Shown piece by piece: positions 1 through 64,000 of a DNA stretch of 64,000 nt. How positions within the stretch are numbered: position 1 is the first letter of the stretch; each line of letters begins with the position of its first letter. The notes beneath the pieces are model-generated. The model did not search any database. It worked only from the letters and a program-made list of their open reading frames with translations, and was not told the DNA's origin. The translations under genes were made by a program, and so were the position numbers. Origin of the DNA: Allobosea thiooxidans (lineage in GTDB: Bacteria; Pseudomonadota; Alphaproteobacteria; Rhizobiales; Beijerinckiaceae); contig NZ_FUYX01000006.1 in assembly GCF_900168195.1 (NCBI RefSeq), positions 186,001 to 250,000 of the forward strand. The letters are read 5' to 3'.

Positions 1-656
1 TGCTGCTGATGAAGAAGGACATGGGCGGGGCGGCGGCCGCGATCGCGGCGGCGCGCATGATCATGCTGGCACAGCTGCCGGTGCGGCTGCGGCTCCTGGT
101 GCCCGCGGTGGAGAACGCCGTCGCGGGCAATGCCTTCCGCCCCGGCGACGTGCTGGCGAGCCGCAAGGGCCTTTCCGTCGAGATCGGCAACACCGACGCC
201 GAGGGCCGGCTGATCCTGGCCGATGCGCTGGCACTCGCCGACGAGGAGGCGCCGGAGCTGCTGGTCGATTTCGCCACGCTGACCGGCGCGGCGCGCACCG
301 CGCTGGGGCCGGACCTGCCTCCGTTCTACACCCATGACGAGGGGCTCGCCGACGAGATCGCGCGGATCGGCCTGGCGGTGAACGACCCGGTCTGGCGGCT
401 GCCGCTCTGGCCGGCCTATGACGGGCTGCTCGAATCCAAGATCGCCGATGTGAACCATATCTCGAGCGGCGGCATGGCGGGCTCGGTCACGGCGGCGCTC
501 TTCCTCAACCGCTTCGTCGAGAAGACGCAATCCTACGCCCATTTCGACATCTATGCCTGGAACCCGGCCGCCAAGCCGGGGCGGCCGGAGGGCGGGGAGT
601 GCCAGGGCGCGCGGCTGATCCATGCGCTGGTGAAGCAGCTCTATCCGCGCGGTTAA
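1..656 (+). CDS. Leucyl aminopeptidase family protein (M17), 3' part only
   Basis: C-terminal part of a cytosolic M17 metallo-aminopeptidase, which removes N-terminal residues from peptides. The reading frame is already open at base 3 and runs to TAA at 654-656, so the N-terminal domain lies outside the window. Seen: MKKDMGGAAA near the start of the visible part, the family signature NTDAEGRL at 189-212 (it supplies metal-binding Asp and Glu and the catalytic Arg), then DFATLTGAAR and a C-terminal AGSVTAALFLNRFV segment, all in the order expected of the catalytic domain. A NlpC/P60 hydrolase lies about 0.5 kb downstream on the same strand, a pairing I recall from other alphaproteobacteria. 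Whether this is PepA itself or a paralogue cannot be decided from the fragment. Confidence 0.93.
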   Translation, partial: LLMKKDMGGAAAAIAAARMIMLAQLPVRLRLLVPAVENAVAGNAFRPGDVLASRKGLSVEIGNTDAEGRLILADALALADEEAPELLVDFATLTGAARTALGPDLPPFYTHDEGLADEIARIGLAVNDPVWRLPLWPAYDGLLESKIADVNHISSGGMAGSVTAALFLNRFVEKTQSYAHFDIYAWNPAAKPGRPEGGECQGARLIHALVKQLYPRG

Positions 657-736
657 GGCTGATCGGCGAAGGCGATTGCAGCGCGGCTGCCGGAGGATAA
701 TGATACGGGTCCGTAACGATCGGGAACCGCGCATTC

Positions 737-1090
737 ATGCCCCTCGAGATCAGGCCTTCGCAGGCACTCAGACTGTGGCGGCAGGTGCATCTCGATCTGG
801 TGCGGGACGACGAGGCCGACCTCTCGGCGCGCCAGACGGCGATCCTGCTCACGGTCTATCTCGAATTGCCGCCGCATACGGTGCGGGGCCTCGCCCAGCA
901 GCTCGGCGTGACCAAGCCGGTGATCACCCGCGCCCTCGACACGCTCGGCAAGCTCGGGCTCCTGACCCGCAAGCGCGACGAGGCCGACCGGCGCAATGTC
1001 GTCATCCAGCGCACCGTCGCCGGGGCGCTCGCGGTCGAGCGGCTCGCCGATCTGGTGACGGAGCATGCCAAGGAGATCGGCGGTAGCTGA
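737..1090 (+). CDS. Small MarR-like winged-helix regulator
   Basis: A 117-residue protein that is mostly winged helix-turn-helix. The segment TVRGLAQQLGVTKPVITRAL (about residues 54-73) is a typical MarR recognition-helix region, followed by a wing with RKRDEADRRN. It is shorter than the usual 140-160 residues of MarR proteins and has little room for the C-terminal dimerisation helices, so dimerisation may differ. The start is the ATG at 737; no strong Shine-Dalgarno is visible before it. It lies between the aminopeptidase and the NlpC/P60 gene on the same strand. Ligand and targets are unknown. The long overlapping frames in other registers are treated as shadows. Confidence 0.75.
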   Translation: MPLEIRPSQALRLWRQVHLDLVRDDEADLSARQTAILLTVYLELPPHTVRGLAQQLGVTKPVITRALDTLGKLGLLTRKRDEADRRNVVIQRTVAGALAVERLADLVTEHAKEIGGS

Positions 1091-1131
1091 CGGCCCTCCC
1101 GGCCCGCAGCGCGCCGCGCTAGATTGCACCC

Positions 1132-1986
1132 ATGACGATTCTCGACCGCCGCATCACGCCGTTCCGTCCGGATCTCGCCGCGCGCCATCTGGCGGGACAG
1201 GTCGAGGCACCCCGCTTCGCCGACCCGCAGCCGATGCGCGTCGTGGCGCCCTCCGCGCCGCTGCGCCGCGAGCCGCGGCCGGACGCGGCGCTCGACACCG
1301 AGGCGCTCGCCGGAGAGCTGGTGCAGGTCTATGAGCGCGAGGAAGGCTGGGCCTGGGTCCAGCTCCAGACGGACGGCTATGTCGGCTACCTACCCGATGA
1401 CGCGTTACGCCCCGGCCGGCCCGAGCCGACGCACCGGATCGGCGCTCTCAGAACCTTCGTCTATCCCGGCCCCTCGATCAAACTGCCGCCTCTGGCTGCG
1501 CTCTCGCTGACCGCAGCCGTCGCCGTGGCGGAGGAGAAGGGCGATTTCGCCGTCCTCGCCGATGGCGGCCACGTCTTCCTCAAACACCTGGTGCCCCTCG
1601 ACCAGCACGAGCCCGATTTCGTCGCCGTCGCCGAGCGCTTCATCGGCGTGCCCTATCTCTGGGGCGGCAAGACCAGCCTCGGGCTGGACTGCTCGGGGCT
1701 GACGCAGCTCGCACTCGCCGCGGCCGGCATCGCCTCGCCGCGCGACTCCGACATGCTGGAGGCGGCACTCGGCCGCCCCATCGAGATCCGCGAGGATCTG
1801 TCGGGGCTTCAGCGCGGCGATCTGGTATTCTGGAAGGGCCATGTCGGCATCCTGACCGACCCGGCAACGCTGCTGCACGCCAATGGCTACTCGATGACGG
1901 TCTTGCGCGAGCCGCTGCGGGAAGCGCGAGACCGCATCCGCGACAAGAGCTTCGGCGCGATCACCAGTATCAGGCGGCTGGGATAG
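1132..1986 (+). CDS. NlpC/P60 (C40) cell-wall hydrolase with SH3 region
   Basis: A 284-residue protein. The N-terminal part, about residues 45-95, reads as a bacterial SH3-like domain (EREEGWAWVQLQTDGYVGYL), a module that often targets peptidoglycan. The C-terminal part is an NlpC/P60 papain-like domain. The catalytic Cys sits in GLDCSGLTQ (bases about 1681-1707), the His in KGHVGIL, and the third polar residue probably in LLHANG. Such enzymes cut the gamma-D-Glu to diaminopimelate bond of murein peptides. No signal peptide is apparent, so it may act on recycled muropeptides in the cytoplasm or be exported differently; this is inference. It ends 9 bases before the 3' end of the convergent mutS. 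Confidence 0.9.
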   Translation: MTILDRRITPFRPDLAARHLAGQVEAPRFADPQPMRVVAPSAPLRREPRPDAALDTEALAGELVQVYEREEGWAWVQLQTDGYVGYLPDDALRPGRPEPTHRIGALRTFVYPGPSIKLPPLAALSLTAAVAVAEEKGDFAVLADGGHVFLKHLVPLDQHEPDFVAVAERFIGVPYLWGGKTSLGLDCSGLTQLALAAAGIASPRDSDMLEAALGRPIEIREDLSGLQRGDLVFWKGHVGILTDPATLLHANGYSMTVLREPLREARDRIRDKSFGAITSIRRLG

Positions 1987-1995
1987 CGCAGACCC

Positions 1996-4716
1996 TCAAG
2001 CCATTCCCTTCAGCCGGTAGAGCGCTTCCAGCGCCTCGCGCGGGGACATTTCGTCCGGGTCGATCCCGGCCAGCGCCTCGCGCAGGTCATCCGGCTCGTC
2101 GTCGGCGGCGGCCGCCACAGGACGGCGCAGCGGCGCGGCGAAGAGCGGCAGATCGTCGACCAGCGAGGCGACCGGCTTCTCGCGCTCGGTCTTCTCCAGC
2201 TCGCCGAGGATCGCCCGCGCCCGCTCTACCACCGCCGGCGGCAGGCCGGCGAGCTTGGCGACCTGGATGCCGTAGGAGCGGTCGGCCGCGCCGGCCACGA
2301 CCTCGTGCAGGAAGACGACCTCGCCCTTCCATTCGGTGACGCGGACGGTGGCGTTGGCGACGCGATCGAGTCGGTCTCCCAGCGCCGTCAGCTCGTGATA
2401 ATGCGTGGCGAACAGGCTGCGGCAGCGATTGACCTCGTGCAGGTGCTCGATCGCGGCCCAGGCGATGGAGAGGCCGTCGAAGGTGGCGGTGCCCCGCCCG
2501 ATCTCGTCGAGGATGACGAGCGCGCGCGGGCCGGCCTGGTTCAGGATCGCGGCGGTCTCGACCATCTCGACCATGAAGGTCGAGCGGCCGCGCGCGAGAT
2601 CGTCGGCGGCGCCGACGCGCGAGAACAACCGGTCGACCACGCCGATATGGGCGCTCGCCGCCGGCACGAAGGAACCCATCTGGGCCAATACGGCGATCAG
2701 CGCGTTCTGGCGCAGGAAGGTCGACTTACCGGCCATGTTCGGGCCGGTGATCAGGCAGATGCGCCCGCCCTTCGCCTCGCTGCCGGGCGGCGACAATTCG
2801 GTGTCGTTGGCGACGAAGGGCTTGCCGTCGCGCTTCAGCGCCGCCTCGACCACGGGATGGCGGCCGCGCTCGATCGCGAAGGCTGCGCCGCCATCGACCT
2901 GCGGGCGGCTCCAGCCCTCGCGGGCGGCGAGATCGGCGAGGGCTGCGGCGACGTCGAGCTCGGCCAGCGCCAGCGCGACGGCCTTGATCGGCTCAGCCTC
3001 GGCCAGCACCGCGTCGCTCAGCGCGGCGAAGATGGCGAGTTCGAGCTTCAATGCCCGGTCGGCCGCAGAGGCGATCTTGGCTTCGAGCTCGCCGAGTTCG
3101 AGCGAGGAGAAGCGCATCGCGTCGGACATGGTCTGGCGATGGACGAAGGTGGCGCGCCAGGGCTCCTTCAGGAATTCCTCGCCGATCGCCTGCGGCACCT
3201 CGACGAAATAGCCGAGCATGGCGTTGTGCTTGATCCGCAGCGTGCGGCAGCCGGTCTCGGCGGCATAGCGCGCCTGGAGCTGGGCGATCACCTTGCGCGA
3301 ATCGACCTGCAGCAGCCGCAATTCGTCGAGCGCCGGTTCATGCCCCTCGCGCACGAAGCGGCCGTCGCGGCGATTGAGCGGCAGTTCCTCCGCCAGCGCC
3401 GCATCGAGGCGAACCGGCAGGTCCGGGTCGCTTTCGCCCAGCGCCCGCATGGCGCGGGCCAGCTCCTCCGGCAGGTCGCCGCGCCGCACCAGCAGGGCGG
3501 CGATGGCGCGGGCGGCGTCGAGTCCGGCCCCCAGCGCGGCGAGGTCGCGCGGGCCGCCGCGGTCGAGCGAAAGCCGCGCCAGGGCGCGGGCGACATCCGG
3601 CACCCGTTCGAGGGCTCGGCGCAGATCCTCGCGCAGGGCGCCGTCCGCCACCAGGAAAGCGACGGCGTCGTGCCGCGCCGCGATCGCCACGGGATCGGTC
3701 AGCGGTCCGGCGAGGCGTTCCGCCAGCAGGCGAGCCCCGCCCGGCGTCACGGTGCGGTCTATGGTCGCGAGCAGGCTGCCCTGGCGCTCGCCGCCCAGCG
3801 TGCGGGTCAATTCGAGATTGGCGCGCGTGGCGGCGTCGATCAGCATCGTCGCCGAGCCCGCATCCCGCACCGGCGGCGACAAGGGTGGCCGCGCACCGAG
3901 CTGGGTGCGCTCGACATAGGCCAGCGCGGCCCCCGCCGCCGCGATCTCGGCCCGGCTGAAGGCACCGAAGGCGTCGAGCGTGGCGACGCCGAAGAACTCC
4001 TTCAGGCGCCGTTCGGCCGAAGCGGCATCGAGGCCCTCGCGGGCGAGCGGGGTGACCGGCACGGCGATCTCGCGCCAGAACTCCTTGAGCTCCGGATCGT
4101 CATGGATCGCGTCCGGGCAGACGATCTCGCGCGGCTCCAGCCGCGAGAACTCGATGGCGAGCCGCTCCTGCGCGGTCTCCATCACGGTGAAGCGGCCGGT
4201 CGAGATGTCGATGGCGGCGAGACCGTAGAGCGACGCCGTCTCACCCGTCTTCCGCCGGGCGACCGCGACCAGAAGGCTCGCGCGGCCGGGTTCGAGCAGC
4301 CGTTCCTCGGTGATCGTGCCGGGCGTGACGAGGCGCACGACATCGCGCTTGACCACGGATTTGGCGCCGCGCTTCTTGGCCTCGGCCGGGTCCTCGGTCT
4401 GCTCGCAGACGGCGACGCGATGACCGGCGGCGATCAGCCGCTGGAGATAGTCGTCGGCGCGATCGACGGGCACGCCGCACATCGGGATATCGTCGCCCTG
4501 ATGCTTGCCGCGCTTGGTCAGAACGATGCCGAGCGTGCGCGAGGCGATCTCGGCATCGGCGAAGAACAGCTCGTAGAAATCGCCCATCCGGTAGAACAGC
4601 AGGCTGTCCGGATTGGCGGCCTTGATCTCGATGTACTGCGCCATCATCGGCGTGACGCGCTCGGCGGCGGCCGGCGCGGCGGAACGGGCGACTTCGGTGG
4701 GAGAAGAGTGACGCAT
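1996..4716 (-). CDS. mutS: DNA mismatch repair protein MutS
   Basis: MutS recognises mismatches and small loops and recruits MutL. I chose the ATG at 4716 (906 aa). The frame stays open upstream to 5028, but that extension lies across the start of the divergent chemoreceptor gene and does not look like MutS. Seen: the mismatch-binding Phe-X-Glu motif in [12 protein letters not shown] near the N terminus, Walker [10 protein letters not shown], Walker [16 protein letters not shown], the FATHYHEL region, and a C-terminal dimerisation tail. Length fits alphaproteobacterial MutS (about 870-910 aa). It is convergent with the NlpC/P60 gene and divergent from the chemoreceptor, with 67 bases between start codons. 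A long antisense frame over it is a GC-bias shadow. Confidence 0.97.
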
Positions 4717-4783
4717 CGGGCCGCACGCTAGCAAAAAGCGCCGCCGAGGCCATCCGTTAGGAGGGCTTTCAACAATTGAAAGC

Positions 4784-6646
4784 ATGGTCGCCCGGCCGAA
4801 TCGGCAGAAGGTTCCGACATTGCTCCTGATAAATCTGGCCGAAAGCCTGTTCTTCCTGCTCCTGGCCGGATTGCTGCTGACAGTCGCCATGTCGCGGATC
4901 GGCGAGCGGCCGTGGCTGCGGCAGATCGTCGTCGGCGTGCTGTTCGCGACCGGCGCGCTGGTCAGCATGGGCAACCCCTTCCAGATCGTCCCTGGGCTCG
5001 TCGTCGATTCGCGCAACAGCTTCGCCATCCTGGCCGGCCCGATCGGCGGCCCGGTCGCTTCGCTCCTGACGGCCGCCCCGCTCGTCGTGATGCGCTATCT
5101 CGACGGCGGCGTCGGCATGGTCACCGGCATCACCGGAATCGTCGTGCGCGCCGCGATCGGCATCGCCTATGCCTTCTGGCTGAGCCGCCGGCGGCGCCCC
5201 CTCGGCATCGGCGATCTCGCAGCCCTGAGCGCGCTCGACGCGCTCTGCCTGCTCGTCTCGGTCAGCCTGATCCCCGGAGAGGCCGGTGCACGCTTCCTGC
5301 GCGAGGCCGTGCCGGTGATGATCCTGGTCGGCACGGTCGGCATCTTCCTGACCGGCATGGTGATCATCAACGACAATGAGAAGCGGGAGACCGCCTATCG
5401 GCTGCGCACGCTGATCGACCGCGCCCCCGGCACGCTCTACCAGCGGATCGTGCGGCCGGACGGCACCATGACCTATCGGTTCGCCTCCTTCGCCATCGAC
5501 AAGCTGCTCGGCATCACCAAGGAACAGGTCGAGCGGGACCCGGAAGCCTGGCTTGGCAAGCTGCTGCCCCAGGACAGGGCCCGCTTCGAGCAATTGCGGC
5601 GCGAGCAGCAGGAAACTCAGACGCTCTGGCGCTTCGAAGGGCGCTATCTCGCCCCCGGCGGCGACATCGTCTGGCTGCGCAGCGAATCGACCAAGCGCCG
5701 GCTCGCCGACGGCACGCTGGTCTGGGACGGCATCCTGCTCGACATCACGCCCGAGAAGACGCTGGAAACGCGCCGGGCGGAGATCGAGACCCTGCGCAAG
5801 GCCGCGCTGAACGAGCTCGCCAGCGATCTCGAACGCACCGTCGGCAAGGCGCTGGCCGATGTCGGCACCTCGATGCGCGGCATGCACGAGGCCGCAAGCC
5901 AGATGGTCGACAGCGCCAACAAGACGACCCTGCGCGCCGAGGGCGTGACCCAGGAAGCCGGCAGCGCCTCACAACGCGTCGGCTCCGTGGCGGTGGCGGC
6001 GGAGGAGATCGACGCCTCGATCCGGGAGCTGACGCGCCAGACCAGCCATGCCGACGAGACCGTGCGCGCCGCGGCAAGCTATGTGCGCAGCACCCGCCGG
6101 GACGTGGCCGGGCTGACGGAAGCGGCCGACAAGGTCCGGGCCGTGCTCGACTTCATCGAGGAGATCGCGGCGCGCACCAATCTGCTGGCGCTCAATGCCA
6201 CGATCGAAGCGGCGCGCGCCGGCGCAGCCGGGCGCGGCTTCGCCGTGGTCGCGGGCGAGGTCAAGACGCTTGCCGAGCAGACCCAGAAGGCGACGCGCGA
6301 CATCGCCGAGACCCTGGCCGAGATCCGCGGCGCCGCCGCGACCGCCTTCGAGGCGGTCGCGCATATCGAAGGCACGATGACGACGATCGAGCAGACGTCC
6401 GGCGTCATCGCCGCCGTCGTCAGCCGGCAGGCCGACATCGCCTCGACCATCGCCGCCGACGCGCAGGCGGTGGCGCTCAACGCCGACGCGGTCACCGCCA
6501 ATGTCGGCGCCGTCGGCACGGAGGCGCGGATTACCGGCGATGCCGCGATCCTCGTGGCGGAAGCCGCCCGCAAGGTGGACGAGCAGACCGAGGCGCTCGA
6601 CCGCTATGTCGGCGAGTTCGTCCATAGCGTCCGCAACCGCTTCTAG
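4784..6646 (+). CDS. Methyl-accepting chemotaxis protein with 5TMR-LYT-like membrane domain and PAS
   Basis: A 620-residue chemoreceptor. Residues about 12-200 are a multi-helix membrane region with [15 protein letters not shown] and [11 protein letters not shown] motifs, resembling the 5TM-5TMR-LYT sensor of LytS-type proteins rather than the usual periplasmic ligand domain. Residues about 205-325 look like a PAS domain ([13 protein letters not shown], then [20 protein letters not shown] and [11 protein letters not shown]). The rest is the cytoplasmic signalling hairpin, whose conserved tip contains [18 protein letters not shown] and [17 protein letters not shown], the CheA/CheW contact site. 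No chemotaxis genes lie in the window, so it is an orphan receptor here. The ligand is unknown; the compact membrane sensor and PAS suggest a membrane-borne or internal signal. Confidence 0.88.
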
Positions 6647-6771
6647 TCCCGAAGGCGCCCGATCTCCCGCGTTCCGGCAAGAGTTCTGTGAAGCAGTCGC
6701 CGCTTGTGATCTCGGCGCGGCGCCGTATGGTCAGTTCCCCCGTGAGGAAACGCACAAGAAAAGCCGCAGCG

Positions 6772-9057
<2,286 letters not shown>

Positions 9058-9087
9058 GCCCCAAACCACGGATGTCGCCGATCCCGC

Positions 9088-9186
9088 CGTCATGCTAGCC
9101 CTCGTGGCGAGCATGACGGCTTGACCGCGGCATTCGACCGGCGAAGCGAAGACGTGGATGGTCGGGACAGGCCCGACCATAACGGA
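9088..9186. repeat. Palindromic intergenic repeat, family A (copy 1)
   Basis: Two inverted repeats flank a short middle. The left one is built on CATGCT-CGTGGCG-AGCATG and the right one on ATGGTCGGG-CCCGACCAT, joined by a stretch including GACGTGG. Related copies occur at 18402, 40071, 45238 (inverted), 52018 and 56315. This copy sits between the convergent maeB and the small 9191-9493 gene, where it could act as a bidirectional terminator. Confidence 0.85.
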
Positions 9187-9190
9187 GGCG

Positions 9191-9493
9191 TCAGGACGCA
9201 TCCTTCCGACGCGTCTCGGCCGTCTTCTTCGCCGAAGCGGATCGTTCCGCTTTCGGCCGGGCGACAGAAGCGGCGCCGCCGAGCTTGCCACCGCGCCGTG
9301 CCGAGGCGTTGGTGCCCGGCTTGCCGCCGCCGGAACCGGACTTGTTGCCGCCGCCGCTGTCCCCGTTGACGGTCGCCCAGGCGCGGCGCCCGGCTTCGTC
9401 ATGCGCGACGCCGCGGGCCTCGTCGCCCTCCTCGATATGCCCGGCCTTGCGCTTCTGCCTGTCGGTGTAGGCGGATTCGTCGCCAGGCGGCAT
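9191..9493 (-). CDS. Small basic conserved protein of unknown function
   Basis: A 100-residue, strongly charged protein beginning MPPGDESAYTDRQKRKAGHI and containing RRAWATVNGDSGGG, followed by a low-complexity Gly/Ser/Lys/Ala tail. I recall this N-terminal pattern in small proteins of Hyphomicrobiales sometimes labelled plasmid stabilisation protein, but I know of no demonstrated role. The start at 9493 is backed by GAGGGAGA just upstream. The disordered basic tail suggests nucleic-acid contact, which is inference only. It is convergent with maeB and divergent from the ABC transporter gene. Confidence 0.75.
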   Translation of the reverse strand: MPPGDESAYTDRQKRKAGHIEEGDEARGVAHDEAGRRAWATVNGDSGGGNKSGSGGGKPGTNASARRGGKLGGAASVARPKAERSASAKKTAETRRKDAS

Positions 9494-9640
9494 GGGTTCT
9501 CCCTCTCGCCTTGGCTGGAGGACACCTGCCCGCAGCGGCTGCTCCCGGCAGGTTCGCCTCGTTCAGCCTGAGTTCATTTTGGCGCGGTCAGCTTCGCCGT
9601 GGGAGACCGGAAAACCGGCCCCAGGGGGACAATCGTAACC

Positions 9641-11467
9641 GTGCCGACGCCCGACGACATGCCAGGCGTGAGATCGGCCGTGCCGGGAGACCGGCAGGTG
9701 GCGGTGCATTTCGCGCGCCTGACCGCGGGCTTCTGGCGCGGCGAGAGCGCCGGCCGCGCCTGGTTCTGGACGCTGCTGCTGGCCGCCGGGATCATTCTTT
9801 CCGTCTTCGCGAATGTCACGGTGAACCGCTGGAACGGCTGGTTTTTCGATGCGCTCGAGCGCAAGGACGGCCATAGCGCGCTCGTCGCCATGGCTGTATT
9901 CCCGGTGCTCGTTCTCGTCGTGGCGGGGCTGGGCGTCGTCATCCTGCGGGCGCGCGAGACCTTTCAGGTGCATTGGCGGCAATGGCTGACCGCCAGGCTG
10001 GCCGATGGCTGGATCGGCGAGCGGCGCTTCTTCCGCCTCGGTCTCACCCCGCATGAGCCCGCCAATCCCGAATACCGCATCGCCGACGACGTCCGCTGGG
10101 CGACGGAGCCGGTGGTCGATTTCGCGATCGGCCTGCTCTCCTCGGTCATCACCATCGCGATCTTCATCGAGATCCTCTGGGAGATCGGCGGCAGCCTGAA
10201 CCTGTCCTGGGGCGGCAAGACCATCGCCATCCCCGCCTATCTGGTGCTCGCGGCCATCCTCTACGCCGTTCTGGTCTCGATCCTGGTCACGACCGTCGGG
10301 CGGCGACTACCCGGGCTGATCGCAGCGCGCAACGAGAGCGAGGCGGGCCTGCGCTTCGCGCTGATGCGCATCCGCGACCATGGCGAATCGATCGCGCTTG
10401 CCCGGACGGAGACCGGGGAGCGCCAGGCCGTCGCCCGCAGCCATGACGTGCTGGTGCGGCGCTGGCTGGCGATGATCCGGCAGCGGGCGCGGCTGACCTG
10501 GATCACCAATGGCAGCGGCGCGCTGGTGCCGGTCGTGCCGCTGCTGCTGGCGGCGCCGAAATATCTGGCCGGCGAAATGACGCTCGGCGGGGTCGTCCAG
10601 GTCGCCGCCGCCTTCGTCGCCGTGCAGAACGCCTGCAACTGGCTGCTCGACAATTTCATGCGCATCGCCGAATGGCTCGCCGCCGCCCGGCGCGTCAACG
10701 AGCTGGCCGATGCGCTGGCCGGCATCGAAACGCTACCGCCGCAACCGGCGCTCGGCATCGGCTTCACATCGGACGGGTCGCTCGGCCTGGAAGCCGTGAC
10801 CCTGCATGACGGCGCCGGGCTGCCCCTTGCCGCGGGGCTCGACCTCGTCCTGCCGGCCGGCGCGACGCTCCATGTCGTCGGCGATGCCGGCTTCGCCAAG
10901 AACACGCTGCTGCAGGCCATCGCCGGGCTCTGGCAGCTGGGAGAAGGAACGATCGCCTTGCCGCGCGAGGCGCGCATCGCCGTGGTGCCGCAACATCTGC
11001 AGCTGCCACGAACGAGCTTGCGCCAGCTCCTCCAGGGCGACCGGCCGCGACCGGCGCCGGATATCGCCGCGGCCCTGCGCCGCTACGGGCTGGCGACCCT
11101 GACCGCCCAGCTCGAGAGCGAGGACGACTGGAACAAGGCGCTGACGCGGGCCGAGCGGCAACGGCTCGCTTTGACCAGGGTGGAGCTCGGCGGGGCCGAG
11201 GTGGTGCTGCTCGACGAGGCGACGAATGCGCTCGAAGCCGAGACGGCGAGCGATCTCCTGGCCGAGCTCCGCGCGGCGCTGCCGCAGGCGGTGATCATCG
11301 CCTTCGGACAATCGCCGGGCTTCGCCGAGGTCGCCAGCCACCAGATCGTGCTGCGCCGCATCGCCGGCGTCGCCCGCATCGTCGAACGCGATGGCTTCGT
11401 CGAGTCCCGCACCGGCGCACCCGCCGAAGCGCTCTGGACCAGCTTCGCCCACGAACACCAGCCATAA
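9641..11467 (+). CDS. SbmA/BacA-type ABC membrane-ATPase fusion with degenerate ATPase motifs
   Basis: About 608 residues from the GTG at 9641, chosen because AGGGGGA lies 11 bases upstream; an earlier in-frame GTG at 9599 is possible. The N-terminal half is a membrane domain of the ABC_membrane_2 / SbmA-BacA type (WNGWFFDALERKD, FQVHWRQWLTARLADGWI, ADDVRWATEPVVDF). The C-terminal half should be an ATPase domain, but its key motifs are altered. Walker A reads GDAGFAKNT (second Gly and the Ser/Thr after Lys changed), the signature region reads LTRAERQR instead of an LSLGEQQR-like motif, and the H-loop position reads FGQS where GHR is usual. Walker B VVLLDEATNALE is intact. Partner gene follows immediately. 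Substrate unknown. Confidence 0.85.
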   Translation: MPTPDDMPGVRSAVPGDRQVAVHFARLTAGFWRGESAGRAWFWTLLLAAGIILSVFANVTVNRWNGWFFDALERKDGHSALVAMAVFPVLVLVVAGLGVVILRARETFQVHWRQWLTARLADGWIGERRFFRLGLTPHEPANPEYRIADDVRWATEPVVDFAIGLLSSVITIAIFIEILWEIGGSLNLSWGGKTIAIPAYLVLAAILYAVLVSILVTTVGRRLPGLIAARNESEAGLRFALMRIRDHGESIALARTETGERQAVARSHDVLVRRWLAMIRQRARLTWITNGSGALVPVVPLLLAAPKYLAGEMTLGGVVQVAAAFVAVQNACNWLLDNFMRIAEWLAAARRVNELADALAGIETLPPQPALGIGFTSDGSLGLEAVTLHDGAGLPLAAGLDLVLPAGATLHVVGDAGFAKNTLLQAIAGLWQLGEGTIALPREARIAVVPQHLQLPRTSLRQLLQGDRPRPAPDIAAALRRYGLATLTAQLESEDDWNKALTRAERQRLALTRVELGGAEVVLLDEATNALEAETASDLLAELRAALPQAVIIAFGQSPGFAEVASHQIVLRRIAGVARIVERDGFVESRTGAPAEALWTSFAHEHQP

Positions 11468-11481
11468 TGAGGAGAGACGCC

Positions 11482-12048
11482 GTGAAGATGAATATCTGGG
11501 ACGCCTTCTGGGGCCTCGAAGTCGAGCAGTGCCCCTGCGACGTGCATTTCGTCGAATGGCTCGAGCAGGAAGGCCTCAGCCGGCGGCGAATCTACCATTT
11601 CGGTACGGGCGGGCATCACTATGTCGGCCTGCGCTGCGCCGAGCCTCATCTCGACAACACCGTGCTCGGCATCACCGCCGCACCGAAGGAGTATGAGTCC
11701 TTCATCGCGCTCGCGACCGACAATCCGCGCGTGACGCACAGCTACAGCGCCTATTTCGGCGACATCTACACCAGCAATCCCCGGCTGCTGCCGCGCTTCG
11801 ACATCGTGACGCTGTTCCACTCCTGCGAGTTCCGCAGCGAGGCGAACGACGCCTATGGCGCGCTGACCGACCGGCAGGTGATGGACCTGTTCACCGAACA
11901 GACGGACAAGGGCGGCTACATCCTGTTCTACAAGGGCTCCTTCGCCTACGGCACGGCCGAACCGATCATCGCGGAATGGGCCGAGCAGATGCCGGTCGAG
12001 GAGATCGCCGGCTTCAAGACGCTGCGGATCTTCCGCAAGCTGGCCTGA
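11482..12048 (+). CDS. Putative methyltransferase-like protein of unknown function
   Basis: About 188 residues beginning MKMNIWDAFWGLEVEQC. The GTG at 11482 is preferred because GAGGAG (11469-11474) is 7 bases upstream; the ATG at 11488 is the alternative. An in-frame ATG at 11467 overlaps the stop codon of the ABC transporter gene, so the two are almost certainly translated from one message. IYHFGTGGHHYVGL resembles motif I of Rossmann-type SAM methyltransferases, and RFDIVTLFHSCEF fits the later strand, with GYILFYKGSFAYG like the post-motif region. The acidic residue that binds SAM ribose is not obvious. A class I methyltransferase fold is therefore inference, and I do not recognise a named family. 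Confidence 0.7.
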   Translation: MKMNIWDAFWGLEVEQCPCDVHFVEWLEQEGLSRRRIYHFGTGGHHYVGLRCAEPHLDNTVLGITAAPKEYESFIALATDNPRVTHSYSAYFGDIYTSNPRLLPRFDIVTLFHSCEFRSEANDAYGALTDRQVMDLFTEQTDKGGYILFYKGSFAYGTAEPIIAEWAEQMPVEEIAGFKTLRIFRKLA

Positions 12049-12253
12049 GGCGGCTCCGAGACGAGGCGCCGGCCGCGACCTGCCGGCGCCTCGTCCCTTC
12101 ATCGGGCGCACCTCCCGCCGGTTCCCTCATGGGGCTCATTCGCCGCAGCGGCTTGTGCATCGCCACCGACGCGCTATCTCTCGGCCGGGGCGCGTTCGCG
12201 CTCTCTTGCCCGTATCCCGCCGCCGCAACCGGGGCGCACAACCCAGAGAGCGC

Positions 12254-13225
12254 ATGTCGTTCCCGCACGAGCCAGGAGTGCCCCTGCGCAGGCGCAGCCG
12301 CTGGTGGTGGCTCGGCCCGCTGGCGAGCTTCGCCATCTTCGGCGCCTCGCTGGTCGTGCTCTGGCACATCATCAGCCAGATGGAGCCGGGCGAGCTCGCC
12401 GGTGCCTTCGCCAATGCTAGCCTGCGCCAGCTCGGCCTCGCAGCCGCCTTCACGGCACTGAGCTACCTGCTGCTCACCGGCTACGACGCGCTGGCGCTGC
12501 GCCGGCTCGGCCTGTCGATCCCCTATCGGACAACGGCCCTCGCTTCCTTCACCAGCTATTCGGTCTCGTTCACGCTGGGCTTCCCGATCGTGACCGGCGG
12601 CACCGTGCGCTACTGGATCTATTCCCCCAAGGGCGTGCGCGCCTCCGAGGTCGCGAGCCTGACGGTGATCGCCGGCCTGACCTTCTGGCTCGGCCTGGGC
12701 GCCATCCTCTGCGCAAGCCTGATCTATTCGGCCGATTCCGTGGCGCTGCTGGCGCGGACCTCGCCGCTCATCGTCCAGATCGTCGGCGGCCTCGTGGGAC
12801 TGGGCATCGTCGGCTATCTCATTTGGATCGCGACCGACGAGCGCAGCCTGCGCGTGCGGGGCTGGAACCTGCACCTGCCGGGGCTGGGCACCACGCTCGG
12901 CCAGATGGCGCTGGGAGCCTGCGAGGTCTGCGCCGCGGCGGCGGTGCTCTTCGTGCTGCTGCCCGGCGGCTACAACCTCGAATACCCGACCTTCCTCGCG
13001 GCCTATATCTTCGCCTGCCTGATCGGCATCGCCAGCCACGCGCCGGGCGGGCTCGGCGTCTTCGAGGCGACGATGCTGGTCGCGCTCAACCGCTTCCCCT
13101 ACGAGCAGGTCCTCGGGGCGCTGCTGATCTTCCGGGTGATCTACTACGTCCTGCCGTTCATCCTGGCGCTGGCTATGCTCGCGCTGAACGAGATCATCCG
13201 CCGGATCCGCCGACACGAGCCTTGA
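12254..13225 (+). CDS. MprF-N-like flippase family membrane protein (UPF0104 type)
   Basis: A 323-residue integral membrane protein with about eight hydrophobic helices. TGGTVRYWIY and the C-terminal SHAPGGLGVFEATML are the recurring signatures of the lysylphosphatidylglycerol flippase-like (YbhN/UPF0104) family. It carries only the membrane half: the aminoacyl-transferase domain of MprF is missing, which is usual for this subfamily. The function is probably movement of a lipid or lipid-linked molecule across the inner membrane, with unknown substrate. The ATG at 12254 has GAGAG just upstream; a longer frame from 12155 adds an Arg-rich stretch unlike the family. It is convergent with the next gene, with 5 bases between. 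Confidence 0.82.
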   Translation: MSFPHEPGVPLRRRSRWWWLGPLASFAIFGASLVVLWHIISQMEPGELAGAFANASLRQLGLAAAFTALSYLLLTGYDALALRRLGLSIPYRTTALASFTSYSVSFTLGFPIVTGGTVRYWIYSPKGVRASEVASLTVIAGLTFWLGLGAILCASLIYSADSVALLARTSPLIVQIVGGLVGLGIVGYLIWIATDERSLRVRGWNLHLPGLGTTLGQMALGACEVCAAAAVLFVLLPGGYNLEYPTFLAAYIFACLIGIASHAPGGLGVFEATMLVALNRFPYEQVLGALLIFRVIYYVLPFILALAMLALNEIIRRIRRHEP

Positions 13226-13230
13226 GGCCG

Positions 13231-13989
13231 CTACTTCACGGCGATGATGAGCAGCAGGAAGGCGAGCAGCAGCAGGAGCAGCCTGAAACTCCAGTTGAGC
13301 TTGCGCAGTTGTTCGAGCCCGTCCTCCCGCCAATCCTCCTCGGCCCCGGCCTCATGCGCCGCCGCCGGCGCGGGGGCCGCGGCGGCTTCGACGGTTGCCG
13401 AAGGCTCCGGTTTCGCCAGCGGCTGCCAGGCGATGCCGTCGATGAAGCCGCGTGCCGGCACGATGGCGCGCCCATCCGCCCCCGGTGCCAGATACCAGCC
13501 GAGGGGGCCGGCCTGTGGCGCGTCCCGGTCCTCCTCCCGCATCCAGAGATTCGTCGTCGCGCCGAGCGAGACCTCATCGGCGAGGCCGTTGAGCATGTCC
13601 GCCTTGAGCGCCTCGAAGACGGCAGGCGCCAGGAACGCCTCGGCGAACGGGGTCTCGGCGCCGTTCTCCTCGCGATAGCCGAGCATCAGCAGGAGGCGCG
13701 GCTGCTCGCTCGAGGCCGGCAGCGGGCGCAGGGTGAGGCCGACCGCGCCCACCTCGTCGTCGAAGCCGGCGCGCCGCAGCACGCCATCCGCCACCCGCGC
13801 CTCGGCAAGGATGCGCTGGCCATCCTCGAGGCGCCCGTCACGGCTCTCGAAGCCGCCGACGAAGCGCAGCCCCGCGGCCTTGAGCCGGAAGCGCCGGGCC
13901 GACCCCTGGACATAGCGGGCCGACGAGCCCTCGATTGCCATCCGCCCGTCGCCGAGGGACATGCTGCGCATTGCCGGTGATTCGTTCAT
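13231..13989 (-). CDS. Hypothetical protein with C-terminal membrane anchor
   Basis: A 252-residue protein that I do not recognise. The soluble part (about residues 1-190) has several RLLLMLGY- and WYLAPGADGR-like strands. An Ala/Pro-rich linker follows (about 185-212), and a single hydrophobic helix, RLLLLLLAFLLLIIAVK, ends the protein, so it should be tail-anchored with its bulk in the cytoplasm. The start at 13989 was chosen because GGACGGGAG precedes it; a longer frame to 14106 would overlap the GST promoter region. It is convergent with the flippase-like gene and divergent from the GST gene. Confidence 0.72.
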   Translation of the reverse strand: MNESPAMRSMSLGDGRMAIEGSSARYVQGSARRFRLKAAGLRFVGGFESRDGRLEDGQRILAEARVADGVLRRAGFDDEVGAVGLTLRPLPASSEQPRLLLMLGYREENGAETPFAEAFLAPAVFEALKADMLNGLADEVSLGATTNLWMREEDRDAPQAGPLGWYLAPGADGRAIVPARGFIDGIAWQPLAKPEPSATVEAAAAPAPAAAHEAGAEEDWREDGLEQLRKLNWSFRLLLLLLAFLLLIIAVK

Positions 13990-14111
13990 GCTCCCGTCCT
14001 GTTTCGCGGCGAGGATAGCAGTTCGACCCGGCCTCGTCAGGCAAAGGGTACTGGCTGCACCGCGACGCCGTCGCAGCGATCGCAACGTCGAATTCGAAGG
14101 AGACAATGCTC

Positions 14112-14747
14112 ATGACGGACGAGCTCGTCGTCTACACCAACCCGATGTCGCGCGGGCGCATCGCCCGCTGGATGCTGGAAGAGGTCGGCCGCCCCTATCG
14201 CGCCGAGATCCTCGGCTTCGGCGCGCCGATGAAGAGCGCCGCGTACAAGGCGCTCAACCCGATGGGCAAGGTGCCGACGCTCGTCCATGGCGATATGGTC
14301 GTGACCGAATGCGCGGCGATCTGCGCCTATCTGGCCGACGCCTTCCCCGAGGCCGGGCTGGCGCCCGATCGGAGCAGCCGCCTGCGCGGTCCTTATTACC
14401 GCTGGCTGTTCTTCAGCGCCGGGCCGCTCGAGGCGGCCGTCAGCAACAAGGCCTTCGGTCTCGAAGTTCCGCCGGACCGGGAGCGCGCCATCGGCTACGG
14501 GAACTTCGCCGATGCGATGGACACGCTGGAATATGCGGTCGGCCGGAACGAGTATCTCGTCGGCGATCGCTTCAGCGCCGCCGATGTCTATGTCGGCTCG
14601 CAGATCCTCTGGGGCCTGCAGTTCGGCTCGATCGAGAAACGGCCGGTCTTCGAGGCCTATGGCGCGCGGCTTGCCGCCAGGCCGGCGGCGAAGCGGGCGA
14701 ACGAGATCGACAACGCGCTGATCGCCGAGATGCAGAAGGCCGGCTGA
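14112..14747 (+). CDS. Glutathione S-transferase family protein
   Basis: About 211 residues. The N-terminal thioredoxin-like domain has LVVYTNPMSRGRIARWMLEE with Ser in the active-site region, NPMGKVPTLV (the cis-Pro loop that binds the glutathione backbone) and VVTECAAICAYLAD (the ESxAI-type motif). The C-terminal helical domain has VGDRFSAADVYVGSQ, the usual N-capping motif. It likely conjugates or reduces electrophiles with glutathione. The ATG at 14112 lies 9 bases after AAGGAG; the ATG at 14106 is only 3 bases away and is less likely. Substrate is unknown. Confidence 0.9.
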   Translation: MTDELVVYTNPMSRGRIARWMLEEVGRPYRAEILGFGAPMKSAAYKALNPMGKVPTLVHGDMVVTECAAICAYLADAFPEAGLAPDRSSRLRGPYYRWLFFSAGPLEAAVSNKAFGLEVPPDRERAIGYGNFADAMDTLEYAVGRNEYLVGDRFSAADVYVGSQILWGLQFGSIEKRPVFEAYGARLAARPAAKRANEIDNALIAEMQKAG

Positions 14748-14886
14748 GCCGGGAGACGCGCCCGACGCATGGCGCATCGCCGGCAGGGCGGGTTGCCGCG
14801 CCCTGCCGGCAGGTCTAATGCTGCCGCCCGATCCCCGTCCGCCGCTGCCGCCCGAGCGCAGCCGCCGGCCAGCTTTCGCGATCGCC

Positions 14887-16125
14887 ATGAACGACATGTC
14901 CGCAATCGCCCGGCCGCGCCACGGCATGGGCTTCTATCCCTTCGTGGGCCTGACCGCCGCTCTGATGGCGACGAATGCGCTCGCCATCGACTCCATGCTG
15001 CCGGCCCTGCCGCAGATGGCCGAGGCGCTCGGCATCGCCGAGGCCAACCAGCGCCAGTGGATCATCACCGCCTATCTGCTCGGCTTCGGCGTCTCGCAGA
15101 TCTTCTACGGCACGATCTCGGATCGCTATGGACGCCGCCCGGTCCTGCTCGTCGGGCTCGCGATCTACGTTTTCGCCAGCGTCGTCGCCGCCTTCGCCGG
15201 CTCGTTCCAGGCGATGATGGCGGCGCGCGTCCTGCAGGGCATCGGCGCGGCGGCGACGCGCGTGCTCGTCGTCTCGATCGTGCGCGACTGCTATTCCGGC
15301 CGCGAGATGGCGCGCGTCATGTCGCTGGCCATGATCGTCTTCCTGGCCGTGCCGATCCTCGCCCCCTCGATCGGCCAGGCGATCCTCTGGGTCGCACCCT
15401 GGCGCTGGATCTTCGGCGTGCTGACCGCCTTCGGCGCCGCCGTCATGATCTGGGCGATGCTGAAGCTGCCGGAAACGCAGCATCCGGAGGATCGCAAGCC
15501 GATCGAACCGAAAAGCGTCGCCGCCGCCTTCCGCACCACGCTGACGAGCCGCATCGGCGTCGGCTACATGCTGGCCATGGCCTTCGTGCTCGGCGGGCTG
15601 TTCGGCTTCATCAATTCGGCGCAGCAGGTCTTCGTCGACGTCTTCCGGACGCCGGAGCTGTTCACCACCATCTTCGCGCTGATCGCCCTGTTCATGGCGG
15701 CGGCCTCGCTGCTCAACTCGCGCATCGTGGGCCGGCTCGGCATGCGCCGCGTCTCGCATGGCGCGCTCATCGGCTACATCGCGCTGACCGGCCTGCACGC
15801 AGCCATCGCGCTGGCCGGCCACGAGTCGCTGTGGAGCTTCGCGATCCTGCAGGGCGGAGCGATGTTCTGCTTCGGCCTGATCGGGCCGAATTTCGGCGCC
15901 ATGGCGATGGAGCCGCTGGGCCATGTCGCGGGGACGGCTTCCTCGGTGCAGGGCTTCGTGACGACCGTGATCGGGGCGCTGCTCGGCTTCTATATCGGCC
16001 AGCACTTCGACGGCACGATCATTCCGCTGACGCTCGGCTTCGCGCTCTGCGGCCTCGCCGCGCTGGTGACCGTGCTGGTCGTCGAAGGGGGCCGGCTGTT
16101 CCACCCCGCCCCGGGCCGCGCCTGA
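14887..16125 (+). CDS. MFS transporter, Bcr/CflA drug-resistance type
   Basis: About 412 residues with twelve predicted membrane helices. Features: AIDSMLPALPQM at the end of helix 1, the MFS loop 2-3 motif in SDRYGRRPVLLVG, and ARVLQGIGAAATRVL for helix 4 (the antiporter motif C region of drug:H+ antiporters). Proteins of this type export chloramphenicol, bicyclomycin or unknown metabolites in exchange for protons. The start is uncertain: ATG 14887 gives a family-like N terminus, an in-frame ATG at 14818 adds a Pro/Arg-rich leader, and neither has a strong ribosome-binding site. It follows the GST gene by about 140 bases. Confidence 0.87.
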   Translation: MNDMSAIARPRHGMGFYPFVGLTAALMATNALAIDSMLPALPQMAEALGIAEANQRQWIITAYLLGFGVSQIFYGTISDRYGRRPVLLVGLAIYVFASVVAAFAGSFQAMMAARVLQGIGAAATRVLVVSIVRDCYSGREMARVMSLAMIVFLAVPILAPSIGQAILWVAPWRWIFGVLTAFGAAVMIWAMLKLPETQHPEDRKPIEPKSVAAAFRTTLTSRIGVGYMLAMAFVLGGLFGFINSAQQVFVDVFRTPELFTTIFALIALFMAAASLLNSRIVGRLGMRRVSHGALIGYIALTGLHAAIALAGHESLWSFAILQGGAMFCFGLIGPNFGAMAMEPLGHVAGTASSVQGFVTTVIGALLGFYIGQHFDGTIIPLTLGFALCGLAALVTVLVVEGGRLFHPAPGRA

Positions 16126-16260
16126 GCCGCATCCGCCCCTCGGATCCGCCGCCTGCGGCGACGGGCATGCCTGGAATGCTCTTCAGTCCGGTCGGGGCGA
16201 AAGAGCTTCGCCTTGGCCCGGGAAAGCGCCGCCATCCGCCTTCCCGCTGTCGCGCGCGTC

Positions 16261-16470
16261 CTACGCGACCTTGAGGTTCACCGCGGCGTTCTTGCCGGTC
16301 TTGCGATCGGGCTCGAGGTCGTAGCTGACCTTCTGGCCTTCGTTCAGGCCGTGCAGACCCGCACGCGTCACCGCGCTGATATGGACGAAGACGTCACCGC
16401 CGCCCTGATCCGGCGTGATGAAGCCGTAGCCCTTGGTCTCGTTGAACCATTTCACGGTTCCAGTACTCAC
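16261..16470 (-). CDS. Cold-shock protein (CspA family), GTG start
   Basis: A 69-residue single-stranded nucleic-acid-binding protein, an OB-fold RNA chaperone. It contains [19 protein letters not shown] (RNP1) and DVFVHISAV (RNP2), and ends with NLKVA before TAG at 16261. The start is GTG at 16470, where GGAAGGAA sits upstream at good spacing. An overlapping ATG is out of frame (ATGTGA), and the open frame runs further upstream without homology, so automated calls may get this start wrong. The 277 bases upstream to the divergent 16748 gene leave room for the long 5' leader usual for csp mRNAs. Confidence 0.93.
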
Positions 16471-16747
16471 ATGCCGTTCCTTCCGTAAGGCTTGCCGGAG
16501 CTGTCCGGCGCAGCACTGTAGGTGCCAAATCGCGCCGGTTGCAACGACGCGCCGCACAAACCCTGCCGCGCATGCGAAATGCCGGCCGGCAATGCCGCCC
16601 GCGCAGGCCAGTGCCGACGCAATCCGCTTGCGGTCGGCGCGCCGCTCCCGCATGAACGGCGAAAGCAAGCGATCGAGCGCTGCGCCAGAATGCGGTACCG
16701 GCTTTTTGCGCAGCGCTCCGAACTTTGAGAACCGAGGGAGCTGCGCC

Positions 16748-17434
16748 ATGAGCAACTACGTGATCGATCCGCCGGCCATCACCGCCGTTCCGGTCGCGGG
16801 AGGCGGCTCCTTCCCGGTCCGGCGCATCTTCTGCGTTGGCCGCAACTATGCCGAGCACGCCCGCGAGATGGGGCACGACCCCGACCGCGAGGAACCGTTC
16901 TTCTTCACCAAGCCGGCCGATGCGCTGCTGATCAACGGCGCCGACATGCCCTACCCGGCCAAGACCAAGGACCTCCACCACGAGATGGAGCTGGTCGTGG
17001 CGATCGGCACCGGCGGCAAGGACATCCCCGAATCCGAGGCGCTCGCCCATGTCTATGGCTATGCCGCCGGCCTCGACATGACACGGCGCGACCTGCAGGC
17101 CGTGGCCAAGAAGGCGGGGCGGCCCTGGGACATGGCGAAGGGCTTCGACCTCTCCGGGCCGATCGGCGAGATCGTGCCGGCGAGCCATGCCGGCCATCCC
17201 AGCGCCGGCAAGATCGAACTCACCGTCAACGGCGTGGTGCGCCAGAGCTCCGACCTCGCCAAGCAGATCTGGAACGTCGAGGAGACGATCGCCTATCTCT
17301 CCGGCCTGGTCGAGCTGAAGCCCGGCGACCTGATCTTCACCGGCACGCCGGAAGGCGTGGCCGCCGTGGGCCAGGGCGACGTGCTCGAGGGCGAGATCGC
17401 CGGCGTCGGCACCGTCCGCACCCGCATCGTCTGA
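16748..17434 (+). CDS. Fumarylacetoacetate hydrolase family protein
   Basis: A 228-residue FAH-fold enzyme. [18 protein letters not shown] begins the fold, and [11 protein letters not shown] and [11 protein letters not shown] supply the metal-binding acidic residues. [14 protein letters not shown] and [15 protein letters not shown] complete the signature. The family cleaves or decarboxylates beta-diketo acids in aromatic or sugar-acid catabolism (fumarylpyruvate, acylpyruvate and 2-keto-3-deoxy acids); the exact substrate cannot be told. The ATG at 16748 follows GAGGGAG. It is separated by 26 bases from the DapA-like gene, so the pair is probably one operon acting on a keto acid. Confidence 0.9.
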
Positions 17435-17460
17435 TCCGACCGCAAGACAAGGACCGCATC

Positions 17461-18390
17461 ATGCGCCTCACCCCCGACGCCTCGGGCGTCTTCCCGATCG
17501 CGCCGACGCCGTTCAATCCGGATGGCAGCGTCGACTGGACCTCGGCCGACCGGCTGTTCGAATTCTATCACGACATCGGCTCCGACGGCATCACCGTGCT
17601 CGGCATCATGGGCGAAGCGCCCAAGCTCGAGCCGGAGGAATCGGTCGGGCTCGTCAAGCGCGCGGTGGCGAAGATGGGCGGGAAGCCGATCATCGTCGGC
17701 GTCTCGGCGCCCGGCTTCGCAGCGATGCGCTCGCTCGCCCGGCAGGCAATGGATCTCGGCGCCGGCGGCGTGATGATCGCGCCGCCGCCCTCGCTGCGCA
17801 CCGACGACCAGATCACCGGCTATTACGCCCAGGCGGTCGAAGCGATCGGGACCGACATCCCCTTCGTCATCCAGGACTACCCGCTGACGCTTTCGGTGGT
17901 GATGACACCGGCGGTGATCCGCAAGATCGTCATGGACAACCCATCCTGCGTGATGCTGAAGCATGAGGACTGGCCGGGGCTGGAGAAGATCTCGGCGCTG
18001 CGCAAGTTCCAGGCCGAGGGCTCGCTCAGGCCGATCTCGATCGTGACCGGCAATGGCGGCCTCTTCCTCGATTTCGAGATGGAGCGCGGCGCGGATGGCG
18101 CCAATACCGGCTATGCCTTCCCGGAGCTGCTGATCGACGTCGTCCGCCTGCAGAAGGCCGGCCAGCGCGACGCGGCGCACGACATCTTCGACGTGCATCT
18201 GCCGCTGATGCGCTACGAGCAGCAGCAGGGCGTGGGCCTCGCCGTGCGCAAATACACGCTGGCGAAGCGCGGCATCCTCAGCCATGACGCCCAGCGCAAG
18301 CCGGGCTCGGCTCTCAGCGCCGCGGCCAAGGCCGAGGTCGACTACCTGCTCGCCCGGATCGCCAAGCACGATCGCCGCGCGAAGATCTGA
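17461..18390 (+). CDS. Dihydrodipicolinate synthase/N-acetylneuraminate lyase family protein
   Basis: A 309-residue class I aldolase-like TIM barrel. GVFPIAPTPFNPDGSVDW opens the barrel, GSDGITVLGIMGEAPKL is the usual strand carrying the substrate-carboxylate loop, VIQDYPLT carries the catalytic Tyr, and MLKHEDWPG contains the probable Schiff-base Lys. These enzymes add or release pyruvate from keto acids. The real dapA is normally in another context and has GTTGE at the loop; here it reads GIMGE, so a catabolic aldolase or dehydratase is more likely. It is probably co-transcribed with the FAH-family gene 26 bases upstream. Confidence 0.88.
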   Translation: MRLTPDASGVFPIAPTPFNPDGSVDWTSADRLFEFYHDIGSDGITVLGIMGEAPKLEPEESVGLVKRAVAKMGGKPIIVGVSAPGFAAMRSLARQAMDLGAGGVMIAPPPSLRTDDQITGYYAQAVEAIGTDIPFVIQDYPLTLSVVMTPAVIRKIVMDNPSCVMLKHEDWPGLEKISALRKFQAEGSLRPISIVTGNGGLFLDFEMERGADGANTGYAFPELLIDVVRLQKAGQRDAAHDIFDVHLPLMRYEQQQGVGLAVRKYTLAKRGILSHDAQRKPGSALSAAAKAEVDYLLARIAKHDRRAKI

Positions 18391-18401
18391 AGCGACGCCA
18401 C

Positions 18402-18494
18402 CGTCATGCTCGCCCTCGTGGCGAGCATCCACGTCTTGAGCACGGCCTTCGACCAGCGAAGAGGTGGATGGTCGGGACAAGCCCGACCATGACG
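18402..18494. repeat. Palindromic intergenic repeat, family A (copy 2)
   Basis: Same layout as the copy at 9088: a GTCATGCTCGCC/GGCGAGCAT arm pair on the left and GGTCGGG/CCCGACC on the right, with a middle region containing ACGTCTTGAGCAC and CGACCAGCGAAG. It fills the gap between the convergent DapA-like and PCuAC genes. Confidence 0.85.
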
Positions 18495-18510
18495 GCAGAC
18501 GGCCTGGGGC

Positions 18511-18993
18511 TTAGTGCCCCTTGTGCTGGCCCTCGCCGCCGCCCTTGGCGGCGATCGAATCCACCTTGAACTCGACATCGACGCTGCCGGCCTTCTCGAA
18601 GGTCAGCGTGCCCTTCATCATCTCGCCCTGGTTCAGCTGCTGCTTCAGCTCCATGAACATGATGTGGTAGCCGCCGGGCTTGAACTCGACCTTGGCGCCG
18701 GCCGGGACCTCAACGCCCTGCTCCATCGGCCGCATGGTCATGACGCCATCCTTCACCGCCATCTCGTGGATCTCGGAGCGCGCCGCGAAGGGGACGGACA
18801 CGGAGACGAGCCGGTCGGCGACCGCGCCGGTGTTCTCGATGCTGAGATAGCCGCCGCCGACCTTGGCGCCCGCCGGCGTGGCACGCGACCAGGGATGGCC
18901 GATCTTCAGCGGGCCCGCCTTGAACTCATGGGCGGAGGCGAAACCGGCCGAGAGCGCGAGCACGGCAGCCGCGAGCGAGTACGAAAGCTTCAT
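18511..18993 (-). CDS. Periplasmic copper chaperone PCu(A)C
   Basis: A 160-residue exported protein. Residues 1-21 are a signal peptide (MKLSYSLAAAVLALSAGFAS, then AHEF). The mature domain has HPWSRATPAGAKVGGGYL and the methionine/histidine copper site spread over IHEM...MTMRP...YHIMFM, the H(M)x10Mx21HxM-type pattern of PCuAC. The Lys/Gly/His-rich end GGEGQHKGH may add a further metal ligand. The family delivers Cu(I) to the CuA site of cytochrome oxidase. The start at 18993 follows AGGATATCAACC; the longer frame to 19347 overlaps the next gene's register. A DUF2946 gene lies 109 bases upstream on the same strand. Confidence 0.92.
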   Translation of the reverse strand: MKLSYSLAAAVLALSAGFASAHEFKAGPLKIGHPWSRATPAGAKVGGGYLSIENTGAVADRLVSVSVPFAARSEIHEMAVKDGVMTMRPMEQGVEVPAGAKVEFKPGGYHIMFMELKQQLNQGEMMKGTLTFEKAGSVDVEFKVDSIAAKGGGEGQHKGH

Positions 18994-19102
18994 GGTTGAT
19001 ATCCTGAACGGACGGGCCGCTGACGCAGCCTCGTGAGGGAATGCCACCGCTCCATGCTGGAGCGCACAGGCCGGAATTCGAGGGGATTGAAAGGCCGGAG
19101 GT

Positions 19103-19480
19103 TCAGCCGGCAGGCGGCGCGCGCGATTGCGCAAGCCCGGCGGCGAACCGATGCGGCAGCCCCTCGGCCAGCGCGAAAGACGAGGGCAGGCGGATGGCGA
19201 GCCGCCCCGGCTCGGGCGCGGCCTCGACCGGAGGGCCGGCGAAGACCGGATTGAGCGGGCAGCCCTTGCAATGGGCGAGATCGCCGAGAGGAACGGACTG
19301 ACCGTCATCCGGAACGGGCGCGCCCGAGCAGAGCACGAAGCCGTCATGACCGCTCAGGGTCGCCAGCGCCGGAGCCGGCGCAAGCGCCAGGGCCAGCACG
19401 CACAGCGCATAGGCCGTCGCCAGCCAGACTCCGAGATCGGAGCGGCGAAGGCGGTCGAGAAAGGCGCCACGAGCCAGCAT
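19103..19480 (-). CDS. DUF2946-like small membrane protein
   Basis: A 125-residue protein with one hydrophobic segment near the N terminus (VWLATAYALCVLALALA), an extracytoplasmic region with CSG and HCKGCPLNP Cys/His motifs, and a Pro/Ala-rich end. The His plus Cys-X2-Cys motif is typical of the DUF2946 proteins found beside copper-handling genes. It precedes PCuAC on the same strand, which supports a role in copper acquisition; metal binding is inference. A longer frame in another register crosses it and is considered a shadow. Confidence 0.75.
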   Translation of the reverse strand: MLARGAFLDRLRRSDLGVWLATAYALCVLALALAPAPALATLSGHDGFVLCSGAPVPDDGQSVPLGDLAHCKGCPLNPVFAGPPVEAAPEPGRLAIRLPSSFALAEGLPHRFAAGLAQSRAPPAG

Positions 19481-19606
19481 GGCCGCAGATGGCGCCGCTT
19501 CCGCAGCTTCGTCAAGCCGCGCATTGCCGCATCCTTGCCGGAGCGCAAAGAGCGTTCCGGAGAATATTCTTCTCCCGGCATTGGTTTCTTTAAAAGAACG
19601 AACCGG

Positions 19607-19635
19607 TTGACAAAGAGGACGCTTTTCGCCAGATT
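19607..19635 (+). promoter_or_regulatory. Candidate housekeeping promoter of the met operon
   Basis: A perfect TTGACA at 19607-19612 is followed 17 bases later by CAGATT at 19630-19635, a weak -10. Transcription would begin about 20 bases before the SAM-II element. A perfect 10-bp palindrome AGAATATTCT lies just upstream at 19561-19570 and could bind a regulator. Confidence 0.5.
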
Positions 19636-19662
19636 GCAGATCGTTCCCGGAGCAATCGGGGA

Positions 19663-19716
19663 GCCGCGGAGATTTGAGCGAGCAGCTTGCGCCGCGTCAC
19701 CAAACGCTAAAGCGCC
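19663..19716 (+). promoter_or_regulatory. SAM-II riboswitch (metA-type) upstream of metNIQ
   Basis: This stretch matches the SAM-II aptamer as I remember it. The P1 strand CGCGG (19665-19669) is followed by AGATTTGA, then GCTTGC, then the pairing strand CCGCG (19692-19696) followed by T, and after eight bases CGCTAAAGC, the conserved GCTAAA. SAM-II is an H-type pseudoknot found in alphaproteobacterial methionine genes, and SAM binding usually blocks translation. A perfect 7-bp hairpin (CCACGAC / GTCGTGG, about 19715-19731) follows, then the Shine-Dalgarno of a leader ORF. The position before a methionine importer fits. A covariance-model search (Rfam SAM-II) would settle it. Confidence 0.82.
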
Positions 19717-19753
19717 ACGACTGGGTCGTGGGCTCCAGAACGAGGAGACTGAC

Positions 19754-19822
19754 ATGACCGTTGTGAAACCGAGCCGAAGCCAAGTCCGCTTCCGCCGAAT
19801 GCCCTGCTGCTGTCGACGCTGA
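19754..19822 (+). CDS. 22-codon leader peptide with three consecutive Cys codons
   Basis: MTVVKPSRSQVRFRRMPCCC followed by RR and TGA. It has the best ribosome-binding site in the area (GAGGAG ending 9 bases before the ATG) and sits directly after the SAM-II element. The basic body ends in Met-Pro-Cys-Cys-Cys-Arg-Arg, with the Cys codons TGC TGC TGT at 19805-19813. A GGCC-GAAA-GGCC hairpin (19831-19842) and a GCCGC/GCGGC hairpin (19869-19882) lie between its stop and the next gene's start, as expected if ribosome stalling at Cys codons controls downstream expression. This is inference; no homologue was checked. Confidence 0.6.
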   Translation: MTVVKPSRSQVRFRRMPCCCRR

Positions 19823-19895
19823 GATCGCAAGGCCGAAAGGCCGTCCCCATCCGATCGTTTCGACGAACGCCGCCTGAGCGGCCAAAGGCAGAGCC

Positions 19896-20144
19896 ATGTC
19901 CCAGTTTCATTCCGTTCCCAGCCGGGCCCGCCCGGCGCAGCAGGCCTATGTCATCGAGCTCGGCGAGGCCCAGATCGGGCTCGTGAGCCGGCGCGCCGAC
20001 GAGCGCGACTTCACCTTCGTCTCGGCCTCCGCCGCCTTCCGGGCTCTCGACGGCCAGCGCTTCGCCACGCCCGGCGCCGCCGAGGTCGCGGCACGCCGGC
20101 TCGTCCGCCCAGGGCGGCACGGGCCGCTGCCCCTGGCTTCGTGA
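19896..20144 (+). CDS. Small hypothetical protein in the met operon
   Basis: An 82-residue protein starting MSQFHSVPSRARPAQQAYVI. The middle part, IELGEAQIGLVSRRADERDF and FTFVSASAAFRALDGQRF, reads as a compact beta-alpha fold, and the end is Arg-rich. I do not recognise the family. AAAGG lies 7 bases before the ATG, next to a small hairpin. The next small ORF begins 7 bases after its stop and metN follows closely, so it should be on the metNIQ message under SAM-II control. Coding is supported by position, ribosome-binding site and codon use similar to neighbours, not by recognised homology. Confidence 0.6.
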   Translation: MSQFHSVPSRARPAQQAYVIELGEAQIGLVSRRADERDFTFVSASAAFRALDGQRFATPGAAEVAARRLVRPGRHGPLPLAS

Positions 20145-20151
20145 GGCGGCG

Positions 20152-20322
20152 ATGCGGTTCCTCCACGCCATCTGGCAGGATCTGACGGCCTGGTTCGCCC
20201 GGGCCGTGCCGGTGACGCTCGAATCCTACTACGGCGCGGGCGGCGAAGCCCGGCCCGTTCCGGTCCGCGACAGCCTGCATGAGCAGCCTGTCCCGCATTG
20301 GTCGTCCCACACGCATTTCTGA
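20152..20322 (+). CDS. 56-residue hypothetical ORF overlapping the metN ribosome-binding site
   Basis: It translates as MRFLHAIWQDLTAWFARAVP, then VTLESYYGAGGEARPVPV, ending in PHWSSHTHF. The N-terminal part could form an amphipathic helix. GAGGCGGCG precedes its ATG. Its TGA stop (20320-20322) overlaps the GAGG that serves metN, so translation of metN is probably coupled to it. I do not recognise it. It is shorter than most gene-calling cut-offs and could be a purely regulatory coupling ORF. Confidence 0.55.
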   Translation: MRFLHAIWQDLTAWFARAVPVTLESYYGAGGEARPVPVRDSLHEQPVPHWSSHTHF

Positions 20323-20329
20323 GGACATG

Positions 20330-21436
20330 ATGAACGCCCCCGTCAGACCCGGCGCCTTGAGCGCCGGCGCCCTGCCCATTGCCCTTGCCGAACCCGCGAT
20401 CCGCTTCGAGAAGGTGGGCAAGACCTATGCGGCGCGCAGCGGCCAGCAAGCCGTGAGCGCGCTCGCCGGCATCGATCTCTCCGTGCCCACCGGCAGCATC
20501 CTCGGCGTGATCGGCCGCTCCGGCGCCGGCAAGTCGACGTTGATCCGCCTCGTCAACGGCCTGGAGCGCGCCACCGACGGCCGCATCCTGATCCATGGCG
20601 AGGACGTCACGAAGCTGACCGAATCCGGCTGGCGTTCGCAGCGGCGCCGGATCGGCATGATCTTCCAGCACTTCAACCTGCTCTCCTCGCGCACCGTCTT
20701 CGACAATGTCGCGCTGCCGCTGGAGATCGCCGGCACGCCGCGCGCCGAAATCGCCGCCAAGGTCGAGCGGCTGCTCGCGCTCGTCGGCCTGGCCGACAAG
20801 AGCGAACGCTATCCGGCAGAACTCTCGGGCGGGCAGAAGCAGCGCGTCGGCATCGCCCGGGCGCTCGCCACGGACCCCAAGGTGCTGCTCTGCGACGAGG
20901 CCACCTCGGCGCTCGACCCCGAGACGACGCGCTCGATCCTGGCGCTGCTGCGCCAGGTCAACCGTGAGCTCGGCATCACCATCCTGCTGATCACCCACGA
21001 GATCCCGGTGATCAAGGAGATCTGCGACCGTGTCGCGGTGATCGAGGGCGGGCGGATCGTCGAGGAAGGCGAGACCTTCGCCGTCTTCACCGCCCCGCAG
21101 CATCCGACGACCGCGCGCTTCGTCGAGACCGTGACCGGCGTCGAGGTGCCCGAGCACCTCGCCAGCCGCCTGCGCACGGAAGCACGACCCGGCGACAGCC
21201 TGGTCCTGCGCATCACCTTCATCGGCGAGAACGCCACGGCCCCTGTGATCAGCCGGCTGAGCGCGATCGTCGGGATCGACGTCAACATCCTGGCCGGGCG
21301 GATCGACGCGATCGCCGGCCAGCCCTTCGGCAGCCTGCTGGTCTCGGTGCCCTCGCGCGCTCCGGAAAGCGAAGCGGTGCTCGGCGCCCTGAAGAGCCTC
21401 GGGCTCAAGGCGGAGGTGATCGGCCATGTCTCCTGA
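20330..21436 (+). CDS. metN: Methionine ABC transporter ATP-binding protein
   Basis: ATPase of the D/L-methionine importer. About 368 residues from the ATG at 20330; the ATG at 20327 is only two bases past the GAGG, and a longer frame to 20279 reads through the preceding small ORF. Walker A is GRSGAGKST, the signature LSGGQKQRVGIARAL, Walker B VLLCDEATSALD and the H-loop LLITHEI. Residues about 275-365 form the C-terminal NIL domain that binds methionine and inhibits transport when cytoplasmic methionine is high. It overlaps metI by 11 bases. The extra 30-residue N terminus rich in Ala/Pro is longer than E. coli MetN. Confidence 0.96.
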   Translation: MNAPVRPGALSAGALPIALAEPAIRFEKVGKTYAARSGQQAVSALAGIDLSVPTGSILGVIGRSGAGKSTLIRLVNGLERATDGRILIHGEDVTKLTESGWRSQRRRIGMIFQHFNLLSSRTVFDNVALPLEIAGTPRAEIAAKVERLLALVGLADKSERYPAELSGGQKQRVGIARALATDPKVLLCDEATSALDPETTRSILALLRQVNRELGITILLITHEIPVIKEICDRVAVIEGGRIVEEGETFAVFTAPQHPTTARFVETVTGVEVPEHLASRLRTEARPGDSLVLRITFIGENATAPVISRLSAIVGIDVNILAGRIDAIAGQPFGSLLVSVPSRAPESEAVLGALKSLGLKAEVIGHVS

Positions 21437-22091
21437 ACTCATCCGCCTGATCTGGCAGTCGACGCTCGACACTCTGGTCATGGTCGCGGTCGCCGGCGGC
21501 ATCGCGACGCTGCTGGGCCTGCCGCTCGGCGTCTTCCTTGCCACCAGCAAGCGCGGCGAGCTCTTTGCCGCGCCCGCCGCCAACGCCGTTCTGGGCGTGC
21601 TGGTCAACGCCACCCGCTCGACGCCCTTCATCATCCTGGTCGTCGCGATCATCCCGTTCACCCGGCTCGTCGCCGGCACCTCGATCGGTACCGCGGCCGC
21701 GATCGTGCCGCTGACCGTCGCCGCGACGCCCTTCATCGCGAGGCTGATCGAAGGCGCGGTGCGCGAGGTCGACCAGGGGCTGGTCGAGGCCGCGCGCGCC
21801 ATGGGTGCCACGCCCGTCCAGATCGTGCGCAAGGTGCTGGTACCCGAGGCGCTGCCGGCGATCGTGCTCGGCCTGACGCTCGCTTTGGTCAGCCTGATCG
21901 GCTTCTCCGCCATGGTCGGCGCGGTCGGCGGCGGCGGGCTCGGCGATCTCGGCATCCGCTACGGCTACCAGCGCTTCATGCCCGATGTGATGGCGGTCGT
22001 CGTCGCCGTGCTCATCGTCCTCGTCCAGCTCGTCCAGAGCATCGGAGACCGCCTGGCGCGCCGCCTCAACAAGCGCCTGCGCCACGCCTGA
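21426..22091 (+). CDS. metI: Methionine ABC transporter permease
   Basis: A 221-residue permease with about five membrane helices. The EAA loop that contacts MetN reads EAARAMGATPVQIVRKVLVP, followed by GFSAMVGAVGGGGLGDLGIR, a segment characteristic of MetI. The start codon ATG 21426 lies inside the end of metN, giving an 11-base overlap and translational coupling. It works as a homodimer with MetN2 and receives methionine from MetQ, encoded 38 bases downstream. Confidence 0.96.
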   Translation: MSPELIRLIWQSTLDTLVMVAVAGGIATLLGLPLGVFLATSKRGELFAAPAANAVLGVLVNATRSTPFIILVVAIIPFTRLVAGTSIGTAAAIVPLTVAATPFIARLIEGAVREVDQGLVEAARAMGATPVQIVRKVLVPEALPAIVLGLTLALVSLIGFSAMVGAVGGGGLGDLGIRYGYQRFMPDVMAVVVAVLIVLVQLVQSIGDRLARRLNKRLRHA

Positions 22092-22129
22092 CCCGTCATC
22101 CCATCCGTTCAATCGAAGGAAACCGCATC

Positions 22130-22930
22130 ATGACCATCTCGTTCAGCCGCCGCGCCGCGCTCGCCGCCGGCCTCTCCTTGGCCTTCGCCGCCGGCCCCGC
22201 CCTCGCCCAGCAGAATCAGGTGCTCCGCATCGGCGTCACGCCCGGCCCGCATGCCGAAATCCTGGAGAAGGTGAAGCCGCTCGCGGCGCAGAAGGGCCTC
22301 GACCTCAAGATCACCGAGTTCTCCGACTATGTCGTGCCGAACCAGGCGCTCGACGCCGGCGAGCTGGAGGCCAACTCCTTCCAGCACGAGCCCTATCTCG
22401 ACAACCAGGTGAAGGATCGCGGCTACAAGATCGTCAAGGTCGGCCTGACCGTGAACTTCCCGATCGGCATCTACTCGTCGAAGTACAAGAGCTGGGCCGA
22501 GATCCCGGACGGCGCCACCATCGCCATCCCGAACGACCCGACCAATGGCGGGCGCGTGCTGCTGCTGCTGCAGGACAAGGGCGCGATCAAGCTGAAGGAC
22601 GGCGTCGGCTTCAAGCCGACCGTCGCCGACATCACCGCCAATCCGAAGAAGTTCAAGATCATCGAGCTCGAGGCCGCCCAGACGCCGCGTTCGCTGGCCG
22701 ACGTCGCCGCCGCCGCGATCAATACCAACTACGCGGTCGACGCCAAGATCGAGCCGACCTCCGCCATCCTGCGCGAGGACGCCAAGGGCCCCTATGTCAA
22801 CCTGATCGCGGTTCGCGCCACCGACAAGGACAAGCCCTGGGTCAAGACGCTGGTCGACGTCTACCACAGCCCGGAAATCAAGAGCTTCATCGCCGAGCGC
22901 TACAAGGGCGCCGTGCTGGCCGGCTGGTAA
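22130..22930 (+). CDS. metQ: Methionine-binding protein of the Met ABC transporter
   Basis: A 266-residue NlpA-family binding protein. The signal region SFSRRAALAAGLSLAFAAG has a twin-Arg and a cleavage-like ALAQ, but no Cys lipobox, so unlike E. coli MetQ this should be a soluble periplasmic protein; Tat export is possible. VLRIGVTPGPHAEILEKVK opens the mature part, followed by ITEFSDYVVPNQALDAGELE and NSFQHEPYLD, typical of MetQ. It follows metI by 38 bases, with GAAGGAAA before the ATG. The operon ends in a strong terminator. Confidence 0.95.
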   Translation: MTISFSRRAALAAGLSLAFAAGPALAQQNQVLRIGVTPGPHAEILEKVKPLAAQKGLDLKITEFSDYVVPNQALDAGELEANSFQHEPYLDNQVKDRGYKIVKVGLTVNFPIGIYSSKYKSWAEIPDGATIAIPNDPTNGGRVLLLLQDKGAIKLKDGVGFKPTVADITANPKKFKIIELEAAQTPRSLADVAAAAINTNYAVDAKIEPTSAILREDAKGPYVNLIAVRATDKDKPWVKTLVDVYHSPEIKSFIAERYKGAVLAGW

Positions 22931-22972
22931 CCCTCTCCTCCCACCTGGCTTTCGATCATCGGCCAGGCACCT

Positions 22973-23001
22973 GCCCGGATGCTCGCGCATCCGGGCTTTT
23001 T
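22973..23001 (+). terminator. Rho-independent terminator of the met operon
   Basis: A 10-bp perfect stem GCCCGGATGC / GCATCCGGGC with a four-base TCGC loop, followed by TTTTT at 22997-23001, 42 bases after the metQ stop. Confidence 0.92.
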
Positions 23002-23010
23002 GTTGTGCTC

Positions 23011-23104
23011 GTCATGGTCGGGCTTGACCCGACCATCTCGGAAACCAGCATGCTCTGGTCATGAGATTCTCGGGTCTGCGCTTCGCTTCGCCCGAGAATG
23101 ACGC
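23011..23104. repeat. Palindromic intergenic repeat, family D (copy 1)
   Basis: The left arm pair GTCATGGTCGGG..CCCGACCATC and a right half containing TCTCGGG..CCCGAGAATGAC are separated by a short spacer. Related to copies at 48301 and 53759. It lies between the met terminator and the convergent phytase-like gene. Confidence 0.75.
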
Positions 23105-23115
23105 GGTCGGCTCAC

Positions 23116-25317
23116 TCAGTTCCCGATCTTGCCGAAAGCGAAGAACTGGGTCTCGCCGGAGGAATCGTCGACGCCGTCATTGTCGGTGACGACGAAGAGG
23201 TTGCCGGCCTTGTCGACCGTCATGCCCTCGACCTTGTCGAGGCCATAGCCGCCGGCCTTCATCAGGTCCGGCGTCAGGTCGCGCAGCAGGGTCTTCGTCA
23301 CGGTCGGGATTTCGCCAGCGCCGATGGCCGCGGGCTTCAGCCCCTTCACCGAGAAGGTCTGGAGCGTCTTCACCGCCTTGGCGCCGAAGCCGTTATCGCG
23401 CTCGATCACGGCGAAGCGGTCATCGCCGAGGACGACGAGCTCGGAGAGGCCCATCCAGAAGCCCGCGGCCGGCTGCGACAGCGGGTAATGCAGCACGCCC
23501 CATTCCCTGGTCGCCGGCTTGTAGGACAGGAGCTTGGCCTTGCCCTTCGGATCGTCCTTCCACTCGCGCTGCACGGCGAGCCAGACGGTCTCCTCGGCGC
23601 CGCTGCCGGTGACCGCCACGCCTTCGAGGCCGAAGCGGACCGCGTGCTTCGCCAGGGCTTCCGGCAGACGGATCTCCTCCTCGACCTCGCCCTTGGCCGA
23701 GACGCGCAGCAGGATGTCCGCGAGCGGCGCGTCCTTCTTCTCGGGATTGCCCTCCGAAGCCAGCCAGAAGCCGCCGCCCTCGCGGGTCGCGATGCCCTCG
23801 AGGTCGTAGGCGGCCGGCTGGCCGTCCTTGGTCACGGTGATGGCGGCGGTGATCTTCGCGGGCTTCTGCGTCGCGTCGATCTGCAGGATGCGGGACGGCG
23901 CATAGGCGCTGTCGGTGATCGAGAAGAGCTTGCCCGGCGCGGCGCGATCGGCGGCGAGGCCCGACAGCGCGCCCCAGCCGATCGGCAGGCCGTTCTCGTT
24001 CTCGGACTGGATGGTGGGATAGGCAGCGGCCTGCTCGGCGCGGCGATAGATCATCACCGCCGAACGGGCGCCGCCCTTCGCGCCGACATCGGTCTCCGAA
24101 GCCGAGACGAAGAGGTCGCGCTGCGGGATGGCGAGCAGGCCCTCCGGGCCGATGCCGGTCGGCAGGGCCTGCAGGAAGCGCGGCGCCTTGCCGGCGCCCT
24201 CGTCCCTGTAGACCAGCACCAGCGAGGCGCGCTCCAGGCCGACGAAGATCAGGCGATCGTTGCCATAGGTCGCGACCTCGATGCCCTCGGGCTCGCTGCC
24301 CTTCGCGCCCGAGCGCTTCTCGGGATAATGGCCCAGCCGCATGGCGATGTGGTCGACATCCGAACCGGAATCGAACTCGACCGTGCCGTCCTTGCGGAAG
24401 ATCGAGAAGCCGCGCGAGCCGCCCTTCCAGTCGCCTTCATTGGCGGTGACGAAGCGGTCACTGTCGAGCCAGCGCACGGCATCGGGCTCGCGCGCGACGC
24501 CCTTCAGCTCCTCGACCGGCTTGATCTGGCCGTCGCGGGTCTTGTCGATGTTCTTGAGGTCGACCGTGCCGGCCGGGAAATGCGCCACCACCTTGCCGGT
24601 CTTCGAGTCCACGACGGCGATGTGGTTGTTCTCCTGCAGCGTCACCACGACGAGGCCGTCATGATTGGCGTCGACGAATTCCGGCTCCGGATCGGTCGGC
24701 TCGACGGCGGCGAGGCCGGTCAGGTCGACGAGCTGGCGGGTGGCGCAGTCGATGGCGCCGTCCTTGATGCCGATCAGGGTGAGGTTGCCGGCGGGAAGCT
24801 GCGGCAGGGCGCCCTTGTTCAGCTTCTCGTCGCGCTCGTTCTCGATGGCGATGACGATCTTGCCCTTGTCCTTGGTCAGCGTGACCGAGTCGGGCTGGCC
24901 GCCGAGGTCGCATTTGGCGACGACCTGCTTGGTCTTGAGGTCGACGGTGGCGAGATGGCCGGCCGGCTCCTTGAAATTGTCGCCGGAGGTGACGACGGCG
25001 ACGAAGGCCTTGTCGCCGAGGATCGTGACCGAGGTGGATTCGCCCTCGAGCGGAACGAAACCGGCAGGCTTGGGATTGGCGGGATCGGCGATGTCGATGA
25101 GCCCGAGCGCCTTCTGCTCGGCGTCGGTATAGGCGAGCAGCGTGCCGTCGCCATTGGCGGCGATGATCTCGGAAACGGTCTTCTTCGCCGGATCGCGATC
25201 GGCCGGCAGATTCTGCGGCACGGAGAAGGTGGCGATCCGGTTGAACAGCGGCTCGGCCACGGCCGTGCCGCTGAGCAGGACAGCGGCGAGAGCCGCGAGG
25301 ACGAAGGGCTGGCGCAT
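23116..25317 (-). CDS. Secreted esterase-like/phytase-like beta-propeller protein
   Basis: A 733-residue exported protein with signal peptide MRQPFVLAALAAVLLSGTAV-AEP. The N-terminal half (about 25-420) has repeated propeller-like blades such as LGLIDIADPANPKPAGFVPL and HIAVVDSKTGKVVAHFPAG, resembling choice-of-anchor or surface-layer proteins. The C-terminal half (about 430-730) has YDLEGIATREGGGFWLASEG, VAVTGSGAEETVWLAVQRE and DKVEGMTVDKAGNLFVVTDN, the pattern of the esterase-like activity of phytase domain. It may hydrolyse phosphate esters or bind metal in the periplasm; I cannot name a substrate. It is convergent with metQ and followed upstream by a membrane protein gene on the same strand. 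Confidence 0.83.
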   Translation of the reverse strand: MRQPFVLAALAAVLLSGTAVAEPLFNRIATFSVPQNLPADRDPAKKTVSEIIAANGDGTLLAYTDAEQKALGLIDIADPANPKPAGFVPLEGESTSVTILGDKAFVAVVTSGDNFKEPAGHLATVDLKTKQVVAKCDLGGQPDSVTLTKDKGKIVIAIENERDEKLNKGALPQLPAGNLTLIGIKDGAIDCATRQLVDLTGLAAVEPTDPEPEFVDANHDGLVVVTLQENNHIAVVDSKTGKVVAHFPAGTVDLKNIDKTRDGQIKPVEELKGVAREPDAVRWLDSDRFVTANEGDWKGGSRGFSIFRKDGTVEFDSGSDVDHIAMRLGHYPEKRSGAKGSEPEGIEVATYGNDRLIFVGLERASLVLVYRDEGAGKAPRFLQALPTGIGPEGLLAIPQRDLFVSASETDVGAKGGARSAVMIYRRAEQAAAYPTIQSENENGLPIGWGALSGLAADRAAPGKLFSITDSAYAPSRILQIDATQKPAKITAAITVTKDGQPAAYDLEGIATREGGGFWLASEGNPEKKDAPLADILLRVSAKGEVEEEIRLPEALAKHAVRFGLEGVAVTGSGAEETVWLAVQREWKDDPKGKAKLLSYKPATREWGVLHYPLSQPAAGFWMGLSELVVLGDDRFAVIERDNGFGAKAVKTLQTFSVKGLKPAAIGAGEIPTVTKTLLRDLTPDLMKAGGYGLDKVEGMTVDKAGNLFVVTDNDGVDDSSGETQFFAFGKIGN

Positions 25318-25388
25318 GGATTCTCACCGCTGACGGAAACAGAGGCCCGTCGGCTAATCAGCCCATGCGACAGCCGCATGACGATCCG

Positions 25389-25823
25389 TCACCGCAGCGC
25401 CGGGCTCTCGCCATCCGCGTGCGAAAGGAGGGCGACGCCGGAGCGCCGGAGGCCGAGCACCTCCAGCTCGGTGACGATGGCGACGGCGGCGGCCTGCGCC
25501 AGCACGAAGGCGATGCCGAGCCCGGTCGGCGCGAACCAGCCGAGCAGGAGAATCGCCAGGCTGTCGACGATCCAGACGAGGTTGATGCCGATGACGGCGT
25601 AGACGGCGAGGCGCGGCAGCGCCTTGCGGCTCGCGAGGAAGCCGAGCAGCGCCGCGCAGGGCAGCAGCAGGAGGCCCGCACCGCGCAGAAGCGCCTCCGG
25701 CAGGCCAAGCGGCGCGGCGAGCGGTCCGGCGGCCGTGGCGAGCAGCAGGCCCATGCCGGCGCAGGCGGCGGCATCGAGAGCGAGCGCGTTGCGCAGGAGG
25801 GGCGAGGACTGGATGAACGACAT
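25389..25823 (-). CDS. Four-helix hypothetical membrane protein
   Basis: A 144-residue protein with four hydrophobic stretches (ACAGMGLLLATAAGPL, AGLLLLPCAALLGFL, YAVIGINLVWIVDSLAI, GLGIAFVLAQAAAVAIV). I recall similar small four-helix proteins next to XRE regulators of the MmyB type, but know of no established function. The start at 25823 has GGAAAATG-type purine-rich sequence upstream. It is divergent from the XRE regulator with about 130 bases between start codons, so it is the most likely target of that regulator. Confidence 0.78.
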   Translation of the reverse strand: MSFIQSSPLLRNALALDAAACAGMGLLLATAAGPLAAPLGLPEALLRGAGLLLLPCAALLGFLASRKALPRLAVYAVIGINLVWIVDSLAILLLGWFAPTGLGIAFVLAQAAAVAIVTELEVLGLRRSGVALLSHADGESPALR

Positions 25824-25952
25824 GGCATTTTCCTTCCGGCTTGGGCATGGCGGCCCGGTGTCGATGCCGTGGATGCTGACGGCTCCGGGAAAGCGCGTCG
25901 ATTAAGCGGGAGGTAATTGGAACGGCTCGCCGGGATCACTAGCTTGCCTGCC

Positions 25953-26774
25953 ATGACCACGCATCACCCCCCCTCCCTCGGCGCCCTGCTCCGCGACTGG
26001 CGGCAGCTGCGCCGCTTCAGCCAGCTCGATCTCGCCCTCGAGGCCGAGATCTCGCAGAAGCATCTGAGCTTCATCGAGAGCGGCCGCTCGCGCCCGAGCC
26101 GCGAGATGGTGCTGCTGCTTGCCGAGCATCTCGCCGTGCCGCTGCGCGAACGCAACGCGCTGCTGCTCGCGGCGGGTTATGCGCCGATCTATCTGGAGCG
26201 CTCGCTGGAGGACCCGTCGCTGAAAGCCGCCCGCAGCGCGATCGACCTGATCCTCAAGGGTCACGAGCCCTATCCGGCGCTCGCGGTCGACCGGCACTGG
26301 ACGCTGCTCGCCGCCAACACCGCCGTCACCCGGCTGCTCGGCCTCGTCGCCGATGCCGAGCTGCTGCGCCCACCCGTCAATGTCCTGCGCCTGTCGCTGC
26401 ATCCGGACGGGTTCGCACCCTTCATCGTCAATTCCGCCGAATGGCGAGCCCATCTGCTGGCCCGGCTGCGCCAGCAGGTGCGGGCGACGGCAGATGCGAC
26501 GCTGGGCGCGCTCCTGACCGAGCTATCCGACTATCCGCAGCCCGGCGGCACCGGGAAGGGCCACCACGACAGCGAGGTGGAAGCCGGCATCGTCGTGCCG
26601 ATGCAGCTCAGGCTGGGCGAGACGGTGCTGTCGCTGATCTCGACGACGACGGTGTTCGGCACACCGGTCGACATCACGCTGTCCGAGCTCGCGCTGGAGA
26701 CCTTCTTCCCGGCGGACGCGGCCACGGCCGAGGCGCTGCACGCCCTCGCCGCAAACGGCAGCGGCACGGCCTAG
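25953..26774 (+). CDS. XRE-family regulator with MmyB-like ligand domain
   Basis: A 273-residue regulator. Residues about 8-65 are an XRE helix-turn-helix (LGALLRDWRQLRRFSQLDLA, ISQKHLSFIESGRSRPSREM). The rest matches the MmyB-like/MLTR ligand-binding domain: ALLLAAGYAPIYLERSLED, YPALAVDRHWTLLAANTAV and SLHPDGFAPFIVN are recurring motifs. Such regulators often control a divergent small membrane protein or oxidoreductase. ATG 25953 is the likely start; the frame is open 36 bases further. The divergent membrane-protein gene is the obvious candidate target. Confidence 0.88.
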   Translation: MTTHHPPSLGALLRDWRQLRRFSQLDLALEAEISQKHLSFIESGRSRPSREMVLLLAEHLAVPLRERNALLLAAGYAPIYLERSLEDPSLKAARSAIDLILKGHEPYPALAVDRHWTLLAANTAVTRLLGLVADAELLRPPVNVLRLSLHPDGFAPFIVNSAEWRAHLLARLRQQVRATADATLGALLTELSDYPQPGGTGKGHHDSEVEAGIVVPMQLRLGETVLSLISTTTVFGTPVDITLSELALETFFPADAATAEALHALAANGSGTA

Positions 26775-26858
26775 GCGACGCCACAGACGGGATCGCATGC
26801 GAAAACGCGAAAGGGCCGCCTCTCGGCGTCCCTTCGGCAATTCCGGCGCCACAATGGC

Positions 26859-27989
26859 TCAGGCCGTGCCGCCGAGCCCGCCGAGGAAATCCTTGACCCG
26901 GCCGAAGAAGCCGGCCGTCTCCGGATGATTGTTGTGCGAGCTCTCGCGCTCGAACTCCTCGAGCAGCTCGCGCTGGCGCATCGTGAGTTTCTGCGGCGTC
27001 TCGACCACGACCTGGATGTAGAGGTCGCCGACATCGCGCGAGCGCAGCACGCTCATGCCCTTGCCCTTCAGGCGGAACTGCTTGCCGGTCTGGGTTCCCT
27101 CCGGGATCTTCACCCGCGCCTGCTCGCCCGAAAGCGTCGGCACCTCGATCTCGCCGCCGAGCGCGGCCGAGACCAGCCCGATCGGCACGCGGCAGAACAG
27201 ATCGGCGCCATCGCGCTGGAAGATCGCGTGCGGCTTGATCGAGAGGAAGATGTAGAGATCGCCCGCAGGCCCGCCGCGCAGGCCGGCCTCGCCCTCGCCG
27301 GCGAGCCGGATGCGGGTGCCGTCCTCGACGCCGGCCGGAATGTTGACCGAAAGGGTGCGCTCGCGGGTGACGCGGCCGGCGCCCTGGCAGTTCTTGCAGG
27401 GGTCGTCGATGATCTCGCCGCGGCCCGAGCAGGTCGGGCAGGTGCGCTCGACCGAGAAGAAGCCCTGGTTGGCGCGGACGCGGCCATGGCCGCCGCAGGT
27501 GGGGCACTGGCGCGACTTCGAGCCCGGCTTGGCCCCGGTGCCGGAGCAGGATTCGCAGGAGACCGAGGTCGGCACCCGGATCGAGGCGTTCTTGCCGATG
27601 AAGGCCTCCTCCAGCCCGATCTCGAGATTGTAGCGCAGGTCGGCACCGCGCTCGCGGCCATTGGCGCTGCGCGGCCCGCCGCGCCGGGCGTCGCCGAAGA
27701 AGGAATCGAAGATGTCCGACATGAAATCGGAGAAATCGGCGTTTCCGCCGGCACCGCCGCCATTCTCGAAGGCCTGATGGCCGAAGCGATCATAGGCGGC
27801 GCGCTTCTGGCCGTCGGAGAGGACCTGATAGGCCTCGTTGATTTCCTTGAACTTGATCTCGGCTTCCTTGTCGCCGGGATTCTTGTCCGGATGATGCTGC
27901 ATCGCGAGCTTGCGGAAGGAGCTCTTGAGCTCGACCTCCGTCACGGTCCGGCTGACGCCGAGGATCTCGTAGTAATCGCGCTTCGACAT
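26859..27989 (-). CDS. dnaJ: Chaperone protein DnaJ
   Basis: Hsp40 co-chaperone of 376 residues. The J-domain has [20 protein letters not shown] and the HPD tripeptide in [11 protein letters not shown] that stimulates DnaK ATPase. A Gly/Asn-rich linker ([16 protein letters not shown]) follows. Four CxxCxGxG zinc repeats follow ([32 protein letters not shown]), then the C-terminal substrate-binding domains. The start at 27989 gives the standard [10 protein letters not shown]; a frame to 28046 is spurious. It is 155 bases downstream of dnaK on the same strand, with a palindromic repeat pair in the gap that could process or attenuate the dnaK-dnaJ message. Confidence 0.97.
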
Positions 27990-28020
27990 CGAAACGTCTG
28001 CCCCTTGCCTTTGACGCGCC

Positions 28021-28122
28021 ATGGCCGGGCGTGTCAGCCCGGCCATGCGCGACAGGCGTTGTCCATCCTGTCTTCACACCGCCCCGGAACGAGATGGCCG
28101 GGTCTCGAGCCCGGCCATCTGT
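28021..28122. repeat. Palindromic repeat pair between dnaK and dnaJ
   Basis: Two hairpins built on the same sequence: ATGGCCGGGC..GCCCGGCCAT at about 28021-28046 and GATGGCCGGG..CCCGGCCATC at about 28091-28121, separated by about 45 bases. They resemble the family D repeats elsewhere in the window. In a dnaK-dnaJ message they could stabilise upstream dnaK mRNA and lower dnaJ yield, which is inference. Confidence 0.7.
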
Positions 28123-28144
28123 CGCGTTCCGCGACGAACGCGGA

Positions 28145-30058
<1,914 letters not shown>

Positions 30059-30203
30059 GGATGGGATCCCTTTCGATTGAGCAGATCGCCGACCCACGAC
30101 GCATTCCCGCCGCCGGCCGGCCCATGGACCGGACCGCCCCCGCTTCAGCGGCGAACGAACCGGCATTCCACGTTTGACGGTGGTTAAACCGCCCCTTGGC
30201 GGC

Positions 30204-30237
30204 GTATATAGTGAGGGTGTTCCCGCCCTTGCAAGAC
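30204..30237 (-). promoter_or_regulatory. Candidate RpoH (heat-shock) promoter of dnaK
   Basis: On the minus strand, CTTGCA (complement of 30230-30235) is followed about 16-17 bases later by a CACTATATA-like -10 (complement of about 30205-30213). Alphaproteobacterial RpoH promoters follow CTTG - 17/18 bases - C.TATnT as I recall. This would give a dnaK leader of roughly 140 bases. Confidence 0.6.
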
Positions 30238-30377
30238 AGGCGAGCCGATTAAGGAGCGGGGATGGCGGACTGCGGAGCCGAACCGGCGTTTTCGCGGCCA
30301 CTGTGTCCTTGCCGCCCTTGTGCCGCCGCGGCCCTGCCGTCATGCAGGAAGGCCGATCCATTCGCGCATGGACAGCC

Positions 30378-31256
30378 ATGAGCCGATCGACGCGTTTCGC
30401 CCTCGTCCTGGCGGCCGCCGCAGCCGCATCGGTCGCCTGTGCGCAGGCACAGCCGCTGCAATTGCCCGGCGCCCAGCCGTTCAACGCGCCAGGCACGCAC
30501 CAGCTCGCCCCGTCGGCCCCCGGAGCGCCGGCCCCGCCGCGACAGCCGAGCATGCCCGCCATCAAGATCGCCGGCGAGGAGGCGATCCTCGGCAAGGCCT
30601 TGCACCGCAACGGCAATCACGGCGAGGCGACCTTCAGCAAGACCGCCGACGGCTACGGCATGAAGCTCAATCTCGACGGCTTCCAGCCCGATAATCTGGT
30701 CGAGCCCTGCGCCGTCTCCTTCGGCGATGCGCCCGTTCCGGTCACGGCTCTCGGCCGGCCGGCCGGCGTGCCGCGCTACCGGCTGGAAGCATCGATCTGC
30801 CCGATCGTCTTCGACGTGCTGGACGGCGCCTTTCTCGTCGTCGAACCCGCCGAACCCTGCGTCGTCCAGGCCGCGCAGTGCCGCATCGACCCGCGCGGGC
30901 TGTGGGGGCCGGATGCGCGCATCGTCGCCGGGCAGGCGAAGGAGACCGAGCGCGCGCGCGGCGCGGCCGAACGGGCCGTGCGCGAAGGCTATCGCACGCT
31001 GACCGCCAAGTCCGACCCGGTCGAGCAGCGCTCGATCGCCCGCGAGCAGGCCGGATTCTCGGCCGAGCGCGAAATGACCTGCCGCGATTTCCAGCGCGAG
31101 GGCCAGATGGGCTTCTGTGCCGCCCGGATCACCGAAGCCCGCGCCGCCTCGCTGCGCGCCCGGCTCGGCCTCAACACCGAGCCCAAGCCCGCGGCGAAAC
31201 CGAAGCCGCGTGCCGCACCGAAGCCGGCACCGCTCTCGCTCACCCCGACGCAGTAG
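30378..31256 (+). CDS. Exported hypothetical protein
   Basis: A 292-residue protein with signal peptide [20 protein letters not shown], a Pro/Ala-rich region (about 25-60), a central domain with Cys residues in [21 protein letters not shown] and [14 protein letters not shown] that may form disulphides, a charged helical stretch with [20 protein letters not shown], and a Lys/Pro/Ala-rich tail. I do not recognise a named family; the Cys-containing helix slightly recalls LprI-type proteins. It is likely periplasmic. It is divergent from dnaK, and the start at 30378 was chosen from the signal peptide; longer upstream frames have no support. Confidence 0.72.
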
Positions 31257-31277
31257 GCCTCTCCCGTCAGCGCCTGC

Positions 31278-31377
31278 CGTCATTGCGAGGAGCGATAGCG
31301 ACGAAGCAATCCAGGGGGACTTGGATGAGACGGTCCGCCCGGCCCCCTGGATTGCTTCGCTTCGCTCGCAATGACGG
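31278..31377. repeat. Palindromic intergenic repeat, family B (copy 1)
   Basis: One long imperfect palindrome: GTCATTGCGAGGAGCG..GAAGCAATCCAGGGGG on the left mirrors CCCCCTGGATTGCTTCG..CGCTCGCAATGAC on the right, with about 20 bases between. Copies at 38238 and 63639. It ends one base before the thiM stop codon, in the gap between two convergent genes. Confidence 0.9.
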
Positions 31378-31378
31378 T

Positions 31379-34394
<3,016 letters not shown>

Positions 34395-34427
34395 GCATAT
34401 TTCCGAATGGGTTCTAAGGAGAAAGGC

Positions 34428-34625
34428 TCAGGCGGAGCGGTCGACGAGGCCGCCCTGGCCGGCCGGCAGCATCGCCTTGGCCTGCTCGACGCTCTGCTGG
34501 AGCATGTCGGCGAGGCCCTGCTCGGCCTGCGCATTCTGGCGCAGCATCTCCGCCTGCAACGCCTGCTGCGTCGCGGCGGCCTGCATCGTGACCATGCTCT
34601 GGGCAAGGGAAACGGCGTCGCTCAT
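34428..34625 (-). CDS. YjfB-like putative motility protein
   Basis: A 65-residue helical protein, SDAVSLAQSMVTMQAAATQQ followed by Gln-rich helix (ALQAEMLRQNAQAEQG) and ending GQGGLVDRSA. The pattern is that of the small YjfB family labelled putative motility protein. Functional evidence for that family is thin. The true start is the internal ATG at 34625; an upstream frame is Arg-rich and unlikely. No flagellar genes are nearby. Confidence 0.75.
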   Translation of the reverse strand: MSDAVSLAQSMVTMQAAATQQALQAEMLRQNAQAEQGLADMLQQSVEQAKAMLPAGQGGLVDRSA

Positions 34626-34674
34626 GCCGGCAAGGCTAGAGCGTCGTGCTTGCCAAATCCTGAATCGCGCCGGT

Positions 34675-34953
34675 TCAGGGCGCGATGATCGATGGCACGC
34701 CCCGCGGCATCGGCGGATCGCGGCTGGGCTCCGGCGCCGCCTGTGCCCTGTCGTTCGGCGAGCGACGGGCATCCCTCTGCGGTGCGGCACGCTCGCCTGC
34801 CGGCGGGCGGGCAGCCTCTCCCGGCTGGGGCGCGGCCGGCACGCCCGGCGCGCGCTGCTTGGTCGTGGGAGCCGCTGTCTGCGCCTGCAACGGAAGCGAA
34901 ACGGATAGGGTTGGCAGCAGCAACCCGGCCAGGATCAGTGCAAGCTTCCTCAT
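34675..34953 (-). CDS. Small exported Pro/Ala-rich protein
   Basis: A 92-residue protein with a clean signal peptide (MRKLALILAGLLLPTLSVSL-PLQAQ) and a Pro/Ala/Arg-rich, probably disordered, mature part ending MPRGVPSIIAP. GGAGGT precedes the start by six bases, which strongly supports translation. I do not recognise a family. It sits between the YjfB-like gene and the OmpA-family gene on the same strand and shares the latter's Pro/Ala-rich character, so it may also work in the envelope. Confidence 0.68.
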   Translation of the reverse strand: MRKLALILAGLLLPTLSVSLPLQAQTAAPTTKQRAPGVPAAPQPGEAARPPAGERAAPQRDARRSPNDRAQAAPEPSRDPPMPRGVPSIIAP

Positions 34954-35062
34954 GACGGCACCTCCATCGGCTGTTCCTCCGGGAATGGAACCGACGCATC
35001 GGCCAGTCGTTCCCTGCGCCCCCTGAAGAACGGGGCTGCTCGGAGAGCAGCCCCGCCAGCCG

Positions 35063-37198
35063 TCACTGGTTCTGGCCGGTGAGCAGCGGCGTGATTCGCC
35101 GCAGCGTCACGCGCCGGTTCTCGCGCGAGGCCTCCTGCGTGTTCACCTTCAGATACTGCTCGCCATAGCCCTGCGTCGTCAGGTTCTCCGGCGGGATCTG
35201 GAAGTCCCGCGTCAGGATCTCGGCCACCGACTGCGCCCGGCGGTCGGAAAGCGAGAGATTGTCGACGTCGGCGCCGACGGCATCGGTATGCCCCTCGACG
35301 AGGAAGACCTCGTTGGGCGAGCGCTGGAGGACCCGCTTGACCGAATCCGCGATCACGGCAAGCCGCCGGGCCTGGTCCGATCCGACATCCCAGGAGCCGG
35401 TGTCGAAATTGATCGTATCGATGTCGACGCTACGCATGCGGGCGCGCAGATCCGGCGAGTAACGTACCTCGTCCAGCGTGTACCGACGCGGAATCGCGGC
35501 GATCGGCGGCGCCGTGATCGTCTCGTAGATCAGCTCCTCATCGGCCTGGTCCGCGTCGACGATATAGCGCTCGCGCGGGATCGGCAGCGGCGGCGGCGGC
35601 AGCACAACGACATCGTCGGCGAAGCGGCCGGGACGGTCGCGCAGCGTGTTGTCGATGATGACCACCTCGCGGTCGTCGCGGCCGATGCGGGTGCGGCGGA
35701 CCAGCCGACCCTCCTCGTCCGTGACGGTGACGATGCGCGTGCCGTCCGGGCGTTCGAAGACAGTGCGCATCTCGCCATCGCGACGTTCGGACCGGCCCTG
35801 CCAGCCGAGATCGCGGAAGCGCTGGTCCTCGTCGCGACGGATGATCGCGCGGCCGTCATCGTCGCGGATGATCGTGCGGCCGGGCTCGCGGATGATGGTG
35901 ACGTCACCCTCGCGCCGCTCCTCGCGGCGGCCGCGGATATCCTCGAAGCGCTGGGCGCCCTGCGTCGCCATGATGCCGCCGATCACGCCGGCCCCGAGGC
36001 CGATCGCGCCGGCAACACCGGGCGAGATACCGCCGCGACGTCCCTCGCGCTGGGGCGGCTGTCCCTGGATGCCGCCCAGCGGCTGCGCCGGAGCGACGCC
36101 CGAAGGAGCCGGTGCCGTGGCGCCAGGCTGAGTCGGGGCGGCGGGCTGGGACGGGGCGACGGGAGCCGTCGCAGGAGGCGAACCGGGCATCGGGCGGGCA
36201 GGCTGGGTTGGTGCGGCGCCAGCCGGCGGCGTCGGCGCGGTGGCGCCGGGCTGGGCCGGAGCCGGGGCCGCGGCAGGAGGCGTTCCCGGTGCCGGTCGCG
36301 CGGGCTGGCCCGGAGCGGGCGCGGTCGGCGCCGCGCCGGGCTGCGGCACGGCGGAAGGCGCGCGACCGGTCGGCGGGGCCGCGGAAGGCGGCACGGCCGG
36401 GCCTCCGCGCGGGACGGCCGAGGGCGGCGACGCCGAGTCGGGCCGGGTTGGTGCGGCAGGGGCCGTTCCCGGCGCCGGCCGCGCGGGCTGGCCCGGAGCA
36501 GGAGCGGTCGGCGCCGTGCCGGGCTGCGGCACTGCGGAAGGCGCGCGACCGGGCGGCGGGGCGGCGGAAGGCGGCACGGCCGGGCCTCCGCGCGGGACGG
36601 CCGACGGCGGCGACGCCGAATCGGGACGGGACGGCGCAGGAGCCGTTCCCGGAACCGGCTGCGCGGGGCGAGCCGGAGCGGGGGCGGACGGCGCCGTGCC
36701 GGGCTGCGGCGCGGCCGGCCGGGGCGGTGCAGCCGGGCGCTCCGCCGGAGCGGGCGCTCGCGGCGCCTCGGAAGGAGCGGCGCGTGGTGCCGTCGGCGCG
36801 GGAGGCGCTGCCGGCGGGCGCGGCGGCGTCGGCCGGGCGGCTGGCGGCTGCTCCGGAGCGGGCGCCTGGTTCGGCGCGGGACGCGGCGCGGCCGGGGCCT
36901 CGCGCGGCATGGCCGGCGGCTGCGGCCGCGCCGCGCCTGGGCCGGGCTCGGGTTGCGGCGGGCGCGGAGCCTGGGGCGCGCCCGGAGCGGCGGGGCGCTC
37001 CGGGCCACGCTGCCCCGGCTGGGCGCCCGGCGGACGCCGTGGTTCGTCGGGCCGTTCGCGTGGTCCGCGCCGCGGCTCATCGTCCCCGCTCGGCGCCTGG
37101 GCAAGCCGGTAGCCGCTCTGGGCGAAGGCCTGTCCGACCTGGGAGAGGACGAGGGCCGGCAGGACGGTTCCCACCAGCAGCCAGCGTTTCGTGCGCAT
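35063..37198 (-). CDS. OmpA-family outer-membrane protein with long Pro/Ala-rich region
   Basis: A 711-residue exported protein: signal peptide (MRTKRWLLVGTVLPALVLSQ), then about 350 residues of Pro/Ala-rich sequence that is certainly disordered, a Gly-rich hydrophobic stretch (SPGVAGAIGLGAGVIGGIMA) that may be a glycine-zipper, a charged Arg/Glu/Asp domain with many DDREVVI-like strands, and a C-terminal OmpA domain (INFDTGSWDVGS, VEGHTDAVGADVDNLSLSDR, TTQGYGEQYLKV) that binds peptidoglycan. The Pro-rich part contains a 61-residue tandem repeat (see finding). It probably spans the periplasm between wall and outer membrane. A long antisense frame over it is a shadow of the repeats. Confidence 0.85.
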   Translation of the reverse strand: MRTKRWLLVGTVLPALVLSQVGQAFAQSGYRLAQAPSGDDEPRRGPRERPDEPRRPPGAQPGQRGPERPAAPGAPQAPRPPQPEPGPGAARPQPPAMPREAPAAPRPAPNQAPAPEQPPAARPTPPRPPAAPPAPTAPRAAPSEAPRAPAPAERPAAPPRPAAPQPGTAPSAPAPARPAQPVPGTAPAPSRPDSASPPSAVPRGGPAVPPSAAPPPGRAPSAVPQPGTAPTAPAPGQPARPAPGTAPAAPTRPDSASPPSAVPRGGPAVPPSAAPPTGRAPSAVPQPGAAPTAPAPGQPARPAPGTPPAAAPAPAQPGATAPTPPAGAAPTQPARPMPGSPPATAPVAPSQPAAPTQPGATAPAPSGVAPAQPLGGIQGQPPQREGRRGGISPGVAGAIGLGAGVIGGIMATQGAQRFEDIRGRREERREGDVTIIREPGRTIIRDDDGRAIIRRDEDQRFRDLGWQGRSERRDGEMRTVFERPDGTRIVTVTDEEGRLVRRTRIGRDDREVVIIDNTLRDRPGRFADDVVVLPPPPLPIPRERYIVDADQADEELIYETITAPPIAAIPRRYTLDEVRYSPDLRARMRSVDIDTINFDTGSWDVGSDQARRLAVIADSVKRVLQRSPNEVFLVEGHTDAVGADVDNLSLSDRRAQSVAEILTRDFQIPPENLTTQGYGEQYLKVNTQEASRENRRVTLRRITPLLTGQNQ

Positions 37199-37305
37199 CG
37201 CAATACCCGTATTCGTTTCAGACTGAGGACATCAGGCCGGCGAAGGCCTGAACCCCCGATGAAGCGAAAACGGCGAGAATCGGGCAGCGGTTCCGCCCGG
37301 GTTCG

Positions 37306-38208
37306 TCAAATACCTGCCTGCTCCTTCACATAGGCCGCGATCTCGGCATGGGTCGCGAACCAGCAATCGCCCTTCGCCTTGGCCAGCCGGACCAGCTCCT
37401 CGAGGATCCAGAAGCGCGAGCGATAGGTGATGACATGCGGGTGCATGGTCAGCAGGAAGAGCCCGCCCTCGGCATAGGCGCCTTCGAATTCGCGGCGGAA
37501 GATGTCGAAGACCGCTTCCGGCGGCGTATAGGGCCGGAGCGCCTGGAAGCGGTTCATGCTGAGATAGGGCGCGTCGTCGCGAATCCACTCGACCGGCAAT
37601 TCGACGATGCCGGTCGCCTCGCCCTTCTCGACGATCTCATAGGGGTCGTCGTCGGCGAAGAGCGAGGAATCGTAGAGCAGGCCGAGCTCGCGTTCGATCG
37701 AGAGCGTCACGTCGGAAAAGTCCCAAGATGGGGTGCGCATGCCGACCGGGCGGACGCCGGTGACCTTCTCCAGCGTGTCGGCCGAGCGCAGGTGCAACTC
37801 GCGCTCGTTCGCGGGCGGCACCGCCGTATTGACCTCGTGGATCCAGCCATGGAGGCCGATCTCGTGGCCGGCGCCGACGATGCGGCGCTGCTCGTCGGGG
37901 TAAAGCAGCGCGGTCACGGCGGGGACGAAGAAGCTCGCCTTGATGTCCTGCTGCTTCAGCAGGTTCAGGATGCGCGGCACGCCGACGCGGTTGCCGTATT
38001 GACCCCAGGAGAGGCGCCCGACCGACTTGCCGCCGTCGCGCAACTCGTTGGTCTCGTGATCGACGTCGAAGGAGAGAGCCACGGCGCAGCGGGCGCCGTT
38101 CTTCCACCTGGCGGGTTTCAGGTTGCGGCCGGCACGCACCTGCTCGACCTTGCCGCGCCAGACCTCCTCGGGCCATTGCCAGGGCAGGAGTTCGTCGGAT
38201 TGGGTCAT
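37306..38208 (-). CDS. Polysaccharide deacetylase family protein
   Basis: A 300-residue NodB-fold hydrolase without signal peptide. CAVALSFDVDHETNE holds the catalytic and metal-binding Asp pair, EIGLHGWIHE the metal His pair, VGMRTPSWDFSD the Arg/Trp motif, and LLTMHPHVITY the last His. Cytosolic members with this pattern often act on non-polysaccharide amides, for example allantoinase-like PuuE or peptidoglycan deacetylase homologues. Given its neighbours (creatininase, asparaginase, peptide importer) a small-molecule amidase role is more likely here; this is inference. GAGGACAAGG precedes the start at 38208. Confidence 0.87.
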   Translation of the reverse strand: MTQSDELLPWQWPEEVWRGKVEQVRAGRNLKPARWKNGARCAVALSFDVDHETNELRDGGKSVGRLSWGQYGNRVGVPRILNLLKQQDIKASFFVPAVTALLYPDEQRRIVGAGHEIGLHGWIHEVNTAVPPANERELHLRSADTLEKVTGVRPVGMRTPSWDFSDVTLSIERELGLLYDSSLFADDDPYEIVEKGEATGIVELPVEWIRDDAPYLSMNRFQALRPYTPPEAVFDIFRREFEGAYAEGGLFLLTMHPHVITYRSRFWILEELVRLAKAKGDCWFATHAEIAAYVKEQAGI

Positions 38209-38237
38209 GGCCTTGTCCTCTCTGTCGAAACGCTTCC

Positions 38238-38338
38238 CGTCATTGCGAGCGCAGCGAAGCAATCCAGGAGGACCGGGTTGAGCGGCTCAGCACCGTTGCC
38301 CTGGATCGCTTCGTCGCTTCGCTCCTCGCAGTGACGAC
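38238..38338. repeat. Palindromic intergenic repeat, family B (copy 2)
   Basis: Same outer arms as the copy at 31278 (GTCATTGCGAGC..GAAGCAATCCAGG and CCTGGATCGCTTCG..CTCCTCGCAGTGAC), with more mismatches. It separates the deacetylase gene from the double-ATPase gene. Confidence 0.85.
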
Positions 38339-38350
38339 GGGTAGGCAACG

Positions 38351-40054
38351 TCAAGCGCCCGGCAGCACCGGCACGGCGGCGAGCAGGCGCTTGGTGTAGT
38401 CGTGCTGCGGATGATCATAGACCGTGCCCGCCGGGCCGCTCTCGACGATCCTGCCGCGATACATGATGGCGACGCGGTCACAGAGATGGCGGACGACCGA
38501 GAGGTCGTGCGAGATGAAGATCAGCGTGAGATCCAGCTCCTGCCGCAGGCGGATCAGCAGGTTGATGATCTGCGCCTGGATCGAGACGTCGAGCGAGGCG
38601 ACCGGCTCGTCGCAGACGACCACGTCCGGCTGCATTGCGAGCGCGCGGGCAATCGCGACGCGCTGGCGCTGGCCGCCGGAGAACTGGTGCGGGTAGCGGT
38701 CGGCGAAATCGGGGTTCAGCCCAACTGCCGCCAGCCATTGCCGGACATAGGCCTTCGCCTGCGCACGCTCGACCAACCCATGCGCCAGCGGTCCTTCGGC
38801 GATGCTGTCGCCGACCGTCATGCGTGGATTGAGCGAGGCGAAGGGGTCCTGGAAGATGGTCTGAACGCGCGTCGTGACCTTGTGCGGTTGCGCGCCCGCG
38901 CTCATCACCGGCGCGCCGTCGATGCGGACGAGGCCGCTGTCCGGCGCATAGATGCCGGCGGCCACGCGTCCGAGCGTCGACTTGCCCGAGCCGGATTCGC
39001 CGACCAGGCCGAGCGCCTCGCCACGCTTCAGCACCAGCGTGACGTCGTCGACCGCCTGCACCGCAGCCGGCGCCTTCGACAGGCCGGCCTTCTGGGCGAG
39101 CTTGCGGAAGAGGCCGGGCGTTCCGGCGAAGCGCTTGGCGACATGCTCGATGCGGACATAGTGCACGGCATCGGTGACCGCAGGCGGCGCCTGCTTCACG
39201 GCCCGCGGCGGTGGCGCGACATCGGAGCCGACACCACCGGCGAGCAGCGTGCCGGGCTCGGAGCGCGAGGGCAGCGCGTCGAGCAGCGCCTGCGTGTAGG
39301 GATGCTGCGGATGTGTCAGGACCGCGAGTGTCGGACCGGCCTCGACGATCTTGCCATGGCGCATGACGCAGACATGGTCGGCGAGCTCCGCGACCACGGC
39401 GAGGTCGTGGCTGATCCAGATCAGCGCGGTGCCGAGCTCGGCAACGAGTTCCTTCATCTCCGCGAGGATCTCGGCCTGCACGGAAACGTCGAGCGCGGTG
39501 GTCGGCTCGTCGCAGATGATCAGCTTCGGCCGGTGCAGCAGGGCGATCGCGATGGCGACGCGCTGGCGCATGCCGCCGGAGAACTGGTGCGGATAGAAAT
39601 CGACCTTGGCCTCGGGATCGGGAATGCGGACCTGCGCCAGCGCCGCGACGGCACGGCGACGCGCCTCGGCGCCCGAAACCCTCTCATGCGCTTCCAGAGC
39701 GAGCCTGATCTGCGTCCCGATGGTCAGCATCGGGTTCAGCGTCATCATCGGGTCCTGGAAGACCATCGAGATCTGCTTGCCGCGAATCCTGCGCAGCTCT
39801 GCGGGCGACAGGCCGGTGAGCTCGCGGCCCTCCAGCTTCACCGAAGAACCGGGCTCGATGCGGCCGGGCGGATCGATCAGCCCGATGATCGAGAAGCCGG
39901 TGATGCTCTTGCCCGAGCCGGATTCGCCGACGAGGCCCATCACCTCGCCGCGCTTCAGCGCGAAGGAGACGCCGTCGACGGCCTTCACGACGTCGGCGCG
40001 AGCGTGGAAGTACGTGGCGAGGTCGGTGACCTGGAGGAGCGGGATTTCGGTCAT
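38351..40054 (-). CDS. Fused double ATP-binding protein of a peptide ABC importer (GsiA/DppDF-like)
   Basis: 567 residues carrying two complete ATPase domains in one chain. Domain 1: Walker A GESGSGKSI at about residue 43, signature QFSGGMRQRVAIAIAL, Walker B LIICDEPTTALD. Domain 2: Walker A GESGSGKST at about residue 346, signature QFSGGQRQRVAIARAL, Walker B VVVCDEPVASLD. Both carry the oligopeptide C-terminal extension seen after LTHPQHPYTQALLDALP. E. coli GsiA, the glutathione importer ATPase, has the same double layout. With the permease genes upstream on the same strand and the binding protein gene nearby, it powers one importer. The gap upstream to the permease is filled by a repeat. 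Confidence 0.93.
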   Translation of the reverse strand: MTEIPLLQVTDLATYFHARADVVKAVDGVSFALKRGEVMGLVGESGSGKSITGFSIIGLIDPPGRIEPGSSVKLEGRELTGLSPAELRRIRGKQISMVFQDPMMTLNPMLTIGTQIRLALEAHERVSGAEARRRAVAALAQVRIPDPEAKVDFYPHQFSGGMRQRVAIAIALLHRPKLIICDEPTTALDVSVQAEILAEMKELVAELGTALIWISHDLAVVAELADHVCVMRHGKIVEAGPTLAVLTHPQHPYTQALLDALPSRSEPGTLLAGGVGSDVAPPPRAVKQAPPAVTDAVHYVRIEHVAKRFAGTPGLFRKLAQKAGLSKAPAAVQAVDDVTLVLKRGEALGLVGESGSGKSTLGRVAAGIYAPDSGLVRIDGAPVMSAGAQPHKVTTRVQTIFQDPFASLNPRMTVGDSIAEGPLAHGLVERAQAKAYVRQWLAAVGLNPDFADRYPHQFSGGQRQRVAIARALAMQPDVVVCDEPVASLDVSIQAQIINLLIRLRQELDLTLIFISHDLSVVRHLCDRVAIMYRGRIVESGPAGTVYDHPQHDYTKRLLAAVPVLPGA

Positions 40055-40070
40055 CCGCGTTCGCCTCCGC

Positions 40071-40164
40071 CGTCATGCTCGCCCTTGTGGCGAGCATCCA
40101 CGTCCTGAACACGACCCTCGACCAGCGAAGACGTGGATGGTCGGGACAAGCCCGACCATGACGG
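40071..40164. repeat. Palindromic intergenic repeat, family A (copy 3)
   Basis: A full-length copy of the family A element inside the transporter operon, between the permease and the double-ATPase genes. It may attenuate the ATPase gene relative to the permeases; that is inference. Confidence 0.88.
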
Positions 40165-40184
40165 ATATGGCGCGTCCCAAGCCG

Positions 40185-41063
40185 TCATCGCTTCAGCCTC
40201 GGATTGACCTGGTCGCGGATGCGGTCGCCGACGAGGTTGATCGCGACGATCAGCACGATGAGCGCGATGCCCGGATAGATCGAGATCCAGTAACGCCCCG
40301 ACAGCATGTACTGGAAGCCGTTGGCGATCAGCATGCCGAGCGAGGGCTCGGTCACCGGCAGGCCGACGCCGAGGAAGGAGAGGGTCGCTTCCAGCGCGAT
40401 GGCGTTCGCCACCTGCACGGTCGCGACCACGATCAGCGGCGGCAGGCAATTCGGGAAGATGTGGCGCCAGACCACGCGCCAGCCCGGCAGCGGCGTCGAG
40501 AGTACCGCCTCGACATAGTCCTTGCCGCGCTCGGCCGAAGCGGCGCCATGGGCGGTGCGGGCGAAATAGGCGTATTGCGCGGCGGCGAGCGCGGCGATGA
40601 GCTGCATCTTGCCCTGCCCCAGCAATGCCGAGAGCACGAGCGCCAGCAGGATCGCCGGGAAGGCGAGCTGCAGGTCGACGACCCGCATGATGAAGGCTTC
40701 CCAGCGCCCGCCGGCGTAAGCCGCGCCGATGCCGAGCGCCACGCCGAGCGCGAAAGCGAGCGCGCCGGCCACCAGCCCCATCTGCAGGGAGATGCGCAGG
40801 CCGTAGAGGATGGCCGAGAACAGGTCGCGCCCCTGCGCATCGGTGCCGAGCCAATGCGTATAGCCGCCCTCGCCGACATAGCCCGGCGGACGGCGCGCAT
40901 CGGAGAGCGAGAGATTGGCGAGATCGTAGGGGTCCTGCGGCGCGACCAGCGGCGCCAGCAGCGCGATGCCGATCATCATGACGACCACGGCGAGCGCGAT
41001 GACCGCGACCTTGCTCTCGCGGAACTCGGCCCAGAAGCGGGCCGCGGGGGAAGCGTCCTTCAT
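40185..41063 (-). CDS. Peptide ABC transporter permease (DppC/GsiD-like)
   Basis: A 292-residue inner-membrane permease. Six membrane helices; N-terminal FRESKVAVIALAVVVMMIGI and HWLGTDAQGRDLFSAILYGL are typical of the C-type permease. The EAA loop that contacts the ATPase is in YVEAVLSTPLPGWRVVWRHI. The start at 41063 is a 4-base ATGA overlap with the end of the B-type permease; the open frame continues upstream to 41558 only as a shadow. It forms the channel together with the DppB-like partner. Confidence 0.93.
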   Translation of the reverse strand: MKDASPAARFWAEFRESKVAVIALAVVVMMIGIALLAPLVAPQDPYDLANLSLSDARRPPGYVGEGGYTHWLGTDAQGRDLFSAILYGLRISLQMGLVAGALAFALGVALGIGAAYAGGRWEAFIMRVVDLQLAFPAILLALVLSALLGQGKMQLIAALAAAQYAYFARTAHGAASAERGKDYVEAVLSTPLPGWRVVWRHIFPNCLPPLIVVATVQVANAIALEATLSFLGVGLPVTEPSLGMLIANGFQYMLSGRYWISIYPGIALIVLIVAINLVGDRIRDQVNPRLKR

Positions 41064-42034
41064 CGCGCGCCGCCCTTCCGCAAACGTGGATCGAGCCCGA
41101 CATAGGCGAGGTCGACGAGGAAGTTGATGGTGATGAAGACGAAGGCGACGAGCATCAGATAGGCGACCATCACCGGCCGGTCGAGCGACTGGATGGAGTC
41201 GATGATCAGCTTGCCGATGCCGGGCCAGGAGAAGATCGTCTCGGTGACGACGGCGAAGGCGAGCGTCGAGCCGAATTCGAGGCCGAAGACGGTGACGAGC
41301 GGGATCGCGATCAGCCTGAGCACATGCCGGCGCAGCACCGTCCATTCGGAGAGCCCGGCGGCGCGGGCGAACTTCACCGTGTCGGAGAGCATGGCCTCGC
41401 GGGTGCCGGCGCGGGCGAGGCGCGTCATCAAGGCGAGCTTGAAGAAGGCGAGGTTGAGCGCCGGCAGGAACAGATGGGTCAGGCCGTTCAGGGTCAGGAA
41501 GCTCCATTCGACGCCGAAGACCGAGACCGTCTCGCCACGCCCGCCGGCCGGCAGCCATTGCAGCTCGACGGCGAAGGCCATGATCAGCACGAGGCCGATC
41601 CAGAAGGTCGGCACGGAGAAGCCGAGGATCGAGACCGTCATGATCAGCCTGGAGGCAAAGCCATCCGGCCTGTAGCCGGCATAGATCCCGGCCGGGATGC
41701 CGATCAGCGCCGCCCCGCAGACCGCGGCCAGCGTCAGCTCCAGCGTCGCAGGCAGGCGCGACAGGATCAGGTCCATCACCGGCATGCCGAAGACGAAGGA
41801 GCGGCCGAAATCGCCATGCAGCACGCGGCCGAGGAAGGTGAGGTACTGCTCCCAGAGCGGCCGGTCGAGCCCGTAATGGGCGATGGTCTGGAGGCGCAGT
41901 TCCTGGCTGACGTCAGGGCCGATCAGCACGTCGATCGGATTGCCGATGGCATAGACGCCGACGAAGACCAGCACCGACATGACGAGCATGACGACGAGGG
42001 CCTGCACCAGCCGGACGGCGATGTGGCCTAGCAT
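41060..42034 (-). CDS. Peptide ABC transporter permease (DppB/GsiC-like)
   Basis: A 324-residue permease with about six membrane helices. The N terminus HIAVRLVQALVVMLVMSVLV and LRLQTIAHYGLDRPLWEQYL are characteristic of the B-type permease; the EAA-like loop reads FARAAGLSEWTVLRRHVL, followed by SWPGIGKLIIDSIQSLDRPV. It overlaps the DppC-like gene by four bases, so the two are translationally coupled. It is the most upstream gene of the transporter operon on the minus strand; a family C repeat lies between it and the creatininase gene. Confidence 0.93.
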   Translation of the reverse strand: MLGHIAVRLVQALVVMLVMSVLVFVGVYAIGNPIDVLIGPDVSQELRLQTIAHYGLDRPLWEQYLTFLGRVLHGDFGRSFVFGMPVMDLILSRLPATLELTLAAVCGAALIGIPAGIYAGYRPDGFASRLIMTVSILGFSVPTFWIGLVLIMAFAVELQWLPAGGRGETVSVFGVEWSFLTLNGLTHLFLPALNLAFFKLALMTRLARAGTREAMLSDTVKFARAAGLSEWTVLRRHVLRLIAIPLVTVFGLEFGSTLAFAVVTETIFSWPGIGKLIIDSIQSLDRPVMVAYLMLVAFVFITINFLVDLAYVGLDPRLRKGGAR

Positions 42035-42063
42035 GCCGCAAGCCCGGGCAAGATACAGGGCAC

Positions 42064-42180
42064 AGCCCTCATCCTGAGGAGCGCCGCAGGCGCGTCTCGA
42101 AGGATGCTCCAGGAAACGCTGTCAATGCGAACTGGAGCATCCTTCGAGACGCCGCTACGCGGCTCCTCAGGATGAGGGCT
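42064..42180. repeat. Palindromic intergenic repeat, family C (copy 2)
   Basis: Mirror arms AGCCCTCATCCTGAGGAGCG..TCTCGAAGGATG and GCATCCTTCGAGACGCCG..CTCCTCAGGATGAGGGCT. It lies between the DppB-like and creatininase genes. Confidence 0.9.
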
Positions 42181-42197
42181 GTGATGGTCGGCCGTCA

Positions 42198-42899
42198 TCA
42201 CGGCCAGTTCTCCACCATTGCCGCGCGCGTCTCCTCGACGCCGACCTGCCAGAGCTTCAGCATCTCCGCGTCGGGCCGCCGGTAGAGGCCATGGAAATTG
42301 CCGTCACCGAGAATCTCGCGGCGCTTCGCCGGGCTCGCGGCCTGGTATTCGGCCGCATTGAAGGGCGGCTTCAGCGTGTCGGGCATGGCGACGCCGGCGA
42401 GCCGGGTCCAGGGGAAGTTCTCCATCCAGGAAGCATGGGAGGCGGCCGGATCGACCGCCTTCACCGCCGCCTGGAATTGCGGCGCCGCCCACCAGTTGTG
42501 CAGGCGGATGCTGGCATCCGGGTGGCGGTCGAGCCACTCCGTCGCGAAGTTCAGGGCCGGCGAATTGCCGCCATGGCCGTTCACCAGCACGATGCGGCGG
42601 AAGCCCGAGCGATAGAAGCCGTCGAAAATATCGCCGAGCAGGGCCGCATAGGTGCTCATCTTCAGCGAGATGCTGCCCGGGAAATTCAGGAAACCCGGGG
42701 TCAGGCCATAGGCCAGGACAGGGAAGACGGGGATGCCGAGCGGCTCGGCCGCCTCCTGCGCCACCCGCTCGGACAGGATGACGTCGGTGGCGAGGCTCAG
42801 ATAGGCATGCTGCTCGACGCTGCCGAGCGGCAGGACGCAGCGGTCGTCCCGCTTCGCCTGCGCCTCGATCTGCATCCAGTTCATCTCGGCGACCCGCAC
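42198..42899 (-). CDS. Creatininase family amidohydrolase
   Basis: A 233-residue metal-dependent amidohydrolase. VLPLGSVEQHAYLSLATDV carries the Glu, His and Asp metal ligands, and RIVLVNGHGGNSPALNFATE the His of the NGHGGN signature; the family normally forms hexamers with a binuclear site. Known members open creatinine, hydrolyse cyclic or N-formyl amides, or act in riboflavin-type pathways. AAGGA six bases before the GTG at 42899 supports that start; the ATG at 42884 is an alternative. It is divergent from the MarR gene with its operator between. Confidence 0.88.
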   Translation of the reverse strand: MRVAEMNWMQIEAQAKRDDRCVLPLGSVEQHAYLSLATDVILSERVAQEAAEPLGIPVFPVLAYGLTPGFLNFPGSISLKMSTYAALLGDIFDGFYRSGFRRIVLVNGHGGNSPALNFATEWLDRHPDASIRLHNWWAAPQFQAAVKAVDPAASHASWMENFPWTRLAGVAMPDTLKPPFNAAEYQAASPAKRREILGDGNFHGLYRRPDAEMLKLWQVGVEETRAAMVENWP

Positions 42900-43029
42900 G
42901 GCGCGATCCTTGCTTCGCTGCTTCAACCGGTAGAGAGTTCGGCAGCCGCGCCGCCGATCGGCCGGTTCCTGACGCCACGGCAAGTCTCGGCCCGAAAGCC
43001 ATCCTTGACTCCGGCCTCAGGGAGCGTCA

Positions 43030-43045
43030 AGTTCCATCTGGAACT
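43030..43045. promoter_or_regulatory. Perfect palindromic operator between creatininase and MarR genes
   Basis: AGTTCCA-TC-TGGAACT is a perfect inverted repeat with 7-bp arms and a 2-bp spacer, 22 bases before the MarR start codon and about 130 bases from the divergent creatininase start. Size and placement match a MarR-dimer operator controlling itself and possibly both directions. Confidence 0.7.
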
Positions 43046-43067
43046 AAATCGGCCGAGAGATATCTCC

Positions 43068-43628
43068 ATGCGGCGCTCGCCGACGTCTCTTTCGCGCGTG
43101 GACCCGGAACGCGAGACGGCACTCGCCGCGCTCGATCCGCTGACCGTGACCAAGCTCTGGGACAACCCCTGCTGGCTGTCCTTCCGGCTGAATTTCGTCG
43201 CCTTCCGCTTCAACGACCCGGTCTATCGCTGGATCGAGACCCGCTATGGCCTGGTCCGGCCGGAATTCGTCGCACTCTACGCCGTCGGGCTGAAGGAAGG
43301 CGTCGCGGCCAAGAACATCGTCGCTTCCTCGGGGCTGCCGAAGAACACCCTGTCGCGCGCGGTGCAGAAGTTGCTGCAGCGCCGGCTGCTCAAGCGCGAG
43401 ACGGATCCGGCCGACCTGCGCAGCTACGTGCTGCACCTGACAGCCGCCGGACGCCGGATCTTCGACGAGACCATGCCGCTGATGGTGAAGCACCAGAGCG
43501 CGATGCTGGCCTGCCTCAGCGACGACGAGCAGCAGCAGCTCTGCACGCTGATGGACAAGCTGGTCATCGCCTCGCCAGGCTGGCCGCAGGAGCTTTGGCC
43601 CAACGAAACCGAACAAGAGGGGATTTGA
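43068..43628 (+). CDS. MarR-family transcriptional regulator
   Basis: A 186-residue regulator. The winged helix lies at about residues 60-130: VKNIV-like helix, SSGLPKNTLSRAVQKLLQRR as recognition helix, then the wing with RETDPADLRSYVLHLTAAGR, a classic MarR pattern. The N-terminal and C-terminal helices should form the dimer. It begins at ATG 43068, after GAGAGA; longer upstream frames lie over the operator. The gene for the periplasmic binding protein follows after two bases, so it probably autoregulates together with the transporter. The ligand may be the imported peptide or amide. Confidence 0.88.
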   Translation: MRRSPTSLSRVDPERETALAALDPLTVTKLWDNPCWLSFRLNFVAFRFNDPVYRWIETRYGLVRPEFVALYAVGLKEGVAAKNIVASSGLPKNTLSRAVQKLLQRRLLKRETDPADLRSYVLHLTAAGRRIFDETMPLMVKHQSAMLACLSDDEQQQLCTLMDKLVIASPGWPQELWPNETEQEGI

Positions 43629-43630
43629 TC

Positions 43631-45223
43631 ATGCAGCTCGCCCGGACGTTCCGCCTCGCGGCCTTCGCCGCCCTGCTCGGCGCCGCCGTCTCCACCGGGG
43701 CGCTCGCCCAGACGCTGACGATCGGCGTCCGCGCCGGCCCTGAATCGATCGACCCGCATTTCACGGCCACCGGCACCCATGCCGAGGCGCTGAAGCATGT
43801 CTTCGACACGCTGACCTGGTCGGGCGACAAGCTGCAGATCGAGCCGCGCCTCGCCCTGAGCTGGAAGACGATCGAGCCGACCGTCTGGGAGTTCAAGCTG
43901 CGCCCCGGCGTCAAATTCCATGATGGCTCGGACTTCACCGCCGAGGACGTGAAGTTCTCGATCGAGCGCATCCCCGTCGTCGCCGGCCCGAACCCGACGA
44001 CGATCTATGTCCGGCGCGTCAAGGAGGTGAAGATCGTCGACCCGCTGACGGTCCATATCGTTACCGACGGACCGGCGCCGAACCTGCCCAACGACTTCAT
44101 CCGGCTGTTCATCGTTTCGCACAAGGCGGCCGCCGGCCTGAACAAGGACAACGCCAACGAGGCCTTCAATTCCGGGAAGGCGGCGATCGGCACCGGCCCC
44201 TACAAATTCGTCTCCTGGACGCCGAAGGACCAGATGGTGCTCGAGCGCTTCGACGGCTATTGGGGCCCGAAGGAGCCCTGGGCCAAGGTGGTGCGCAAGG
44301 AATTGCCGAACGACGCCGCCCGCGTCGCGCAGCTCAAGGCCGGCCAGGTCGACATCATCGTGCGCGCGCCGGCCTCCGACGTCCCGACGCTGAAGCGCGA
44401 TTCGAAGCTCGCCGTCACCACGGTGGAGAGCGTCTATCTGTTCAACATGGAGCTCGACATGCGGGACAAGTCCCCGCAGGTCAGCGCCAAGGACGGCTCG
44501 CCCCTGCCCAAGAACCCGCTGCAGGACGTGAAGGTGCGCGAGGCGATCGACCTCGCCATCGACCGGCCGGCGCTCGCCGAGATCGCCATGGAAGGTCTCG
44601 GCTCGCCGGCGAACCAGCTCGTCACCCCGACCATCGCAGGCTTCAACAAGAGCCTGCCGGCGCTCAAGCCCGACATCGCCAAGGCCAAGAAGCTGATGGA
44701 GGAAGCCGGCTACCCGAACGGCTTCAAGATCACCTTCTCCTTCACCAATGACCGCCTGCCCGGCGACCGGCAGGTCGGCACCTCGATCGCGCAGATGCTG
44801 GCGCGCATCGGCGTCGAGGTGAACGCCAACGCCCAGCCAGGCGCGGTGTTCTTCCCGGCGCGCCTGCGCGGCGACTTCTCGATGTCGATGTCGGGCTGGG
44901 GCACGCTGACGGGCGAGGCGAACTACACGCTGTCCTCGCTGGTGCATTCGAACGACCCGGCCAAGAAGCTCGGCGCCTTCAACGTCCAGAACTACGCCAA
45001 TCCCCAGGTCGACAAGCTGATCGAGGATGCCGCCGTCGAGATGGAGGAAGCCAAGCGCAACCAGATGCTGGCCGACGTCGCCGCCATCGTCGCCAAGGAC
45101 CGGCCGCGCCTGCCGATCACCGCCGTCGGCTCGGCCTGGGCGATGCAGAAGGACAAGGTGACGATCAGCCCGCGCGTCGACGAGGACACGCTGGCGATGG
45201 ACATCAAGCCCGCCAAGAAGTAA
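43631..45223 (+). CDS. Peptide/nickel-type ABC substrate-binding protein (SBP family 5)
   Basis: A 530-residue periplasmic protein with signal peptide (RTFRLAAFAALLGAAVSTGA-LAQ). SBP_bac_5 features: LTIGVRAGPESIDPHF at the mature N terminus, FKLRPGVKFHDGSDFTAEDV, GTGPYKFVSWTPKDQMVLER, and FDGYWGP. Members bind oligopeptides, nickel, glutathione or opines. GAGGGGA precedes ATG 43631, and the MarR stop is two bases upstream, so the two form one transcript divergent from the permease operon. It should feed the DppB/DppC-like permeases. Confidence 0.93.
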   Translation: MQLARTFRLAAFAALLGAAVSTGALAQTLTIGVRAGPESIDPHFTATGTHAEALKHVFDTLTWSGDKLQIEPRLALSWKTIEPTVWEFKLRPGVKFHDGSDFTAEDVKFSIERIPVVAGPNPTTIYVRRVKEVKIVDPLTVHIVTDGPAPNLPNDFIRLFIVSHKAAAGLNKDNANEAFNSGKAAIGTGPYKFVSWTPKDQMVLERFDGYWGPKEPWAKVVRKELPNDAARVAQLKAGQVDIIVRAPASDVPTLKRDSKLAVTTVESVYLFNMELDMRDKSPQVSAKDGSPLPKNPLQDVKVREAIDLAIDRPALAEIAMEGLGSPANQLVTPTIAGFNKSLPALKPDIAKAKKLMEEAGYPNGFKITFSFTNDRLPGDRQVGTSIAQMLARIGVEVNANAQPGAVFFPARLRGDFSMSMSGWGTLTGEANYTLSSLVHSNDPAKKLGAFNVQNYANPQVDKLIEDAAVEMEEAKRNQMLADVAAIVAKDRPRLPITAVGSAWAMQKDKVTISPRVDEDTLAMDIKPAKK

Positions 45224-45237
45224 CGGGACCGCCTTCG

Positions 45238-45333
45238 CGTCATGGTCGGGCTTGCCCGACCACCCACGCCTTCGCTTGACGCCCCGGCTCGGTGTTCAAG
45301 ACGTGGATGTTCGCCATAGGGGCGAGCATGACG
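45238..45333. repeat. Palindromic intergenic repeat, family A (copy 4, inverted)
   Basis: The element is in the opposite orientation: the ATGGTCGGG..CCCGACCA part comes first and the GCGAGCATGAC part last, with ACGTGGATG between. It separates the binding-protein gene from the asparaginase gene. Confidence 0.8.
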
Positions 45334-45370
45334 GCCCGCCCCGCACATAACGACTGATCGGAAGACGAAC

Positions 45371-46318
45371 ATGACCCTCGCGCTTGCCATCCATGGCGGC
45401 TGCGGCACGCTGCCCAAGGCCGAAATGACCGAGGCCGAATGGGCCCAGGCCCGCGCCGACCTCGCCGCGGCGCTGCGGGCCGGCTGGGCGATCCTGACCA
45501 AGGGCGGCTCCGCGGTCGATGCCGTCGAGGCTGCGGTGCGGGCGATGGAGGATTCGCCGCATTTCAACGCCGGTCACGGCGCGGCCTTCAATACCGATGG
45601 CGAGCATGAGCTCGACGCCTCGATCATGGACGGGGCGACGCTGGCCGCCGGCGCGATCTGCGGCGCCAAGCGCATCCGCAACCCGGTCAGCGCCGCCAAG
45701 GCGCTGATGCTGCGCGGCGACCTGCTGCTGCTCGCCGGCCGGGCCGCCGACGACTTCGCCGAGCATGAAGGCGTCGACACGGTGGAGAACGAGTATTTCT
45801 CGACCGAGCGTCGGCGCAAGAACCTGGCCTCGATGAAGATCCGCGAGATCGTCGGCACCGCCGCCGAGGCGAGCGAGGCCGAGAAGCACGGCACGGTCGG
45901 CGCCGTCGCCTGCGACCGCCAAGGCCATCTCGCCGCCGCGACCTCGACCGGCGGCTACACCAACAAGCCCGTCGGCCGCGTCGGCGATTCGCCGATCATC
46001 GGCGCCGGAACCTATGCCCGCGACGGGCGCTGCGCCGTCTCCGGCACCGGCAAGGGCGAGTATTTCATCCGCTACTGCGTCGGCCACGAGATCGCGTCCC
46101 TGATCGCCTATAAGGGCCTTTCGTTGGAGGCAGCGACGCAGGCCGTCATGGCCGAGCTTTCCGAGCACGAGATCGGCGCCGGGCTGGTGGCGGTCGGCGC
46201 GGACGGCACGGTCGTCGCACCGTTCAACACCGACGGCATGTATCGCGGCTGGGTGACGGAGGATGGCCTGATGCATGTCGCCACCCATGGCGATGTCGAG
46301 ATGGCCGGCCAGGCGTAA
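45371..46318 (+). CDS. Isoaspartyl peptidase / L-asparaginase (Ntn hydrolase)
   Basis: A 315-residue plant-type asparaginase of family T2. LALAIHGGCGTLPKAEM opens the fold, SAVDAVEAAVRAMEDSPHFN and GHGAAFNTDGEHELDASIMD are family signatures, and the autocatalytic nucleophile Thr is in EKHGTVGAVACDRQ, where the chain is cut to free the Thr N terminus; GRVGDSPIIGAGTYA binds substrate. It releases Asp from isoaspartyl dipeptides or Asn. In E. coli the homologue iaaA is adjacent to the glutathione importer gsiABCD; here it is downstream of an importer binding-protein gene, which supports peptide scavenging. Confidence 0.93.
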   Translation: MTLALAIHGGCGTLPKAEMTEAEWAQARADLAAALRAGWAILTKGGSAVDAVEAAVRAMEDSPHFNAGHGAAFNTDGEHELDASIMDGATLAAGAICGAKRIRNPVSAAKALMLRGDLLLLAGRAADDFAEHEGVDTVENEYFSTERRRKNLASMKIREIVGTAAEASEAEKHGTVGAVACDRQGHLAAATSTGGYTNKPVGRVGDSPIIGAGTYARDGRCAVSGTGKGEYFIRYCVGHEIASLIAYKGLSLEAATQAVMAELSEHEIGAGLVAVGADGTVVAPFNTDGMYRGWVTEDGLMHVATHGDVEMAGQA

Positions 46319-46337
46319 TGCGCGCTTCGTCTCCCGC

Positions 46338-46491
46338 AGCCCTCATCCTGAGGAGCCGCCCTCGGGTCCGGCCTTTGGCCGGCCCAAGGATAAACTCCAC
46401 GGCGTCTCGAAGGATGTTCGAGAAGGCGCGGGAGATATCTGGAACATCCTTCGAGACGCAAGCCTCCGGCTTGCTCCTCAGGATGAGGGCT
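46338..46491. repeat. Palindromic intergenic repeat, family C (copy 3, extended)
   Basis: Outer arms AGCCCTCATCCTGAGGAGC and GCTCCTCAGGATGAGGGCT as in the other copies, but the interior is longer, with CATCCTTCGAGACGCAAGCC on one side and CGTCTCGAAGGATG on the other. It lies between the asparaginase and reductase genes. Confidence 0.88.
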
Positions 46492-46513
46492 GCGTGGTGG
46501 AAAGGCTTCTGTC

Positions 46514-47554
46514 GTGACCGCTGAACCGATCCTGATCTGGGGCGCAGGCGCCATCGGCGGCACGCTCGGGGCCTATTGGGCGCGGGCGGGCGCGCCGGTG
46601 CTGCTCGTCGACATCGTCGCCGAGCATGTCGAGGCCTGCAGGACGCGGGGGCTCGCCATCACCGGGCCGGTCGAGGAATTCACGCAGGTGGTACCGGCTG
46701 CGACGCCGACTGAATTGACCGGGCGCTACAGCCGCATCGTCCTCGCCGTGAAGGCCGGCGCGACCGAGGAAGCCCTTGCCGCGCTGAAGCCGCATCTGGC
46801 CGAGGATGGCTTCGTGCTCTCCGCCCAGAACGGGCTGAACGAGCTCGCCATCGCCAAGGCCGTCGGCGAAGCGCGCACGATGGGCTGCTTCGTCAATTTC
46901 GGCGCCGACTGGCTGGGCCCCGGCGAAATCCTCTACGGCAATCGCGGCGCGACGGTCGTCGGCGAACTCGACGGATCGATCAGCGAACGCGCGACCGAGA
47001 TGCATCGGCTGATGCAGCTGTTCGAGCCGGACGCGATCCTGACCGACAACATCTTCGGCTATCTCTGGGGCAAGCTCGCCTATGGCGCGATGCTGTTCGC
47101 CACCGCGCTGACCGACGACTCGATGTCGGCGAATTTCGCCGATCCGGAGCGCCTTCCGGCCTGGCTCGCGCTCGGGCGCGAGGTCGGCGCGGTTGCCGCG
47201 AAGCGCGGCGTCACCTCGCTCGGCTTCGGCGATTTCGATCCCATGGTGTTCGCCCCCGGTCGGCCGGAAGGGCCACAGGTCGAGACGATCAACTGGCTCG
47301 CGCACTATACCTCGCAGACGGCCAAGACGCATTCGGGCATCTGGCGCGATCTCGCCGTGCGCAAGCGCAAGACCGAGGTCGATCCGCAGATCGGCATCAT
47401 CGCGACGCTCGGCCGCGAGGTCGGCGTCGCGACGCCGGCGCTGGAGACGCTGGTCGCGCTGATCCACGATATCGAGGAAGGCCGCCGCCCGATGGCCTTC
47501 GAGACGCTGAAGGTGCTGATCGACCGATGCAGATCCGTTTCGACGATCGCGTAG
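46514..47554 (+). CDS. Ketopantoate reductase family (2-dehydropantoate 2-reductase-like) protein
   Basis: A 346-residue NADPH-dependent reductase with a GTG start at 46514. The Rossmann motif is LIWGAGAIGGTLGAYWARAG. Also seen: IVLAVKAGATEEALAALKP, SAQNGLNE, FGYLWGKLAYG (with the catalytic Lys) and a C-terminal helical domain. Genuine PanE makes pantoate for CoA; many paralogues with other substrates sit in catabolic operons, and this context suggests one of those. It overlaps the following SDR gene by 28 bases, so the two are co-translated. The upstream gap contains a family C repeat and no clear ribosome-binding site. Confidence 0.85.
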   Translation: MTAEPILIWGAGAIGGTLGAYWARAGAPVLLVDIVAEHVEACRTRGLAITGPVEEFTQVVPAATPTELTGRYSRIVLAVKAGATEEALAALKPHLAEDGFVLSAQNGLNELAIAKAVGEARTMGCFVNFGADWLGPGEILYGNRGATVVGELDGSISERATEMHRLMQLFEPDAILTDNIFGYLWGKLAYGAMLFATALTDDSMSANFADPERLPAWLALGREVGAVAAKRGVTSLGFGDFDPMVFAPGRPEGPQVETINWLAHYTSQTAKTHSGIWRDLAVRKRKTEVDPQIGIIATLGREVGVATPALETLVALIHDIEEGRRPMAFETLKVLIDRCRSVSTIA

Positions 47555-48282
47555 CCCTGGTCACCGGCGCAGCGCAGGGAATCGGGCGCGCCATCGCCGC
47601 TGCACTCGCGGAAGCGGGCGCGCGCGTCCACCTCGCCGACATCGATGCCGACGGCGTGACGGCGACGGCACGGGAGATCGGCGCCACCGGCCATGCGGCC
47701 GATCTCGGCTCGCCCGAGGCGGCCCAGGCCCTGATACGCGGCATCGTCGCGGCCGAGGGGCGGCTCGACCTGCTCGTCCATGCCGCCGGCGGCGTTCGCG
47801 GCCAGGTCGGCCGGCCGATCGAGGAGATTTCCGAGGAGGAGTGGCGGGCGATCTTCGCCGCCAATGTCGATGCGGCCTTCTTCCTCGCACAGGCGGCAGC
47901 GCCGGCGATGAAGCGGGGCGGCTATGGCCGGATCGTCACCATCTCGTCAGGAGCGGGCCTGCGGCCGAGCCTCACCGGCATCCAGGCCTATGCCAGCGCC
48001 AAGCACGCGCTGGTCGGGCTGACGAGGCAGCTCGCCTGGGAGTTCGGCCCGCACGGCATCACCGTCAATTCGGTGGCGCCGGGCTTCGTCCGCTCCAACC
48101 CCGCGACCGAGCGGCAATGGCAGAGCTACGGGCCGGAAGGCCAGAAGCGGCTCGTCGAGAGCATCCACACCCGCCGCCTCGGCACGCCGCAGGACATCGC
48201 CCACGCGACGCTGTTCTTCCTGAGCGAGCAGGCCAGCTGGATCACCGGCCAGGTGCTCTCGGTGGATGGCGGGCGGTCGTAG
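47527..48282 (+). CDS. Short-chain dehydrogenase/reductase
   Basis: A 251-residue SDR. The cofactor motif is VALVTGAAQGIGRAIAAAL, with HLADIDADG after strand 2 (Asp suggests NAD preference). LLVHAAGG is the NAG-type motif, the catalytic Ser lies in IVTISSGAG, and YASAKHALVG is the YxxxK pair. NSVAPGFVRSNP and ITGQVLSVDGG complete the family pattern. It begins 28 bases inside the reductase-like gene. Probably one step of the same catabolic pathway; substrate unknown. Confidence 0.92.
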   Translation: MQIRFDDRVALVTGAAQGIGRAIAAALAEAGARVHLADIDADGVTATAREIGATGHAADLGSPEAAQALIRGIVAAEGRLDLLVHAAGGVRGQVGRPIEEISEEEWRAIFAANVDAAFFLAQAAAPAMKRGGYGRIVTISSGAGLRPSLTGIQAYASAKHALVGLTRQLAWEFGPHGITVNSVAPGFVRSNPATERQWQSYGPEGQKRLVESIHTRRLGTPQDIAHATLFFLSEQASWITGQVLSVDGGRS

Positions 48283-48300
48283 AGACGGCTGGAGCGCGCC

Positions 48301-48393
48301 GTCATGCTCGGGCTTGACCCGAGCATCTCGTCCCGAAGGAGGCTCCAGCGCCTTGTTCTGCATGAGATTCCCGGGTCAAGCCCGAGAATGACG
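48301..48393. repeat. Palindromic intergenic repeat, family D (copy 2)
   Basis: GTCATGCTCGGGCTTGACCC / GAGCATC and a right half CGGGTCAAGCCCGAGAATGAC, the mirror of the left. It lies between the convergent SDR and VOC genes. Confidence 0.85.
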
Positions 48394-48404
48394 CGACCGT
48401 AGCC

Positions 48405-48836
48405 TCAGCCGCAATTCGCCTGATCCGCCGGCATCTCGGCGCCGATCATCCAGTTCGTGCCGAACCGGTCGATCAGCATGCCGAAGCGGGGCGACCAGAA
48501 GGTCTCGGCCATCGGCATGGTGATCTTCGCGCCCTCGGCCAGGCCGGCGAAGATGCGATCGGCCTCTTCAGGCGTCTTCACGCCAACACTGACCGAAACC
48601 GAGCGCATCGGACCGTCCGAGCGATCCGGCGGCGCGTCGGAGGCCATCAGCATCTGGCCATCGATCTCCAGGCAGGCATGCAGGATCTTGTCGCGCCATT
48701 CGGGCGCGACATGCTCCTCGGCCGGCGTGCCCTTGTGGTCCATCATCGCGAGCATCTTGCCGCCCAGCACCTTCTCGTAATGGGTGAAGGCCTCGCGGCA
48801 ATTGCCCTCGAACATCAGATAGGTCGACAGTTTCAT
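48405..48836 (-). CDS. VOC-family (PhnB-like) protein
   Basis: A 143-residue glyoxalase/VOC-fold protein with two beta-alpha-beta-beta-beta modules: KLSTYLMFEGNCREAFTHYE and VLGGKMLAMMDHKGTPAEEH first, then MLMASDAPPDRSDGP, SVSVGVKTPEEADRIF and FWSPRFGMLIDRFGTNWMIG. This is the PhnB-like (3-demethylubiquinone-9 methyltransferase-labelled) subgroup, function mostly unknown. AGGAGGGA precedes ATG 48836; the longer frame is excluded by the preceding gene. It is the last gene of the ArsR operon. Confidence 0.9.
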   Translation of the reverse strand: MKLSTYLMFEGNCREAFTHYEKVLGGKMLAMMDHKGTPAEEHVAPEWRDKILHACLEIDGQMLMASDAPPDRSDGPMRSVSVSVGVKTPEEADRIFAGLAEGAKITMPMAETFWSPRFGMLIDRFGTNWMIGAEMPADQANCG

Positions 48837-48865
48837 CGTGGTCCCTCCTGGTTGCGCTGGAAAAC

Positions 48866-49348
48866 TCAGGCCCTGCGGCGGTAATGCGCCGTCATGAATT
48901 CGTTCCACTGCCCGTCGGGCCCCAGGGCTCGCGAGGTCAGCGTGCGATGATCGGGCGACAGGAAGGTGATGGTGTCCTGATACTTCGCCATCGATCCGTC
49001 GCCGGCCATGCTCGGCCCCTCCGTGTCGAGCACCAGGGACTTGCCGTCGGCCGAGAGCGCCCCGTCATAGTGCCAGATCATCGTCATCATCGAGGCGATG
49101 AAGCTGCCGACGAACCGGCCCTTGGCCGGGTCGAAACCCAGCGTCATCAGACTGGTGACGGGCGTGCCGTCCGGGCACTCCCCCTGCCCGTCGCCGAGCG
49201 TCCAGACCCCGCCGAGCGAGCGCACGGCTTCCGTGCCCTTCGTCTCGGAGGGCGGCTGGTCCGGCCCCATCGAGCAGGTCATGTCGGCCGTCCAGTCGCC
49301 GACGAGCTGCTGCAGCCATTCATGTTCCTTGCCAATCTCGACCTGCAT
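48866..49348 (-). CDS. DUF1579 family protein
   Basis: A 160-residue protein with HEWLQQLVGDWTADMTCSM, RSLGGVWTLGDGQGE and LMTLGFDPAKGRFVGSFIAS, the pattern of DUF1579, a lipocalin-like family that often sits beside ArsR, SRPBCC and VOC genes. Function is unknown; binding of a small molecule is plausible. It lies 29 bases upstream of the VOC gene and 47 bases after the SRPBCC gene on the same strand. Confidence 0.9.
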   Translation of the reverse strand: MQVEIGKEHEWLQQLVGDWTADMTCSMGPDQPPSETKGTEAVRSLGGVWTLGDGQGECPDGTPVTSLMTLGFDPAKGRFVGSFIASMMTMIWHYDGALSADGKSLVLDTEGPSMAGDGSMAKYQDTITFLSPDHRTLTSRALGPDGQWNEFMTAHYRRRA

Positions 49349-49395
49349 GGGCGTGTTCCCTCCGTTTCCTCGATGGTTGTCGTGGGCGCGGTCGC

Positions 49396-49941
49396 TCAGG
49401 CCGGGCGCTCGGCCGCAGCCTTCATCGCCGTGAGGCCGGCCTCGAAATCGCCGCCGACCATCCGGTCCATGTCCATGAAGACATGCATGATCTTGCCGAT
49501 GAACGGCGTCGGGCCGGTCATGGTCCAGGTCACGACCGTCGCCGGGCCCTGCGGCGTCAGCGAGAAGACCACGTCGTTATGGGCCTCGAACGGCTTCAGA
49601 AAATCGAGCTTGAGCGCGAGCTTGCTCGGCGCCTGGGCCTCGGTGATACGCATGCTGCCCTCGCCGACATTCTTGTCGCCGTCCCAGGCATAGGTCGCGC
49701 CGACGCCGGTTTCGGGACCGCCATAGGTCCGTTTCATGGCCGGATCCTTCTTTTCCCAGGGCGACCAGGCACCCCAGGCCTTGAAATCGGTGATCAGCGC
49801 ATAGACCCGCTCCGGCGGCGCCTTGATCGTGGCGGTCCGGGTGACCTGGAACGTATCGGGCTTGCGGGCGGCGAGGACCAGCACGACGGCGACGCCGAGC
49901 ACGACGATACCGAGCAGGCTGAGCAGAACGGTCTTGAGCAT
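49396..49941 (-). CDS. SRPBCC family protein with N-terminal membrane anchor
   Basis: A 181-residue protein: residues 1-25 are a hydrophobic helix (LKTVLLSLLGIVVLGVAVVL) and the rest is a START/Bet v1-like SRPBCC domain (RTATIKAPPERVYALITDF, AWGAWSPWEKKDPAMKRTY, VVFSLTPQGPATVVTWTM). Such domains bind hydrophobic ligands. The anchor suggests it faces the periplasm or inner membrane. It follows the ArsR gene by 40 bases in the same operon. The start is the internal ATG at 49941, since the N-terminal part of the longer frame is not family-like. Confidence 0.88.
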   Translation of the reverse strand: MLKTVLLSLLGIVVLGVAVVLVLAARKPDTFQVTRTATIKAPPERVYALITDFKAWGAWSPWEKKDPAMKRTYGGPETGVGATYAWDGDKNVGEGSMRITEAQAPSKLALKLDFLKPFEAHNDVVFSLTPQGPATVVTWTMTGPTPFIGKIMHVFMDMDRMVGGDFEAGLTAMKAAAERPA

Positions 49942-49981
49942 GATGGGAAACCTTTCGAGCCAAATCTGGGAGAATTGAGCG

Positions 49982-50329
49982 TCAAGCGCCCGGTTCATCG
50001 GGCGGTCTCGTCCCGATCTCGCGCAGCACCGCATCCAGCCGGCCCAGGCTCTGGTCCCAGAAACGGCTGTAATGCTCCAGCCATTGCGAGACGTCCTGAA
50101 GCGGGCCCGGATCGAGCCGGCAGGGACGCCACTGCGCCTCCCGCCCCCGCGTGATCAGCCCGGCCCGCTCCAGCACCTTGAGATGCTTGGAAACGGCCGG
50201 CAGGCTCATCGCGAAGGGCTCGGCCAGTTCCTTCACCGAACTCTCGCCTTGCGACAGCCGGGCCAGGATGGCGCGGCGGGTCGGGTCCGCCAGGGCGGCG
50301 AAGGTCAGGCTGAGCGGGTCCGTCGACAT
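49982..50329 (-). CDS. ArsR-family transcriptional repressor
   Basis: A 115-residue winged-helix repressor. LTFAALADPTRRAILARLSQ, ESSVKELAEPFAMSLPAVSKHL and KVLERAGLITRGREAQWRPC form the classic ArsR helix-turn-helix, with WLEHYSRFWDQSLGRLDAVL at the C terminus. There is no CxC metal box, so it belongs to the group that senses other ligands and often precedes SRPBCC (AHSA1-like) and DUF1579 genes. No Shine-Dalgarno is visible; a perfect palindrome starts six bases upstream, so the mRNA may be leaderless and the repressor may block its own promoter. Confidence 0.93.
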   Translation of the reverse strand: MSTDPLSLTFAALADPTRRAILARLSQGESSVKELAEPFAMSLPAVSKHLKVLERAGLITRGREAQWRPCRLDPGPLQDVSQWLEHYSRFWDQSLGRLDAVLREIGTRPPDEPGA

Positions 50330-50334
50330 CGTAT

Positions 50335-50366
50335 GAAACCGATCAGTTAATTAACTGATCGGTTTC
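50335..50366. promoter_or_regulatory. Perfect 32-bp palindromic operator upstream of the ArsR operon
   Basis: The arm GAAACCGATCAGTTAA is followed immediately by its exact reverse complement TTAACTGATCGGTTTC, giving a 32-bp palindrome with an AT-rich centre in high-GC DNA. It sits 6 bases before the ArsR start codon and about 118 bases before the divergent amn start. Size and position match an ArsR operator; the AT-rich centre may also serve as the -10 region. Confidence 0.82.
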
Positions 50367-50484
50367 GTATCGCCGCTTGCTCCCACTGTCAACCGTGTTG
50401 CGAACAGAATGCCGTCGGCCACCACCGGTTGTTGTCAGGAGCGAGGACAGGCGGCTAGAACCGGACGAGGAGGATGCGCGCCCC

Positions 50485-51939
50485 ATGAGCTTCGAGACCG
50501 CAGCGACCCCCGAAGCCGCCATCGATCGGCTCGAGCGGCTCTATGACGAAGCGCGCTCGGCGCTCCGCGGCGACCTGCAGCGCTTCTTCGACACCGGCGA
50601 GGCGCCGACCCTGGAAGATCGCGAGCGCTATCGCTATCCGATGCTGCGCGTGACCTACGAGCCCTCGAAGCTGCCGGCGGCGACGCGGCGCGGCTACGCC
50701 AAATTCGCCGCCCCGGGGATCTACTCGACCACGGTGACGCAGCCCGGCGAATTCCGCACCTATCTGCTCGACCAGCTCAGGCCGCTCGTCGCGGAATATG
50801 GCGCGACGATCGAGACCGGCGTCAGCAGCCAGGAAATCCCCTATCCCTACGCGCTCGAAGGCGGCGACGAACTCGGACGCGGCAAGATCACCGCCGCCGA
50901 ACTCGCGCGCTATTTCCCGACGCCGCTGCTCGCGCTGGTCGGCGACGAGATCGCCGACGGCACCTATGAGCTGATCGAGGGCGAGCCGCGCCCACTCTCC
51001 CTGTTCGACGCGGTCAGGGTCGATTATTCGCTGCGCCGGCTGGTCCACTACACCGGCACGGACTGGCGCGCGGTGCAGCCCTGGGTGCTGCTGACCAACT
51101 ATCACCGCTATGTCGACCAGTTCGTGCGGCTGGGGCTGGCCGAGATCGAGGCCGGGACGGCCGAGGCGCTGATCGCGCCGGGCGGCATCCGCATCGACCG
51201 CGAAGGCATCGACGTCTCGGCGGCGGAGCGCGTGATGTCGGCGCCCTGGCATCGCTTCCAGATGCCGGCCTACCATCTGATCCGGAAGAGCGGTGAGGGG
51301 GTGACGCTGGTCAATATCGGCGTCGGCCCCTCCAACGCGAAGAACATCACCGACCACCTCGCCGTGCTGCGCCCGAATTGCTGGCTGATGGTCGGCCATT
51401 GCGGCGGCCTGCGGCAGACCCAGATCATCGGCGACTACGTGCTGGCCCACGCCTATCTGCGGCAGGACCGCATCCTCGACGACCTCGTGCCGCCGGACAT
51501 CCCGATCCCGGCGCTGGCCGAGGTCCAGGTCGCCTTGCAGCAGGCCGCCGCCGAGGTCACCGGCGAGAAGGGCGACCGGCTGAAGCAGCGCCTGCGCACC
51601 GGCACGGTCGTGACACAGGACGATCGCAACTGGGAGCTGCAATGGACCAAGGAGCGGCGGCGCATCAACCTGTCGCGCGCCATCGCGGTCGACATGGAAT
51701 CCGGCACCATCGCGGCGCAGGGCTACAGGCTGCGCGTGCCCTATGGCACGCTGCTCTGCGTCTCCGACAAGCCGCTCCATGGCGAGATCAAGCTGCCGGG
51801 CGCGGCCAATGCCTTCTACGAGCGCGCCGTCGGCGAGCATCTGCGGATCGGGCTCTCCGCGCTGGAGAAACTGAAGGAGGCGGGTTCCGCCATCCATTCG
51901 CGCAAGCTCAGGAGCTTCGACGAGCCGCCGTTCCGGTAG
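50485..51939 (+). CDS. amn: AMP nucleosidase
   Basis: A 484-residue enzyme that hydrolyses AMP to adenine and ribose 5-phosphate, controlling adenylate pools. N-terminal domain: LYDEARSALRGDLQRFFDTG and YPMLRVTYEP. The C-terminal domain is PNP-fold: LVNIGVGPSNAKNITDHLAV, GHCGGLRQTQIIGDYVLAHA and the ribose/base site AIAVDMESGTIAAQGYRLRV with catalytic residues around DMES. The length matches bacterial Amn. GAGGAGGA lies 11 bases before ATG 50485; the frame is open to 50377. It is convergent with ubiB, with a nested repeat in the gap. Confidence 0.95.
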   Translation: MSFETAATPEAAIDRLERLYDEARSALRGDLQRFFDTGEAPTLEDRERYRYPMLRVTYEPSKLPAATRRGYAKFAAPGIYSTTVTQPGEFRTYLLDQLRPLVAEYGATIETGVSSQEIPYPYALEGGDELGRGKITAAELARYFPTPLLALVGDEIADGTYELIEGEPRPLSLFDAVRVDYSLRRLVHYTGTDWRAVQPWVLLTNYHRYVDQFVRLGLAEIEAGTAEALIAPGGIRIDREGIDVSAAERVMSAPWHRFQMPAYHLIRKSGEGVTLVNIGVGPSNAKNITDHLAVLRPNCWLMVGHCGGLRQTQIIGDYVLAHAYLRQDRILDDLVPPDIPIPALAEVQVALQQAAAEVTGEKGDRLKQRLRTGTVVTQDDRNWELQWTKERRRINLSRAIAVDMESGTIAAQGYRLRVPYGTLLCVSDKPLHGEIKLPGAANAFYERAVGEHLRIGLSALEKLKEAGSAIHSRKLRSFDEPPFR

Positions 51940-51956
51940 AGCGCGGACACCGCGCC

Positions 51957-52168
51957 GTCATTCCGGGGCATTGCGAAGCAATGAGCCCGGAACCTATGCG
52001 CACGACCCCTTCCAGATCGTCATGCTCGCCCTTGTGGCGAGCATCCACGCCTTAAGCACCGCATTGCAGGAAGGAAGACGTGGATGGTCGGGACAAGCCC
52101 GACCATGACGCGACGAGCCTCGTGTTCATTGATCCCAGGCTTGCCGCTACGCGGCTCCCGGAATGACG
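51957..52168. repeat. Palindromic repeat family E, interrupted by a family A copy
   Basis: The left half GTCATTCCGGGGCATTGCG (from 51957) and the right half ending GCGGCTCCCGGAATGAC (to 52167) mirror each other, including CCTATGCGCACGA against TCGTGTTCATTGA on the inside. Between them, at 52018-52110, is a full family A element. The arrangement looks like insertion of A into the loop of E. Confidence 0.75.
52018..52110. repeat. Palindromic intergenic repeat, family A (copy 5), nested in family E
   Basis: CGTCATGCTCGCC..GGCGAGCAT on the left and GGTCGGG..CCCGACCATGACG on the right, like the other A copies. I see no obvious target-site duplication at its borders. Confidence 0.85.
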
Positions 52169-52192
52169 ACGTGGTCCCGGACAATCGAAGCC

Positions 52193-53749
52193 TCAGCCGA
52201 ACACGCCGTAGGCCAGTAGCGCCGCGATCACCCAGAGCGCGGCGGTGCCCCAGCGGTTGCGCCGGGCTTCCGCCCGCCCGATCGCCTCGACGCTGCGCTC
52301 GTCCAGCGCGAAGCCGTTACGCGAGGCGTCCTCCAGCTGACCGAGCACGCGCTCGGCCCGGACGACCGTGTCGGGCAGCGTCGCCAGCGAGCCGAGCAGG
52401 GAACGGGCGCCGCGCCCCGCCTCCTCCAACCGGCCGAGCGGGCCGAGATTATGCGTGATCCAGCCGCGCACCACCGGATCGGCCGTGCCCCACATGTCGA
52501 GATGCGGATCGAGCGAGCGGGCGACGCCCTCGACCACCACCATCGTCTTCTGCAGCATGACGAGCTCGGTGCGCGTCGCCATGTCGAACATGCCGGTGAT
52601 CTCGAAGAGCAGGGTCAACACCTTGGCCATCGAGATCTGGTCGGCGCGCTTGTCGTGGATCGGCTCGCCGACGGCGCGGATCGCCTGGGCGAAATCCTCG
52701 ACATCGTGGTGGGCCGGGACATAGCCCGCCTCGAAATGCACCTGCGCCACGCGGCGATAGTCGCGGGTGATGAAGCCGAGCAGGATCTCGGCGAGGAAGC
52801 GCCGCTCCTTCAGGCCGAGCCGCCCCATGATGCCGCCATCGACCGCGACGAGCCGGCCCTCGGCATCGACGAACAGATTTCCGGGATGCATGTCGGCGTG
52901 GAAGAAGCCGTCGCGGATCGCGTGCTTCAGGAAGGACTGGATGATCTTGCGCGCGAGCTCCGGCAGGTCGTGGCCGGCCGCACGCAGGCCCTCGACATCG
53001 GAGAGGCGCACGCCGTCGATCCATTCGTCGACCAGCATCTCGCGCGCCGTCAGCTGCCAGTCGGGCTCGGGCACGCGGAAATCGGCGTCGTCCTTCGTGT
53101 TCTCCGCGAATTCCGAGAGGGCGGCGGCTTCGAGCCGGAGATCCATCTCCATCGCGACCGAACGCGCCAGGGTCTCGACCACCCCAGTGAAGCGCAGGCG
53201 ACGCGCCTCGGCCGAGCGGGCCTCGGCCGTTTCGGCGCCGAAACGCATCGCCGCCAGATCGCGATTGAAGCGGTCGCGGATGCCGGGGCGCAGGATCTTG
53301 ACCGCGACCTCGCGCCCGTCCTTCAGCCGGGCGCGATGGACCTGGGCGATCGAGGCCGCGGCCACCGGCTCGCTGAACTCGACGAAGATCGCCTCGAGCT
53401 TCTCGTCATGCGCTGCCTCGACGATGGCGCGCGCCTCCGCCATCGAGAAGGCCGGCATCCGGTCCTGCAGGGCGGACAGGTCCTCGGCGATCTTCATGCC
53501 GACGACATCGGGCCGCGTCGCCAGGAACTGGCCGAACTTGACATAGGACGGCCCGAGCCGCGTCAACGCCGCCGCGAGCCGGGTCGCCGAGGAACCGGCG
53601 CCGCGCCGCTCGATCAGCCGCCCGACGCGGATCAGCCCGCGCGCCAGCGGCGGCAGCACGGAGGGGTCGACCAGGGCGAGCGCCCCTTCGCGCGCCAGCA
53701 CGAAGCCGACGCGCGCGCCGCGCAGCAGGTGGAAGAAGGAAGAGATCAT
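52193..53749 (-). CDS. ubiB: Ubiquinone biosynthesis regulatory protein kinase UbiB
   Basis: A 518-residue atypical kinase-like ATPase required for ubiquinone synthesis. KxGQ motif in YVKFGQFLATRPDVV, Ala-rich loop in AAASIAQVHRA, invariant Lys in EVAVKILRPG, catalytic HADMHPGNLFVD and DGGIMGRL. The C terminus ends in a hydrophobic helix (WGTAALWVIAALLAYGVFG) that anchors it in the inner membrane. ATG 53749 (MISSFFHLL) is preferred over a TTG at 53755. It is directly downstream of ubiE, separated by a repeat, a conserved alphaproteobacterial arrangement. Confidence 0.95.
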   Translation of the reverse strand: MISSFFHLLRGARVGFVLAREGALALVDPSVLPPLARGLIRVGRLIERRGAGSSATRLAAALTRLGPSYVKFGQFLATRPDVVGMKIAEDLSALQDRMPAFSMAEARAIVEAAHDEKLEAIFVEFSEPVAAASIAQVHRARLKDGREVAVKILRPGIRDRFNRDLAAMRFGAETAEARSAEARRLRFTGVVETLARSVAMEMDLRLEAAALSEFAENTKDDADFRVPEPDWQLTAREMLVDEWIDGVRLSDVEGLRAAGHDLPELARKIIQSFLKHAIRDGFFHADMHPGNLFVDAEGRLVAVDGGIMGRLGLKERRFLAEILLGFITRDYRRVAQVHFEAGYVPAHHDVEDFAQAIRAVGEPIHDKRADQISMAKVLTLLFEITGMFDMATRTELVMLQKTMVVVEGVARSLDPHLDMWGTADPVVRGWITHNLGPLGRLEEAGRGARSLLGSLATLPDTVVRAERVLGQLEDASRNGFALDERSVEAIGRAEARRNRWGTAALWVIAALLAYGVFG

Positions 53750-53758
53750 CGGCAAGCC

Positions 53759-53840
53759 GTCATGCCCGGGCTTGACCCGAGTATCTCAGGAAGGGAGCCC
53801 TTTCCGGCATGAGATGCCCGGGTCGAGCCCGGGCATGACG
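53759..53840. repeat. Palindromic intergenic repeat, family D (copy 3)
   Basis: GTCATGCCCGGGCTTGACCC on the left is mirrored by GGGTCGAGCCCGGGCATGAC on the right, with about 40 bases between. It fills the ubiE-ubiB gap. Confidence 0.88.
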
Positions 53841-53852
53841 CAGGAAAGCCCA

Positions 53853-54614
53853 TCACAGCTTCCAGCCGGAATGCAGCGCCACGACTCCGCCCGTCATCGG
53901 CGTGAACTTCGCGCGGCGGAAGCCGGCATCCTCGATCATGCCGGCGAAGGCCTGCGGCTTCGGGAATTTGCGGATCGATTCGACGAGGTACTGATAGGGC
54001 TCGGCCTCGCCGGTGACGACGCGGCCCATCGGCGGAATGACCTTGAAGGAATAGGTCTCGTAGATCTTGTCGAGCAGCGGCACGTCGACATGGCTGAATT
54101 CGAGGCAGAGGAAGCGCCCGCCGCGCTTGAGCACGCGATAGGCCTCGGCCAGGGCCTTGTCGATACGGGGCACGTTGCGGATGCCGAAGGCGATCGTATA
54201 GCAGTCGAAACGATTGTCCGGCAGGCCGAGTTCCTCGGCATTGCCCTGGACGAAGCGGATGCGGTCATCCCCCGGAAACCGCTTGTCGGCGCGCTCGCGC
54301 CCGACGCGCAGCATGTCGGCGTTGATGTCGAGGACCGTCACATCGGTCTGCGGGCCGCCGGCCTCCAGCACCGAAAAGGCGACGTCGCCCGTGCCGCCGG
54401 CCACGTCGAGATGGTGGAAGGCCCGGTCCTTCGGCGGGTTGATCGCGGTGAGCAGCGCGCTCTTCCAGGCCCGGTGCAGCCCGCCCGACATCAGGTCGTT
54501 CATCAGGTCGTAGCGGTTGGCGACCTTGTGGAAGACGTCGTCGACCTTCGCCTGCTTTTCGGCGAGCCTCACCGTCTCGAAGCCGAAATGGGTGGTGTCG
54601 GAAGCTGCTGTCAC
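53853..54614 (-). CDS. ubiE: Ubiquinone/menaquinone C-methyltransferase UbiE, GTG start
   Basis: A 253-residue SAM methyltransferase that adds the C-2 methyl group in ubiquinone synthesis. [20 protein letters not shown], motif [19 protein letters not shown], motif [26 protein letters not shown] and [15 protein letters not shown] are the ubiE signatures. The start is GTG at 54614, giving a normal N terminus. It is divergent from mutM with about 100 bases between start codons. Confidence 0.96.
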
Positions 54615-54715
54615 GTTGGGGCGAACCTTGTGTTTGGCTGTGCCGATGAATAGCCAAAGGCGGCGGGCTTGTCGCGGGCCCTCTCGACGCAGCCTTTACA
54701 AAAGAGAGAGCAGGA

Positions 54716-55606
54716 ATGCCCGAGCTACCCGAGGTCGAGACCGTCCGGCGCGGGCTGGAGCCCGCCATGGCGGGCGAGCGCTTCGCCCGCGTCGAGCAGC
54801 GTCGGCCCGATCTGCGCTTTCCGCTGCCGGAACGGTTCGCCGAGCGGCTGACGGGGCGGCGCGTCGAGGCGCTGTCGCGGCGCGCCAAATACCTGATCGC
54901 GGATCTCGACGACGGCCAGGCGCTGGTCATGCATCTGGGCATGAGCGGCCGCTTCATCGTCGAGGCCCCCGGCACGCCTCCGAGCGAGCCCGGGGCCTAC
55001 TATAATGAGATCGGCCGGCACCTGATCCACGACCATGTCGTGTTCGAGATGGGGTCCGGCGCCCGCGTCACCTATAATGACGTGCGCCGCTTCGGCTTCA
55101 TGGACCTCGTCCCCCGCGCCGATCTCGCGACCTCCAGGCATTTCGCCGGGATGGGCATCGAGCCGCTCGGCAACGAACTCTCCGGCGAGACGCTTGCCGC
55201 GCTCTTCGCGGGCAAGATCGCGCCCTTGAAGGCCGCGCTGCTCGACCAGCGGCTCGTGGCGGGGCTCGGCAACATCTATGTCTGCGAGGCGCTGTTCCGG
55301 GCCGGGCTACATCCCGAGGCCGAGGCAGGAACGATCGCGACCCCGACCGGACGACCGCGCGACAAGGCGCATGAGCTCGCCCGCATCATCCGCGAGGTGC
55401 TGGAGGAGGCCGTCGCCGCCGGCGGCTCGACGCTGCGCGACTTCGCCCATGCCGACGGCTCGCTCGGCTATTTCCAGCATCGCTTCAAGGTCTATGACCG
55501 CGAGGGCGAGCCCTGCGTCACGCCGGGTTGCGGCAAGCCGGTGAAGCGGCTGGTGCAGTCCGGCCGCTCGACCTTCTATTGCGAGAGCTGCCAGAGGCGG
55601 CGCTAG
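54716..55606 (+). CDS. mutM: Formamidopyrimidine-DNA glycosylase
   Basis: A 296-residue bifunctional base-excision repair enzyme that removes 8-oxoguanine and nicks the strand. After Met removal the N-terminal Pro of [16 protein letters not shown] is the nucleophile. [15 protein letters not shown] carries the conserved Lys, MHLGMSGRF and [17 protein letters not shown] follow, and the C-terminal zinc finger reads [20 protein letters not shown] then FYCESC (four Cys). Full family length. Divergent from ubiE, which is the classic Hyphomicrobiales arrangement. Confidence 0.97.
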
Positions 55607-56310
55607 GGCGAACCCCGGCGCGCGCTGCGGGTCCCGTGCCTCGCTGTCCTGTCCGGGGTCGCCTCAAGCATCTCGGGCCACAGCTTTCCCTCTCCCCTCG
55701 GAGGAGAGCGCAACGCCGGCGGATGACGCGCGAGAACCTTCCCTTCTCCCCCGAGGGGAGAAGGGAAGAAGCGTGGCGGTTCTCCGCTCCGCAACGAAGC
55801 CTCCGCGTGAACAGCACCGGGGATTGCCACGTGGACTTATCCCCGCCCTCACGCACCGCGCTTATCCTCTTCGCACCTCATCCCCGAGGGGCAGCCATCC
55901 GGAGGTATGCCGGTTGCGGGAGGAGGTTCGGCGCCTGCGGGTGGGGTTACGACCCACTCCCGGGAGGCTTCGGGAACCGCCCTGGGGGTACTATGGCCCC
56001 TGCGCGAGGAGCTCGCTGGACGGCTCGACGGGGGAAGGCCCTGCGAGCCCTGACGTTACGCGGCGCGGAGCCGGACGGGCATCGGGGCGAACGGGACCAG
56101 ACCGCGAAGATCCGAATAAGCGCGGCCCGGAGTCCAAAATCGCCGATGAGCGGAGCGCCACGGGGCGCGCGGAAGGTGGCTCAATCCTTCCGCGCCGCAT
56201 CCTGGCTCAACGGATGCGGCTTTATATCCACCGCGCCTCGCGGCGCTCCGCTGCCCCTCATTCCCACCGAACGCGGCGACGCGGGCGGATGAAGATGCAT
56301 GCGCGGGAAC
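55607..56310. other. Non-coding or relic region downstream of mutM
   Basis: About 700 bases with no convincing gene. Open frames exist on both strands but are Arg/Pro/Ser-rich and none has a clear ribosome-binding site. Local structures: GGAGGAGAG/CTCTCCTCC-like and CCTTCCCTTCTCCCC..GGGGAGAAGGGAAGG arms near 55740-55775, and GCCGCATCC..GGATGCGGC near 56203-56222. I recall similar stretches, with protein-like fragments such as RMRLYIHRASRRSAA, in related genomes, so it may be a dispersed repeat or relic rather than unique DNA; this is memory, not a search. A family A repeat follows. Confidence 0.5.
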
Positions 56311-56314
56311 CCCG

Positions 56315-56409
56315 CCGTCATGCTCGCCCTTGTGGCGAGCATCCACGTCTTGGACACCGCGCTCGATCAGCGAAGACCTGGATGGTCGGGACAAGCCCGA
56401 CCATGACGG
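56315..56409. repeat. Palindromic intergenic repeat, family A (copy 6)
   Basis: Full copy with GTCATGCTCGCC..GGCGAGCAT and GGTCGGG..CCCGACCATGACGG arms, between the relic region and the enoyl-CoA hydratase gene. Confidence 0.88.
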
Positions 56410-56519
56410 CAGGTGGCGGCCGGGAGGCAGCACGAATGCGCAGATGCGCGCAACACGCATGGACTTGGGCCTTGCCCGCCCGGTAAAGCTGCGACGACAG
56501 CATCATCCGGGAGGCCGCC

Positions 56520-57293
56520 ATGGCTTATGAGACCATTCTCGTCGAGACGAAGGGCAAGGTCGGGCTGATCACGCTCAACCGCCCGCAGGCGCTGAACGCG
56601 CTGAACGGCCAGCTCATCGGCGAGGTCAACACGGCGCTGGACGGCTTCGAGAAGGATGCCGGCATCGGCTGCATCGTCATCACCGGCTCGGAGAAGGCCT
56701 TCGCCGCGGGCGCCGACATCAAGGAGATGCAGAGCCGGACCTTCCCCGAGACCTATCTCGACGACAAGTTCGAACCCTGGGACCGGATCGGGCAGCGGCG
56801 CAAGCCGATCATCGCCGCGGTCGCCGGCTTCGCGCTCGGCGGCGGCTGCGAGCTCGCCATGATGTGCGACTTCATCATCGCCGCGGACAACGCCAAGTTC
56901 GGCCAGCCCGAGATCAATCTCGGCGTCATCCCCGGCGCCGGCGGCACGCAGCGCCTGACCAAGGCGGTCGGCAAGGCCAAGGCCATGGATCTGTGCCTGA
57001 CCGGCCGGCTGATGAGCGCGCAGGAGGCCGAGCATTCCGGCCTCGTCGCCCGCATCGTGCCGCTCGCGGATCTGATGTCGGAGACGCTGAAGGCGGCCGA
57101 GGCGATCGCGTCGAAGTCGCTGCCCTCGGTGCTGATGGCCAAGGAGGCGGTGAACCGCGCCTTCGAGGTGACGCTGAACGAGGGCTTGCGCTTCGAACGC
57201 CGCATCTTCTCCTCGCTCTTCGCCACCGCCGACCAGAAGGAAGGCATGGCCGCCTTCGCCGAGAAGCGGAAGCCCGACTTCAAGAACGCCTGA
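56520..57293 (+). CDS. Enoyl-CoA hydratase
   Basis: A 257-residue crotonase-fold enzyme. AGADIKEM gives the first part of the oxyanion hole, [13 protein letters not shown] the Glu-containing substrate loop (first catalytic Glu region), and [14 protein letters not shown] the second Glu region with the family signature. It hydrates trans-2-enoyl-CoA in fatty-acid beta-oxidation; short-chain preference is likely from length. GGGAGG precedes the ATG. The gene order mutM, crotonase, rpsT, dnaA is shared by many Hyphomicrobiales, which supports orthology with that conserved gene. Confidence 0.93.
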
Positions 57294-57430
57294 CGGCCGT
57301 TCGCGCGGGACGCGCCAGGTCGTCCCGCGCGGACCAATCACTCCCATGCATGGCCGGGGTCTCGATCTTTGACTTGAACCCGGCCCCGCCCTGCTGACAC
57401 GATGCCCCACCAGCAGCAGGACGAAGACCC

Positions 57431-58432
57431 ATGACCGCCGCAGTCCGCATCGCCGCCCCCGAGGGCCTGACGCTTCCCACCTATGCCGATGTCGAGCGCG
57501 CCGCCGAGCGCCTGAAGGGCGTCGCGCATCATACGCCGGCGCTGAGCTCGGCCACCGCCAACCGGCGCACGGGCGCGAGCCTCGTCTTCAAGGCCGAGAA
57601 CCTGCAGCGGATGGGGGCCTTCAAGTTCCGCGGCGGCTACAATGCCATCTCGGCGCTGTCGCCCGAGCAGAAGAAGGCCGGCGTGCTGACCTTCTCCTCC
57701 GGCAACCATGCCCAGGCGATCGCCTATGCCGGCAAGCTGCTCGGCGTGCCGACCACGATCATCATGCCGGAAGACGCTCCCCAGGCGAAGGTCGAGGCGA
57801 CGCAGGGCTATGGCGGCGAGGTCGTCCGCTACGACCGCTATACTCAGGACCGGCTCGAGATCGGCAACCGCATCGCCGCGGAGCGGGGGCTGACGCTGAT
57901 CCCGCCCTATGACCATGCCGACGTCATCGCCGGCCAGGGCACCGCGACTAAGGAGCTGATCGAGGATGCCGGCCCCTTCGACATGCTCTTCGTCTGCCTC
58001 GGCGGCGGCGGCCTGCTCGCCGGCGCGGCGCTCGCGGCCAAGGCGCTCAATCCCGATTGCCGCGTCTTCGGCGTCGAGCCCGAGGCCGGCAATGACGGGC
58101 AGCAATCGCTGCGCTCCGGCAAGATCGTCAAGATCGGCGTGCCGAAGACCATCGCCGACGGTGCGCAGACCGCCTTCCTCGGCGACCTCACCTTCCCGAT
58201 CATCCAGGCGCTGGTCGAGGACATCGTCACCGTCAGCGACGCCGAGCTCGTCGACGCCATGCGCTTCTTCGCCGAGCGGATGAAGCTCGTGGTCGAGCCG
58301 ACCGGCTGCCTCGCCGCGGCCGCGGCGCTGACCGCCAAGGTGCCGGTCGAGGGCAAGCGCGTCGGCGTGATCATCAGCGGCGGCAATGTCGATCTGGCGA
58401 GCTTCGCCCGGCTTATCGCGCCTTCGGCATGA
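57431..58432 (+). CDS. Threonine/serine dehydratase-like PLP enzyme
   Basis: A 333-residue fold-type II PLP enzyme. FKFRGGYNAIS contains the Schiff-base Lys, SSGNHAQAIAYAG the phosphate/carboxylate loop, GGGGLLAGAALA the PLP-phosphate loop and VIISGGNVDL the C-terminal Ser/Gly motif. No regulatory ACT domain is present, so it is the catabolic or serine racemase/dehydratase type rather than IlvA. The 137 bases upstream hold no recognised element. It lies between the crotonase and rpsT genes, where it is not part of the usual order, so it may be an insertion. Confidence 0.9.
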   Translation: MTAAVRIAAPEGLTLPTYADVERAAERLKGVAHHTPALSSATANRRTGASLVFKAENLQRMGAFKFRGGYNAISALSPEQKKAGVLTFSSGNHAQAIAYAGKLLGVPTTIIMPEDAPQAKVEATQGYGGEVVRYDRYTQDRLEIGNRIAAERGLTLIPPYDHADVIAGQGTATKELIEDAGPFDMLFVCLGGGGLLAGAALAAKALNPDCRVFGVEPEAGNDGQQSLRSGKIVKIGVPKTIADGAQTAFLGDLTFPIIQALVEDIVTVSDAELVDAMRFFAERMKLVVEPTGCLAAAAALTAKVPVEGKRVGVIISGGNVDLASFARLIAPSA

Positions 58433-58611
58433 GGCAGGCAGGCCAAAACCGATTCCGGCGTTGACGGCCGGCCCGGGAGCGACTATAGCCACGCCACTCG
58501 CGGCGGCCCGCGCAAGCTCGGCCGCCGCTCACGTTTTTCCAGCAAGAGTGCGGCCAGGCCCGCCGGCAATAACGCCAGGCGCCCGACCGCGATGAAGACG
58601 AGGACGTTTCG

Positions 58612-58878
58612 ATGGCCAATACGACGTCGGCCAAGAAGGCTGCACGCAAGATCGTGCGGCGCACCGAGGTCAACAAGGCGCGCCGCTCGCGGATGCGCAC
58701 CTTCCTGCGCAAGGTCGAAGAGGCCATCGCCTCCGGCGACAAGACCGGCGCCGCCGAGGCCCTCAAGGCCGCCCAGCCGGAAATCATGCGCGCCGCCCAG
58801 AAGGGCGTGGTTCACAAGAACACCGCTTCCCGCAAGGTTTCGCGCCTCGCGCACCGGATCGGCGCCCTGGCGTCCTGA
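58612..58878 (+). CDS. rpsT: Small ribosomal subunit protein bS20
   Basis: An 88-residue, Lys/Ala/Arg-rich ribosomal protein binding 16S r[23 protein letters not shown] opens it, [20 protein letters not shown] and [17 protein letters not shown] follow, and IGAL ends the third helix. Full length. A strong terminator follows 27 bases after the stop. It is the immediate upstream neighbour of the dnaA region. Confidence 0.98.
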
Positions 58879-58905
58879 TCAAGTTTTTGGCATTTTCATG
58901 ACCGA

Positions 58906-58933
58906 AAGCCCGGCCTCACGGCCGGGCTTTTTT
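58906..58933 (+). terminator. Rho-independent terminator of rpsT
   Basis: Stem AAGCCCGGCC / GGCCGGGCTT with a four-base TCAC loop, followed by a T-run to 58933. Confidence 0.94.
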
Positions 58934-59640
58934 ATTGGCTCGAGACAAGTGCCGCCGCCGTGCAACGGAGCGGAAAAATTGCGGCCGCACGCTGTTTCCG
59001 CGGGCTTTCCGGGCCTTTGCAGGCTTGACTCTTCGCGGCGTTTCAGGATGCGGAACGAGCCTTCCCGCGAGAGTCCATCGCTCACAAAAAGATGTGATTT
59101 ATCATCACCTTAGCGGGCAAAGGATTTTGGGCGGCGGAATCGCGGCGACTCTGCGGCAGCCTCCCAGGCGCCTCGAAAAAAAAGATTCGCGGATCGGCAA
59201 GACAGGGGCCGTCAAGAAAATCTTAAGTTCCCCAACCAATTGCGGCGTCCGGCCGAGAGCTGCCGGCCCTGCTGCGACGGCCGTCTCTCCGAAGCCGGCT
59301 GAAAGGGATGTTGCAGCCCGTCGAGAGCGCCCTGTAAGGTCCTCTCGTCGCCGGGCGGACAGCAATGACCGCCCCGGGATTTCCAGAGATGATCAGCGTT
59401 TTGGCTCGCGACCATGGAGGTTGGAGGATGTGACCCTTTGTCTTTCGATGTTGAGATGAAGGGCGGCATCGTCCAGAGGCGAGCCAGCCAAGCGTAATCG
59501 ACAGAGCGGGAACCCGAACCTGCCGGTGCCATGCACCCGGCCGGCCGGGAACCTTTTTGACCGGACAACAGCGCCGGGAAGGTGTCCGCCCTGCGGACGC
59601 CGCTCCCAAGGCGCGTGCATTTCAAAGAATGGGGCCATTG
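58934..59640 (+). promoter_or_regulatory. dnaA upstream regulatory region with GANTC sites
   Basis: About 700 bases between the rpsT terminator and dnaA, with no convincing gene. Five GANTC (CcrM-type) sites lie at 59027, 59071, 59137, 59147 and 59184, all in the first part. AT-rich runs at 59085-59115 and 59175-59235 stand out in the GC-rich context. A GTCCGC/GCGGAC hairpin is at about 59584-59598, just before the gene. I saw no clear cluster of consensus DnaA boxes (TTATNCACA), so I do not call an origin here. Confidence 0.6.
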
Positions 59641-61158
59641 ATGTTCGAGCGGCAAGATTTCGGGGACACGGTCGAGACAGCGTCGGTGGTGGTGACGATC
59701 GCGGCGGAGGAAGCCGCGGGGATCAAGGTGGAAGAGGCGACCATCCAGGAAGCCTGGGAGCGCGTCCGCAGGCGCCTGCGGGCCGAGCTCGGCGAGGATG
59801 TGTTCTCGAGCTGGTTCGGCCGGCTCGAGCTCGCCGGCATCGTCGAGGGCGTGGCCTACCTCACCGTCCCGACCCGGTTCCTGAAGAGCTGGCTCGAAGC
59901 GCATTACGCCGAGCGGCTGCGGGTGAACTGCATCGCCGAGCTGCCGGCGCCGAACGGCGTGCTACTCTCCGTGCGCCCGGTGTCGCGCGAGGCGGCCGCA
60001 CCGCGCGTCGAGGCCGCTCTCCGCGCCCGCCCCGTCGCCGCCGCCAGCACGATCGCCGAGCCCGGCAAGCCCGCTGGCGCCAACCCGGCCCAGCCCTGCG
60101 AGAACGACCCGGTCGACGCCTGCGGCACGGCGCTAGACAAGCGCATGAGCTTCCAGAGCTTCGTCGTCGGCAAGTCGAACCAGCTCGCCTTCGCCGCGGC
60201 CGAGCGCATCGCCGGCGCGCCGGCGGGCCAGAGCCCCTACAACCCGCTCTATCTCCATGCCGGCGTCGGCCTCGGCAAGACGCATCTGCTGCAGGCGATC
60301 GCCCAGGAAGCGCGCCGCCAGGGCAAGCGCGTCGCCTATTTCACCGCCGACCGCTTCATGTACGGCTTCGTCGCGGCGCTGAAGTCGCAGACGGCGCTGG
60401 CCTTCAAGGAGAAGCTGCGCGGCATCGACCTGCTCATCGTCGACGACGTGCAGTTCATCCAGGGCAAGTCGATCCAGCAGGAGTTCGGCCACACGATCAA
60501 CGCGCTGCTCGATGCCGGCAAGCAGATCGTCGTCGCCGGCGATCGCCTTGCCGGCGAGCTGGAAGCGCTCGACGAGCGCATCCGCTCGCGGCTCGGCGGC
60601 GGCCTCGTCGTCGAGGTCGGCGAGCTCGACGAGGCGCTGCGCGTCAAGATCCTGGCGAGCCGCATGGAAGCGCTGCAGGGCGCCCATCCGAACTTCCAGG
60701 TCAGCCCGGACGTCGTCGCCTATGTCGCCCGCGTCGTCACGACCAATGGCCGCGACCTCGACGGCGCCGCCAACCGGCTGCTCGCCCATGCGACGCTCTC
60801 GGGCCAGCTCGTGACGCTCGAGACGGCGGAGGCCGCGATCCGCGACCTGGTGCGGACGCGCGAGCCGCGCCGGGTCAAGATCGAGGACATCCAGAAGCTC
60901 GTCGCCACGCGCTACAATGTCAGCCGGGCCGACATCCTCTCGGAGCGCCGCACCGCGGCGGTGGTGAAGCCGCGCCAGATCGCGATGTATCTGTCGAAGG
61001 CGCTGACGCCACGCTCGCTGCCGGAGATCGGCCGCCGCTTCGGCGGACGGGACCACACCACGGTGCTGCACGCGGTGCGCAAGATCGAGAAGGCGATCAG
61101 CGAGGACCGCTCGCTGCATGAGGAGGTCGACCTGCTGAAGCGCATGCTTCAGGAGTGA
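59641..61158 (+). CDS. dnaA: Chromosomal replication initiator protein DnaA
   Basis: About 505 residues from ATG 59641; an in-frame ATG at 59629 is close, and a TTG at 59557 is less likely. GGGG at 59631-59634 is a plausible ribosome-binding site for 59641. Domain I: ERVRRRLRAELGEDVFSSWF. Domain III AAA+: Walker A HAGVGLGKTHLLQAI, Walker B LLIVDDVQFIQGKS, and sensor/Arg-finger region RIRSRLGGGLVVEVG. Domain IV DNA-binding signature GRRFGGRDHTTVLHAVRKIE. It initiates replication at oriC. dnaN follows on the same strand. Confidence 0.97.
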   Translation: MFERQDFGDTVETASVVVTIAAEEAAGIKVEEATIQEAWERVRRRLRAELGEDVFSSWFGRLELAGIVEGVAYLTVPTRFLKSWLEAHYAERLRVNCIAELPAPNGVLLSVRPVSREAAAPRVEAALRARPVAAASTIAEPGKPAGANPAQPCENDPVDACGTALDKRMSFQSFVVGKSNQLAFAAAERIAGAPAGQSPYNPLYLHAGVGLGKTHLLQAIAQEARRQGKRVAYFTADRFMYGFVAALKSQTALAFKEKLRGIDLLIVDDVQFIQGKSIQQEFGHTINALLDAGKQIVVAGDRLAGELEALDERIRSRLGGGLVVEVGELDEALRVKILASRMEALQGAHPNFQVSPDVVAYVARVVTTNGRDLDGAANRLLAHATLSGQLVTLETAEAAIRDLVRTREPRRVKIEDIQKLVATRYNVSRADILSERRTAAVVKPRQIAMYLSKALTPRSLPEIGRRFGGRDHTTVLHAVRKIEKAISEDRSLHEEVDLLKRMLQE

Positions 61159-61312
61159 GATCGCGCGAACCGCGCGCCCGCTGCGTCAAATGGTTGTGGT
61201 TGCCCGGGCGCGCAGGCCTTGCGCGCCCGCGCGCCGTCCGGCAATGTCGCTGGCCATTCATTCGGCCCGGGCAGCGATGCCCGGGCGGCCAGCGCCAGAA
61301 GACTAGACAATC

Positions 61313-62428
61313 ATGAAGGTCACGGTCGAACGTTCCACGCTGCTCAAGTCGCTCGGTCACGTGCATCGCGTGGTCGAGCGCCGCAACACGATCCCGATCC
61401 TGTCCAACCTGCTGCTCAGCGCCTCCGAGAACGGCCTGCGGCTCAAGGCGACCGATCTCGACATCGAGGTGGTGGAGACGATTCCCGCCGAGGCGGCCGA
61501 GCCCGGCGCCACGACCGTTCCCGCCCACACCCTCTACGACATCGTCCGCAAGCTGCCCGACGGCGCGCAGGTTTCGCTGGAGACCACCGGCGACAGCGGC
61601 CTCGTGCTGCGCTCCGGCCGTTCGCGCTTCCAGCTCCAGACCCTGCCGGAGAGCGACTTCCCCGACATCACTGCCGGCGAGATGGCGCATCGCTTCGTGC
61701 TGCCGGCCGGCGAGCTGAAGCGCCTGATCGACAAGACCCAGTTCGCGATCTCGACCGAGGAGACGCGCTACTACCTGAACGGCATCTATCTCCACACCAT
61801 CGACGTCGACGGGCGCCCGGTGCTGCGCGCGGTCGCGACCGACGGCCACCGCCTCGCCCGCGTCGACACCGCTGCCCCGCAGGGCTCGGTCGGGATGCCC
61901 GGCGTGATCGTCCCGCGCAAGGCCGTCGCCGAGATCCAGAAGCTGCTGGAGGATGGCGAGAGCGAGGTCGCGGTCGAGCTTTCCGGCTCCAAGATCCGCA
62001 TCGCCACGGCCAGCGTCGTGCTGACCTCGAAGCTGATCGACGGCACCTTCCCCGATTATCAGCGCGTCATCCCGAGCGGCAACGACAAGCGCCTGACCGT
62101 CGACAAGGGCGATTTCGCCGCTTCCGTCGACCGCGTCTCGACGATCTCGTCGGAGCGCGGCCGCGCCGTGAAGCTCTCGATGGCGGATGGGCGCATGACG
62201 CTCTCCGTCACCAATCCGGATTCCGGCTCCGCGACCGAGGAGATCGAGGTCGACTACGAGGCGAGCCCGCTCGATATCGGCTTCAATGCCCGCTATCTGA
62301 TGGACATCGCCGCCCAGCTCGACGGCGACACGGCGCTGCTCAAGCTCGCCGATCCCGGCTCGCCGACCGTCATCCAGGATCGCGAAGGGGCCTCCGCGCT
62401 CTATGTGCTGATGCCGATGCGCGTGTGA
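61313..62428 (+). CDS. dnaN: DNA polymerase III beta sliding clamp
   Basis: A 371-residue clamp, usual length. MKVTVERSTLLKSLGHVHRV, VVERRNTIPILSNLLLSA, RRGL-like loops and TRYYLNGIYLH are typical of domain 1-2, and the C terminus ALYVLMPMRV is the conserved end with the clamp-binding pocket residues. It lies 155 bases after dnaA; a GGGCGCGC/GCGCGCCC hairpin sits in that gap. It overlaps no gene; recF begins 10 bases after its stop. Confidence 0.98.
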   Translation: MKVTVERSTLLKSLGHVHRVVERRNTIPILSNLLLSASENGLRLKATDLDIEVVETIPAEAAEPGATTVPAHTLYDIVRKLPDGAQVSLETTGDSGLVLRSGRSRFQLQTLPESDFPDITAGEMAHRFVLPAGELKRLIDKTQFAISTEETRYYLNGIYLHTIDVDGRPVLRAVATDGHRLARVDTAAPQGSVGMPGVIVPRKAVAEIQKLLEDGESEVAVELSGSKIRIATASVVLTSKLIDGTFPDYQRVIPSGNDKRLTVDKGDFAASVDRVSTISSERGRAVKLSMADGRMTLSVTNPDSGSATEEIEVDYEASPLDIGFNARYLMDIAAQLDGDTALLKLADPGSPTVIQDREGASALYVLMPMRV

Positions 62429-62438
62429 TCCCGCGGCC

Positions 62439-63566
62439 ATGGCCGCCGTCGCGCGCCTGATCCTGCAGGATTTCCGTTCCTACGAGGCCCTCGATCTCCC
62501 GGTCGAGGGCCAAATCGTTGCACTCGCAGGCGAGAACGGAGCCGGCAAGACCAATATCCTCGAAGCCCTCTCGCTGTTCACGCCGGGACGGGGCCTGCGC
62601 CGTGCGGAGCTGTCGACCATGGCCCGGCAGGGTGGCGACGGCTCCTTCGCCGCCTCGGTCACGCTCGCGGACGAAGCCGGCCGGCTCGGGATCGGGCTCG
62701 GCCCGCTCGATGCGGAAGGCAGGCGCCCGCGGCTTGCCCGCATCGACGGCGCCTCCGTCGGCTCGGCGCTGGCCTTCAGCGACTATCTGCGCGTGGTCTG
62801 GCTGACGCCCGATCTCGACGGGCTGTTCCGGGGCGCGGCCGGCGACCGCCGCCGCTTCCTCGACCGGCTGGTGCTGGCGATCGATCCGAGCCATGCCACC
62901 CGCTCCAACGCGCTGGAGCGGGCGCTGCGCTCGCGCAACCGCATCCTCGAGGAGAGTCCCGGCCAGGGCCAGTGGCTCGACGCCGTCGAGCGTGAGATCG
63001 CCGAACTCGGCGTCGCGGTCGCCGCCGCGCGTGCCGAGACGGTGGCGCGGCTCTCCGCGATCATCGCCGAGACGCGCGACGAAACCTCGCCCTTCCCCTT
63101 CGCCGATATCACGCTCTCAGGCGAGATCGACGCCCTCGTCGCCCGCCTGCCGGCGGTCGATGCCGAGGACGCCTATCGCGACGTGCTGCGCCAGGGCCGC
63201 CAACGCGACCGCGCCGCCGGGCGCACGCTCACGGGGCCACAGGCCTCCGATCTCGAAGTCCGGCACGGACCGAAGGACATCCCGGCCGGACAGGGCTCGA
63301 CCGGCGAGCAGAAGGCGCTGCTGATCGGGCTCGTGCTCGCCCATGCCCGGCTGGTCGCGGCGATGAGCGGGATCGCGCCGCTCGTCCTGCTCGACGAGAT
63401 CGCCGCCCATCTCGACCCGCGCCGGCGCGCGGCGCTCTATGAAGGGCTCACCGGTCTCGGCTGCCAGGTCTGGATGACCGGCGCCGATGCGGCCCTGTTC
63501 GGCGACCTGCCGGCGGGCGCACAACGTTTCGCGGTGACGCCGGGGCGGATCGATCCGCTCGATTGA
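62439..63566 (+). CDS. recF: DNA replication and repair protein RecF
   Basis: A 375-residue SMC-like ATPase that loads RecA at gaps with RecO and RecR. Walker A is GENGAGKTNILEALSLF, LFTPGRGLRRAEL follows, the signature region is GQGSTGEQKALLIGLVLAHA and Walker B is LVLLDEIAAHLD. Length is normal. The start is ATG 62439, ten bases after the dnaN stop, so dnaN-recF form one unit, the order dnaA-dnaN-recF common in many bacteria. No gyrB follows in this window; a repeat and a LysE-family gene come next. Confidence 0.97.
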   Translation: MAAVARLILQDFRSYEALDLPVEGQIVALAGENGAGKTNILEALSLFTPGRGLRRAELSTMARQGGDGSFAASVTLADEAGRLGIGLGPLDAEGRRPRLARIDGASVGSALAFSDYLRVVWLTPDLDGLFRGAAGDRRRFLDRLVLAIDPSHATRSNALERALRSRNRILEESPGQGQWLDAVEREIAELGVAVAAARAETVARLSAIIAETRDETSPFPFADITLSGEIDALVARLPAVDAEDAYRDVLRQGRQRDRAAGRTLTGPQASDLEVRHGPKDIPAGQGSTGEQKALLIGLVLAHARLVAAMSGIAPLVLLDEIAAHLDPRRRAALYEGLTGLGCQVWMTGADAALFGDLPAGAQRFAVTPGRIDPLD

Positions 63567-63638
63567 TCGGTCAGGCCACCGCTTGCGATGGGACGCCTGC
63601 CGGCGTTGCTGGTAGGATATTCCTCGATCGAACGGGGC

Positions 63639-63736
63639 CGTCATTGCGAGGAGCGAAGCGACGAAGCAATCCAGGGGGACCCGGTTGAACGCCCCACCCA
63701 GTCCCCCTGGATTGCTTCGCTGCGCTCGCAATGACG
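63639..63736. repeat. Palindromic intergenic repeat, family B (copy 3)
   Basis: GTCATTGCGAGGAGCGAAGC..GAAGCAATCCAGGGGG on the left and CCCCCTGGATTGCTTCGC..GCTCGCAATGAC on the right, the closest of the three copies to a perfect palindrome. It lies between recF and the LysE-family gene. Confidence 0.92.
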
Positions 63737-63783
63737 ATTCCGGATCGAACAGCGCATTTGCATCGTCGCGCCGGAGGCTTTCC

Positions 63784-64000
63784 ATGGACATCTCCAGCCT
63801 TGCCCTGTTCGCCGGCGTGTATTTCCTGGCCGTAGCCTCTCCCGGCCCGGCGATCGCCGCGCTGGTCGCGCGTTCCCTGTCCTCGGGCTTCCGGCGCTCG
63901 CTGCCCTTCCTCGCCGGCATCGTCATGGGCGATCTTGTCTGGTTCACGCTCTCGGCGCTGGGGCTCAGCGTGCTGATGCAGAGCTTCCACGGCGTCTTCC
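63784..64000 (+). CDS. LysE-family translocator, 5' part only
   Basis: The start of an amino-acid/metabolite exporter, cut by the window end. Visible: MDISSLALFAGVYFLAVASPGP (the SPGP motif of helix 1), AIAALVARSLSSGFRRSLPFLAGI and GDLVWFTLSALGLSVLM, all typical of the RhtB/LysE family. These proteins export homoserine, threonine, lysine or other metabolites. The start ATG 63784 has TGGAGGC-type purines (GGAGG at 63770-63775 region) upstream. Confidence 0.9.
   Translation, partial: MDISSLALFAGVYFLAVASPGPAIAALVARSLSSGFRRSLPFLAGIVMGDLVWFTLSALGLSVLMQSFHGVF

Follow-up and report, generated by a model that had tools for sequence, protein, structure and literature searches.

In the enterobacterial mgtA leader, a Mg2+ riboswitch is combined with the MgtL leader peptide. 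The leader described here likewise places a riboswitch-type element and a leader peptide together, and differs from mgtA in predicted ligand, codons and genes. The closest riboswitch class is SAM-II (SAM_alpha, RF00521; Corbino et al., 2005, PMC1273637), which, as far as the accessible text describes it, shares with the leader the P1 stem, the GATTT, GCTTGC and GCTAAA cores, the P2 pseudoknot, a position right behind a promoter and sulfur genes downstream. The leader differs from it in an extra hairpin (P3) that precedes the P2 3' strand, in a score below the gathering threshold and in its target, metNIQ. The SAM_alpha targets named in the accessible text of Leyn et al. (2014, PMC4239095) are metY, metA, metX, metW, metC and hom, and metNIQ is not among them. 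The S. meliloti metA and metZ SAM-II switches (Scheuer et al., 2022, PMC9373788) are also alphaproteobacterial and act away from the start codon; the accessible text reports intrinsic terminators, together with a riboswitch-controlled Shine-Dalgarno for metA, whereas no intrinsic terminator was found in our leader, and it describes no Cys leader peptide. Tandem SAM riboswitches precede the same importer genes, metN/metI/metQ, in Bacillota (PMC12452182), and control of metNIQ by SAM is therefore not in itself a novelty. Those switches belong to another SAM riboswitch class and another phylum, and the accessible text mentions no Cys leader peptide.

Cysteine-codon leader ORFs have also been described. 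The mycobacterial polycysteine ORFs (Canestrari et al., 2020, as cited in PMC9094748; Shell et al., 2015, PMC4633059) resemble ours, in the text available, in being short upstream ORFs with a C-terminal Cys-codon cluster before sulfur genes. They are leaderless and come from another phylum, whereas the ORF reported here has a Shine-Dalgarno (GAGGAGA) and lies behind a SAM-II-type aptamer. The uORFC-8-2 of Rhodobacterales (PMC8632094) is, like ours, a leader ORF from alphaproteobacteria and contains Cys codons in tandem; according to the accessible text it precedes cysS, has an intrinsic terminator and is described without a riboswitch. A search of the open-licence literature found no paper linking SAM-II to metNIQ, and among the matches listed none combined a Cys leader peptide with a SAM riboswitch in its accessible text.

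All features below lie on the plus strand of the window, the 64,000-nt stretch of DNA analysed. The original prediction had placed the pieces of a SAM-II pseudoknot, in order, before a 22-codon ORF, two small ORFs and metNIQ, and this arrangement was confirmed in the sequence, with metNIQ identified by Pfam and NCBIfam. The P1 stem CGCGG/CCGCG (19665-19669 with 19692-19696; 19665..19696) surrounds GATTT (19671-19675), the 5' strand of P2 and GCTTGC (19685-19690), and GCTAAA follows at 19706-19711. With cmscan on a 401-base stretch, RF00521 matched 19656..19730 with 28.6 bits (E 1.2e-4) over 79 of 79 model positions, and RF01726 scored 17.0 bits on the leader. The curated gathering score of RF00521 is 36 bits; the covariance check proposed with the prediction therefore came out against it, with the inserted hairpin as a plausible explanation. 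A gathering-threshold Rfam scan of the entire window reported a TPP element only and not the leader aptamer. Because of this score, we call the element a SAM-II-type variant and not a member by the Rfam rule.

Of the 20 closest related metNIQ operons, which were taken from the 20 best-matching other genomes, 16 had the aptamer pattern upstream, including the cores that homologous leaders had been expected to keep; it was not found in the other four (L078, L081, L085 and L088). Since the pattern recurs at this position, the match in the window is not attributed to chance. RF00521 also matched at the equivalent metNIQ position in 11 other genomes, with scores up to 38.7 bits. With the window counted, 11 of the 12 metNIQ-linked matches were below the gathering score, the exception being the relative with 38.7 bits. 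These comparisons support a predicted SAM-II-type aptamer ahead of the importer genes with small ORFs in between.

The hairpin P3, CCACGAC-TGG-GTCGTGG (19715..19731), follows GCUAAA and precedes the P2 pseudoknot's 3' strand. It is not part of the Rfam SAM_alpha consensus, and its insertion is the likely cause of the low RF00521 score. The P2 3' strand GCTC (19732..19735) pairs with GAGC (19680-19683), linking the L1 loop to the 3' tail as in SAM-II. Among the matches listed, 47 of the 58 non-sphingomonad named matches (46 distinct) had the P3 pattern, and these 46 sequences and the window were aligned. The pseudoknot covariation foreseen in homologous leaders was found in this 47-sequence alignment, where the combined P2 and P3 covariation score exceeded all 500 of 500 shuffles, while two of the five covariation measures were not above their shuffles. 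The six counted pairs of P3 were formed in 47/47 sequences, all chosen for having P3; four of its pairs were invariant and one varied (A-U 25, G-C 19, G-U 3). One P2 pair was A-U in 15 sequences, G-C in 14 and unpaired in 18, and 70.6% of the P2 cells were paired, the helix being shifted or absent in some sequences. The many invariant columns are partly due to selection of the sequences by the aptamer pattern. The best loop/tail helix scored 11.2, compared with 9.2 (SD 0.4) for permuted tails.

A leader search gave at least 119 stretches, from which 80 loci with 81 matches were taken. Two matches (L139 and L168) were too close to the locus end and were left out, and the remaining 79 named matches were combined with 17 others (the window and 16 relatives) into 96 leaders, 95 after dereplication. 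They comprised 21 leaders of Sphingomonadales (assigned manually on the basis of record titles), 10 direct leaders (in which the first good start opens at least 120 codons) and 64 others, some of which have no leader ORF.

The 22-codon ORF (19754..19822, stop included) follows the Shine-Dalgarno GAGGAGA (19742..19748) and encodes MTVVKPSRSQVRFRRMPCCCRR. It ends in Cys-Cys-Cys-Arg-Arg-stop, with the TGC/TGT Cys codons (19805-19813) and two Arg codons just ahead of the stop. A tiny ORF at the same position with Cys-Arg/Lys near its end was found in 41 of the 64 leaders outside the Sphingomonadales and direct groups, among the matches listed, compared with a mean of 4.0% (maximum 12.5%) in shuffled sequences, statistics that ignore phylogeny. 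Such an ORF was rare in Sphingomonadales (1/21) and in direct leaders (1/10). The tiny ORF was present in all 16 aptamer-bearing related metNIQ leaders, always with one or more Cys, and in 13 of them it also had Cys-Arg/Lys near its end. A set of 31 unique peptides was selected for a Cys among the final 14 residues and a downstream small-protein gene; their last Cys was 0–5 codons from the stop and was followed by Arg in 24. Their Cys codons were the minority codon TGT in 55 of 83 cases, compared with 28/145 in window genes and 89/348 in locus genes. Minimal peptides such as MRCRR and MTLMCRSA have one Cys each, 2–3 residues before the end. In the bacterium's own genome, CCC-R-stop had 14 pattern matches elsewhere, compared with 2 for the reversed pattern; this excess was set aside, because CTG runs produce identical letters when read in a different frame.

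Between aptamer and importer, the original prediction had counted three unstudied small proteins. The small ORFs do stand there as proposed, but they differ in kind. As judged from its codons and recurrence, the 22-codon ORF encodes no small protein but a leader peptide with Cys codons. By contrast, the 82-aa protein (19896..20144) does belong to a conserved family that is nearly free of Cys and Met. Family members occurred in 94 of the 297 genomes sampled across the order, counting the bacterium's own, and their genes also stood behind Cys-codon ORFs where the SAM-II core was not detected. A short ORF with Cys in its last 12 residues preceded 17 of 42 small-protein genes without a detected SAM-II core, compared with a shuffled mean of 10.8% (maximum 28.6%); the count drew on 68 small-protein places (28 of 30 loci and 40 further places), from which the own locus and L239 (no readable frame) had been left out. 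The window protein had no Pfam or NCBIfam match, and 4 of 28 family members, not including that of the window, matched DUF6894 with E values up to 0.1 (best 5.3e-4). The AlphaFold2 model had a mean pLDDT of 84.4. A YkuJ fold was considered and not assigned (best Foldseek E 0.74, best VIA-align Z 4.1). The 56-aa ORF (20152..20322) was poorly conserved, with tblastn against 20 relatives giving a significant match in L070 (E 9e-6) and a non-significant one in L083 (E 0.24), and may or may not be a real gene.

The operon continues with metN (20327..21436), which encodes a methionine ABC transporter ATPase with a NIL domain (PF00005, PF09383) and had TIGR02314 MetN as its best NCBIfam match, at 400.9 bits below the 499.7 equivalog cut-off. 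The permease gene metI (21426..22091; NF008049, 237.4 bits, cut-off 212) and metQ for the substrate-binding protein (22130..22930; PF03180, 310 bits; TIGR00363, 238.6, cut-off 228.85) complete a MetNIQ importer in a single operon. MetQ has 265 residues after the start without Cys or internal Met.

The promoter proposed upstream held in part. TTGACA is present at 19607-19612 in the putative promoter (19607..19635), but the -10 element CAGATT (19630-19635, 17 nt on) is weak and a promoter scanner found no promoter-like pair at the leader. By eye, several relatives had TTGAC or TTGC followed by TAGATT, TATGTT or TATAAG at similar spacing. A search of 19400-20400 found no intrinsic terminator, so a trp-type attenuator was not seen, although control codons stand near the end of the leader ORF.

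Ribosome access, C/G content and codons were analysed in the 33 leaders (32 or 31 distinct) that combine a Cys ORF with a small-protein start no more than 420 nt away. With a ribosome placed on the Cys codons, access to the next Shine-Dalgarno hardly changed (0.32 to 0.34, p 0.22, 33 loci), and a ribosome at the leader start opened this site as much (0.35, 33 loci). In the window's own leader, access rose from 0.30 to 0.49 with a ribosome on the Cys codons. Unmasking of this site by such a ribosome was rejected, the 33 loci showing no effect. The duplex energy differed weakly from that of permuted sequences (-27.2 vs. -26.1, SD 0.5). Across 26 loci, a mimic of the bound pseudoknot gave no consistent shift in access of the leader Shine-Dalgarno (p 0.41), and SAM-dependent access to it was rejected for want of a consistent direction. 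After the leader peptide, 27 of 32 loci had more C than G, a stronger excess than in the region upstream of the aptamer (p 3e-5); as a C-rich Rho-type signal this was weak and not above the next coding region (p 0.08, 32 loci).

We consider, with a probability of about 0.68, that the leader senses sulfur through two inputs, a SAM riboswitch and a leader peptide reading cysteinyl-tRNA. The SAM-II-type variant with P3 would report SAM, and plentiful SAM would most likely lower expression, by analogy with characterised SAM-II switches. The 22-codon peptide would report the supply of cysteinyl-tRNA: when cysteine is short, ribosomes would slow at the TGC/TGT codons before the stop, relieving repression of the genes downstream, namely those of the sulfur-poor small protein and MetNIQ. 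The controlled step would be Rho-dependent termination or translation. There is an even chance that the fuller account also holds, in which SAM as end product and cysteinyl-tRNA as precursor would be read on one transcript, the Cys/Met-poor small protein would be the older target, joined by importers in some lineages, and the aptamer would represent a P3-bearing SAM-II subclass mostly missed by curated thresholds.

A SAM-II off-switch alone, with the tiny ORF as a translated spacer (a standby site or coupling device) whose Cys codons sense nothing, would agree with the S. meliloti metA SAM-II, reported in the accessible text to act on translation at a distance (PMC9373788), and with the Sphingomonadales leaders, which retain a tiny ORF without consistent Cys. 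It is nevertheless unlikely in view of the Cys-Arg/Lys excess over shuffled leaders, the TGT bias and the Cys-codon ORFs before small-protein genes where no SAM-II core was detected. The conserved TGTCG..CGCTGA could instead be an RNA or protein-binding motif with the Cys codons as a by-product, since the nucleotides TGTCGNCGCTGA recur in several leaders (the window, L131, L162 and L164); we regard this as improbable, because the Cys runs vary in sequence and context (CCC, CC, CRC, CCMCC, final CCCC) and yet remain in frame with the start codon.

Sensing of redox state or a metal by a Cys-rich nascent peptide, instead of tRNA charging, seems quite improbable. Vicinal Cys residues do occur in many leader peptides, and redox was raised for the mycobacterial Cys-rich ORFs in the accessible text of Shell et al. 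(PMC4633059); however, the lone Cys of MRCRR and MTLMCRSA would still be in the exit tunnel at the stop because of its nearness to the peptide end, and the TGT bias fits decoding speed better. It is highly improbable that the aptamer-like stretch has no function and is a decayed remnant or a chance resemblance: the sub-threshold score, shared by most metNIQ-linked matches, would fit, but the core pattern is kept in most relatives and P2/P3 covaried among the aligned sequences.

If the two-input reading is correct, SAM-II-type control would extend to methionine import, and a structural SAM-II subclass would lie mostly under the usual annotation threshold, as 11/12 metNIQ-linked matches do. In alphaproteobacteria, the leader would serve as a naturally occurring RNA device with two inputs on sulfur status, so that a single transcript lets the cell monitor sulfur amino-acid metabolism at both of its ends. 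The 82-aa family would then probably be part of the sulfur-starvation response. At other loci, the genes downstream include candidates for sulfur scavenging: SsuA-family proteins (L138 over the cut-off, L120 under it), a TauD-family dioxygenase (L091) and, in L131, a luciferase-like monooxygenase that matched alkanesulfonate monooxygenase best among NCBIfam models, though below the cut-off. Some downstream genes, for a TctC-type protein (L092) and a TPR protein (L148), had no clear link to sulfur.

The operon at 19607-22930 had the order described in the original prediction, with a TTGACA promoter-like element, the aptamer (19656-19730), a 22-codon ORF (19754-19822, ending in Cys-Cys-Cys-Arg-Arg), two small ORFs, metN, metI and metQ. 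The genome holding it was 5.37 Mb. The proposed identity of the aptamer as a SAM-II riboswitch was partly borne out: the match to the Rfam SAM_alpha model (RF00521) was real (E-value 1.2e-4, computed for a 401-base stretch), but its 28.6 bits fell below the Rfam gathering score of 36, and a gathering-level Rfam scan of the whole window did not report the metNIQ aptamer. The window and 16 relatives carried a P3 hairpin (CCACG...CGTGG) after GCTAAA and before the pseudoknot's 3' strand, whereas the Rfam SAM_alpha alignment had no P3-like hairpin; the P3 insertion probably lowered the score.

Outside the sphingomonads, 47 of the 58 named matches listed had P3 by pattern search. In an alignment of 47 sequences chosen for having P3, every P3 cell was paired, as selected; four of six counted pairs were invariant and one varied (A-U 25, G-C 19, G-U 3). 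In P2, 70.6% of cells were paired overall, and one pair was A-U in 15 sequences and G-C in 14. Covariation of P2 plus P3 was supported in part. With kinship ignored, the covariation score, percentage paired and number of double changes were unreached by 500 shuffles, but the pairs with a double change (182/500) and the pair types (497/500) were not above the shuffles. Sliding the structure along the alignment gave 34-52% paired, against 88.3% in the true register. Among 92 distinct loop/tail pairs (Sphingomonadales included, kinship ignored), the best helix score was 11.2 versus a maximum of 10.2 in 200 permutations, and the best helix was not always at the P2 position.

The expectation that homologous leaders keep the conserved cores largely held: the aptamer pattern (GCAGCTTGC-N(1-2)-CCGCGT...GCTAAAGCG) was present in 16 of 20 metQ regions from the 20 closest other genomes and absent from four (loci L078, L081, L085 and L088). 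When 99 genomes of the family were scanned, the window's own genome and 11 others had a SAM_alpha element directly preceding metQ-linked genes; scores ran from 24.7 to 38.7 bits, with one of the 12 over the cut-off. Judged on sequence, the aptamer match in the window is not due to chance.

An aptamer-only pattern, blind to downstream sequence, yielded 80 named loci, among the matches listed. Nearly all were labelled alphaproteobacteria (Bosea, Chelatococcus, Microvirga, Azospirillum, Roseomonas, Methylopila, Novosphingobium and others); a few MAGs had no finer label than Proteobacteria or Pseudomonadota, and one was labelled Actinomycetota. With Sphingomonadales and direct leaders (first good start opening a long gene) removed, 41 of 64 leaders among the matches listed had a short ORF with Cys then Arg/Lys in its last nine residues (shuffled leaders: mean 4.0%, maximum 12.5%), and 31/64 also had two or more Cys (shuffled 1.0%, maximum 4.7%). 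Sphingomonadales (1/21) and direct leaders (1/10), among the matches listed, were at background. The shortest peptide was MRCRR, and the longest had 40-odd residues. In 31 unique peptides, preselected for Cys within 14 codons of the stop, the last Cys lay within five codons of it. TGT made up 55 of their 83 Cys codons, compared with 28/145 in window genes and 89/348 in the loci's genes; both background sets consisted of script-called long ORFs. Minority Cys codons close to the stop would fit the needs of a charging sensor. Sphingomonadales SAM-II leaders (L089, L093, L099, L108, L122, L147, L158 and others) had another tiny ORF, often MRM-like, of about 8 codons and without consistent Cys; by eye, the genes downstream included TonB-receptor-like and TauD-like ones.

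Of 96 aptamers searched, among the matches listed, 41 had a relative of the 82-aa protein (19896-20144) no more than 3.6 kb downstream. The 39 members with a clear start contained no Cys and three internal Met in 2,889 residues; some later-found members (e.g., at L218 and L227) had Cys. MetQ (22130-22927) likewise had no Cys and no internal Met, and both compositions would suit synthesis under sulfur shortage. Weak DUF6894 similarity (4/28 members) and single stray matches aside, no Pfam or NCBIfam model matched the family. The AlphaFold2 model showed three strands and two helices (mean pLDDT 84.4), and none of the solved structures compared matched it convincingly.

Among 297 sampled genomes in the order, a profile search found the family in 94. 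Among 68 small-protein places, part of those found by profile, 26 had a SAM-II core within 400 nt upstream. A short ORF carrying Cys among its final 12 residues was present at 23 of these 26 (shuffled mean 12.8%, maximum 30.8%) and at 17 of the 42 places with no core detected (10.8%, maximum 28.6%); at seven of the 42 the ORF contained at least two Cys (1.4%, maximum 9.5%), and 25 had no Cys ORF by the same test. Because Cys ORFs also precede the small-protein gene where no core was detected, the two are associated beyond the riboswitch, which may be a later layer on this pairing. By eye, the small-protein gene behind SAM-II was followed by groES/groEL-like genes at L244 and by antiporter-like genes at L229, L232 and L234; since these neighbours seem unrelated, the small-protein gene may stand alone as a transcription unit at these loci.

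We consider it roughly two-thirds probable (0.68) that the leader reads two inputs, SAM through the riboswitch and cysteine supply through the Cys codons; low SAM with low cysteine would then favour import. The leader region scanned contained no intrinsic terminator. In computed structures, stalling a ribosome on the leader did not unmask the next Shine-Dalgarno over 33 loci, though access did rise in the window and L100. A computed SAM-binding mimic gave no consistent change in leader Shine-Dalgarno access over 26 loci; in the window, access went from 0.50 to 0.75. A C-over-G stretch downstream of the leader peptide, which is not specific, hints at Rho.

A 2020 work by Canestrari is said to describe Cys leader ORFs in mycobacteria. 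Excerpts of published work record such ORFs in mycobacteria (PMC4633059) and upstream of cysS in Rhodobacterales (PMC8632094), SAM riboswitches of another class upstream of metNIQ in Bacillota (PMC12452182), and terminators for metZ and metA, the latter also with a riboswitch-controlled Shine-Dalgarno (Scheuer et al., 2022; PMC9373788). The SAM_alpha targets in the excerpt of Leyn et al. (2014; PMC4239095) did not include metNIQ. In the open-licence literature searched, no paper linked a Cys leader peptide with a SAM riboswitch. The window leader is best called a new combination of two known kinds.

Two more SAM_alpha matches in the same genome, L001 and L002, were sub-threshold (33.9 and 30.4 bits) and preceded an SsuA-family binding protein gene and an ABC ATPase gene, the latter with a sulfonate-type best match below cut-off. 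The three strongest SAM_alpha matches of the genome, including that at metNIQ, thus all lay upstream of import-type genes. By eye, neither L001 nor L002 had P3 or a separate Cys ORF. Places of Cys/Met-metabolism PLP enzymes overlapped no SAM_alpha place listed for the genome. AGAACG/CGTTCT-like halves lay around TTGACA, by eye, in the window (19595-19612) and at L001, L069, L070 and L080, and are possibly an operator at these sulfur promoters. At 18511-19480 (minus strand), a PCu(A)C copper chaperone gene adjoined a 125-aa ORF with C-x-x-C-P and no Pfam match, possibly a copper-responsive upstream ORF. A standard TPP riboswitch was located at 34098-34202 (minus strand, 75.3 bits).
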